A stretch of DNA of 38,218 nt. Origin: an uncultured Porphyromonadaceae bacterium (lineage in GTDB: Bacteria > Bacteroidota > Bacteroidia > Bacteroidales > Muribaculaceae). Of this stretch, positions 1 to 38,218 are shown piece after piece (the first letter of the stretch is position 1; each line of letters begins with the position of its first letter). Where the stretch lies: contig CAMWQB010000010.1 of the NCBI GenBank assembly GCA_947176295.1, positions 1 to 38,218 of the forward strand. The letters run 5' to 3'. The notes under the pieces were generated by a model. The model made no database searches and was not told where the DNA came from. It saw only the letters and a program-made list of their open reading frames with translations. The position numbers and the translations under genes are program-made.

Positions 1-36
1 TTTTTACCATCGTCTTGCCGCCCGACGTCCTCTTGG

Positions 37-648
37 CTAGTACGTCGGTGCCTGCGATGTCAAGATGCTTCCGGGAGAGGGGTGGGGGGACGTGAGGACG
101 AGATGACGGGAGCGGTCGATGAATGCGCCTTTACGGATGGCATAGGAGCCCCACAGGAGAAAAACTATGCCTTGGGTGCTGTCGTTAAGGAGGCGCACCA
201 CGGCATCCGTGAACTGCTCCCATCCCCGGCCTTGATGAGAGCCGGGACGGTGCTGGTCGACGGTGAGAGTGGCGTTGAGCAGGAGTACGCCTTGCCGTGC
301 CCAAGCGTCGAGATTGCCGCTGGCGGGGATGTGTCCCGGGGCGCCCATGTCGTCGGCCACCTCCTTGAAAATATTAACGAGCGAAGGGGGCATGGGGATG
401 CCGTCGGCCACGGAGAAGCAAAGTCCGTTGGCCTGTCCCGGGCCGTGGTATGGGTCCTGACCGAGAATGACGACCTTCACCTTGTCGAGGGGGCATGCAT
501 CGAATGCGGCGAATATCCTTGCGGGAGCGGGCCACACGGGCCCGTTGCGATAGGCGTCCTTGACAAAGTCGGTGAGTTGCTTAAAATAAGGCGCTTCCCA
601 CTCATTTGCGAGGGCTGTGCGCCAAGAAGAATCAATCCTAACGTTCAT
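37..648 (-). CDS. ung: Uracil-DNA glycosylase, C-terminus atypical
   Basis: Family 1 uracil-DNA glycosylase, which removes uracil from DNA to start base excision repair. The water-activating loop GQDPYH is at residues 63-68 (catalytic Asp65), followed by GPGQANGLCFSV, and the minor-groove loop HPSP is at 189-192. The N-terminus and core are full length. After HPSP the family normally continues L-S-x-x-x-G-F-F-G and about 25 more residues ending near PIDW. Here it reads G-S-I-L and stops 11 residues after HPSP, so the protein is 203 aa against a usual 220 or so. This may be a frameshift, a recombination junction or an assembly error close to the window edge. The ATG at 648 lies 7 nt after a TAGATTTG box. 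It is divergent from tRNA-Arg. Identity is firm; integrity is uncertain. Confidence 0.93.
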   Translation of the reverse strand: MNVRIDSSWRTALANEWEAPYFKQLTDFVKDAYRNGPVWPAPARIFAAFDACPLDKVKVVILGQDPYHGPGQANGLCFSVADGIPMPPSLVNIFKEVADDMGAPGHIPASGNLDAWARQGVLLLNATLTVDQHRPGSHQGRGWEQFTDAVVRLLNDSTQGIVFLLWGSYAIRKGAFIDRSRHLVLTSPHPSPGSILTSQAPTY

Positions 649-652
649 TTTT

Positions 653-683
653 TTGCAAATCTACAAAAAAAAGCGTAAATTTG
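653..683 (+). promoter_or_regulatory. Promoter of tRNA-Arg
   Basis: TTG at 653-655, a 20-nt spacer, then TAAATTTG at 676-683 gives a full Bacteroidetes -33/-7 promoter about 43 nt upstream of the tRNA. The same spacer length occurs at the gdhA, small-RNA and tRNA-Gln promoters in this window. Confidence 0.75.
656..663 (-). promoter_or_regulatory. -7 promoter element of ung
   Basis: TAGATTTG on the minus strand matches the Bacteroidetes TAnnTTTG -7 consensus. It ends 7 nt before the ung ATG, so the predicted leader is only a few nucleotides. It abuts the -33 TTG of the divergent tRNA-Arg promoter, so polymerase can probably occupy only one of the two at a time. Confidence 0.6.
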
Positions 684-725
684 CATCGCAAAAGAAGGAA
701 AAAGCCCTTCGACATTGTGCAACGA

Positions 726-797
726 GCCTCTGTAGTTCAACGAATAGAATAAAGGATTCCGGTTCCTTAGATCAGGGTTTGATTCCCTGCGGAGGTA
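726..797 (+). tRNA. tRNA-Arg (anticodon CCG)
   Basis: A complete cloverleaf can be folded. The acceptor stem is GCCTCTG with CGGAGGT (1-72 is G-U) and the discriminator is A797. The D stem is GTTC/GAAT with loop AACGAATA. The anticodon stem is AAGGA/TCCTT with loop TTCCGGT, giving anticodon CCG (759-761). The variable loop is AGAT, and the T stem is CAGGG/CCCTG with loop TTTGATT. CCA is not encoded. The D loop reads C-G-A-A where C-G-G-A is usual, and the T loop has T where C56 is usual, so A19-U56 may replace the G19-C56 tertiary pair. A promoter lies upstream and an intrinsic terminator follows. Confidence 0.95.
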
Positions 798-808
798 CAA
801 ATATTTTT

Positions 809-849
809 AAACCACCGACTTATGCGAAGGCATTGCGTCGGTGGTTTTT
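809..849 (+). terminator. Intrinsic terminator after tRNA-Arg
   Basis: An 11-bp perfect stem (809-819 with 837-847, AAACCACCGAC/GTCGGTGGTTT) runs into a T tract (845-849). The loop can itself pair ATGC with GCAT. The stem sits directly after the dus stop on the other strand, but the T run there is poor, so it mainly serves the tRNA. Confidence 0.85.
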
Positions 850-854
850 GTTTT

Positions 855-1790
855 CTATTGTGCTATCATGCTGATGGCTGCTGCGTATTTAGGGAGCGTT
901 GTGGCTTTGCGGATTGCTTTTGCGGCTTTGTGGCCAATCTCCGGTTCGGCGTATTCCCAGAATGGTTTTATTTTCGATAGAATCTGGGAGGGCCCGCAAA
1001 GGGTGGCGTTGTAGTGTTCGAAAAGAAGGGAGTGGAAGCGGAGTATGTGTTCGAGGCGTTTGGGGGCGTCCCATTCCCTGCCTTCGATATACTCGGAAAA
1101 CAGCGAGGGTCGCCTGAGGAGCCCGCGGGCACACATGACACCGGCAATGGCGGGGAAGCCGGTGCGTGTGGCCTCGATGTCGGCCGGGGTGTGAATTTCA
1201 CCGTTGTATATTACCGGAGCGGGAGCCGAGTGCATGAGTGCAGAGAATTGGTCGAGATGCAGAGGGCCTGAATATTGCTCGCGTGCGGTGCGGGGATGCA
1301 CGGCTATGTGTCTGAGGGGCACATAGCGCAATCTGTCGAGGACGGGTCTCCATTGGTCGGGGCTGCCAAGTCCGAGCCTCATTTTCACAGATAGGCTTAT
1401 TTCCGGGAAGCGGGCCATGATTTCCGGAAGCGGGTCGAGGCAATCGGGATGATCGAGTATTGCCGCGCCACGTCCTTTGGCTGTCTGGAGTGGAAAGGGA
1501 CAACCCAGATTGAGATTGACACGGCTTGCGCCTGCGTCTCTGAGAGCGGTCAGGAGCACGGCGAGCTCGTCCATGTCGCGGAATATGACCTGAGGCTCGA
1601 GGTCGGGGTCGTCCGCGTTGAGGGGCGAAGTGAAGTCGGCCATGTCGCGGCGTCGCGGGTCGCCTTTTTCGAGGCGAATGAAGGGGGTGAAGGACTGAGC
1701 GACGCGGCCGTAAACTTCGCGGTGGAATTTCCGCCAGGCGGCATCGGTGTGGCCCTGCACAGGCGCTATGTATAATTCAAATGCTTCCAT
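855..1790 (-). CDS. dus: tRNA-dihydrouridine synthase
   Basis: FMN-dependent enzyme that reduces uridine to dihydrouridine in tRNA D loops. A TIM-barrel pattern is visible: the FMN/substrate start YIAPVQGHTD near residues 7-16, NLNLGCPFP with the catalytic Cys at about 97, VKMRLGL, HPRTAREQYSG and VIYNGEI as phosphate/FMN-binding segments, and a helical C-terminal tRNA-binding domain (residues 235-311). The ATG at 1790 is chosen over an upstream TTG at 1799 because that TTG lies inside the -7 promoter box and would not be transcribed. Length is 311 aa, usual for the family. I cannot assign the subfamily or target position. It is a monocistronic minus-strand gene downstream of the ThrE-like operon. 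Confidence 0.93.
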   Translation of the reverse strand: MEAFELYIAPVQGHTDAAWRKFHREVYGRVAQSFTPFIRLEKGDPRRRDMADFTSPLNADDPDLEPQVIFRDMDELAVLLTALRDAGASRVNLNLGCPFPLQTAKGRGAAILDHPDCLDPLPEIMARFPEISLSVKMRLGLGSPDQWRPVLDRLRYVPLRHIAVHPRTAREQYSGPLHLDQFSALMHSAPAPVIYNGEIHTPADIEATRTGFPAIAGVMCARGLLRRPSLFSEYIEGREWDAPKRLEHILRFHSLLFEHYNATLCGPSQILSKIKPFWEYAEPEIGHKAAKAIRKATTLPKYAAAISMIAQ

Positions 1791-1796
1791 ACCCGG

Positions 1797-1804
1797 CAAA
1801 GGTA
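1797..1804 (-). promoter_or_regulatory. -7 promoter element of dus
   Basis: TACCTTTG on the minus strand ends 6 nt before the ATG at 1790. With the usual start a few bases past the box, the mRNA would be nearly leaderless. No convincing -33 TTG is seen. Confidence 0.55.
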
Positions 1805-1815
1805 CGAAATAATTT

Positions 1816-1859
1816 AGACCCAGTTCCCCTGCCTTAACAAATATTGGGGAACAGGGTCT
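1816..1859 (-). terminator. Hairpin after the thrE-like operon
   Basis: The arms AGACCC-A-GTTCCCC (1816-1829) and GGGGAAC-A-GGGTCT (1846-1859) pair over 13 bp with one A-A mismatch and a 16-nt loop. It lies immediately after the stop of the minus-strand exporter gene. Only a weak AAATTATTT follows, so termination is plausible but may be inefficient. Confidence 0.5.
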
Positions 1860-2368
1860 TAGGAATTTTTAATGTCGAGCGGTCGGGTGCGGGTGGCGTG
1901 GAAGGAGATGTTCTTGAATGCAAATATAGGAATTGTGCCGCCTATTGTAAGGCTCAGAAGGATAGCGAGGCATGTGAGGCCGTTTGATGCGAATAGGCTG
2001 TGGTAGTGGTCGAATGCTTCGGGGGTTGCGCTGAGGATGCTCATTGCGAGGCCACCGAAAGCTTTATATGCATAGATGCCCGGAATCATGGGGAGCAGGG
2101 CGGGGAAGAGACCGGTTTCGGCGGGAGTACGGGTAACCGGGGAGAGGAAAACAGCAAGGAGGCCTACGACCAGTGCGGCAATGAGGGTTGCGGGCACGAT
2201 ATGGAGGGGTTGGGATATTACGTTTGTGAGGATGAAACGCAGGGAGTGGCCTATCGCTGCGGTGAGGGCGCAGGCCCAGTAAGCGCGCCCGGGCGGGTGG
2301 CTGATGGCGGCGAAGCCTGTGGCGGCTATTGCGGCGAAAATGGCGTCCTGAAGTATTTCGGCAATCAT
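1859..2368 (-). CDS. Threonine/serine exporter-like small subunit (YjjB/ThrE_2 type)
   Basis: An integral membrane protein of 169 aa with about five hydrophobic segments, matching the C-terminal half of ThrE (ThrE_2/DUF3815, E. coli YjjB). The motif LLPMIPGIYAYKAF fits the conserved PG(I)xxY region of this family. In Corynebacterium ThrE the two halves are fused and export threonine and serine; in E. coli YjjP/YjjB export succinate has been described. The upstream gene (2387-3190) encodes the complementary half, 18 nt away, so they probably form one transporter in the inner membrane. The substrate cannot be read from the sequence. Confidence 0.85.
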   Translation of the reverse strand: MIAEILQDAIFAAIAATGFAAISHPPGRAYWACALTAAIGHSLRFILTNVISQPLHIVPATLIAALVVGLLAVFLSPVTRTPAETGLFPALLPMIPGIYAYKAFGGLAMSILSATPEAFDHYHSLFASNGLTCLAILLSLTIGGTIPIFAFKNISFHATRTRPLDIKNS

Positions 2369-2386
2369 TCTTGTAGATTTTGAGGA

Positions 2387-3190
2387 TTAGAACATGCCGG
2401 CCTGCATGGCGAGGAGGCCGAGGCAAAGCCCGAGGGAAAGGCAGCTTGTGAGGATAAGCGCATCGCAGAAGCGGCTCATGGCACACAGGTAGTGGCGGTA
2501 GAGCATGTCGCTGAAGGAATTGAGGAAGGGGATGCCGGGCACGAGATATAGCACGCTGGTGGCGATGGCTATCCGTGGGGTGGCACCGAGACCGAAGAGC
2601 ATGTCGGTGCAGCCGAGGACAGTTGAGACGAATGCGCATACGATAAAGATGATGCGGACGTCCACCTTGCGGGCGGCGAGCTCGGTCTTCAGACGGAATC
2701 CTGCGAGAGTGGCGATGAACACTACGGCCATGGCCACGGGATCGCCTCCGAAGAGGCGGCAGAAGGCGGCGTTGGCACAGGACACGAGCAGCAGCACGAT
2801 ATTGGCGTTGGCCCGCGGAGCATCTATAATCTTGTGGAGGTCGTTCCACGCGCGGTCGAGAGGGAGTCCGGTGTCAGCTATCTTCCATGATAGTTCGCTC
2901 AGACGTGTATTGATTGTGAAGTCGATAGGCATGGGCTTCACGGAGATGTTGAGTGTAAGACAGTCGAGCTCGTTGGCTCCGTTGTAGACAGAGATCTGAA
3001 TGTGGCGTGTCATCGTTGTGATTTCGGCGCGCTTGCCGTAGGCTCGTGCAATGCGGTTGACGTTTTTTTCGATGCGTATGCAGGTGGCTCCGCACCCCAT
3101 CAGGCAGGAAGCGTAGTGGGCGAGGAAGCATCCGACATCCTTGGTAGAGGTGTCGGGGCAGACGCAGGACGAGGTAGCGGCGGCAGACAT
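2387..3190 (-). CDS. Threonine/serine exporter-like large subunit (YjjP/DUF1212 type)
   Basis: A 267-aa protein with a soluble N-terminal half (about residues 1-130) and five hydrophobic helices after residue 130. It matches the DUF1212/ThrE N-terminal family (E. coli YjjP). LVPGIPFLNSFSDM is the characteristic loop. The N-terminus carries several cysteines (SSCVCPD, CFLAHYASCLMGCGATC); the first ones are unusual, and a later start is possible because the family core begins around FLAHYASCLMGCGATC. It partners with the gene at 1859-2368 and follows the 60-aa gene at 3212-3394 by 21 nt, suggesting a three-gene operon. The substrate is unknown. Confidence 0.87.
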   Translation of the reverse strand: MSAAATSSCVCPDTSTKDVGCFLAHYASCLMGCGATCIRIEKNVNRIARAYGKRAEITTMTRHIQISVYNGANELDCLTLNISVKPMPIDFTINTRLSELSWKIADTGLPLDRAWNDLHKIIDAPRANANIVLLLVSCANAAFCRLFGGDPVAMAVVFIATLAGFRLKTELAARKVDVRIIFIVCAFVSTVLGCTDMLFGLGATPRIAIATSVLYLVPGIPFLNSFSDMLYRHYLCAMSRFCDALILTSCLSLGLCLGLLAMQAGMF

Positions 3191-3211
3191 CAGATTCTTG
3201 AACGGGCTTTA

Positions 3212-3394
3212 TCAGAGGTCTTCATCGAGGTCTTCGTCGTGGAGGGCATCGCCGGGCACGTAGAATTCTTCGCGTTCGCTGCCCATGCGGATGATGTGGT
3301 GCTTGCTGAGGAGAATTGCGTGCATTATGTTTGCAATCAGGAGAAGGACGAGGAGGCCTGCAACGGAGCCCCAAATTATAAGAGGAGTTGACAT
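3212..3394 (-). CDS. Small single-pass membrane protein, unknown function
   Basis: A 60-aa protein: residues 4-30 are a hydrophobic helix (IIWGSVAGLLVLLLIANIMH), then a short basic stretch and a strongly acidic tail ending DALHDEDLDEDL. The gene precedes the two ThrE-like exporter genes by 21 nt on the same strand, so it is likely the first gene of that operon and could be an accessory subunit. I do not recognise a family. Coding is supported by position, clean helix/tail organisation and codon use like its neighbours. Confidence 0.7.
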   Translation of the reverse strand: MSTPLIIWGSVAGLLVLLLIANIMHAILLSKHHIIRMGSEREEFYVPGDALHDEDLDEDL

Positions 3395-3481
3395 ATCGGA
3401 GAGATTTTATTGTTTTATATTTATATAACGCAGGGGGTGCAGACAAGTTTCCCGGAGGTCCGATTTTGTGGCCAAGTTCGA

Positions 3482-3505
3482 AAAATGTGAGAATACGCAC
3501 ATTTT
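3482..3505. repeat. Inverted repeat between divergent genes
   Basis: AAAATGTG (3482-3489) and CACATTTT (3498-3505) are perfect 8-bp arms around an 8-nt centre, within the 216-nt divergent intergenic region 3395-3610. No T tract follows on either strand, so an operator is more likely than a terminator. Beyond this and the promoter at 3566 I see nothing else in this gap. Confidence 0.35.
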
Positions 3506-3565
3506 CCTAAGATGCCGGGGCGGATTTTGGATGCGGTGGGGAGCGGAGATGCGGAAATTAATTTG

Positions 3566-3573
3566 TAACTTTG
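3566..3573 (+). promoter_or_regulatory. -7 element of the metallophosphatase gene
   Basis: TAACTTTG matches the Bacteroidetes -7 consensus 37 nt upstream of the ATG at 3611. No clear -33 TTG is present at the expected distance. Confidence 0.6.
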
Positions 3574-3610
3574 TGAGAAATCTATACCCCTTTTAATACA
3601 ATACATTGCG

Positions 3611-5464
3611 ATGAAAAAAATCTTTCTTGCGGCTGCGGCGATCCTGGGCTCGCTCTTGGGCGTTGATGCGCAGCACATTGCGGTTCTGTCGGATGTGCAC
3701 GTTACGCCCGGCAACGCCAACGAGCAGGCTCTTCGCGAGGCCGTGCGCGAAATCAATGCCGGCGGCTTCGATTTTGTGGTGATGAACGGCGACCTGAGCA
3801 ATGAGGGCTCGGACGTGGAACTTGCTAATGTGAAGTCGATACTCGACTCAATCTCTGCGCCGCTCTACGTTCTGCCCGGCAATCATGAGAGCACCTGGAG
3901 CCAGAGTGCGGCCCATACGTTTCCGCGCCTGTGGGGCATGGACCGCTTTGTCGACACGATCGGCGATTCGCTCGTGATCGTGGGCATCGCCAGCGGGCCG
4001 TATATGAAGATGGGCGACGGCCACATCAAGCAGGAGGACCTGCATTGGCTCCGCAAGACCCTGGAGGAAAGGGTGAAGCCGGGGATGAAGGTGCTTTCGT
4101 TCAACCACTATCCTCTTCTCGACGACCTCGACAACTATACTGAATATATAGAGGTGCTGCAGGACTATCCCGTCATCGGCCATATCTGCGGCCACTATCA
4201 CCAATGGCGCCACTACACTGCGGGCGGGAAGGACTCCGGCTCGGACATCGAGGGTGCGATATTCCGCGCGCTGGACATGCGCAACGGCAACTACGGCTAT
4301 GCCGTGGTGGATATTTCGCCGGATTGGGTGGCTGTGTATGAGAAGGTGCTGGGGCAGCCCCGGGAGCCTAAGTATGCGATGCCCGTGCGCACGAAGCACA
4401 CGAGGGTGAATCCTCGCGAGAAGATGCCGGTCGTGGCTCCCGAGGGCTATGAGGTGGCCCGCGTGTGGGCCGACAGCGCTTCGGTGTTCACCCGTCTCGG
4501 CATCGATGGCAAGAATGTTTACTTCGGCACGTCGACCGGGCATGCCCGCGCAGTGGACAAGCGCACGGGCGAGCTTGTGTGGGATGTCCCGACCGAAGCT
4601 TCGCTCTACAGCCGCCCTGTGGTGCTGCCCGGCGGACGCCTCGTGGCTGTTCCGGCCGACGGGGGCATTCTCATGCTCCGCGCTTCCGACGGTCACCTGC
4701 AGCGAGAGCTGCCGTCGAAGGAAGGCCCGTATGTGGCCGATGGTGCAATTACGCCTGACGGCAAGACATATCTCCAGGGGGGATACAAGCGCTTCGAGGC
4801 CCGGAGGCCTTCCGACGGCAAGCTCCTTTGGTCCTATGATTCGATATTCAACTATTGTCAGGCAGCTCCGGCGGTGGATGGCGATGACGTCGTGTTCGGC
4901 GCGTGGGACACGAATCTCCGCTGTGTGGACCGTCGCACGGGCAAGCTCAAATGGGTGTGGAACAACGGGAAGTCGGCCAATATGCTCGGCCCCGGCAATG
5001 TGGTGCCCGTGATTACGCCGGAGCGTGTGTATATCGTTGCGCCTGACAGATATATGACGGCCATCGACCGACGCACGGGCGCCACCCTGTGGCGCGACAA
5101 TTCCCACCGCTATCGCGAAGCCCTGGGCCACAGCGAGGATTTCGCGCGCATCTATGCCAAGACGATGGATGGCGAGCTCGTGGCCGTGGATGCCACATCA
5201 CCCGATTTCCGCGAGCTCTGGACCGTGGACATGGGGCTTGGCTATGAGCATGCGCCGTGTGTCGTGGTGGAGAAGGACGGGGTGGTCTATGCCGGGAGCC
5301 GCAGGGGCCATGTGGTGATGGTGGATCCGGCATCGCAGAAAGTGCTGGCCGACCTGCCCTTGGGCGTGAGCGAAGTGAACGGAATCGACATTGACCCGAC
5401 CACGGGCGATGTGTACGTTTCGCTAATCGAAGGCTCGGTATGGAAAATTTCGCCCCGAAAATGA
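3611..5464 (+). CDS. Exported metallophosphatase fused to a PQQ-like beta-propeller
   Basis: A 617-aa protein with a signal peptide (residues 1-20, ending VDA). Residues 22-240 are a calcineurin-like metallophosphoesterase: LSDVH (Asp28, His30), MNGDLSN (Asp61), LPGNHES (Asn91, His92), FNHYP and GHYHQ provide the usual dimetal ligands. From about residue 280 to the end there are repeated blade motifs such as AVDKRTGELVWDVP, CVDRRTGKLKWVW, AIDRRTGATLWRD and VMVDPASQKVLADL, typical of PQQ-binding-like (pyrrolo-quinoline quinone) propeller repeats. No quinone-site residues can be assigned, so the propeller is probably a binding scaffold. It is likely periplasmic or surface exposed. The substrate is unknown. 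The gene has its own promoter and ends 22 nt before the -7 box of the pgk promoter. Confidence 0.88.
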   Translation: MKKIFLAAAAILGSLLGVDAQHIAVLSDVHVTPGNANEQALREAVREINAGGFDFVVMNGDLSNEGSDVELANVKSILDSISAPLYVLPGNHESTWSQSAAHTFPRLWGMDRFVDTIGDSLVIVGIASGPYMKMGDGHIKQEDLHWLRKTLEERVKPGMKVLSFNHYPLLDDLDNYTEYIEVLQDYPVIGHICGHYHQWRHYTAGGKDSGSDIEGAIFRALDMRNGNYGYAVVDISPDWVAVYEKVLGQPREPKYAMPVRTKHTRVNPREKMPVVAPEGYEVARVWADSASVFTRLGIDGKNVYFGTSTGHARAVDKRTGELVWDVPTEASLYSRPVVLPGGRLVAVPADGGILMLRASDGHLQRELPSKEGPYVADGAITPDGKTYLQGGYKRFEARRPSDGKLLWSYDSIFNYCQAAPAVDGDDVVFGAWDTNLRCVDRRTGKLKWVWNNGKSANMLGPGNVVPVITPERVYIVAPDRYMTAIDRRTGATLWRDNSHRYREALGHSEDFARIYAKTMDGELVAVDATSPDFRELWTVDMGLGYEHAPCVVVEKDGVVYAGSRRGHVVMVDPASQKVLADLPLGVSEVNGIDIDPTTGDVYVSLIEGSVWKISPRK

Positions 5465-5485
5465 GCTTTTTTCGCGAAAAAGCAG

Positions 5486-5493
5486 TAATTTTG
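5486..5493 (+). promoter_or_regulatory. -7 element of pgk, with adjacent CGCG palindrome
   Basis: TAATTTTG lies 39 nt upstream of the pgk ATG. The region where the -33 box should sit holds the perfect palindrome TTTTTCGCGAAAAA, right after the stop codon of the preceding gene. This could be an operator or simply part of the upstream transcript's 3' end. Confidence 0.65.
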
Positions 5494-5532
5494 CAGAGAT
5501 AAGAGACATATAACCCAAAACAACATACAGAA

Positions 5533-6780
5533 ATGACTATCGACAATTTCAACTTCGCAGGCAAGAAGGCCATCGTTCGTGTGGACTTCAATGTGCCTCT
5601 GGACGAAAACGGCAAGATCACCGACGACACGCGCATCCGCGGTGCGCTTCCCACGCTTAAGAAAATCCTCGCTGACGGCGGTTCGCTCATCATCATGAGC
5701 CACATGGGCAAGCCCAAGGGCAAGGTGAATCCCAAGATGAGCCTTTCTCAGATCAAGGAAGCTGTGGCCGCAGCTCTCGGCGCACCTGTGGAATTTGCCG
5801 AGGATTGCGCCAAGGCAGCCGATAAGGCAGCCGCGCTGAAGCCCGGTGAGGTTCTCCTTCTCGAAAACCTCCGCTTCTATCCCGAGGAAGAAGGCAAGCC
5901 CGTGGGCATCGATAAGGAAGATCCCGCATACGACGCAGCCAAGAAGGAAATGAAGGACCGCCAGAAGGAGTTTGCAAAGACGCTGGCTTCGTACGCCGAC
6001 GTGTATGTGAACGATGCCTTCGGCACCGCTCACCGCCGCCATGCATCCACGGCAGTCGTTGCCGACTACTTCGACGCCGACCACAAGATGCTGGGCTACC
6101 TCATGGAGAGGGAAGTTAAGGCTGTCGACAATATTCTTAAGGACATCAAGCGTCCTTTCACGGCTATCATGGGCGGCTCGAAGGTGTCCACCAAAATCGG
6201 CATCATCGAGAACCTGATGGACAAGGTGGACAATCTGATTCTCTGCGGCGGCATGACCTACACCTTCGCCAAGGCTATGGGTGGCAACGTTGGTCAGAGC
6301 ATCTGCGAGACCGATAAACTCGACCTTGCCCTCGACATCATGAAGAAGGCCAAGGAAAAGGGTGTGAACCTCGTGCTCGGCACCGACTGCATCGCAGCCG
6401 ACGCTTTCTCGAACGACGCCAACACGCAGGTTTGCTCGGTTATGGACATCCCCGAAGGCTGGGAAGGCCTCGATGCAGGTCCTGAGACCCGCAAGCTCTT
6501 CGCCGATGCTATCGAAGGCTCCAAGACCATCCTCTGGAACGGCCCGGCCGGCGTATTCGAATTCGACAACTTCACCGGCGGCTCGCGCGCTATTGCCGAC
6601 GCTATCGTGAAGGCTACGGCCGAAGGCGCTTTCTCGCTCGTGGGCGGCGGCGACTCTGTGGCTTGCGTCAATAAGTTCGGCGTTGCCGACAAGGTGTCGT
6701 ACGTATCCACCGGTGGTGGTGCGCTCCTCGAAGCTATCGAGGGCAAGGTGCTCCCCGGCGTGGCTGCCGTGCAGGCATAA
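5533..6780 (+). CDS. pgk: Phosphoglycerate kinase
   Basis: Glycolytic enzyme that transfers phosphate from 1,3-bisphosphoglycerate to ADP in the cytoplasm. Signature segments are all present: [20 protein letters not shown] (residues 17-36), [51 protein letters not shown] for 3-phosphoglycerate and hinge contacts, [12 protein letters not shown], and the nucleotide-binding [13 protein letters not shown] and [18 protein letters not shown] near the C-terminus. Length is 415 aa, normal for the family. The codon choice is strongly biased, as expected of a highly expressed gene. It has its own promoter and a strong terminator at 6853-6900, so it is probably monocistronic. Confidence 0.98.
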
Positions 6781-6852
6781 GCTCTGCGGACAGGAGGAGG
6801 GTGTGCCCTACACATTCCATTCTTCTGCATGACGAAATACAAAAACTATAGG

Positions 6853-6900
6853 TTCGGGAGCGGCGTTAATAGTCTAAGGCAACGTCGCCCCCGAATTTTT
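6853..6900 (+). terminator. Intrinsic terminator of pgk
   Basis: The arms 6853-6867 and 6881-6895 (TTCGGGAGCGGCGTT with AACGTCGCCCCCGAA) pair over 15 positions with one A-C mismatch and one G-T pair, followed by five T residues (6896-6900). Its position inside the upstream extension of the next reading frame argues that the next gene starts at 6919. Confidence 0.85.
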
Positions 6901-6918
6901 ATATCCCCAACTATCGAA

Positions 6919-8181
6919 ATGACAGATTTCCCGACCTCCTTTTTTTCGTGGATAAACGACCACCTGTCTGACAATCCCGCCGACTTGCGGCTACGCTTTG
7001 CCGGCAAGCCCGGCCCCGCTGAGGTGGACATTCCTTTTGCCATCCTGCAGGTGGAATGTCGCCGCAAGTGCGCGCGCAAACTTGCCGACACCTTAGCGTC
7101 GTTTCCTCGCTTCGTCTTCCCCACGGCGCTGAGCGCCGAGCAGTGCTCGTCGGACCGCCTTGCGTCCTTCCATGCGTCGCTCGTTCCCGAGGGGGCATGC
7201 ACTGGCGTGGACCTCACCGCGGGGCTGGGGATAGATGCGATGACGCTCGGTCGGCGGGGGCTGGCCATGACCGCTGTGGAGCAGGCGCATGAACTTGCCA
7301 AGGCCTTGCGCTACAACTCCCGGGGATTGGGCGTGGAGGACTTCGAAGTGGTGGAAGGCGACTGCCGCGAGTGGCTGTCGCGTGCTGTGGCCGAGGGGCG
7401 GCGATATGATGTGGCCTTTATCGACCCAGCGCGCAGGAGCGAATCCGGAGGTAGGCTATTCGCCCTGGAGGCATGCTCGCCCGATGTGCTGGCCATGCTT
7501 CCGGATCTGGCCAAAGTGTGCGGGCGGCTAATCGTGAAGGCGTCGCCTATGCTCGATGTGATCCACACGGCCGCAGAGCTTACCCCTCCCGGTGCCACCG
7601 AGCTAATCGCCGCGGGCACGACCACGGAGTGTAAGGAGCTCATTGCGGTGGTGGATTTCCCTTCAGCCGGGACTGCACTTCGGATTCGGAGCGTAACGCT
7701 CCTGCCCGACGGCACGGCGTCGGAATACTCATACACGGTCGCCGATGAGCGCGAGGCGCCCTCAGTAGCTGCCGGCCCCGGCATTGCGCCCGGAATGGTG
7801 CTCTGCGAGCCCTATCCCTCGACGATGAAATGCGGCGCTCACAGGGCCTTGGCTGCGGCTTTCGGTCTCTACGGCTTCGACGCCAACACACGGCTCTATT
7901 ATGCCACCGAGGCTCCTGACGGTTTCCCCGGCGAGAGTTTCGATGTGGTGGACGTGCAGGAGTACGCTTCGAAGAACATCAAGCGCTTTGCCCGGAAATA
8001 TCCTGCGATAAGCGTAACGGCGCGCAATTTCGGGCTTACGGCCGAGGAATTGCGGCGGAAACTGGCCGTCCGCGATGGCGACGGGCGCCTGCGGGTGTTC
8101 GGGCTCACTGCCGCCGATGGGCGCCGATTGCTGATTGTTGGCCAAAATGCAAGCAAAAAATCCGGTACAACCGCGATATAA
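6919..8181 (+). CDS. SAM-dependent methyltransferase, THUMP-like class
   Basis: A 420-aa protein. The central Rossmann methyltransferase has motif I DLTAGLGIDAMTL, the acidic ribose-binding position in TAVEQAHELA, GDCREWL and the post-IV motif DVAFIDPARRSESGGR. The C-terminal third (YPSTMKCGAH ... LTAEELRRKLAVRDGDGRLRVFGL) resembles the THUMP-like domain found in this Bacteroidetes methyltransferase family. The substrate is unknown; RNA is the likely class by family resemblance. The reading frame is open from an ATG at 6829, but that extension contains the pgk terminator, so ATG 6919 (MTDFPTS) is preferred. No good promoter box is seen between the terminator and this start, so read-through from pgk may contribute. 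Confidence 0.82.
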   Translation: MTDFPTSFFSWINDHLSDNPADLRLRFAGKPGPAEVDIPFAILQVECRRKCARKLADTLASFPRFVFPTALSAEQCSSDRLASFHASLVPEGACTGVDLTAGLGIDAMTLGRRGLAMTAVEQAHELAKALRYNSRGLGVEDFEVVEGDCREWLSRAVAEGRRYDVAFIDPARRSESGGRLFALEACSPDVLAMLPDLAKVCGRLIVKASPMLDVIHTAAELTPPGATELIAAGTTTECKELIAVVDFPSAGTALRIRSVTLLPDGTASEYSYTVADEREAPSVAAGPGIAPGMVLCEPYPSTMKCGAHRALAAAFGLYGFDANTRLYYATEAPDGFPGESFDVVDVQEYASKNIKRFARKYPAISVTARNFGLTAEELRRKLAVRDGDGRLRVFGLTAADGRRLLIVGQNASKKSGTTAI

Positions 8182-8223
8182 TGCAAATAAAAGTTAAATC
8201 TAAGCAAATTTCCATCGAAAGAC

Positions 8224-8254
8224 TTGCAAAATCAGCAAAACGCACTTAACTTTG
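8224..8254 (+). promoter_or_regulatory. Orphan consensus promoter
   Basis: TTG at 8224-8226, a 20-nt spacer, then TAACTTTG at 8247-8254 gives a perfect Bacteroidetes promoter. It shares the string TTAACTTTGCA and a following C-G pair with the tRNA-Gln promoter at 37926-37956. No plus-strand protein gene follows; the next gene is on the minus strand, so this promoter appears to drive the small RNA at 8258-8325. Confidence 0.8.
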
Positions 8255-8257
8255 CAT

Positions 8258-8325
8258 CGTGTTTTTCATGGTATAGATTTAAGGTTTGAAAGATTGGTTG
8301 TCGCGACGACAATCAATTTTTTTTT
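8258..8325 (+). ncRNA. Candidate small RNA ending in a strong terminator
   Basis: A predicted transcript of about 65-70 nt starts a few bases past TAACTTTG (8247-8254) and ends in an intrinsic terminator. The stem ATTGGTTGTCG (8293-8303) pairs with CGACAATCAAT (8307-8317) over 11 bp including one G-T, with loop CGA and nine Ts (8317-8325). The 5' part GTGTTTTTCATGGTATAGAT followed by TTAAGG is single stranded by eye. An ATG at 8269 closes after two codons, so it is not a peptide gene. I recall closely similar elements scattered in other Bacteroidales genomes; that memory is unverified. It points toward the 3' end of the minus-strand gene at 8366. The remaining bases of the 8182-8365 gap show nothing else. 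Confidence 0.68.
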
Positions 8326-8365
8326 GTACCTAATGAAATACTCAAGCTTCTCTCAAAAAAGAAAC

Positions 8366-10387
8366 TTAGAGCCCGGTGTCGTGGAAGGTGCGGTAGAGGC
8401 GGGTTGTGGAGATGTCCATGTTCGGGGCGGCTTGCATAGCCTTGTCGAGAAGCCGTTTTGCTTCGGCGGACTTTCCTTGTCCGAGCAGGATGTCGCCTTT
8501 GGCTACGAGCATTGGGGCGTTGTCGGGAAGTCGTCCGAGGCTTTCGTCGATAAGGGGTTCGAATTTGCTGATGTCGGCATTGAGAGCGGTTGCCGCTATC
8601 AGAAGTGCGCCAGTGCAGATGTCGGCCAGAGGGCCTGAGGCGTCGTTGAGAGGGAATACTTCCGCAAAAGTGTCAATGAAGGGAATGGGGCTGACGCCTG
8701 CGGCATGTGTGATGCTCAGAAGAGAGAGTGTGTTCTGCAACAGAGAGGCCATTGACGCGTCGGCAGTGGGAAAGGCGGAGGTGTACGTGCGCAGATAATC
8801 GCGATAAGCACTGATGGCATCGGGGGCGCCGGGACGGAATATCTCGCGCGCGATGCAGATGGTCGAAAACGAGTGATACGAGTCTTTATATTGCTCGGGG
8901 TCTCCGGCGAATAAGTTGAGGCATATCGCCTTATAAGGCTCGCTGATGTGGTCGAAGTCGCTGAAATCGTGTCTTGACAGGAGCGATGCGAGATACATGG
9001 TGGCGACACCGATGGAGGTATTGCCGGAGGTTTTGTCGTCGCCGTATCTTTTGCGGATTTCCTCAGCATAGTCGAGAATGGCTTTCTGGTCGCGGAGCAG
9101 CAGGTCGGGGGAGGAATAGAGATTGTGGAGGCGCTTGTATTCGGAGACCATGACCATTGCAAGCTGTTTTGACCGGTGCTGTGTGAGCGAGGCCGGGCGG
9201 AAGTCGGCGATTTCGGCGAAGAAAGTGTCGATGTCCGCGGGCGAGAGATTGAAGGATTCCGGGTTTATGAGGGCTATGCTGAGAAGGCAGATTCTCAGCT
9301 CGGGGTCTTTATGGGAGAATTCGGAGGCAAGCATCTCTTTGAGTTTCTCGCCCGACACGAATCCTGCGTTTCCCGAAAGGATGGCGGAGGACTGGATGAG
9401 GAAGCTGGCCAGATATTTTTGCGAGGGGTCGCCGTGGCGCAGTGCCCGGCCTGCATATTCGATTGTGGCGGAATGGTCGTCGCGGCCCTGCAGGAATGAG
9501 GCCAGTTCAAGGGCTGCAGTGGCGTCGGTTGTGTCGGCGTCGGCCAGACGTTGCAGGAGGCGTCCCACGCGGGCCATGTTTTCGCGTCCGCCGGCGAGCC
9601 GGAGGGTTTCGATCTGACGCATCACAGTGGTTCGGAGTTTATCTGCATTCGCCCTCTTTTCCTCGGAGGCTTGGCTTATGGCAGCAGCGGCGATGTCGAG
9701 TTTGTGAATGTCGCCCATCTCGGAGCAATAGCTGCCGATGAAGTCGAGTTGGTCGTAACGGGCAATTGCATCGTCGATATTTCCTGCGCGGACAAGGTCG
9801 ATGATTTCCTGCTCGGCGGCGGAGAGTTCGGTCATGTCGATGCGTGCGAAGCGGTCAATGTAGTTTTCGAGTTTGTCGAGCTGCTGCTCGTAGTTTTCAG
9901 TGAGCTCGAGCAGGCTGCGTTGATATTCCTCTTCTTTGAGCTTCCCTTCGGCTCTGAGGCGTGCGAGTGCATCCTGTTCTTTCTTCAGCTGGCGGGCATA
10001 GCTTTGTGATGAGGCCTTGTGGTATGCGTCGCGGATGCGCTTGAAGCGGTCGGAGCGGCACATCAGGATTGTGAAGGGTGTGGCCGGGTTTATGTTCCAC
10101 TGCTCGACGGCTTCCTTGTTGAAAATCTCGTATCCGTTTTTCTCGATACGCCTGACGTTTACTTTCTCGCCGGGATTGAGTGTGAGGAATTCGAGGGTGA
10201 AGCTCCCGTCTTTAGCGGAGACGGTGCTGTTTGCAGAACGGACGTTCAGTTCCACTCCCGCAAGCGGGGTCTTTGCGGCTTTCTCGTTGTATTCCCGGAT
10301 TATGCCTTTCTGGACAGTGCGCCCGGCGGCTCCGAGGGTGGCGCAGAAGAGCGTGAGGAGGAGACAGAGGATAGTTGTAGTTCTCAT
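8366..10387 (-). CDS. Exported 673-aa protein with beta-sandwich, coiled coil and helical repeats
   Basis: I do not recognise a specific family. A signal peptide covers residues 1-21 (MRTTTILCLLLTLFCATLGA). Residues 25-110 look like a carboxypeptidase-regulatory/CNA-B-like beta-sandwich (KTPLAGVELNVRSANSTVSA then KDGSFTLEF). Residues 115-180 are a charged coiled coil (KKEQDALARLRAEGKLKEEE). The remainder is helical with TPR-like stretches (AIEYAGRALRHGDPSQKYLA; the last repeat is MLVAKGDILLGQGKSAEAKR near 640-660). It is probably periplasmic, perhaps a scaffold. It is transcribed from TATCTTTG at 10419-10426, divergent from the redox-protein gene. No terminator is evident on its 3' side. Confidence 0.75.
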   Translation of the reverse strand: MRTTTILCLLLTLFCATLGAAGRTVQKGIIREYNEKAAKTPLAGVELNVRSANSTVSAKDGSFTLEFLTLNPGEKVNVRRIEKNGYEIFNKEAVEQWNINPATPFTILMCRSDRFKRIRDAYHKASSQSYARQLKKEQDALARLRAEGKLKEEEYQRSLLELTENYEQQLDKLENYIDRFARIDMTELSAAEQEIIDLVRAGNIDDAIARYDQLDFIGSYCSEMGDIHKLDIAAAAISQASEEKRANADKLRTTVMRQIETLRLAGGRENMARVGRLLQRLADADTTDATAALELASFLQGRDDHSATIEYAGRALRHGDPSQKYLASFLIQSSAILSGNAGFVSGEKLKEMLASEFSHKDPELRICLLSIALINPESFNLSPADIDTFFAEIADFRPASLTQHRSKQLAMVMVSEYKRLHNLYSSPDLLLRDQKAILDYAEEIRKRYGDDKTSGNTSIGVATMYLASLLSRHDFSDFDHISEPYKAICLNLFAGDPEQYKDSYHSFSTICIAREIFRPGAPDAISAYRDYLRTYTSAFPTADASMASLLQNTLSLLSITHAAGVSPIPFIDTFAEVFPLNDASGPLADICTGALLIAATALNADISKFEPLIDESLGRLPDNAPMLVAKGDILLGQGKSAEAKRLLDKAMQAAPNMDISTTRLYRTFHDTGL

Positions 10388-10418
10388 AGAGTTGTACTCC
10401 CTGGAAGGTGAGCTCGGA

Positions 10419-10426
10419 CAAAGATA
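10419..10426 (-). promoter_or_regulatory. -7 element of the 673-aa protein gene
   Basis: TATCTTTG on the minus strand, 31 nt upstream of the ATG at 10387. It forms the left arm of a 10-bp inverted repeat with the divergent promoter box on the plus strand (CAAAGATACG ... CGTATCTTTG). Confidence 0.7.
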
Positions 10427-10450
10427 CGGAAAAATCCTGATTTTTTTGCG

Positions 10451-10458
10451 TATCTTTG
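10451..10458 (+). promoter_or_regulatory. -7 element of the C_GCAxxG_C_C gene
   Basis: TATCTTTG, 26 nt upstream of the ATG at 10485. With the mirror-image box at 10419-10426 it makes two back-to-back promoters separated by 24 bp, so each polymerase footprint covers the other's -7 box. Confidence 0.7.
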
Positions 10459-10484
10459 CCGAGGTTTTAAATCTCTATGAATCT

Positions 10485-10886
10485 ATGGCAGAAAAAAATA
10501 GAATCGAAGCGGCACGCGAAGGCAAGGCGTCGGGGAAGTGGAATTGTGCTCAGGCCGTCGGCTGTGCTTTCTGCGAGGCGACCGGGGTAGGGGAGGAGAC
10601 GATGGCGCAGGTCGGCGCAGCCTTCGGCAACGGTATGGGCTGTATGGAGGGCACTTGCGGGGCGCTCACGGGAGCGGGTCTGGTGCTCGGGATGCACTAT
10701 GGCGGGAAGCGCGTTGAGGCGATGAAAGCCATGCGCAGGATAATGGCGAAATTTCAGGCGCGCAACGGCGCCACCATCTGCAAGGTGCTGAAAGGCGTGG
10801 AGACGGGGCGTCCTTTGCGCGCGTGTGCCGACTGTGTGGCCGATGCAGCCGAATTCCTTGAGGAAGAGTTGGAGGCCGGAGGCTAA
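10485..10886 (+). CDS. C_GCAxxG_C_C family redox-type protein
   Basis: A 133-aa protein with the cysteine pattern of the C_GCAxxG_C_C family: NCAQAVGCAFCEATG near residues 20-35, then GCMEGTCGALTGAG, TICKVLKG and RACADCVADAA. Members are thought to be small redox or metal-binding proteins; the precise role is not known. There is no signal peptide or membrane segment, so it is cytoplasmic. ATG 10485 is chosen because the promoter box at 10451-10458 lies within the longer upstream open frame. Its TAA overlaps the TAG of the convergent gene at 10883 by sharing bases, with no terminator between them. Confidence 0.85.
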   Translation: MAEKNRIEAAREGKASGKWNCAQAVGCAFCEATGVGEETMAQVGAAFGNGMGCMEGTCGALTGAGLVLGMHYGGKRVEAMKAMRRIMAKFQARNGATICKVLKGVETGRPLRACADCVADAAEFLEEELEAGG

Positions 10887-11503
10887 TCTTCCTCGTCGAG
10901 CAACTTTATCTGAGCAAGGATTGCTTGGGTGTGGTGGTCGATTGCGCGATACAAGAAGAGTACCACGACAAGTCCGAGGGCAAACCCGAAGGCGACGATG
11001 ATGGCCCAGACGGCTCCGGCGGCAGGCCCGAACATTCCGCTGCCTCCGAATAGTTCGAAGAAAAACCACACGCACCACAGGCATAGCAAGGGAATCTCGA
11101 CGGCCATCTGAATCTTGCGGCCGCGCATCTGGCGAAGGATTTTGCGGCGCAGGTCGAGCAGGGAGAGGTTTGCGAAGTCGGAGGGTGGCAGGCGCAGGAC
11201 GTGGTAGTCCCAGTAGAGGTCGACTACGAACATGACCATAGTGCAACCGTAGAAGAGCCAGGACGTGTGCATGGCAACCTTGATGAAAAGGAAGAGGAGG
11301 ACCGAGGCCGGGAAGATGAGGAACATCTCGTATTTGAACAGGCGGTTGAGCCATGATGCGTCTCCCTTCATGATGCGATGGAGGAGATTGTGCGATACTA
11401 TTTTCTGAGTTTCCAGCGAGCGGCGCAAAGCGGAGAGTTCGTCGCGCAGGATGTCGAGTTCGTCTTTCGGAGGATTTATGTTGGCGTTTTCCATAACGTT
11501 CAT
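10883..11503 (-). CDS. Four-helix membrane protein coupled to ECF sigma factor, putative anti-sigma
   Basis: A 206-aa protein. Residues 10-45 are a charged helical segment (PKDELDILRDELSALRRSLE), and four hydrophobic helices follow: YEMFLIFPASVLLFLF, LFYGCTMVMFVVDLYW, IPLLCLWCVWFFFELF and AIIVAFGFALGLVVVLFLYR. The ATG at 11503 overlaps the sigma factor's TGA in an ATGA arrangement, which implies translational coupling. By context it may hold the sigma factor at the membrane, as anti-sigma factors do. No zinc-binding anti-sigma HxxxCxxC motif is visible, so this is inference. A second ATG lies at 11494. Confidence 0.78.
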   Translation of the reverse strand: MNVMENANINPPKDELDILRDELSALRRSLETQKIVSHNLLHRIMKGDASWLNRLFKYEMFLIFPASVLLFLFIKVAMHTSWLFYGCTMVMFVVDLYWDYHVLRLPPSDFANLSLLDLRRKILRQMRGRKIQMAVEIPLLCLWCVWFFFELFGGSGMFGPAAGAVWAIIVAFGFALGLVVVLFLYRAIDHHTQAILAQIKLLDEED

Positions 11504-11994
11504 TTTTGAGATTTGAGTTTTTCGCGTATTCTGACGAGGCGCACCCCGACGTGGCGAGCGGAGATGCCTACGATTTGGCCGATTTCGTCGTAAGACATAT
11601 TCTCGAGCCACAGGAGCACGATGGCACGGTCGAAAGGCTCGAGGCAGCTTATACGCTCGCGGAGCATTTCCACCTGTCGCCCTGTGGCGGAGGCGGGCGA
11701 GAGGAGCTCGGGCTCGATGTCGAGTTCGGCTGATTTGCGTCGGCGCTTCTTTCGGTCGAAGGATATGCATGTGTTCAGGGCGGCCCTGTGGACCCATGTC
11801 CGGGCCGAGCTCTCTCCGCGGAAAGTCGCGAAGCCTTTCCAGAGGTTTATGAGCACCTCCTGAAACAAGTCGTCAGCTTCATCGGCGCAGTCGGCGAACA
11901 TGAGGCAAACGGAATATATTGTTCCTTTCTGCTCGACGACGAGGCGCTCGAATGCTTTGTCTGTCTCGTTCATTGGTCGTTGTTTGTTGTTCAT
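11500..11994 (-). CDS. ECF (sigma-70 family) RNA polymerase sigma factor
   Basis: About 164 aa. Region 2 covers residues 20-85: VCLMFADCADEADDLFQEVL for core binding and -10 recognition, then INLWKGFATFRGESSARTWV. A basic linker KKRRRK follows. Region 4 covers residues 110-160: LEPFDRAIVLLWLENMSYDE and IGQIVGISARHVGVRLVRIR with a clear helix-turn-helix. ATG 11994 is used; ATG 11973 (MNETDK) is an equally possible start, while a GTG at 12012 is less likely. A TAGTTTTT sequence at 12023-12030 could be its -7 box. It is translationally coupled to the membrane protein at 10883-11503. Confidence 0.92.
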   Translation of the reverse strand: MNNKQRPMNETDKAFERLVVEQKGTIYSVCLMFADCADEADDLFQEVLINLWKGFATFRGESSARTWVHRAALNTCISFDRKKRRRKSAELDIEPELLSPASATGRQVEMLRERISCLEPFDRAIVLLWLENMSYDEIGQIVGISARHVGVRLVRIREKLKSQK

Positions 11995-12022
11995 TTTGTT
12001 CTTTAGACTCACGAACCCACCG

Positions 12023-12030
12023 AAAAACTA
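12023..12030 (-). promoter_or_regulatory. Possible -7 element of the sigma factor gene
   Basis: TAGTTTTT on the minus strand differs from TAnnTTTG at the last base. It lies 28 nt upstream of ATG 11994. Weak evidence; no -33 box was found. Confidence 0.3.
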
Positions 12031-12116
12031 CAGTCGCCCCCGGAAAAAAATCGGTAGAAAACCGCAGGTGTGCGAAGATGGGATATTGTTCTTTTTGCAC
12101 TTTTTGGGCGAAAAAT

Positions 12117-12147
12117 TTGCGCATATTGCCAAAAATATGTAATTTTG
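12117..12147 (+). promoter_or_regulatory. Promoter of gdhA
   Basis: TTG at 12117-12119, a 20-nt spacer and TAATTTTG at 12140-12147, ending 36 nt before the ATG at 12184. It lies within the longer upstream open frame, which supports the downstream start. Confidence 0.75.
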
Positions 12148-12183
12148 CAGTGCAAATTTCCAATAAGTACATTCCTGTTCCGG

Positions 12184-13524
12184 ATGAAAACAACAGAAGT
12201 TCTCGCCGATCTGAAGCGGCGATTCCCCAACGAGCCCGAGTATCATCAGGCCGTAGAAGAAGTGTTAACCTCCATCGAGGACGTTTACAACGCAAATCCC
12301 CAGTTCGACCGCTACAACCTAATCGAGCGGCTGTGTATCCCCGACCGAATTTTCGCGTTCCGCGTGTCGTGGGTCGACGACCAGGGCAAGGTCCGCAACA
12401 ACATGGGCTATCGCGTTCAGCACAACAATGCCATCGGCCCGTATAAGGGCGGTATCCGTTTCCACTCATCGGTGAATCTGTCTATCCTCAAGTTCCTTGC
12501 CTTCGAGCAGACGTTCAAGAACTCCCTCACGACGCTCGCCATGGGCGGTGCCAAGGGTGGCAGCGACTTCTCTCCCCGCGGCAAGAGCAACATGGAGATA
12601 ATGCGTTTCTGCCAGGCGTTTATTGCCGAGCTGTGGCGCCAGATCGGTCCCGACACCGACGTGCCTGCCGGCGATATCGGCGTGGGCGCACGCGAAGTGG
12701 GCTTCATGTACGGCTACTATAAGAAAATGGCCCGCGAGTTTACGGGCACCTTCACGGGCAAGGGCCTCACTTTCGGCGGCTCCCTCATCCGTCCCGAGGC
12801 TACGGGCTATGGCAACTGCTATTTCCTTGAAAGCATGCTCGCAACGCGCGGCCTTGATGTGAAGGGCAAGCGAGTGGCCATCTCCGGCTCGGGCAATGTG
12901 GCTACATACACCGCCAAGAAAATTATGGAACTCGGAGGCAAGGTTGTGTCGCTGAGTGATTCGGGCGGCACGGTGATTGCACCCGAAGGCTTCACGCAGG
13001 AGCAGTTCGACTATATTTTCGAGCTCAAGACCTTCATGGGCGGCCGCATGTATGAGGTGCCCGAACGATTCCCCGAGCTGAAATATTTCGAGGGTCAGCG
13101 CCCCTGGAAGCTCGTTCAGTGCGACATAGCCATGCCGTCGGCCACGCAGAACGAGCTCGACGGCGAGGATGCCGAGGCACTGCTTCGCGGGGGGTGTATC
13201 GCCGTGAGCGAAGGCGCCAACATGCCCTCGACCCCCGAGGCCGTGCATCGCTTCATCGAGGCCCGCATTCTCTATGCTCCCGGCAAGGCTGCCAATGCAG
13301 GCGGCGTTGCCACTTCGGGCCTTGAGATGGCGCAGAACTCGCAGAAGCTGTCGTGGACGGCCGAAGAGGTGGATCGTCGCCTCCGTGGCATCATGGCCGA
13401 TATCCACGCCAAGTGTGTGGAATTCGGTCGCGTCGACGCCGACTATGTGAACTACGTCCGCGGAGCCAATATTGCCGGGTTCATGAAAGTGGCCGAGGCA
13501 ATGATGGCTCAGGGCGTCCTATGA
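12184..13524 (+). CDS. gdhA: Glutamate dehydrogenase, hexameric, NADP-type
   Basis: Interconverts 2-oxoglutarate plus ammonium and glutamate; in gut Bacteroidales this is a main ammonium-assimilation route. Length is 446 aa, normal for the hexameric family. GPYKGGIRFH (residues 85-94) and MGGAKGGSDF with catalytic Lys at about 124 form the glutamate site, with PAGDIGVGAREVGFMYG next. The Rossmann dinucleotide motif SGSGNVATY starts at about 234 and is followed by SLSDSGG, where a serine rather than a long acidic specificity loop fits NADP use (inference). The C-terminal KAANAGGVATSGLEMAQNS is the family signature. ATG 12184 follows a full promoter, and a terminator follows at 13542. Confidence 0.97.
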   Translation: MKTTEVLADLKRRFPNEPEYHQAVEEVLTSIEDVYNANPQFDRYNLIERLCIPDRIFAFRVSWVDDQGKVRNNMGYRVQHNNAIGPYKGGIRFHSSVNLSILKFLAFEQTFKNSLTTLAMGGAKGGSDFSPRGKSNMEIMRFCQAFIAELWRQIGPDTDVPAGDIGVGAREVGFMYGYYKKMAREFTGTFTGKGLTFGGSLIRPEATGYGNCYFLESMLATRGLDVKGKRVAISGSGNVATYTAKKIMELGGKVVSLSDSGGTVIAPEGFTQEQFDYIFELKTFMGGRMYEVPERFPELKYFEGQRPWKLVQCDIAMPSATQNELDGEDAEALLRGGCIAVSEGANMPSTPEAVHRFIEARILYAPGKAANAGGVATSGLEMAQNSQKLSWTAEEVDRRLRGIMADIHAKCVEFGRVDADYVNYVRGANIAGFMKVAEAMMAQGVL

Positions 13525-13541
13525 TTCAACCTCAAATATGT

Positions 13542-13581
13542 CTGCGGGCTCGTGCGGGATTGCATGGGCCCGCAGTTTTTT
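13542..13581 (+). terminator. Intrinsic terminator of gdhA
   Basis: CTGCGGGC (13542-13549) pairs with GCCCGCAG (13568-13575), followed by six Ts. It lies 17 nt after the gdhA stop. Confidence 0.85.
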
Positions 13582-13628
13582 GTGTAAAAAAAGTGGGGTA
13601 GATGCTTGTAAGGGGGGATATTTTGTTG

Positions 13629-13636
13629 TATCTTTG
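13629..13636 (+). promoter_or_regulatory. -7 element of the sppA operon with structured leader
   Basis: TATCTTTG gives a leader of about 85 nt before the sppA ATG. The leader can fold: AGCCTCC (near 13648) pairs with GGAG-GCT around a GGC/GCC inner hairpin, and GTGG-TCG-CCAC follows. A second box, TATATTTG at 13715-13722, ends only 3 nt before the ATG and would give a leaderless message. Confidence 0.55.
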
Positions 13637-13725
13637 TGTGGATTATAGCCTCCCGGCCGCAGCCAGGTTGGAGCGCTGTGGTCGCCACGTTTTGAAAATC
13701 AGTCTTATATCAAATATATTTGCAA

Positions 13726-15564
13726 ATGCTTAAGCGTTTTTTTATCTCTTTGCTCGGCACCGTTGCGGGCATCTGGATTTCTTTCATGTTGATAATTTTC
13801 GGAGGCCTGATGATTGCCGGTCTCGCCGGCTCGGATGGCGATACGGGAATCCGCAACCATTCGATTCTCTACCTCGACTTGTCGGGGATGATCGAGGAGC
13901 GGCAGCAGAACGCTTCATTTGCAGATGTTGTGCAGGGGAATATTTCGAATTCTCCCACTCTGCGCGAGTATATCGAGGCTCTGGACAAGGCTAAAGACGA
14001 CGACCGCATCGAGGGCGTGGTGCTGAACTGCGCCGGCGCCGGGATGGGTTTCGCCACATGCGAAGAGCTGCTTGAGGCTCTTTCGGCCTTCCGCGAGGAA
14101 GCCTCGGACAAGTGGGTGTATGCCTACTCCGACGGCTATGAGCAGGGCGATTATCTCCTTGCCACCGTGGCCGACAAGATATTCATGAATCCCCTGGGCG
14201 GGGTGAACCTCCATGGCATTGCCTCGCAGATTCCCTTCTTCAAGGGACTGATGGACAAGGTGGGCGTGCGGATGCAGATTGTGAAGGTGGGTTCGTTCAA
14301 GAGCGCAGTCGAGCCGTTTATCCTCACCTCGGCGAGCGAGCCGTCGCGGCTGCAGACGCAGACTTACGTCGATTCCATATGGAGCTTCATGCGGGATGTC
14401 GTGGCCGCGAACCGCGGTCTGGAACCCGAACGCGTAACGGCTCTTGCATCGGAATTTCTTGTGGCCCGCGGCGCCAATGCAGCGCTTGAGGCCGGACTTG
14501 TGGATTCGCTGGTATATTTTCGCGGATTCGAGGACTATCTGCGCGAGCTCACGGGCATCGAGCGCGACGACGATCTGCGCTATGTGAGCCCCACGAAGCT
14601 TCTGGGTGAGGTTTCGGCTGATGCCGCTAAGATTTTCGAGGCTGCGATGGCCCAGAGCCGGAATGCCGACAAGAAGAAAGCCGACAAGCCCGCACATGGC
14701 GAGCACATCGCGGTGCTCTATGCCACGGGCGATATCACGGACAATGACGGCAACGGAATCGTAGGCTCTCAGATGGTGCCTGAAATCGTGGCACTTGCCG
14801 ACGACGACGATGTGCGCGCACTTGTCATGCGCGTGAATTCGGGCGGCGGTTCGGCCTTCGCTTCCGAGCAGATCTGGGAGGCTCTGGAATACTTCAAGTC
14901 GAAGGGCAAGCGCTTCTACGTGTCGATGGGCGACTATGCAGCTTCGGGGGGCTATTACATCTCCTGCGGGGCGGACTTGATTTTTGCCGACGCTACGACG
15001 CTCACGGGCTCTATCGGCGTGTTCGGAATGTTTCCTGATGCCTCGCAGCTGATCACCGGCAAGCTCGGGGTGAACTTCACGACCATAGAATCGAACAGCA
15101 ATGCGATGCCCCCGTCGCTGGTGTCGCCTCTGACGGCCGAACAGGCTTCGGCGCTGCAGGAGAGCGTGGAGGCAACCTACGACCTCTTCACAAAGCGAGT
15201 GGCTGCCGGCCGCAATATGCCTCAGGACGAGGTGAAGAAGATAGCCGAAGGCCGCGTGTGGGTGGGCACATCCGCTCTGCAGCTCGGCCTTGTGGACCGT
15301 CTGGGCTCGCTTGAGACGGCCATCGCCAAGATGAAGGATGAGTTGGGCGACACGCATATTTCCGTGGTGTTCTATCCCGAGGCGGAAGAAGACTTCTGGA
15401 CAATGGTGGCCCGCAGCGGAGCGCTGGAAGATGTGCGCACGGCGTTTGCGCCTGCCACTCCCGCTCTCGACGCCGAGACGCTCGAGCTCCTGGAGTATGT
15501 GGCGCGCCTGCGGACGCTTGCTCCCGTCCAGGCACGGATGGAGCCCGTGATATTCGAAAAATAA
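13726..15564 (+). CDS. sppA: Signal peptide peptidase SppA (protease IV, long form)
   Basis: Membrane-anchored serine protease of family S49 that degrades cleaved signal peptides. The 612-aa length matches the duplicated long form. Residues 5-34 are a transmembrane anchor. The N-terminal half carries KVGSFKSAVEPF with the general-base Lys at about 192. The C-terminal half has MRVNSGGGSAFASEQIWEAL and MGDYAASGGYYISCGAD with nucleophile Ser at about 407, then TGSIGVFG. Both halves of the Ser/Lys dyad are therefore present. ATG 13726 is preferred over a TTG at 13720. It heads a run of four same-strand genes (sppA, lpxK, purine nucleoside phosphorylase, thiL). Confidence 0.96.
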   Translation: MLKRFFISLLGTVAGIWISFMLIIFGGLMIAGLAGSDGDTGIRNHSILYLDLSGMIEERQQNASFADVVQGNISNSPTLREYIEALDKAKDDDRIEGVVLNCAGAGMGFATCEELLEALSAFREEASDKWVYAYSDGYEQGDYLLATVADKIFMNPLGGVNLHGIASQIPFFKGLMDKVGVRMQIVKVGSFKSAVEPFILTSASEPSRLQTQTYVDSIWSFMRDVVAANRGLEPERVTALASEFLVARGANAALEAGLVDSLVYFRGFEDYLRELTGIERDDDLRYVSPTKLLGEVSADAAKIFEAAMAQSRNADKKKADKPAHGEHIAVLYATGDITDNDGNGIVGSQMVPEIVALADDDDVRALVMRVNSGGGSAFASEQIWEALEYFKSKGKRFYVSMGDYAASGGYYISCGADLIFADATTLTGSIGVFGMFPDASQLITGKLGVNFTTIESNSNAMPPSLVSPLTAEQASALQESVEATYDLFTKRVAAGRNMPQDEVKKIAEGRVWVGTSALQLGLVDRLGSLETAIAKMKDELGDTHISVVFYPEAEEDFWTMVARSGALEDVRTAFAPATPALDAETLELLEYVARLRTLAPVQARMEPVIFEK

Positions 15565-15589
15565 TTCCCGTCCCCCCCTCCCTCCGTGA

Positions 15590-16687
15590 GTGAAGCTTAA
15601 AACTCTATTCGCAGAACTTGTGTTGCTGCCCTGTTCGAAAATCTACGGGGCGGCGACATATCTGCGCAATAAGTTCTTCGAGTGGGGGATTCTGAAAGAG
15701 GTGAAGTTCGACGTTCCTGTCATCGTGGTGGGCAATCTCTCGGCCGGAGGCACCGGAAAGACGCCTCATGTGGAGTACGTGGCCGGTCTTTTCGAGAGGA
15801 CGCACCACGTGGCCGTGCTGTCGCGTGGATATAAGCGCGAGACCAAGGGCTTCGTTCTTGCCGACGGGAGGTCTACTCCGCGGACGATAGGCGACGAATC
15901 GTATCAGATATATCACAAGTTCGAGGGGCGCGTTAGGGTTGCCGTCTGCGAAGACCGCGTGGCGGGCATCCGCAAGCTGCTGGAAATAGATCCGAAAATC
16001 GACCTTATCCTATTGGACGATGCGTTCCAGCACCGCTACGTTCGACCGACGGTGAGCATCCTCGTGGCCGAATTCAATCGTCCCATCTACCGCGACAAGC
16101 TACTGCCTTACGGGCGCCTGCGCGAGGGCAAGCGCGGAATCTACCGCGCCGATATACTGGTGGTGACGAAGTGTCCCGAGCATCTGCGGCCGTTCGACTA
16201 CCGTGTGGAGACGCGCAATTACGACCTCTATCCCTACCAGCATCTCTTCTTCTCGCGCTTCGCCTACAAGCCTCTGCGGCCGGTTTTTCCGGACAATGCC
16301 ACGTCCTTCCCTTATCTCGACTATATGACGGGCCAGGATTCTCTGCTTGCCGTGGCCGGAATAGGCAATCCCCGGCCTTTCGTCCGCTTCCTCAAGAGCT
16401 TCGAGGCAGTGGTGAAGGTGGATGTGTATCCGGACCATCACAACTATACGCGCAAGGATTTCGACCATCTCCTTGCCCGCTACCGGGCCCTGCGCGGGCG
16501 GCAGCGCATCATCGTGACGACGGAAAAGGATGCGGTGAGGATGACGAACAACCCCTATTTCCCTCACGAACTGAAGGCCGTGACCTACTATCTTCCCGTG
16601 GAGGTGGAGATGGTGGACAACCTGAGCACGGCCACTACCGACAAGAGCCTCGAGGAGGTGCTCCGCGACCTTATCCGTCGCACCTGA
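15590..16687 (+). CDS. lpxK: Tetraacyldisaccharide 4'-kinase (lipid A biosynthesis)
   Basis: LpxK phosphorylates the 4' position of the lipid A disaccharide precursor at the inner membrane. The P-loop is GNLSAGGTGKTPHVEY (residues 48-63), with the N-terminal hydrophobic helix FAELVLLPCSKIYGAATYL before it. LSRGYKRETKGF, GDESYQIY, LLDDAFQHRYV and LPYGRLREGKRGI are family signatures. Length is 365 aa, in the normal range. The start is a GTG at 15590, 25 nt after sppA; no ATG precedes the conserved N-terminus. It forms part of the sppA-thiL run. Confidence 0.96.
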   Translation: MKLKTLFAELVLLPCSKIYGAATYLRNKFFEWGILKEVKFDVPVIVVGNLSAGGTGKTPHVEYVAGLFERTHHVAVLSRGYKRETKGFVLADGRSTPRTIGDESYQIYHKFEGRVRVAVCEDRVAGIRKLLEIDPKIDLILLDDAFQHRYVRPTVSILVAEFNRPIYRDKLLPYGRLREGKRGIYRADILVVTKCPEHLRPFDYRVETRNYDLYPYQHLFFSRFAYKPLRPVFPDNATSFPYLDYMTGQDSLLAVAGIGNPRPFVRFLKSFEAVVKVDVYPDHHNYTRKDFDHLLARYRALRGRQRIIVTTEKDAVRMTNNPYFPHELKAVTYYLPVEVEMVDNLSTATTDKSLEEVLRDLIRRT

Positions 16688-16767
16688 CACAAGAAATCAA
16701 ACCCCGGAGCGCATCCGGGCGTTATATACACACCTAACATAAACCACAGACGAAACACAATTCCGAC

Positions 16768-17583
16768 ATGCTCGAAAAAATCAAAGAAACCGCCGATTTC
16801 CTCCGCTCGAAAGTGGAGGGCGCAATGCCTGAAATAGCAATAATCTTAGGGACGGGCCTGGGCCCGCTGAGCGACCACATCACCGACAAGCAGGTGATTC
16901 CCTACCACGATATTCCCAATTTCCCGGAGAGCACCGTCGCCGGCCACAGCGGCAACTTCATCTTCGGAAGCCTGGGCGGCCGTCGCGTCATAGCCATGCA
17001 GGGCCGCTTCCACTACTACGAAGGCTACGATATGAAGACTGTAACCTTCCCCGTGCGAGTGTTCAAGGCTCTGGGCGTGAAGACACTTTTCGTGAGCAAC
17101 GCTGCCGGGGGCATGAACAAGGAATTCCAGGTGGGCGACGTGATGGTGATTACTGACCACATCAACCTCTTCCCTGAGAATCCGCTCCGCGGCAAGAACT
17201 TCGAGGAGCTTGGCCCGCGTTTCCCGGCCATGACCGAGCCCTACGACAAGCGCCTGATTGCGAAGGCTGATGAAATCGGCCGCGAGAAAGGGCTGCGCCT
17301 GATGCACGGCGTGTATGTGGGCACGACGGGGCCCACCTTCGAGACGCCTGCAGAATATGAATATTTCCGCATCATCGGCGGCGACGCCGTGGGCATGAGC
17401 ACCGTTCCCGAGGTAATCGTGGCCAAGCACATGTCGATGGAAGTGTTCGGCATCTCCGTGATCACCGACCTCGGGGGCAAGGATATAACCGATGTGCCCT
17501 CGCATGAAGAAGTGCAGAAGGCGGCCGTGAACGCACAGCCCACTGTCGTGGCGCTGATGAAAGAAATGGTAGCCCGCTGCTAA
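16768..17583 (+). CDS. punA: Purine nucleoside phosphorylase, type I trimeric
   Basis: Phosphorolysis of purine nucleosides to base and (deoxy)ribose-1-phosphate for salvage. Phosphate-binding segments are IILGTGLGPLSDHI (residues 25-38), TVAGHSGNF and MQGRFHYYEGY (77-87). NAAGGMN and GPTFETPAEYEYF follow, and GMSTVPEVIVAKH binds the sugar. The position equivalent to Asn243 of the human enzyme appears to be Asp234 (VITDLGG), which could affect base preference; I recall similar Asp in Bacteroidetes relatives. Length is 271 aa. The gene lies 80 nt after lpxK and 16 nt before thiL. Confidence 0.95.
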   Translation: MLEKIKETADFLRSKVEGAMPEIAIILGTGLGPLSDHITDKQVIPYHDIPNFPESTVAGHSGNFIFGSLGGRRVIAMQGRFHYYEGYDMKTVTFPVRVFKALGVKTLFVSNAAGGMNKEFQVGDVMVITDHINLFPENPLRGKNFEELGPRFPAMTEPYDKRLIAKADEIGREKGLRLMHGVYVGTTGPTFETPAEYEYFRIIGGDAVGMSTVPEVIVAKHMSMEVFGISVITDLGGKDITDVPSHEEVQKAAVNAQPTVVALMKEMVARC

Positions 17584-17599
17584 GGAAAAGACAAGAACA

Positions 17600-18682
17600 A
17601 TGACAGAAATATCGCAACTCGGCGAGTTCGGCCTCATAGACAGGCTGACCCGCGATTTCCCCATCCGCAACACCTCCACCCTCAAAGGGGTGGGGGATGA
17701 TGCTGCGGTGCTCGACTACAAGGATACACAGGTGCTCGTAACAACGGACCTGCTTCTGGAGAACGTGCATTTCGACCTCACGTACGTGCCTCTGATGCAT
17801 CTTGGCTACAAGTCGGCCGTGGTGAATTTCTCGGACATCTATGCCATGGGAGGCACACCGCGGCAAATCACGGTGGGTCTGGGTGTCTCGGCCCGTTTCA
17901 CGGTGGAGCATCTCGACCAGCTTTATGCCGGCATTCTTCGGGCATGCGAGGAATATGGCGTGGACCTCGTCGGGGGCGATACATCCGCTTCGCATCAGGG
18001 ACTGGTGATAGCCATCACCTGCATAGGCGATGCACCCAAGGATGAAATCGTGTACCGCAACGGCGCGCACGACACCGACCTGATATGCGTGAGCGGCGAC
18101 CTCGGGGCTGCTTACATGGGTCTGCAGGCGCTCGAACGCGAGAAGGTAGCCTCGGCCGGCCGGCCTGACTTCCAGCCCGATTTTGCCGGGAAGGAGTACC
18201 TGATCGAGCGTCAGCTCAAGCCAGAGGCGCGCAAGGACATCATAGGCTTCCTGCGCAAGGAGGGCATACGGCCCACGGCTATGATGGACGTGAGCGACGG
18301 CCTCTCCTCCGAGCTCCTGCACATATGCAAGCAGAGCAACACGGGCTGCCGAGTGTATGAGGACCGCATCCCCATCGACTACCAGACGGCGGTGATGGCC
18401 GAGGAGCTGAACATGAACCTCGTAACGGCGGCGCTGAACGGCGGCGAGGATTACGAACTGCTCTTCACCGTGCCGCTCACCGACCACGAGCGCATCAAGA
18501 AGATTCCGGGTGTGAAGCTGATAGGCCACATCACGAAGCCCGAGCTCGGTTGCGCGCTGGTGACGCGCGACGGCGCCGAGATACCGCTGAAGGCTCAGGG
18601 CTGGAACTCGCTTGCCAATGAAGACACGCCCGAGGCTCCCGAGCCCGGGAGCAGCGCCGCAGAGGCCGGTGCGGAGAAATGA
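17600..18682 (+). CDS. thiL: Thiamine-monophosphate kinase
   Basis: ThiL phosphorylates thiamine monophosphate to the diphosphate cofactor. The PurM-like fold is marked by GVGDDAAVLDY (residues 30-40), TTDLLLENVHFDLTY, SAVVNFSDIYAMGGTPRQ with metal-binding Asp residues, GGDTSAS, a central VSGDLGAAYMGLQ, MMDVSDGLSSEL and LNGGEDYELLFTV. Length is 360 aa. The last 15 or so residues are a low-complexity Ala/Glu/Pro tail beyond the family core. It lies 16 nt after the phosphorylase gene, so they are probably co-transcribed. Confidence 0.96.
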   Translation: MTEISQLGEFGLIDRLTRDFPIRNTSTLKGVGDDAAVLDYKDTQVLVTTDLLLENVHFDLTYVPLMHLGYKSAVVNFSDIYAMGGTPRQITVGLGVSARFTVEHLDQLYAGILRACEEYGVDLVGGDTSASHQGLVIAITCIGDAPKDEIVYRNGAHDTDLICVSGDLGAAYMGLQALEREKVASAGRPDFQPDFAGKEYLIERQLKPEARKDIIGFLRKEGIRPTAMMDVSDGLSSELLHICKQSNTGCRVYEDRIPIDYQTAVMAEELNMNLVTAALNGGEDYELLFTVPLTDHERIKKIPGVKLIGHITKPELGCALVTRDGAEIPLKAQGWNSLANEDTPEAPEPGSSAAEAGAEK

Positions 18683-18687
18683 TGATT

Positions 18688-18717
18688 TTGCCATATCGCG
18701 GGAATTTCGTACCTTTG
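18688..18717 (+). promoter_or_regulatory. Promoter of the nusB operon
   Basis: TTG at 18688-18690, a 19-nt spacer, then TACCTTTG at 18710-18717; the nusB ATG follows 33 nt later. It sits directly after the thiL stop. Confidence 0.75.
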
Positions 18718-18750
18718 CAGCCGAAACGATAATGACGCACATTTTCATAT

Positions 18751-20184
18751 ATGATAAACCGTAGTTTAATCCGCATCAAGACCGTCCAGATTCTCTACTC
18801 GTATCTGTTGACACGCAACGATTTCAAACTCATCGCCGCCCCGGACCCCTCGGAGTCCACGCGCGACACGATGTATTCCTACGAGGTTTATCTGAAGCTC
18901 ATATCCCTTCTGACGAAGCTTGCAGGCCGGAAGGCCAACAACCGTCAGCGCATAGGACTTCCCGGAATGATAGGCCGCGCCCTTGCCGACGACCCGATCG
19001 TGCGCGACGCGATGCTTGCCCACCGTGTGGCCACGGCCGGCACGGATGCCATTGCCGACGCTCTCGTGCCCGTGATTTACGACTCCTCGCTCTTCGCCGA
19101 CTACAAGAAGAAGAAAGAGCCCATCATGGCTGAAGAAGTGCAGTTCTGGCGCGTGGCCTTCAAGAGCATAGTGGAGAAGGACGAGGCGGTGGACGCAGCC
19201 TTCCGTCGCGACAAGAACTACAGCCGCAAAGGTTTCGAGGCCGGCATCGAGCTCTTCCTTGAGTCGGTGGCCTCGCTCGAGAGCGACCGCGGTTCTTACC
19301 TGAACGCCAAGCGTGCGTTGGGAGAATCGCTCCAGAGCGCATACGACCTTTACATCAGCCTCCTTGCGCTGCCTCTGCGGCTGACGCAGCTGCAGGAACG
19401 GCGCTACGACGAGGCCAAGCACAAGTATGCTCCCACGCCCGAGGACCTGAATCCGCCGCTGCGCTTCGTGGACAATACTTTCGTGGCCGCTTTGGCTGCC
19501 GACGAGGCCTTCAACAACTATCTTGAGAAACATCCTGAGGCTGATCCCGCGCAATGGCGCCGCGCCGACGAGCTTCTGGGCTCGCTGCTGGATGTGGTGA
19601 TGGCCAGCGACATATATAAGGAATACATGGCCACGTCGATGCCGGATTTTGCGGGCGACACACGCTTCTGGCGCGACCTGCTCCGCTTCGAGATAATGCC
19701 TTCGGTCGAGCTGGCCGACGCGCTCGAGCCGCAGTCGGTCTACTGGAACGACGACCTCGAGACGATGGCTACTTTCGCGCTGAAAACGCTTAAGCGGACG
19801 GGGACGTCGGCCGACGGACGGATCGAACTTCTCCCCCGCTTCATGAATGATGAGGACGAGCGCTTCGGCGCCGGGCTCTTCGAATATGTGGTGCGCAACC
19901 AGACGGAATACCGCGCACTCATCGACCGCTTCATCGACACGCGCCAGTGGGATTCCGAGCGTCTCCCGCTGATGGATGTCGTGGTGATAATGACGGCCAT
20001 CGCCGAGCTCCTGAACTACCCGTCGATTCCTGTGGCCGTAACGCTGAACGAATATATCGAGATAGCCAATACGTATTGCTCGCCCAAGAGCGGGCAGTTT
20101 GTGAACGGCATTCTCTACTCGGTGATGCATCTGCTGAGCGAGGAAGGGCGTCTGCTGAAGCCGCTGCCTCCCACGCGCAAGTAA
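18751..20184 (+). CDS. nusB: Transcription antitermination factor NusB, long Bacteroidales form
   Basis: NusB binds boxA RNA with NusE/S10 during rRNA transcription antitermination. The N-terminus IKTVQILYSYLLTRNDF matches the RNA-binding first helix, and the C-terminal part (about residues 395-465) contains the classic WDSERLPLMDVVVIMTAIAE and PVAVTLNEYIEIANTYCSPK segments, ending in SGQFVNGILYSVM. At 477 aa it is much longer than the 140-aa enterobacterial protein. The middle 300 residues are helical and seem to be an insertion or extension typical of Bacteroidales. It heads nusB-yajC-ybbR-coaE. Confidence 0.9.
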   Translation: MINRSLIRIKTVQILYSYLLTRNDFKLIAAPDPSESTRDTMYSYEVYLKLISLLTKLAGRKANNRQRIGLPGMIGRALADDPIVRDAMLAHRVATAGTDAIADALVPVIYDSSLFADYKKKKEPIMAEEVQFWRVAFKSIVEKDEAVDAAFRRDKNYSRKGFEAGIELFLESVASLESDRGSYLNAKRALGESLQSAYDLYISLLALPLRLTQLQERRYDEAKHKYAPTPEDLNPPLRFVDNTFVAALAADEAFNNYLEKHPEADPAQWRRADELLGSLLDVVMASDIYKEYMATSMPDFAGDTRFWRDLLRFEIMPSVELADALEPQSVYWNDDLETMATFALKTLKRTGTSADGRIELLPRFMNDEDERFGAGLFEYVVRNQTEYRALIDRFIDTRQWDSERLPLMDVVVIMTAIAELLNYPSIPVAVTLNEYIEIANTYCSPKSGQFVNGILYSVMHLLSEEGRLLKPLPPTRK

Positions 20185-20244
20185 GCAGCGGGCGCATCGG
20201 CAAACCACACACACGAATATCAACCCTAAAAACCCGATAAGAAA

Positions 20245-20565
20245 ATGAGTATTCTCCTCCAGGCCGGCGCAGCCGGCGCAGACTTCGGCGGCATTCTGAT
20301 GATTGTTGCCCTGTTCGTAATCTTCTACTTCTTCATGATCCGTCCGCAGCAGAAGCGCCAGAAGGAAATCCGCAAGTTCCGCGAGAGCCTCGACAAGGGC
20401 TCGAAGATCGTAACCGCCGGTGGTATCTATGGCACGATCAAGGAAGTGAAGGAGACCTATTTCATTGTTGAAATCGCTCCCAACACGAGCATCCGTGTGG
20501 ACAAGGGTTCGGTCTATCCTTCGGCAGAAGATGCCAATCAGGCCGGCCAGGAGAACGGTAAGTAA
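20245..20565 (+). CDS. yajC: Preprotein translocase accessory subunit YajC
   Basis: A 106-aa single-pass membrane protein associated with SecDF in the Sec translocon. The N-terminal helix GGILMIVALFVIFYFFMIRP (residues 15-34) is followed by the signature QQKRQKEIRKFRESLDKGSK and a small cytoplasmic domain IVTAGGIYGTIKEV. It follows nusB by 60 nt and precedes ybbR, a typical Bacteroidetes order. Confidence 0.96.
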   Translation: MSILLQAGAAGADFGGILMIVALFVIFYFFMIRPQQKRQKEIRKFRESLDKGSKIVTAGGIYGTIKEVKETYFIVEIAPNTSIRVDKGSVYPSAEDANQAGQENGK

Positions 20566-20589
20566 TCCCCAGATACCGCAATCTGCCCA

Positions 20590-21567
20590 GTGTCCGGAGC
20601 TGACCGCATAAAGACTTTCATCAGACGCATCGTTGACCTTGGCCAATCGCGCTACGGCAAGGATGCGCTGATGTTTATGATCTTCCTCGCCGTGAGCACG
20701 ATCCTATGGTTCGTGATGTCGCTGAGCGATGAAGAGCAGTTCGATATGCGTCTGCCCATGCAGATCACGCACGTTCCGGATTCCGTAACTCTCATCAGCC
20801 CCGGGCCGGAAGCTTTGAGCGTGAGCCTGACTGCCCACGGCACACAGATGCTTAAGCTCCAGCTGGGGAGCACGCCGACGGTGAACGTGGATTTCCGCGC
20901 TTACCGCACCAAGGGGCGGCTGTTGCTGTCGTCGGCGGATCTGAAGGCCCTTGTCCGGAGCGCGACCGACGGCTCGCAGGTGGCGGTTGTCTCTCCCGAT
21001 TCGATAAATATCCCCTACACGACCCATCCCGGCTACAGGCTGCCTCTGCGGTTGGACAGCAAGGTGACGACCGGCCCCAACGCTTCGATAATCGGGCGTC
21101 CGCGAATATCGTCCGATTCCGTGCGTGTCTTCTTCGCGGGCGGGAAGGCGCTGCCCCAGGGCCTGCGCTACGTGAGCACGGAGCCTCTGCGACTTACCGA
21201 CGTGGGCTCGTCGTTCACTCGCCGCGTGCGTGTGCAGGCCCCTGCCGGAGCGCGCGTCATCCCTGACAGCGTGGATGTGAGCTACGATGTGGAGCCTCTG
21301 ATTATCAAGCACCGCAAGGTTGTAATCGAGCCCGTGAACGTGCCTTCGGGAGTGAAGCTTATTACCTTCCCGGCGCAGATCGACGTCTACTATATGGTGC
21401 CGATGAGCCTCTATGCCACGACGAATCCGCGCTTCCGGGTGCAGGCCGACTACAAGCTTGTGTCGCCATCGTCGAAGAAGCTTCGTCTGCGCCTGAGCGA
21501 TGTGCCCGACGAGCTTGTGAACGTTCATCTTTCGGCCGATTCGGCTGAATACATCATAGAGCGATGA
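20590..21567 (+). CDS. YbbR-domain protein
   Basis: A 325-aa protein with one N-terminal transmembrane segment (ALMFMIFLAVSTILWFVMSL, residues 26-45), then a long extracytoplasmic beta-rich region that looks like successive YbbR repeats (for example FDMRLPMQITHVPDSVTLIS and MLKLQLGSTPTVNVDFRAY). In Firmicutes the family includes CdaR, a regulator of cyclic-di-AMP synthase CdaA; no cdaA is seen here, so that role cannot be assumed. The start is a GTG at 20590, since no ATG lies before the membrane segment. It overlaps coaE by 4 nt (ATGA). Confidence 0.88.
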   Translation: MSGADRIKTFIRRIVDLGQSRYGKDALMFMIFLAVSTILWFVMSLSDEEQFDMRLPMQITHVPDSVTLISPGPEALSVSLTAHGTQMLKLQLGSTPTVNVDFRAYRTKGRLLLSSADLKALVRSATDGSQVAVVSPDSINIPYTTHPGYRLPLRLDSKVTTGPNASIIGRPRISSDSVRVFFAGGKALPQGLRYVSTEPLRLTDVGSSFTRRVRVQAPAGARVIPDSVDVSYDVEPLIIKHRKVVIEPVNVPSGVKLITFPAQIDVYYMVPMSLYATTNPRFRVQADYKLVSPSSKKLRLRLSDVPDELVNVHLSADSAEYIIER

Positions 21568-22166
21568 GCGGTACGAAGAGGGCCCGGAGGGTTGCGATAT
21601 GCGGCGGCATAGGCAGCGGGAAGTCGGTTGTGTGCCGGGTGCTCCGCGCTATGGGCTACCGGGTGTTCGACACCGACCTGGAGGCGCGCAGAATCATGGA
21701 CACGGATGCCGGAATCCACAGGAGGCTGAACGAGGAAATCCATCCTCAGGCCGTGGTGGACGGGCGGGTGGACCGCCGCAGGATAAGCGAAGTGGTGTTT
21801 GCGAGCGCTCCTGCGCTTGCTGCGCTGAACGGCATAGTGCATGCGGCCGTTCGCCGCGAACTTGAGGCGTGGTTCGAAGCACACTGTGGCGAAGGAGACG
21901 CGCTTTTCGTGGAGACGGCCATACTCTACCAAAGCGGGCTCGACCGCATGGTCGACGAAGTGTGGGAGGTGAAGGCTCCGGAGGAGCTGCGTGTGGAACG
22001 GGTGATGGCTCGCAACAATCTGAGCGCATCCGAGGTGCGCGCACGCATCGAGGCTCAGCGATTCGAGCCTGCCGAGCGGCATCCGCATGTGGAGGTGCTC
22101 ATCAACGATGGCAGCCACCCTCTGTTGCCCCGGATAGAGGCGCTCCTGAGGGGTTTGGGGTGCTGA
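21564..22166 (+). CDS. coaE: Dephospho-CoA kinase
   Basis: Last step of coenzyme A biosynthesis, phosphorylating the 3'-hydroxyl of dephospho-CoA. The P-loop is GGIGSGKSVVCRVL (residues 14-27), followed by FDTDLEARRIMD with the catalytic Asp, RISEVVFASAPALAALNGIV, FVETAILYQSGLDRMVDEVW and a C-terminal ERHPHVEVLINDGS. Length is 200 aa, normal for CoaE. The ATG overlaps the ybbR stop by 4 nt, indicating coupled translation. Confidence 0.96.
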   Translation: MSGTKRARRVAICGGIGSGKSVVCRVLRAMGYRVFDTDLEARRIMDTDAGIHRRLNEEIHPQAVVDGRVDRRRISEVVFASAPALAALNGIVHAAVRRELEAWFEAHCGEGDALFVETAILYQSGLDRMVDEVWEVKAPEELRVERVMARNNLSASEVRARIEAQRFEPAERHPHVEVLINDGSHPLLPRIEALLRGLGC

Positions 22167-22211
22167 CATAAACAACGAAATAAATACTAACAACATATAT
22201 TCCTTAAAGAC

Positions 22212-23021
22212 ATGAAACAACGATTCAAAGGTCTCCTGGCCTCCGCTGCCCTGATAGTGGCTGTGGCCGGATGCTGCCTGCTTAGCTCCTGCTCGAAGAA
22301 GGCTCCGTCGGCATTGGTGCCTCTGGTGGACAAACTGAACCTCGACCTTGCCGCTCAGGCAAAAAACAATCCGATGTTTTTGAGCGACGCATCGGCTTCG
22401 ATAGATTCGCTCACATCCGATATTAGCGTGAAGGTAGAGTTCTGCGATTCGATAATCGACGTGGAGAAGCTGTCGGAAGCTCTTGTAGAATACTATACGG
22501 CGATGCAGCTGAAGGCGAATCCCGGGCAGTCGCTCGATACCTTCCTGAACACTCTCAGCGCCGAAGAGGGCAAGATGAGCCTTGAGCTGAAGGACGTCTA
22601 CGGCCACTCGAGGACCTACGAGATGAGCGGCACGCGTCTGAAGCAGCTCTTCCGCAGTGCTCCCATGCAGCTCGGCTTCAACGATGTGAAGGCAAATGTC
22701 ATCGAGATTCTGGCCATGCGTTGCCCGGAATACCGCAAGGCAGCCAACGCCCTGGACTGCACCTTGGACATTGAGAGCGGTTTTGCGACCTACACGCTGA
22801 CCTTCGCACGTGAGAGCAACTATGCCAACTTAAACCAGGGGAGCCTCAAGGGGCGCTATCTGCACTTCCTGCAGCCCACCTACGAGAACTTCGAAAGTTT
22901 CCGCCAGCCTATTGAGGAGCTTCTGCAATCGCTCCAGCTCGACGGCTACCGCTTTGTCTACGCCACCGAGGACGGTAAGGGCAAGGAACTCCGCGTGGCA
23001 ATTCCCTGGAGAGATATTTAA
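22212..23021 (+). CDS. Predicted lipoprotein, unknown function
   Basis: A 269-aa protein. The signal peptide ends in a lipobox LLSSC (Cys27), predicting a lipid-anchored periplasmic or outer-membrane protein. The mature part is mixed alpha/beta, with internal segments such as IDSLTSDISVKVEFCDSIID and SFRQPIEELLQSLQLDGYRF, but I recognise no family. It lies 45 nt after coaE and 21 nt before pepT. No promoter box was found between coaE and this gene, so it may belong to the nusB operon. Confidence 0.75.
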   Translation: MKQRFKGLLASAALIVAVAGCCLLSSCSKKAPSALVPLVDKLNLDLAAQAKNNPMFLSDASASIDSLTSDISVKVEFCDSIIDVEKLSEALVEYYTAMQLKANPGQSLDTFLNTLSAEEGKMSLELKDVYGHSRTYEMSGTRLKQLFRSAPMQLGFNDVKANVIEILAMRCPEYRKAANALDCTLDIESGFATYTLTFARESNYANLNQGSLKGRYLHFLQPTYENFESFRQPIEELLQSLQLDGYRFVYATEDGKGKELRVAIPWRDI

Positions 23022-23042
23022 TCCTTTTTTCCTGCTGACACC

Positions 23043-24281
23043 ATGAACCTGACTGACCGCTTTTTACAATACGTGAGTTTCGACACGCAGAGCGATGAAG
23101 AAACGAATATGACGCCCTCGACCCCCGGGCAGATGGAGTTTGCGCGCTATCTTCGCGACGAGCTCGAGCGCATGGGGCTCGAAGAAATAAGCCTCGACGA
23201 GAACGGCTATCTGATGGCTACCCTCCCGGCCAACGTGGCCGCGTCGGAGGCGGCCGAGATTCCTACGGTGGGCTTCATAGCACACCTGGACACGTCGCCC
23301 GATATGTCGGGGCGCCACGTGTCGCCGCGCATAGTCCAGAAATATGACGGCGGCGACATCGTGCTGAACCGCGAAGGGGGCATCGTGCTCTCGCCTTCGG
23401 AATTTCCCGAGCTGCTCCACTATGTGGGGCAGGACCTCATCGTAACGGACGGCACGACGCTTCTGGGCGCTGACGACAAGGCCGGCATCGCCGAAATAGT
23501 CTCGGCCGTGGATTACCTTATGTCGCACCCCGAAATCCGCCACGGAAAAATCCGTATAGCCTTCAACCCTGACGAGGAGATAGGCCTTGGCGCTCACAAA
23601 TTCGACGTCGAGCGATTCGGGGCTGATTTCGCCTACACGATGGATGGCGGCGAGATAGGCGAAATCGAGTATGAGAACTTCAATGCCGCCGTGGCTAAGG
23701 TGAGCTTCGCGGGGCGAAATGTCCATCCCGGCTACGCCAAGCACAAGATGGTGAACTCGATGCGCATCGCCAATCAGTTCATAATAATGCTTCCCCGCTG
23801 GGAGACGCCCGAGCATACCGAGGGCTACGAAGGATTCTACCACCTCACGGCCATGGAAGGGACAGTGGAGAAGACGGTGCTGACCTATATTATCCGCGAC
23901 CATGACCGCGACCGCTTCGAGCGCCGCAAGAAGGAACTCGAGCACCTTGCTCGCAAAATCAACCATGAGTTCCCCGATTGCTGCACGCTCGAAATCAAGG
24001 ACCAGTACTTCAACATGCGCGAAAAAATCGAGCCTGTGAAGTATATCATCGACATAGCCGAGGAGGCCATGAAGGACGCCGGCGTAACCCCCGTGATTGT
24101 GCCCATCCGCGGCGGCACGGACGGTGCGCAGCTGTCGTTCAAGGGCCTGCCGTGCCCCAATCTGTTTGCAGGCGGGCTTAACTTCCACGGCCGCTATGAG
24201 TTTGTGCCCATTCCTTCGATGGAGGCTGCGAAGTCCACGATAGTGGAGATAGCACGCATCGTGGGCACTCGCAAGCGCTGA
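23043..24281 (+). CDS. pepT: Peptidase T (tripeptidase)
   Basis: Zinc aminotripeptidase of family M20B acting in the cytoplasm. Ligand and catalytic motifs are visible: [11 protein letters not shown] (His81, Asp83), [12 protein letters not shown] (Asp144), [11 protein letters not shown] (general base Glu178, ligand Glu179), TMDGGEIGE (Asp201) and the C-terminal [11 protein letters not shown] (zinc His). The dimerisation lid region [20 protein letters not shown] is present. Length is 412 aa, normal for PepT. It is followed after 3 nt by miaA. Confidence 0.96.
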
Positions 24282-24284
24282 GCC

Positions 24285-25250
24285 ATGGCCGTGTCTGCGG
24301 GACAAGATGGCTCGTCATCCCGGAGTTGCCGCCATGTGCTTGTGGTTATCACAGGCCCGACGGCGTCGGGAAAGACGGCCTTGGCCATAGAAGTGGCCGG
24401 GCGCCTTGGCTGCGACATCCTTTCGGCCGATTCGCGGCAGCTTTTCCGCGACTTACCCATAGGCACGGCCGCCCCTACGGAAGAGGAGCGGGCGGCCGTG
24501 CCCCATCATTTCATCGCCACGCTCGGGCTGGCGGACTACTACAGTGCCGCCCGCTATGAGGAGGATGCCCTTGGGCTTCTCGATGAGCTGTGGTCGCGCC
24601 CCGGTGCCGGGCCTTTCGAGGTGGTGTGCGGCGGGTCGATGATGTATTTGGATGCGCTGGTGAGGGGGATAGACGATATGCCCACAATCACGGACGCCAC
24701 GCGGAGCTATGTGCGCTCGCTCCATGAGCAGCATGGGATGGAGGGGCTGCTGGCACAGCTTGAGCTCCTGGATCCGCAATATGCCGGCGAGGTGGACCGG
24801 GCGAATACGCGCAGGGTGATGCACGCGCTGGAAATATGCTTGCAGTCGGGGCGGCCCTATTCCGAATTCCGCACGGGAGGCAGGAAGGACAGGCCTTTCA
24901 CGGTGCTGAAATTTGCGCTCGAGCTGCCTCGCGAGGAGCTCTTTGCGCGGATAGGAGCCAGGGTGAGGGCTATGGTCGAGGCCGGGCTTGTGGAGGAGGC
25001 GCGCCGAGCGTTCGGGATTGCGGGGGAGGATGCCAATTCGCTCAACACCGTGGGCTACCGCGAGCTGCACGACTATTTTTCGGGCGAGAAGAGCCTCGAA
25101 GAGGTGGTCGAGAAGATAGCGAGGAACACGAGGGTGTATGCCAAGAAGCAGCTCACGTGGCTTCGCCGCGACCCATCGGTGGTGTGGCTCGAGAGAGAGG
25201 GGGCGGCGGATGCTATTGTGGAGATGGCGCTGAGGGCTGCGCATGAATGA
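24285..25250 (+). CDS. miaA: tRNA dimethylallyltransferase
   Basis: Adds dimethylallyl to A37 of tRNAs reading UNN codons. The P-loop is ITGPTASGKTALAIEV (residues 22-37), followed by ADSRQLFRDLPIGTAAPTEE, VPHHFIATL, VCGGSMMYLDALVRGID, NTRRVMHALEI, and NTVGYRELHDYFSG near the C-terminus. Length is 321 aa. The first 15 residues are a poorly conserved serine-rich stretch. It starts 3 nt after pepT, so the two are likely co-transcribed. Confidence 0.96.
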   Translation: MAVSAGQDGSSSRSCRHVLVVITGPTASGKTALAIEVAGRLGCDILSADSRQLFRDLPIGTAAPTEEERAAVPHHFIATLGLADYYSAARYEEDALGLLDELWSRPGAGPFEVVCGGSMMYLDALVRGIDDMPTITDATRSYVRSLHEQHGMEGLLAQLELLDPQYAGEVDRANTRRVMHALEICLQSGRPYSEFRTGGRKDRPFTVLKFALELPREELFARIGARVRAMVEAGLVEEARRAFGIAGEDANSLNTVGYRELHDYFSGEKSLEEVVEKIARNTRVYAKKQLTWLRRDPSVVWLEREGAADAIVEMALRAAHE

Positions 25251-25310
25251 GTGCCAAGCAGAAGCGGACTTGCGAGAATGAACAGTATTTTTTGAAATGA
25301 GGAGATTTAT

Positions 25311-28091
25311 ATGGCGGCAGATTTTCTATCAGCACTGAAGAGAAAGCGATTCGGCCTTTCGCGCGAGGAGGGCCGGGCCGGTGTGTTCTTCTTCCAGATA
25401 GTTTTCGACGAGGGGGGCCTTGCGCGAGTGCGCACGGTGGATGCCTCCGGGCAGCTGACGCGCCCGGAGGGAAGGGTATCGAATCCGGCCGTGGCCGGAG
25501 CTCTGGATGTGTTCCGCAGCCCCGACCGGGAGTTGCAGGGCTGGGGCCGCGACCACACGGAGCTCGTTCTTGCCGACTGTCCTCAGCTGAGCTTTATGCT
25601 CATGCAGTGCGATAACGTAGTGGACGAGCAGATGCGGACATTGTTGTATGATCCCGCGCTGGTGAGCCCGATTCTGAGGTTCGACAGCGCGGGGCCCGGT
25701 GAGCTGAAGCCGCGAGTAGTTGTGGAAGGTGACGACGGCGAGGCCCGCGATGCTGCTTTTCTGACGGATTCGCTCGTGCTCGTGGGGAGGGTGCTGTCGC
25801 CCTGCCGTCCGGTGGGCGAAAATTTCCGCTACATGCGCTCTCTATTAGAGCCCTTTGCAGCCGACCTTGCGGAGACGTATCTTTCGGTGGTGCTGTCGGC
25901 TCTGCGGAACATGAGGGTGGCCTACAGTGGGCGCGCGACGGTGGAGACGGCCGAGGCTGCCGAGGCTCCGCTGCCGGGGCTTATTTTCGAGAAGGTGGAT
26001 TTCGACAAGGCCTTGTTCTTGCGAGTGATGTCGGTGATTCCGGGGCTTTCGCCGGAGCTGTCGGCCGACTTTGACATAGACACGGTGGCGAGGATTACGG
26101 ACGACACCGTGTATCTGCGGCACGTTCGCCCTATGGACATGCACACGATGGTGCGCGATTTCGAGGCCCTGCTCGACGATGCTTTCCGCACGCAGAAGGA
26201 CCGCCGGGCTATCTATCGCGACGGTTCTCTCTTTGTGCTGCCTTACGCGCAGGCGTCGCAGTTTCTGATGAAGATGGTGCCGAGGCTTGTGCGGGAATAT
26301 ACGATTCTCGGGGCAGAGAAGCTGCGGGAGTTCAAGATTCAGGCTGCGCGTCCGAAGCTGAACGTGAGCCTCGGGGCGGGCATAGATTTTCTTGAGGGGG
26401 AGGCGACGGTGGACTTCGGCGAAGAGCGGCTGACGCTTGCCGAGCTTCTGAAGCAATACAGGCGCAACAAGTATATCGAGCTCAGCGATGGCTCACGTGC
26501 GTTGGTGGAGGATTCGTATATCAGGCGCCTGGAGCGTATTTTCCGGCCGGCGGAGGGCGACACAGCCGCCGTGGAGGTTTCGTTCTTCGACATTCCGGGT
26601 CTGGAGCATCTCTTGGGCGAGGGCGCCGACCTGCCAGCGTTCGAGCAATCGCGGAAGTTTTACAACGGCCTGCGCGCTCTGCCACAATTGCCCTACGAGG
26701 CTCCGGGGGTGCACGGGGAGCTGCGGCCGTATCAGCGCGAGGGGGCGAAGTGGATGGAATATCTGGGGGACAATGGCTTCGGGGCGTGTCTGGCCGACGA
26801 TATGGGCCTCGGCAAGACGATTCAGACTATCGCGCTGCTGACGAAGGTGTGCGTTCGCCCGGAGGCTACTACCGTGCTGATCGTGATGCCGCGGAGCCTG
26901 CTGTTCAACTGGGGGGAGGAGCTGCGCCGCTTTGCGCCTGAGCTGAGTGTAGCCGTCTATCACGGCCTGAACCGCGATTTCGACGAGGCCATGAAGGCTC
27001 AGGTGGTGCTGACGACTTATGCGATGGTGCGCAACGATGTGCGCCTCTTTATGGAACGCGAGTTTGAATACATCATTCTCGACGAATCGCAGAACATCAA
27101 GAACATCACGTCGCAGACGACAAGGGCTGTGCTTGCACTGAAGGGGCGCTCGCGCCTGGCGCTGTCGGGCACGCCTATGGAGAACAATCTGCTGGAGCTC
27201 TATTCGCTTTTCCGCTTCCTGAACCCGCGGATGTTCGGCTCGCCGGAGGAGTTCAATCAGCGCTACGCGGGGCCAATCCAACGCGAGGGCGACCCGGAGG
27301 CGATGGAGGCGCTGCGGCGTAGGATATTCCCGTTTATTCTCCGCAGGCTCAAGCGCGATGTGCTCGACGATTTGCCCGAGCGCGTGGACGAGACGCTCTA
27401 TGTGGAGATGGACCTCGAGCAGCGGCGCCTGTATGAACGGCGGCGGCAGTACTACCGCGAGCTTGTGGATGAGACTATCAGAAAGGAGGGCGTGCACCGC
27501 TCGCAGTTCGTGATGTTCCAGGCCATGAGCGAGCTGCGGCGCATAGCGTCGGTGCCGGAGAGCCTTTCGGACGGGCGCATCACTTCGCCCAAGCTGGAGT
27601 TGCTTGTGGAGCAGGTTGAGAAGTCGGTGGCGAACGGCCACAAGGTGGTGGTGTTCTTCAATTTCATTGCGGGTCTGGAGCTCGCGGGCGAGCAGCTGCG
27701 TGCGGCCGGAATCAAGACCGAGACGATGACGGGAGCTACGACGGGCCGCGAATCTGTGGTGCGCCGCTTCCAGACGAACCCTGACTGCCGTGTGCTTCTT
27801 ATGACGATGAAGGTGGGGGGCGTGGGGCTGAACCTCACGGCCGCCGACATCGTCTATGTCTTCGAGCCGTGGTGGAACAAGGCTGCCGAGGAGCAGGCCG
27901 TGAACCGTCTGCACCGCATAGGGCAGAAGTCGACGGTGTTTGCCTATTCGATGATTACGCACGGCACGATAGAGGAGAAAATAAGGCTCTTGCAGGAGCG
28001 GAAGACGGAGCTTTTCGACGGGCTGATTTCGTCCGATTCCACTATGTCGAAGGCTCTGAGCGAGGAGGATATCAACTTTATATTATCATGA
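25311..28091 (+). CDS. SNF2-family ATPase/helicase with SNF2-associated N-terminal domain
   Basis: A 926-aa protein. The C-terminal half is a complete SNF2 motor: the Q-like GELRPYQREGAKWMEYLG (from about 467), Walker A DDMGLGKTIQT (about 496), the DExx box ILDESQNIKN (about 589), LSGTPMENNLLELYSLFRFL, then the second RecA lobe with KVVVFFNFIAGLE, LLMTMKVGGVGLNLTAAD and NRLHRIGQ (about 865). The N-terminal 460 residues include LNVSLGAGIDFLEGEATVDF, the block typical of bacterial SNF2-associated domains. Such proteins translocate on double-stranded DNA; their cellular roles are mostly unknown. A Shine-Dalgarno-like AGGAG at 25299-25303 precedes the ATG. The 611-aa partner starts 7 nt downstream. 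Confidence 0.93.
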   Translation: MAADFLSALKRKRFGLSREEGRAGVFFFQIVFDEGGLARVRTVDASGQLTRPEGRVSNPAVAGALDVFRSPDRELQGWGRDHTELVLADCPQLSFMLMQCDNVVDEQMRTLLYDPALVSPILRFDSAGPGELKPRVVVEGDDGEARDAAFLTDSLVLVGRVLSPCRPVGENFRYMRSLLEPFAADLAETYLSVVLSALRNMRVAYSGRATVETAEAAEAPLPGLIFEKVDFDKALFLRVMSVIPGLSPELSADFDIDTVARITDDTVYLRHVRPMDMHTMVRDFEALLDDAFRTQKDRRAIYRDGSLFVLPYAQASQFLMKMVPRLVREYTILGAEKLREFKIQAARPKLNVSLGAGIDFLEGEATVDFGEERLTLAELLKQYRRNKYIELSDGSRALVEDSYIRRLERIFRPAEGDTAAVEVSFFDIPGLEHLLGEGADLPAFEQSRKFYNGLRALPQLPYEAPGVHGELRPYQREGAKWMEYLGDNGFGACLADDMGLGKTIQTIALLTKVCVRPEATTVLIVMPRSLLFNWGEELRRFAPELSVAVYHGLNRDFDEAMKAQVVLTTYAMVRNDVRLFMEREFEYIILDESQNIKNITSQTTRAVLALKGRSRLALSGTPMENNLLELYSLFRFLNPRMFGSPEEFNQRYAGPIQREGDPEAMEALRRRIFPFILRRLKRDVLDDLPERVDETLYVEMDLEQRRLYERRRQYYRELVDETIRKEGVHRSQFVMFQAMSELRRIASVPESLSDGRITSPKLELLVEQVEKSVANGHKVVVFFNFIAGLELAGEQLRAAGIKTETMTGATTGRESVVRRFQTNPDCRVLLMTMKVGGVGLNLTAADIVYVFEPWWNKAAEEQAVNRLHRIGQKSTVFAYSMITHGTIEEKIRLLQERKTELFDGLISSDSTMSKALSEEDINFILS

Positions 28092-28098
28092 CGGACCA

Positions 28099-29934
28099 AT
28101 GGCGGAAGTGCAGGCATATTTTGTACACAAGAAATATCTGACAGAGCTACGGCTGACGCCGGCGGCAGAGCTGGACCGCCTGGAGACGCGTCTGGCTTTC
28201 TACTCTCAGCCTCAGCTGGCCCGCTTCTTCGAGCCCATGGCCCGGGTGCGCGAGTTCATCAGGTGGAAGAATGAGTCGGCTTTGCCGCAGGAGGCACGGG
28301 AGTTTTCGCTGGCTCTTGACAGTGTGGAGCGCGGGGCGACGGACAATCGCGACCTTCTGCTCCATGCGCTGGCACAGCTCGTGGCCGCGGGTAACATGCT
28401 TATGATCCTGAATGCTACCCGCCGGCCTTTCATCCAGTCGTTCATGGCCTTTGCGCGTCTGGGCGTCTTTGCCGCGGGCGATGCTAAAGCAGAGTTTGGG
28501 GGGGGATTTCAGGCGCAGACGGGTCTTCTGGCCTTGGGGAGGCTTTCCGGCGGGGACACGCCTCCGGTGTTTGTTCTTCCCGACCCCGTGCGCCAGGCGC
28601 TTGGGATAAAGACGGGCGACGATGCGCCGTCGGCGGCGAGAGGGGTTGCAGATGCAGGCCGGGTGGAAACCCCTCTGCCGGGAGCGGCGAAGCCTCTTGC
28701 TGACCGCCTCGTGATGATGGCTCCGGCGGGGCTGCCTCGATCGTGGGCTCTCGGGCGCTTTATGGTGGAGCACAGCCGTCAGCTCGGAGCCTCGGAGGTG
28801 AAGAGATTCGCGTCGATGACTGCTCTGCCCTCGATTGCGGGGGTAGAAGGCTCGGGGGGATACAAGCCGGTGATGCCGGCAAAGGTATTCCTTACGGCCA
28901 CTGGCATTGCGCTCCGAGGCGAGAAACTGTGCAGGAAGGGTCGCGAGCCGTTTCCTCAGGTGCTTCGTTGCTTTATCGGCGCGTTCGACGACGAGGGCTC
29001 GTGTTTCGAGCTTGTATCGGAATGCGCGCGACACCTTTCGGGCTCTCTTTATTCCGTTTCGCGCACGGGCATCACGCGATTTTTCGGCCTTGTCCTGGGC
29101 AGGCTGCGCATGCTCGGGATGGATTCGTGGCATGAGGTGGACAATATTCTTGAGGCTGTGGAGCGGCAGGAGCCGGGGCTAAGGGTGGTGAGCGGCTCGG
29201 GCCCGTCGATGTTCAACACCCTTCGCACAAACCGCAATGACTTCTACGGGCGTTCGCGCCTGGACGAGCGCACTGACGTGCGTCGGCCCTATATGGGTGC
29301 TCTTCTGACGGCTCTGGCTCTATTGGGCATCGTGGATCTTGCCCTTGGGCCGGAGCCTGCGCCGGGCAAGCGATTTTCGCAGTATGATTCGGTGCGGGAG
29401 GTGAGGCTGACGCCTCTCGGGGCTTACGCATTGGGGCTCTCCGACAAGGCGCCGGAGGGGATGGCGGATTATGAAATTCCGTCGTGCCGGCTCGATGAGG
29501 AGTATCCGTTTATCTATGTTCCTGAGGATTTGGCGGCTCTCTACGAGCCGTATCTCCGGAAGGTGGGCAAGCCTATAGGCTCTACGCGCTATGCTGTGTC
29601 GGCCGAGACTTTTATGGAGGGTATTACCACGCGGAGCTCGCTTGAGGAGCGAATAGAGCAGTTTCGCGCTTTCGTGGGATATGAGCTTCCGGATGTGTGG
29701 AATGCGCTCATAGACAGGATTAAACGCAGAGCCTACAGTATTCATGGCGGCATCACGACTTATTATTCTCTGAAAATTGATCGAGACAATGACGAGCTGA
29801 TTGATTTTGTGGCACACAACGAGCTGATAAACGAGGTGTGTGTGCGGGGCGAGGGCGGCTTGCTCTTTATCCCGGCTCCGCAGTTGGAGGCTGTTCTTGC
29901 ACAGTTCACTCTTGCCGGTTTCCTGCCGCGGTGA
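28099..29934 (+). CDS. Partner of SNF2 ATPase with winged-helix and XPB-N-like C-terminal region
   Basis: A 611-aa cytoplasmic protein starting 7 nt after the SNF2 gene. Residues 1-130 are helical. Residues 170-210 are low complexity (DDAPSAARGVADAGRVETPL). Residues 395-450 look like a winged helix (YMGALLTALALLGIVDLALG, then VREVRLTPLGAYAL). Residues 465-611 follow the pattern I recall for the Helicase_C_3/XPB N-terminal module: a YxVSxETFMEGI segment, helices, then YYSLKIDRDNDELIDFVAHN and LLFIPAPQLEAVLAQFTLAG. That assignment is from memory and needs profile confirmation. The tight linkage suggests it is the DNA-binding or regulatory subunit of the ATPase. Confidence 0.72.
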   Translation: MAEVQAYFVHKKYLTELRLTPAAELDRLETRLAFYSQPQLARFFEPMARVREFIRWKNESALPQEAREFSLALDSVERGATDNRDLLLHALAQLVAAGNMLMILNATRRPFIQSFMAFARLGVFAAGDAKAEFGGGFQAQTGLLALGRLSGGDTPPVFVLPDPVRQALGIKTGDDAPSAARGVADAGRVETPLPGAAKPLADRLVMMAPAGLPRSWALGRFMVEHSRQLGASEVKRFASMTALPSIAGVEGSGGYKPVMPAKVFLTATGIALRGEKLCRKGREPFPQVLRCFIGAFDDEGSCFELVSECARHLSGSLYSVSRTGITRFFGLVLGRLRMLGMDSWHEVDNILEAVERQEPGLRVVSGSGPSMFNTLRTNRNDFYGRSRLDERTDVRRPYMGALLTALALLGIVDLALGPEPAPGKRFSQYDSVREVRLTPLGAYALGLSDKAPEGMADYEIPSCRLDEEYPFIYVPEDLAALYEPYLRKVGKPIGSTRYAVSAETFMEGITTRSSLEERIEQFRAFVGYELPDVWNALIDRIKRRAYSIHGGITTYYSLKIDRDNDELIDFVAHNELINEVCVRGEGGLLFIPAPQLEAVLAQFTLAGFLPR

Positions 29935-29955
29935 AGAATAGGAGGGTGGGGGATT

Positions 29956-29985
29956 TTGCCGTTTCCGATTATATTGGTATCTTTG
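29956..29985 (+). promoter_or_regulatory. Promoter of prmA
   Basis: TTG at 29956-29958, a 19-nt spacer and TATCTTTG at 29978-29985, leaving a leader of about 42 nt before the prmA ATG at 30032. Confidence 0.75.
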
Positions 29986-30031
29986 CAGGTGGAATTTAAC
30001 TCACACAGCCACCAACACATTCTGAGATAAG

Positions 30032-30910
30032 ATGAACGATTACTACGAAGTGGACTTCAGGATAGAGCCTCCGATGCCGGATGCGTGCGATCTGCTGGCC
30101 GATGCCTTGGGCGATGCGGGATTCGAAACTTTCGAGCCTTCCGACGAGGGCGATGCCATGAAGGCTTTTGTGCCGGCGCCTCTCTTTGATGAGGATGCAA
30201 TCCGCGCGGCTATAGCTTCTCTGCCGCTCGAGGATGTGGAGGTGTCCTATTGCTTCGAATTCGTCGAGGGCCGGGACTGGAACGCCGAGTGGGAAAAGAA
30301 TTATTTCCGTCCTATAGTGATAGGCTCAAGGGTGGTGGTGCACAGCAGTTTTCACACGGATGTCCCTGCGGCTGAATACGATATAGTCATAGACCCGAAG
30401 ATGGCTTTCGGCACCGGACACCATGCCACTACTACGCTTATGGCCCTCGGCATCCTCGCGCAGCCTATGGAGGGCGCTTCGGTTGTGGATATGGGCACGG
30501 GCACAGGCATCCTTGCCATTCTCGCGGCAATGCGCGGGGCGGCTAAGGTCGTGGCGGTGGAAATCGACGGCTTTGCTTACGAAAATACTCTTGAGAACCT
30601 GGAGTTGAACGGTGTGGCTCCGCGAGTGGAAGCTGTCCATGGCGATGCTTCGGCTCTGGGTGCTCTTGCGGAGGGCTCGCAGGATGTGTTCCTGGCCAAT
30701 ATCAACCGCAATATTGTCGTGGCCGATATGCCTGCCTATGCCCGCACTCTCAAGCCGGGGGGCGTTATGCTCCTGAGCGGTTTCTATGTGGAAGATATTC
30801 CACATATCGACGCGGCTGCCGGGGCTTGTGGCCTTTGGCGCGTGAGCTATGAGGAGATGGATCGCTGGGCCTGCGTCAGGCTCGAGAAAAGAAGGATAAA
30901 GCACCTATGA
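30032..30910 (+). CDS. prmA: Ribosomal protein L11 methyltransferase
   Basis: PrmA trimethylates amino groups on ribosomal protein L11. The N-terminal substrate-recognition domain (1-100) ends with DWNAEWEKNYFRP, followed by the family motif DPKMAFGTGHHATT (residues 121-134). SAM motif I is VVDMGTGTGILAILA (151-165), with VEIDGFAYENTLENLELNG and the catalytic-region LANINRNIVVADM, then PGGVMLLSGFY. Length is 292 aa. Its TGA overlaps the ATG of the next gene by 4 nt. Confidence 0.95.
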   Translation: MNDYYEVDFRIEPPMPDACDLLADALGDAGFETFEPSDEGDAMKAFVPAPLFDEDAIRAAIASLPLEDVEVSYCFEFVEGRDWNAEWEKNYFRPIVIGSRVVVHSSFHTDVPAAEYDIVIDPKMAFGTGHHATTTLMALGILAQPMEGASVVDMGTGTGILAILAAMRGAAKVVAVEIDGFAYENTLENLELNGVAPRVEAVHGDASALGALAEGSQDVFLANINRNIVVADMPAYARTLKPGGVMLLSGFYVEDIPHIDAAAGACGLWRVSYEEMDRWACVRLEKRRIKHL

Positions 30911-31662
30911 TGAGACGACTGGTTTTCTTCATGATTATGGTTCTTGGTCTCTGTTCGGCCGCGACAGTCCGGGCCCAGGGTGTTGCCGTATTTTTCTATT
31001 ACCCCGACGAGCCTGCGGCCTCGGAGCCTGCGGCGTTGAAGACCACCTCGGCAAAGGATTCTCTTGCCCTCGGAGCTCCGGCTGCGGCAATGCATGCTGC
31101 CGGTGGAGCGACGGCCACGAATATAGTTGCGGACGCCAATGCGGCGCCTGCGCCGGCAAAGTCGATTAGCGAACTCGAAGCTGCATATATCATCGACAAT
31201 CACCCGAGGGGCCGTTTCCGCTGGGGTGCTGATGTGGGTGGCACTATCGACCTCACGGGACAGGATGCGTCGAGCTACGACATCTCTATTTCCTTCGGCT
31301 TCTCCAGGAAGTGGATAAATTTCCTCGGCTTCGGAGCCAAGGCTGCTTTTAGCGTGAGCAACTCCAACCGCGCTTTTCCGCTGTTCCTCAATTTCCGTAC
31401 CAACTTCAAGAACAGGCCGTCGATTGTTTTCTGGGACCTCAAGGGCGGCCTTGCCCTCAACTATCCGGGCGACAATCGCTCGCATGCGGGCGCGTACGCC
31501 TCGACAGGTGTTGGCTTCTACCTCGCGCGCAGCGCCACGTTCAGTTCCCACGTCCTTCTGGCTTATACATTCCGCCAGCAGGATGCCTCGTGGACGCCTG
31601 ACGGAGCGCCTGCGCTGAAGGATCTGCACATGGCTACACTGAAAATCGGTGTAATGTTCTGA
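30907..31662 (+). CDS. Predicted exported beta-barrel-type protein, unknown function
   Basis: A 251-aa protein with a signal peptide (residues 1-23, ending VRA) and an Ala-rich low-complexity stretch (about 37-85). From about 97 onward there are alternating amphipathic strands (RFRWGADVGGTIDLTG, SYDISISFGFSRKWINFLGF, AGAYASTGVGFYLA, SSHVLLAYTFRQQD), ending in LKIGVMF, whose C-terminal Phe fits an outer-membrane barrel. It is translationally coupled to prmA (ATGA), an odd pairing for a cytoplasmic methyltransferase. I cannot assign a family. Confidence 0.75.
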   Translation: MMRRLVFFMIMVLGLCSAATVRAQGVAVFFYYPDEPAASEPAALKTTSAKDSLALGAPAAAMHAAGGATATNIVADANAAPAPAKSISELEAAYIIDNHPRGRFRWGADVGGTIDLTGQDASSYDISISFGFSRKWINFLGFGAKAAFSVSNSNRAFPLFLNFRTNFKNRPSIVFWDLKGGLALNYPGDNRSHAGAYASTGVGFYLARSATFSSHVLLAYTFRQQDASWTPDGAPALKDLHMATLKIGVMF

Positions 31663-31701
31663 AAAACTTATTTATAATAAACCTTTTATATTTCGAGCAA
31701 G

Positions 31702-32490
31702 ATGAAAAAGACCCTTTTGGCCGGCGCGCTGGCCCTTGCCGTTCTTTCGGCAGGCGTGCCTGCAGCAATGGCAAAAATCAATGTGGCAAAAGCAGCTTCC
31801 GGCCTCGGCAAGGTTGCGCAGGCCGTAACTCTCACCGATGCGCAGATGGCTGCATATGCCAAGGAGTCGGTGGATTGGATGGATACGCACAACAAGGTGT
31901 CGGACCCCAACAGCGAATATACCAAGCGCCTCAACCGCCTTACGGTCGGCCTGACCGAAGCTGACGGGCTGCCTCTCAACTTCAAGGTATATGAGGTGAT
32001 CGACGTGAACGCTTTCGCTTGTCCCGACGGCAGCGTGCGCGTATTTTCCTCGCTGATGGACATCATGACGGACGACGAGCTCCTCGGCGTAATCGGTCAT
32101 GAAATCGGCCACGTGGCAAAGCACCACTCCAAGAAGGCCTTCAAGGAAGAGCTGATGGCCGACGCCCTCAAGGACGGCATGGCAGCAGCCGGAGGCGTGG
32201 CTGCACAGCTCTCCGCCTCGCAGCTCGCAACGCTGGGCCAGTCGCTGGCAGGCGCAAAATACTCGCAGAAGCAGGAAAATGAGGCCGACGACTTCGGCTA
32301 TGAATTCCTTAAGGAACACGGCAAGAATCCCTGGGGTATGGTCATGGCTTTTGAAAAGCTCGACAGCATGAGCGGCTCGTCGAAATCCAGCCTTATGGAC
32401 CGCATGTTCTCCTCCCATCCCCAGACGGTGGATCGCATCGCCCGCATGACCAAGCGTGCCAACAAAGACGGCATCGCCCGCCCGCAGTAA
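31702..32490 (+). CDS. Exported M48-family zinc metallopeptidase
   Basis: A 262-aa protein. The signal peptide is MKKTLLAGALALAVLSAG continuing to about residue 24, with no lipobox. HEIGH at residues 133-137 (VIGHEIGHVAKHHSKKAF) gives two zinc His residues and the catalytic Glu, and QENEADDFGYEF supplies the third ligand Glu at about 194. VNAFACPDGSVRVFSSLMD is the usual strand lining the active site. It resembles periplasmic M48 quality-control proteases such as LoiP and BepA. A TATATTTC near-match to the -7 box lies about 20 nt upstream. Confidence 0.92.
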   Translation: MKKTLLAGALALAVLSAGVPAAMAKINVAKAASGLGKVAQAVTLTDAQMAAYAKESVDWMDTHNKVSDPNSEYTKRLNRLTVGLTEADGLPLNFKVYEVIDVNAFACPDGSVRVFSSLMDIMTDDELLGVIGHEIGHVAKHHSKKAFKEELMADALKDGMAAAGGVAAQLSASQLATLGQSLAGAKYSQKQENEADDFGYEFLKEHGKNPWGMVMAFEKLDSMSGSSKSSLMDRMFSSHPQTVDRIARMTKRANKDGIARPQ

Positions 32491-32513
32491 CATTTTCTAC
32501 CCTCTCTCACGCG

Positions 32514-32588
32514 CAATGTGCCGAAGGAAAGTCTCCTAAAAGCGCTTGTACCCTCAAGCTTCTCCGGAGACACCCCTTCGGCACGTTG
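32514..32588. repeat. Long structured inverted repeat downstream of the M48 gene
   Basis: CAATGTGCCGAAGG (32514-32527) pairs with CCTTCGGCACGTTG (32575-32588) over 14 bp with one G-T. GTCTCC (32531-32536) pairs with GGAGAC (32566-32571), and GCTTG (32544-32548) with CAAGC (32555-32559). No T tract follows on either strand, so it is not a standard terminator. It marks the change from GC-rich core to the AT-rich restriction-modification block. Confidence 0.7.
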
Positions 32589-32732
32589 GATTGCAGGGAT
32601 AGCAATACATTAACTCGTAAAGTATATTACCGCCATATAATTATGTTGTTATGACACAAGATTTTTTTGATTCTCCGTGCATTGATATGAATTGTATGAA
32701 ATAGGTAAAGATTATATATATAAATATTTTCG
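32589..32732. other. AT-rich gap without a recognised gene
   Basis: This stretch is markedly AT rich, with runs such as TTATATATATAAATATTTT just before the 53-aa ORF. I see no consensus promoter box, repeat or RNA. It may carry the promoter of the small ORF. Confidence 0.4.
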
Positions 32733-32894
32733 ATGATGCAAGAGGCTGAATCATATTTATTTCCGGATTATATCAGAAGAGTTGCCGACGAATTGGCTTT
32801 ATCCTATTGGGATTGGAGTGCAATCATTTTGTCTTTGTCATCATTGTTTATTGCAGTATTGTCTTTTGTAGTTGCTAAAAGGACATTGAAATAG
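32733..32894 (+). CDS. Small membrane ORF upstream of the restriction-modification genes
   Basis: A 53-aa open frame starting with two ATGs (32733 and 32736) and ending in TAG. The N-terminal half is amphipathic (EAESYLFPDYIRRVADELAL), then a transmembrane helix WSAIILSLSSLFIAVLSFVV and a short basic end AKRTLK. The anchor resembles the N-termini of longer Bacteroidetes membrane proteins that continue after a RTLK-like segment, so this may be a remnant cut at that point rather than a complete peptide. It lies about 90 nt before the methyltransferase and shares its AT-rich composition. Function unknown. Confidence 0.5.
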   Translation: MMQEAESYLFPDYIRRVADELALSYWDWSAIILSLSSLFIAVLSFVVAKRTLK

Positions 32895-32954
32895 CAAAGG
32901 CTGTGGCTCCGCTATTTTTGCTTGGGAGATAGGGGATATTTGCTGTTTTTTTTG

Positions 32955-32962
32955 TAGTTTTG
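32955..32962 (+). promoter_or_regulatory. -7 element of the methyltransferase gene
   Basis: TAGTTTTG matches TAnnTTTG and ends 21 nt before the ATG at 32984. No TTG sits at the normal spacing, so the promoter may be weak or regulated. Confidence 0.5.
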
Positions 32963-32983
32963 TACTCTCATGTATCCTTTTAA

Positions 32984-33850
32984 ATGAAGCCTGTAATAAA
33001 ATATAGAGGTGGTAAGTCGAGGGAAATCCCTCGGTTTATAAACTATATACCCCGATTTGAAGGGAGATATATCGAACCCTTTTTCGGCGGCGGTGCTCTG
33101 TATTTCTATCTGGAGCCTCAACGGGCGATAATCAATGATATCAATACAAGGCTTATTGATTTTTATCGTGGCATTCAGTTGGAGTATTCCGAAGTGAAGT
33201 CTGAATTGGCTGAGCTTGAGAAGATATACACCGAAAACAGGGCAGCATTTGATGAGTTGAAAAGACTCCACCCTGACAACCGCGTGGAGGACCGTAATGA
33301 ACAGCTGTATTATCACATTAGAGACATGTATAATGGGCTGGCGGATTCGAGATACAGGTTCGCAACCCTGTATTATTTCATTAATAAAACGGCCTATAGC
33401 GGGATGATTCGATTCAACTCTAAAGGAGAGTTCAATGTGCCGTACGGGAGGTATAAGAACTTTAATACCGACCTTCTCACAGAAGAACACTCCAGGCTAC
33501 TGAATGGTGCCGAAATCCATAATGGAGATTATTATGACATCTTTGAACTATCTGTTCCTGAGGATTTTATATTTTTAGATCCTCCATACGATTGTGTGTT
33601 CTCGGAGTACGGAAATGAAGAGTATAATGAACAGTTCGATGAAGAGAGCCACAGGCGACTTGCGGAGGATTTTATAAACCTGGGATGCAGGGCTTTGATG
33701 GTGATAAGTGCTACTCCTTTGACGATGGAACTCTACAGAGGTATGATTGTCGGGGAATACGATAAGAACTACTCTGTGAATATAAGGAACAGATTCCGGT
33801 CGGAGGCTGTCCATATAATTGTTACGAACTATGGCAACCTTCAGGAGTAA
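32984..33850 (+). CDS. Dam-like DNA adenine methyltransferase (D12 class)
   Basis: A 288-aa N6-adenine methyltransferase of the Dam/M.DpnII type. The N-terminal motif X/I region is IKYRGGKSREIPRFINYIP and YIEPFFGGGALYFYLEP (residues 29-45). INDINTRLIDFYRGI holds the SAM-binding acidic position, and the catalytic motif IV is LDPPYD (Asp199). YFINKTAYSGMIRFNSKGEF and FNVPYGRYKN are typical of Dam relatives. The expected target is GATC, which would also protect GGATC sites on both strands. Composition is clearly more AT rich than the core genes. It overlaps the endonuclease gene by 20 nt. Confidence 0.93.
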   Translation: MKPVIKYRGGKSREIPRFINYIPRFEGRYIEPFFGGGALYFYLEPQRAIINDINTRLIDFYRGIQLEYSEVKSELAELEKIYTENRAAFDELKRLHPDNRVEDRNEQLYYHIRDMYNGLADSRYRFATLYYFINKTAYSGMIRFNSKGEFNVPYGRYKNFNTDLLTEEHSRLLNGAEIHNGDYYDIFELSVPEDFIFLDPPYDCVFSEYGNEEYNEQFDEESHRRLAEDFINLGCRALMVISATPLTMELYRGMIVGEYDKNYSVNIRNRFRSEAVHIIVTNYGNLQE

Positions 33851-35531
33851 GGCTATAAATAGCAAAACTTTATTTTTTACCACATCGCCCAGAACGCCTT
33901 TAAAGGTCCTGCCTGAAATACAGCTGTTGGTCGATAACCTGGGAGGAGAGAAGTGGACTCCTGAAGCTCAGGCCAGATTCTACAGATTGTTGGGAGAAAA
34001 TGATTTTTTTGAGGGCGCTGAATCCAAGACACCGGATCTTTCGGCAAGAGACAGAATAAATCGGATACCGAAGGCTCTCGGCCTTATAACTCTCCCTGTA
34101 GTAGGCCTGTCTGAGGCAGGAAAAGAATTGCTGGAGTCTGAAAACAATAAGGAGGAGATCCTGCTCAGGCAGCTTTTGAAATTCCAGCTCCCGTCGCCGT
34201 ATCATCCTGTGGGCAAGTCGGCAGCGGACTACAATGTGAAGCCTTACCTTGAGCTTCTTCGCCTTGTCTATGATATGGATGGTCTTGAGTTTGATGAACT
34301 GCATCTCTTTGGAATGCAGCTGGTCAATTTCGAGCGATATGACGAGATTGTTGAAAAAATCAAAAAATTCAGAACACTCAAAGATCAAAACAAGGGGAGA
34401 TACAAGGAGTTTAAGCAGCAAATATTTTATGATGAATACCGTGCGGTCTTCGCGGATGAAATTGCCAAAGGCAAATTAAAGACAAGAGAAAGCAAGACGC
34501 CGACTGTTGAAGCTTTTTTGGATAAGAAAATAAGGAATCTCAGGGATTATTCCGACGCGGTTGTCAGGCACTTAAGAACTACCGGTATTGTTAATGCGAC
34601 GGCGATAGGGAAAATATTGACCATAGCGCCTGAGCGGAAAAAGGATGTAGAATATATCCTGGCCACAGTTGATAGGAATCCGGTGTATATAAAGGACCTT
34701 GCTGCCTATCAAGACTATCTGTTCAATCCTGCGCTTCCCAGACTCCTGACGGATGACATGGATGAGGTTATCGGGAAGTTGAGGGCTGAGTTTGACTTTG
34801 TTCCTCCTGAGGGCTTGTCCATTAATCGGCTGAAAGACTTGTTGAAAAGTAAGATTGACGAGCGAAAGGAAAAGCGCATAGCATCAAAAGTAAAGGAGCT
34901 CAAGAGTTATAAGCTCTATGCTGAAATTGAGGAAACTTTTGATACGTTGAATAGGTCCTATGAGCCTTCGCTCTTCTTTGAATGGAATACATGGAGAGCT
35001 ATGACGATGCTTAACGGAGGTCGGATAAAGGCAAATCTGAAGTTCGACGACGAGGGGCAGCCGATGAGCACTGCATTAGGCAACATGGCAGACATCGTCT
35101 GCGACTACGGTGATTTTGACGTAACGGTGGAGGTAACAATGGCGAGGGGGCAATTGCAGTTTAAGATGGAAGGCGAACCCGTGCCAAGGCATATTGGCAA
35201 GCATAAGGAAGAGACTAAAAAGCCGACATATTGCTTCTTTATAGCACCAACAATAAATCCTGCGACTATCGCACATTTCTTCACGCTCTATGTAACTAAT
35301 GTGGCGATGTATGGCGGAAAGTGCCGGATAATCCCTCTAACTCTCGATACATTCCGGCGGATGCTGAGACGTGCGGTGGACGCTCCCGAAAAGCCTACGC
35401 CGGATGACATCAGAAGGCTATTTGATGCTTCGGCTAAGTATGCCCGAGAGTGTGTCCTGAACGATGGAACGGAAACTGATTGGTATGGCAGGATTACCGA
35501 AAGGGCCGAAAATTGGCTCGTCGAGCCGTAG
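33831..35531 (+). CDS. AlwI-family type II restriction endonuclease
   Basis: A 566-aa protein recognisable as the AlwI family (type IIS, asymmetric GGATC-like sites). The most characteristic block spans residues 382-440: FEWNTWRAMTMLNGG, then GQPMSTALGNMADIVCDYG, DFDVTVEVTMARGQLQFKME and EPVPRHIGKH. The D...ExT arrangement there fits a PD-(D/E)xK-like nuclease centre, though I cannot prove the catalytic residues. The ATG at 33831 lies inside the methyltransferase gene (20-nt overlap); a TTG at 33819 is less likely. The overlap suggests endonuclease translation depends on prior methyltransferase translation. Site specificity is inferred. Confidence 0.9.
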   Translation: MATFRSKAINSKTLFFTTSPRTPLKVLPEIQLLVDNLGGEKWTPEAQARFYRLLGENDFFEGAESKTPDLSARDRINRIPKALGLITLPVVGLSEAGKELLESENNKEEILLRQLLKFQLPSPYHPVGKSAADYNVKPYLELLRLVYDMDGLEFDELHLFGMQLVNFERYDEIVEKIKKFRTLKDQNKGRYKEFKQQIFYDEYRAVFADEIAKGKLKTRESKTPTVEAFLDKKIRNLRDYSDAVVRHLRTTGIVNATAIGKILTIAPERKKDVEYILATVDRNPVYIKDLAAYQDYLFNPALPRLLTDDMDEVIGKLRAEFDFVPPEGLSINRLKDLLKSKIDERKEKRIASKVKELKSYKLYAEIEETFDTLNRSYEPSLFFEWNTWRAMTMLNGGRIKANLKFDDEGQPMSTALGNMADIVCDYGDFDVTVEVTMARGQLQFKMEGEPVPRHIGKHKEETKKPTYCFFIAPTINPATIAHFFTLYVTNVAMYGGKCRIIPLTLDTFRRMLRRAVDAPEKPTPDDIRRLFDASAKYARECVLNDGTETDWYGRITERAENWLVEP

Positions 35532-35550
35532 CCTTTTCTTCGTTCCATGT

Positions 35551-35602
35551 ACAAAAAAGATTTCAGGCTGTGGCGAATTTGGGGATTCGGCACAGCCTGA
35601 AA
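35551..35602 (-). terminator. Intrinsic terminator of the peptidase-mscS operon
   Basis: TTTCAGGCTGTG (35561-35572) and CACAGCCTGAAA (35591-35602) form a perfect 12-bp stem with an 18-nt loop. On the minus strand it is followed by TCTTTTTTG (35551-35559), so it terminates the minus-strand mscS transcript. On the plus strand no T tract follows, though the stem may still limit read-through from the endonuclease gene. Confidence 0.8.
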
Positions 35603-35624
35603 GAGTTTATCGGTCGGTAGACTA

Positions 35625-36614
35625 TTATTTTTCGTCTGGGGTGGTGAGATGGACGTCCATCTGGGGGAAGGGGAAGTTGATGCCGGCGGAGGGGAGCTCG
35701 TTGTATATGCGCTCGTTGATGTCGTAGAATACGTTCCAGTATTCGGAGGTCTGTGTCCAGGCGGAGATCTTGAGGTCTACGGAGCTGGCGGCAAGTTCGT
35801 TCACTTTCACGACGGGCGTGCGGTCGCTTTTGGGCATGAGGACTTTGGCGAGGGCCGGGTCGCCAGCCGGGTGAGGAAGGCCGCGGAGCTCGCGGTCGTC
35901 TTCGATGTATTGCTTGACGATGCGATCGTCGGAGGCAATGATTTCGAGAATCTTTTTGCGGGCGGCGTCGATGTTGTCGCCGTAGGAAATGCTCACGATC
36001 CAGTCGACGCGACGATAGTCTTCTTTGGAGTAGTTGTTGATGGAAGACGTGGAGAGCGGGCCGTTGGGCACTATTATGCTTTTGTTGTCGGGGGTGCAGA
36101 TTATCGTGCTGAAAATCTGAATTTCGCGCACGGTGCCGGCATAGCCCTGGGCTTCGATGTAGTCGCCGATGCGATAGGGCTTGAGCAGAAGGATAAGAAT
36201 GCCGCCGGCAAAGTTCTGGAGGGTGCCGCTCAGGGCCATGCCTATTGCAACGCCTGCGGAGGCAAAGAGGGCGATGAACGACGAGGTTTCGATGCCGAGG
36301 ATTCCTATCACCGTAACTATGAGAATGAAGTAGAGCACGATGCGTATCATGCTCAGGGTGAAGGACGTGATGCTGGTATCGACCTTGCGGCGGAGCATTA
36401 TGTTGCCTACCAGGCGATATAACTTGCCTATGATGAAGCGCCCGAGATAGAAAACGGCGATGGCTATGGCAAGGTTGATTGCGAATGTTACCGTGGCCGA
36501 TACGAGCCTCTGGAGAAGTTCGTCGACAGGAAGGTTTTTGATCATCTCGAGCTCCTGATGGGCCGAGGGGATGCTGTCGGGCAGCTGGGGCTGAATGTCG
36601 GGAATCTGTATCAT
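35625..36614 (-). CDS. mscS: MscS-family mechanosensitive channel
   Basis: A 329-aa inner-membrane channel that opens under membrane tension. Three transmembrane helices are visible: FAINLAIAIAVFYLGRFII (about 44-62), SMIRIVLYFILIVTVIGILG (about 88-107) and the pore-lining helix SFIALFASAGVAIGMALSGT followed by LQNFAGGILILLLKPY. The cytoplasmic beta domain follows (RIGDYIEAQGYAGTVREIQI, IIVPNGPLSTSSINNYS). Homomer assembly is expected. The gene begins 11 nt after the peptidase gene stop, so the two share a transcript ending at the terminator near 35551. Confidence 0.95.
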   Translation of the reverse strand: MIQIPDIQPQLPDSIPSAHQELEMIKNLPVDELLQRLVSATVTFAINLAIAIAVFYLGRFIIGKLYRLVGNIMLRRKVDTSITSFTLSMIRIVLYFILIVTVIGILGIETSSFIALFASAGVAIGMALSGTLQNFAGGILILLLKPYRIGDYIEAQGYAGTVREIQIFSTIICTPDNKSIIVPNGPLSTSSINNYSKEDYRRVDWIVSISYGDNIDAARKKILEIIASDDRIVKQYIEDDRELRGLPHPAGDPALAKVLMPKSDRTPVVKVNELAASSVDLKISAWTQTSEYWNVFYDINERIYNELPSAGINFPFPQMDVHLTTPDEK

Positions 36615-36625
36615 AATCTTGGGAA

Positions 36626-37819
36626 TCAGTGTTGCAGGGTAGAGGCCACGTCAGCCCACCAGGCGAGTGTGTTATATCCGCGATCGGAGGCGGAGGAATA
36701 GCCCGGGAGGATGTAGGTGGAGAGGCCGGAGTGGTGTGTGAGTGCTACGACGCCCCATAGGTAAGGCGTGGCATCTTCGTATTGCACGACTTCGCTCAGG
36801 GCGCTCTCGAATTCGGCAAGCTTGTCGGGGCTTCCGGCTGCAAGATGGCGCACGTATTGAGCGAAGTCGAAGTAGTTGCATCGCTCGAGGCTGACTGCCG
36901 AGTAGCGCTGGGGTGTGAATCCGTCAGTGGGCATGCCGGCGCGGGAGCCTTCATATATGGCCTTTGTGGCAGCGGCGAGGCGTGGCAGGGCGGCTGTGCG
37001 CACTACGCTCATCGTGCACATGCGAGCCGTGCCGCTCAAGGCGTTGTAGTGGTCGAAGGTGGCTCGGGCAGCGCCTTCGAGGTCGGCGGCTCCCTCGGCA
37101 AAGAAGAAGGGCAAGGTCTTGTCGTAAGGCATTCCGGCCGAAGGGAGCTCGGTGGGGCTGCCTGCCATTACGGGGGCGACCTTGCGGAGCTCGTAGAGGC
37201 TTTCTATGCCCATCATGTAGCAGCAGTCGAAATAGAGAAAATCAAGGCCTCGGCCTGCGAGGACGCGGGCCATGGTGGTAATGTTCATTTTCTCGCGTCC
37301 GGAAGCTCCGAAAGACAGAGGAGCCGGAGCATTTGCATCGGCACGCGAGCCGTCGTCGGCGATGCCGTCTTCGATCCAGCCCGTGGCATGGCTCCAGAGC
37401 ACGAGCCCATAGCTGAGGGCCGGAGCTTCGGCCTTCATGTCGTCAAGGACAGTGCTCATTGTGCCGGCTTCGACGCCGCAAGTCTCCGCCGGGTAGACTT
37501 TGAGCTCAACTATGCCCCCGGCACACACTTCCTTGAGCACGGGAGCAGAGCCGTCGGCTGGCTCGTGGAACACAAGCAGGCGCCCACCATCGCCCAGAGC
37601 GCCGTTCTCGACACCCACGAGCATTTCGCGTAGATCGTCGGCATCGAAGAAGGACGAGCCCAGGTTGTTGTTGGCGAGCATGTAGACAAGCACAGTGCGA
37701 CGCCCCCGCTTCTCGTCGCCGGGCTTCTCCGGTTCATCTGATGAGTGGCAACTCGCAAAGCCGGCAATTGCCGACAAGGCCAAAATAAAGAATATGTTGC
37801 GGAATATTATTGACTTCAT
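36626..37819 (-). CDS. Clostripain-related (C11) cysteine peptidase lipoprotein
   Basis: A 397-aa lipoprotein: the signal peptide ends in the lipobox GFASC (Cys24), so it should be lipid anchored outside the cytoplasm. The C11 catalytic dyad is visible as LVLWSHATGW (His144) and LYFDCCYMMG (Cys200 by alignment to the usual DACLM motif). VYMLANNNLGSSFFDADDLR is the family N-terminal signature. ATG 37819 is chosen because the open frame extends upstream through the tRNA-Gln gene, which cannot be coding. It is followed by mscS after 11 nt. The substrate is unknown. Confidence 0.9.
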   Translation of the reverse strand: MKSIIFRNIFFILALSAIAGFASCHSSDEPEKPGDEKRGRRTVLVYMLANNNLGSSFFDADDLREMLVGVENGALGDGGRLLVFHEPADGSAPVLKEVCAGGIVELKVYPAETCGVEAGTMSTVLDDMKAEAPALSYGLVLWSHATGWIEDGIADDGSRADANAPAPLSFGASGREKMNITTMARVLAGRGLDFLYFDCCYMMGIESLYELRKVAPVMAGSPTELPSAGMPYDKTLPFFFAEGAADLEGAARATFDHYNALSGTARMCTMSVVRTAALPRLAAATKAIYEGSRAGMPTDGFTPQRYSAVSLERCNYFDFAQYVRHLAAGSPDKLAEFESALSEVVQYEDATPYLWGVVALTHHSGLSTYILPGYSSASDRGYNTLAWWADVASTLQH

Positions 37820-37832
37820 AATAGATACAAAC

Positions 37833-37861
37833 GCAAGATATGGCAATATTATTGCCGACAA
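37833..37861 (-). promoter_or_regulatory. Promoter and palindromic operator candidate of the peptidase-mscS operon
   Basis: On the minus strand TTG (37861-37859), an 18-nt spacer and TATCTTGC (37840-37833; one mismatch to TAnnTTTG) precede ATG 37819. The spacer is filled by GGCAATATTATTGCC (37842-37856), a 7-bp inverted repeat around one base, well placed for a regulator to compete with polymerase. Confidence 0.45.
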
Positions 37862-37925
37862 TATGGTTTGCGGTCCACAAAAATAGAAAAAATCGTGACT
37901 GCAGTCAAAAAAACATCGAAAAAAT

Positions 37926-37956
37926 TTGCAGGAATAAAAAAATCGCCTTAACTTTG
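37926..37956 (+). promoter_or_regulatory. Promoter of tRNA-Gln
   Basis: TTG at 37926-37928, a 20-nt spacer and TAACTTTG at 37949-37956. The tRNA begins 47 nt later. The box context closely matches the small-RNA promoter at 8224-8254. The rest of the 37862-38002 gap shows only A/T runs. Confidence 0.8.
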
Positions 37957-38002
37957 CACCGCAAAAGCGAAGCAAGCCCTTCGCAGGAGTAGAAAAACAC
38001 CT

Positions 38003-38073
38003 TGCCTTGTGGTGTAATGGTAGCACGTCGGATTCTGGTTCCGCCTGTGAGGGTTCGAATCCTTCCAAGGCAA
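38003..38073 (+). tRNA. tRNA-Gln (anticodon CTG)
   Basis: The cloverleaf folds cleanly: acceptor TGCCTTG/CAAGGCA with discriminator A38073; D stem GTG/CAC with loop AATGGTA; anticodon stem TCGGA/TCCGC with loop TTCTGGT, giving CTG; T stem GAGGG/CCTTC with canonical loop TTCGAAT. The 27-43 pair is T-C, a mismatch at the base of the anticodon stem. CCA is not encoded. It has its own promoter and terminator. Confidence 0.96.
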
Positions 38074-38076
38074 CAA

Positions 38077-38113
38077 AGAGCTAAGTCGCAAAGACTTGGC
38101 TCTTTTTCTTTTT
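38077..38113 (+). terminator. Intrinsic terminator after tRNA-Gln
   Basis: AGAGCTAAGTC (38077-38087) pairs with GACTTGGCTCT (38093-38103) over 11 bp with one T-G, loop GCAAA, followed by TTTTTCTTTTT. Confidence 0.9.
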
Positions 38114-38218
38114 GGTTCAGGGTTATCAGTGTAATAAGAGTTCTCAATTATTGGAAAAAAATTGTTATCTTTCCTCTAAAACATATTTCGCAGCATCTCT
38201 CAGAAAATGCCAGTAAAC
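38114..38218. other. End of window, no gene seen
   Basis: AT-rich sequence with a TATCTTTC near-match to the -7 box around 38166, which might drive a gene beyond the window. Nothing else is supported. Confidence 0.3.

Follow-up and report, generated by a model that had tools for sequence, protein, structure and literature searches.

The window, by which we mean the whole stretch of 38,218 nt analysed here, carries on its plus strand a compact unit of promoter, small RNA gene and terminator. The promoter is of the sigma-ABfr type, with a −33 element TTG (8224..8226) and a −7 element TAACTTTG (8247..8254) that fits TAnnTTTG; the spacer between TTG and TAACTTTG, read from the sequence, is 20 nt. 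The predicted RNA (8259..8326) is about 68 nt long (67-68 nt from the positions of promoter and terminator) and begins with a seed region, R1/R1' (8259..8284). It ends in a terminator stem of 11 bp (8293..8317, with arms 8293-8303 and 8307-8317 and the loop CGA at 8304-8306) and in the nine-T run of an intrinsic terminator (8317..8325), the first T of which also closes the stem. Within the seed region, the frame ATG GTA TAG (8268..8276; ATG at 8268-8270, TAG at 8274-8276) stops after two codons and is not considered a gene. An earlier note on this DNA had described the consensus promoter, the two-codon ATG frame, the 11-bp hairpin and the nine Ts, and all of them are in place when the sequence is read.

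Upstream on the same strand lies a gene for a THUMP-like protein (6829..8181; PF18096 and PF22013 above their Pfam cut-offs, PF03602 slightly under). Downstream, a gene of 673 aa from the ORF list (8366..10387, minus strand; weak TPR match below the Pfam cut-off) converges on the unit and ends 40 nt beyond the RNA. No plus-strand gene follows the promoter: the upstream gene stops at 8181 and the minus-strand gene ends at 8366. The ORF list also holds a plus-strand frame of 128 aa that starts from a TTG at 8252 and overlaps the converging gene, which we take as a chance frame. Two tRNA genes were located elsewhere in the window with Rfam (726-797 and 38003-38073). The pattern TTG-N19..21-TAnnTTTG has ten matches on the two strands of the window, and only the unit at 8224 has a terminator 20-110 nt further on; resampling of the window's dinucleotides into 60 artificial windows yielded no such promoter-terminator unit. 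The RNA (8255-8330) folds with −22.2 kcal/mol, compared with −11.4 ± 2.5 in 200 shuffles (z = −4.4). In the centroid fold, the R1/R1' stretch is unpaired except for a single helix of 4 bp, which includes one base ahead of the predicted RNA start.

The earlier note had treated the unit as an orphan and had proposed a covariance search against Rfam. That search (cmscan) matches 8259-8326 to the full model (1-71) of RF04319 (BTncRNA_FopS) with 64.8 bits, above the gathering score of 56; the orphan label was wrong, since the family is both named (RF04319) and published (FopS, PMC11697453). On this sequence evidence, a small RNA gene of the FopS family lies at 8259-8326. Both the sigma-ABfr promoter and the Rho-independent terminator hairpin that characterise FopS are present, and the RNA has the unpaired 5' seed R1/R1' and lacks R2, which is the FopS pattern. 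In the available text of the original description, FopS of B. thetaiotaomicron comprises 14 paralogues of 65-70 nt, with sigma-ABfr promoters and the 5' seed R1' (Ruttiger et al. 2025, PMC11697453). According to the same text, the RNA is induced by bile salts and pairs with the start regions of susC-like mRNAs, so that translation is blocked; the RRM protein RbpB binds FopS and antagonises, or relieves, the repression of susC; and the paralogues show no strong sub-diversification, with only few seed SNPs. The source genome of the window has six RF04319 matches, three of them over the cut-off. Besides the window copy, these are five matches, of which two are over the cut-off and the weakest has an E-value of 0.58.

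The neighbouring family GibS shares the R1 seed, and the window RNA scores 25.5 bits with its model (RF04182). The gathering score of that model is 115, however, and its 142 positions face an RNA of 68 nt in which the middle of the model is absent; in addition, the window promoter is of the sigma-ABfr type, while GibS uses PM2 in the available text of PMC11697453. The Rfam scores rule out a GibS orthologue in place of FopS, and we give this identity practically no chance. A reading as a gene for a short peptide or leader (ATG GTA TTA GAT TTA...), of which the window would hold a broken copy, is also highly improbable. It draws on a frame starting MVLDLR that is encoded by at least 78 of 87 copies outside the window's class (class A, below), but the frame varies in length between 2 and 100 codons among the 87 copies, and all 25 class A copies stop after two codons, with the RNA conserved nonetheless. 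The terminator stem, moreover, covaries as an RNA. Among 26 sequences chosen from the collected copies, 97.1% of cells form standard pairs and both sides have changed in seven of the eleven pairs; each of five measures was reached by at most 1 of 500 shuffles, and sliding the partners by 1-3 columns left 15.9-69.6% of cells paired. For B. thetaiotaomicron, sORFs were excluded by the FopS authors (PMC11697453, available text). The peptide reading was discarded on its variable frame lengths, and the covarying terminator together with the inconstant frame indicates that the product of the locus is an RNA.

A copy of RF04319 above the cut-off is found in all 49 genomes collected for the window's genus. 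Across the order, 247 genomes were surveyed with 19 candidates scored per genome, and at least 55 have a match with E ≤ 0.001, at least 45 of them over the cut-off (these counts are lower bounds). The view of the earlier note that the unit encodes a free RNA of a recurrent Bacteroidales type, and not a peptide, is thus borne out by the RF04319 score, the 49 genomes, the survey of the order, the covarying stem and the inconstant frame; homologous promoter-terminator units, whose absence from related genomes it had named as counting against that view, were found.

The genus set consists of 115 loci, of which five have no accepted copy and one has three, giving 112 copies; 107 of these have at least 45 nt of upstream sequence. 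Regular-expression sorting assigned the 107 copies to classes, with per-genome copy counts that are lower bounds. Class A (24 copies), to which the window copy belongs, has a one-base deletion in R1' and a plain TTG at −33. Class C (32 copies) has changed first bases, mostly CAG, and class D (24 copies) has a GAAC...GTT upstream motif or a GC-rich terminator. The remaining 27 copies are termed class B where they bear the palindrome described below (19 copies).

Some loci of the other classes have a distinctive context. Seven class D loci with long flanks (L002, L017, L022, L024, L027, L028 and L034) have the GAAC...GTT motif in common, which resembles promoters of alternative sigma factors. 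Their fopS genes are divergent from an operon of response regulator and histidine kinase, clearly so in six of the seven; at L002, the kinase is present and a longer frame occupies the place expected for the regulator. One locus (L163, G007:C25:18533-19908) holds three tandem class C fopS genes spaced by about 450 nt, each with its own palindrome and promoter. FopS-like stretches also occur in three of 50,697 phage records (MT836368, PQ571285 and MT836359) and in 15 of 72,556 plasmid records, one of which is 1.77 Mb long, and an exact 27-nt 5' end is found in three stretches of viral contigs (L269, L270 and L271).

Class A is present in at least 26 of the 49 genus genomes (25 in the main reading, plus L155). 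Relative to the family consensus in the Rfam alignment, its seed region reads GGUAUAGAU instead of GGUAUUAGAU, and the first 26 nt are identical in 23 of 25 copies. In the GTDB contig collection, 23 stretches have the exact 26-nt form; they come from MAGs labelled Muribaculaceae, Porphyromonadaceae or Bacteroidales. Among 297 genomes of the family, which represent 30 genera, a 23-nt core of this 5' end has a single match in each of 18, all from one genus. Upstream conservation is confined mainly to the two promoter boxes and to A/T positions near −50 and −40; TAnnTTTG is present in 24 of 24 class A copies, and TTG lies within −39..−30 in all 24 copies with at least 45 nt upstream. The neighbours of the window copy recur at only one of the 23 other loci that share its 26-nt 5' end (some loci are short on one side), and among 24 class A loci, the window included, the largest group with shared neighbours has four members. 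It follows that the RNA and its promoter were kept while the surroundings mostly changed.

These surroundings bear on two further alternatives. The earlier note had suggested that the RNA might act through its 3' end on the converging gene, and a cis-acting terminator or antisense element would suit a 673-aa gene that ends only 40 nt past the RNA. The 673-aa protein, however, is matched at none of these 23 loci, several of which end close to the RNA; the neighbours tested are common to one locus in 23, with several loci short on one side; and past the hairpin the minus strand offers only CTTTC and no T-run. The suggestion is therefore not supported, and we discarded a cis role, which appears very improbable, because the neighbours are not common to the loci. 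Somewhat better placed, though still improbable, is a FopS relic, in which the deletion would have damaged the seed of a paralogue that is now transcribed yet idle. The deletion does fall within R1', the target enrichment described below is weak, and one class A copy (L058/L155) has no T-run, so that the lineage can decay. Against this, the same 26 nt are kept in 23 of 25 copies and both boxes in 24 of 24, with flanking genes that mostly differ between species, and an idle relic would not be expected to retain its 5' end and boxes amid such changing flanks. We favour instead a functional FopS lineage with an altered seed. With one U removed, the complement of the class A seed reads CUAUACCAUG and not CUAAUACCAUG; the pairing register is shifted, and class A has probably been retargeted to a partly different set of mRNAs.

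Targets were predicted with four seeds over 909 genes from about 1.2 Mb of the source genome. Gene calls came from a simple script that picks the longest ORF, and the energies cover alternative ATGs; some of the start regions will accordingly be wrong. With the class A seed, 17 of the 909 start regions reach −18 kcal/mol or lower, compared with 8.2 ± 4.0 for shuffled seeds, and 4 of 60 shuffles gave at least the observed count. The corresponding numbers of shuffles are 17 at −16 kcal/mol and 8 at −14 kcal/mol. There is, then, a weak excess of complementarity, at −18 kcal/mol only. The eight susC start regions, compared with the 901 other predicted genes, give p = 0.088 with the class A seed, p = 0.017 with each of the class D and class C seeds, and p = 0.084 with the class B seed (one-sided, uncorrected for four seeds); they thus rank higher with the D and C seeds than with A or B, and are not significantly set apart by the class A seed. 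With the class D seed of the source genome, three of the eight susC genes rank 8 to 10 of 909. The susC gene at rank 10 (L173:5345-8308, on C8) begins about 1.5 kb past the class D fopS gene, downstream on the same strand and with another frame between them. Genes that resemble secreted proteins or lipoproteins by a crude regular expression are not favoured by the class A seed among the 909 genes (p = 0.33), and a class A preference for the starts of a few glycan-enzyme genes in the target lists is anecdotal. The 909 start regions yielded no target that could be named for the window copy.

The genus also appears to lack the protein partner of FopS. Its presence is a property reported for B. 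thetaiotaomicron and belongs neither to the Rfam model nor to the way the family was named. A search for RRM proteins (PF00076, E ≤ 0.01) found none in the 49 genus genomes and was positive for the control, Bacteroides ihuae. A profile built from 11 Bacteroidales RRM domains gave matches in 3 of the 49 genomes, all with E-values of 0.27-0.74, and none in the source genome. Genome incompleteness could mask single RRM genes, but hardly those of a whole genus. In the survey of the order, the 45 genomes whose FopS match exceeds the cut-off include 20 without any RRM match (a crossing of the FopS and RRM surveys by hand, in which the identity of the 45 was taken from E-values and agrees with the tally), which indicates that FopS and RRM proteins are separable. 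The negative RRM searches in the genus make it probable that the window FopS works independently of RbpB. We found no open-access paper on Muribaculaceae that treats a small RNA together with an RRM protein, nor one that treats FopS. FopS is thereby extended from Bacteroides to Muribaculaceae-type MAGs without detected RbpB, which makes FopS function without its antagonist testable.

A second difference among FopS copies concerns their promoters. In what follows, we use the name Cur for the regulator BT4338, which we take to be the same protein. The motif considered is the palindrome ATGTTnTAnAACAT with at most two mismatches, starting 25-40 nt before the RNA. It is present in 51 of the 107 genus copies, in every case starting 31-36 nt before the RNA, and its distribution follows the classes (C, 32 of 32; remaining copies, 19 of 27; A, 0 of 24; D, 0 of 24); it is absent from the promoter of the window copy. 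In the source genome, a FopS copy at L184:871 (C61) bears it, and further examples are found at L012, L013, L227 and L250. Outside the genus, the palindrome is present in 18 of 40 FopS copies hand-picked from the order survey. Of 247 genomes of the order, 19 contain the composite palindrome-TTTG-GTGTTTTTCAT with zero mismatches, and none contains the reversed control. As judged by sequence, it is the same palindrome as wwwTATGTTnTAnAACATAwww, a sugar-utilisation site which the available part of PMC3878776 tentatively gives to the Crp-family regulator BT4338.

Two Crp-family matches in the source genome exceed the cut-off. One is a frame of 219 aa, and 108 nt ahead of its ATG begins a palindrome with one mismatch, an arrangement like that reported for BT4338. 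Palindromes with zero and one mismatch also lie 233 and 186 nt upstream of two of the eight susC genes (L192:1513 and L193:1352, respectively). In total, ten palindromes with zero or one mismatch occur in 1.21 Mb, compared with 2.3 expected from base-shuffled sequence; one is at FopS, and several have no clear context. The palindrome overlaps the −33 region of the FopS promoter, which suggests repression of FopS by Cur. In the available text of PMC11697453, FopS is anticorrelated with GibS, and GibS, as far as the available sources describe it, peaks with mucin and in starvation, the conditions of the largest change in the Cur regulon. Outside the genus, TTG is missing from −38..−28 in 10 of 18 palindrome-bearing copies and in 1 of 22 palindrome-free copies, and this would also fit activation by Cur. 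The FopS authors name an "unknown transcriptional regulator" (PMC11697453, available text), and the fixed palindrome before many FopS copies makes Cur a candidate for it; neither Cur nor BT4338 appears in the main text of that paper, and we found no open-access paper that names FopS together with either. The window copy, with its plain promoter, is probably expressed independently of Cur.

Taken together, we consider it very probable that the window encodes a FopS repressor that would be blind to Cur, carry a shifted seed and act without RbpB. Transcription by RNA polymerase carrying the housekeeping sigma factor of Bacteroidales would start near 8259 and stop at the hairpin and T-run near 8325. 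By analogy with B. thetaiotaomicron, the mostly unpaired 5' end, in which GUUUUUCAU is antisense to AUGAAAAAC, would pair around the start codons of mRNAs and block translation initiation in trans. The U lost from the class A seed would shift the register, so that the targets are probably in part different, and the plain promoter would make expression probably Cur-independent, with an action that probably does not involve RbpB. Family membership, the promoter and terminator, conservation, the seed deletion, the RRM gene not found and the absent Cur-type site are direct observations on the window and its relatives. The family and its mechanism in B. thetaiotaomicron were already known from the available text of PMC11697453; the seed-deletion lineage, FopS in all 49 genus genomes without a detectable RRM protein, and the promoter classes, including that with the Cur-type palindrome, go beyond it.

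A wider reading, which we offer tentatively and regard as possible more than probable, is that FopS is the RNA arm of carbon control by Cur (BT4338) in Bacteroidales. About half of the examined copies would be switched by Cur through the fixed palindrome at −33, probably being repressed by active Cur, and this would free SusC-type transporters when carbon is limiting. The window copy would belong to a second, Cur-blind set, and a third set would be linked to a two-component system; in the window's genus, the network would run without RbpB and use a lineage with a one-base-shifted seed to reach other mRNAs. If true, the Cur-FopS connection would tie small RNAs of this family to the master regulator through which gut Bacteroidales control sugar use.

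This logic has a counterpart in Spot 42 (spf) of enterobacteria, a small RNA under a Crp-family regulator that represses catabolic genes. The likeness applies only to FopS copies with a Cur site; we claim no relation in sequence, and the window copy has no Crp-type site. GibS (RF04182) has the 5' R1 seed in common with the window RNA, but differs in being longer and in having the second seed R2 and the promoter PM2, and the window locus attains 25.5 of the required 115 bits. Compared with FopS of B. thetaiotaomicron, the window lineage has a genus-specific one-base deletion in R1', its genus (49 genomes) yielded no RRM protein, the window copy has no significant complementarity to susC starts, and the copies of the genus form classes with distinct promoters. 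In all other respects compared, namely sequence and structure over the whole model, the sigma-ABfr promoter, a predicted length of 65-70 nt, the 5' seed, the intrinsic terminator and multiple copies per genome, the window RNA resembles the FopS of B. thetaiotaomicron.
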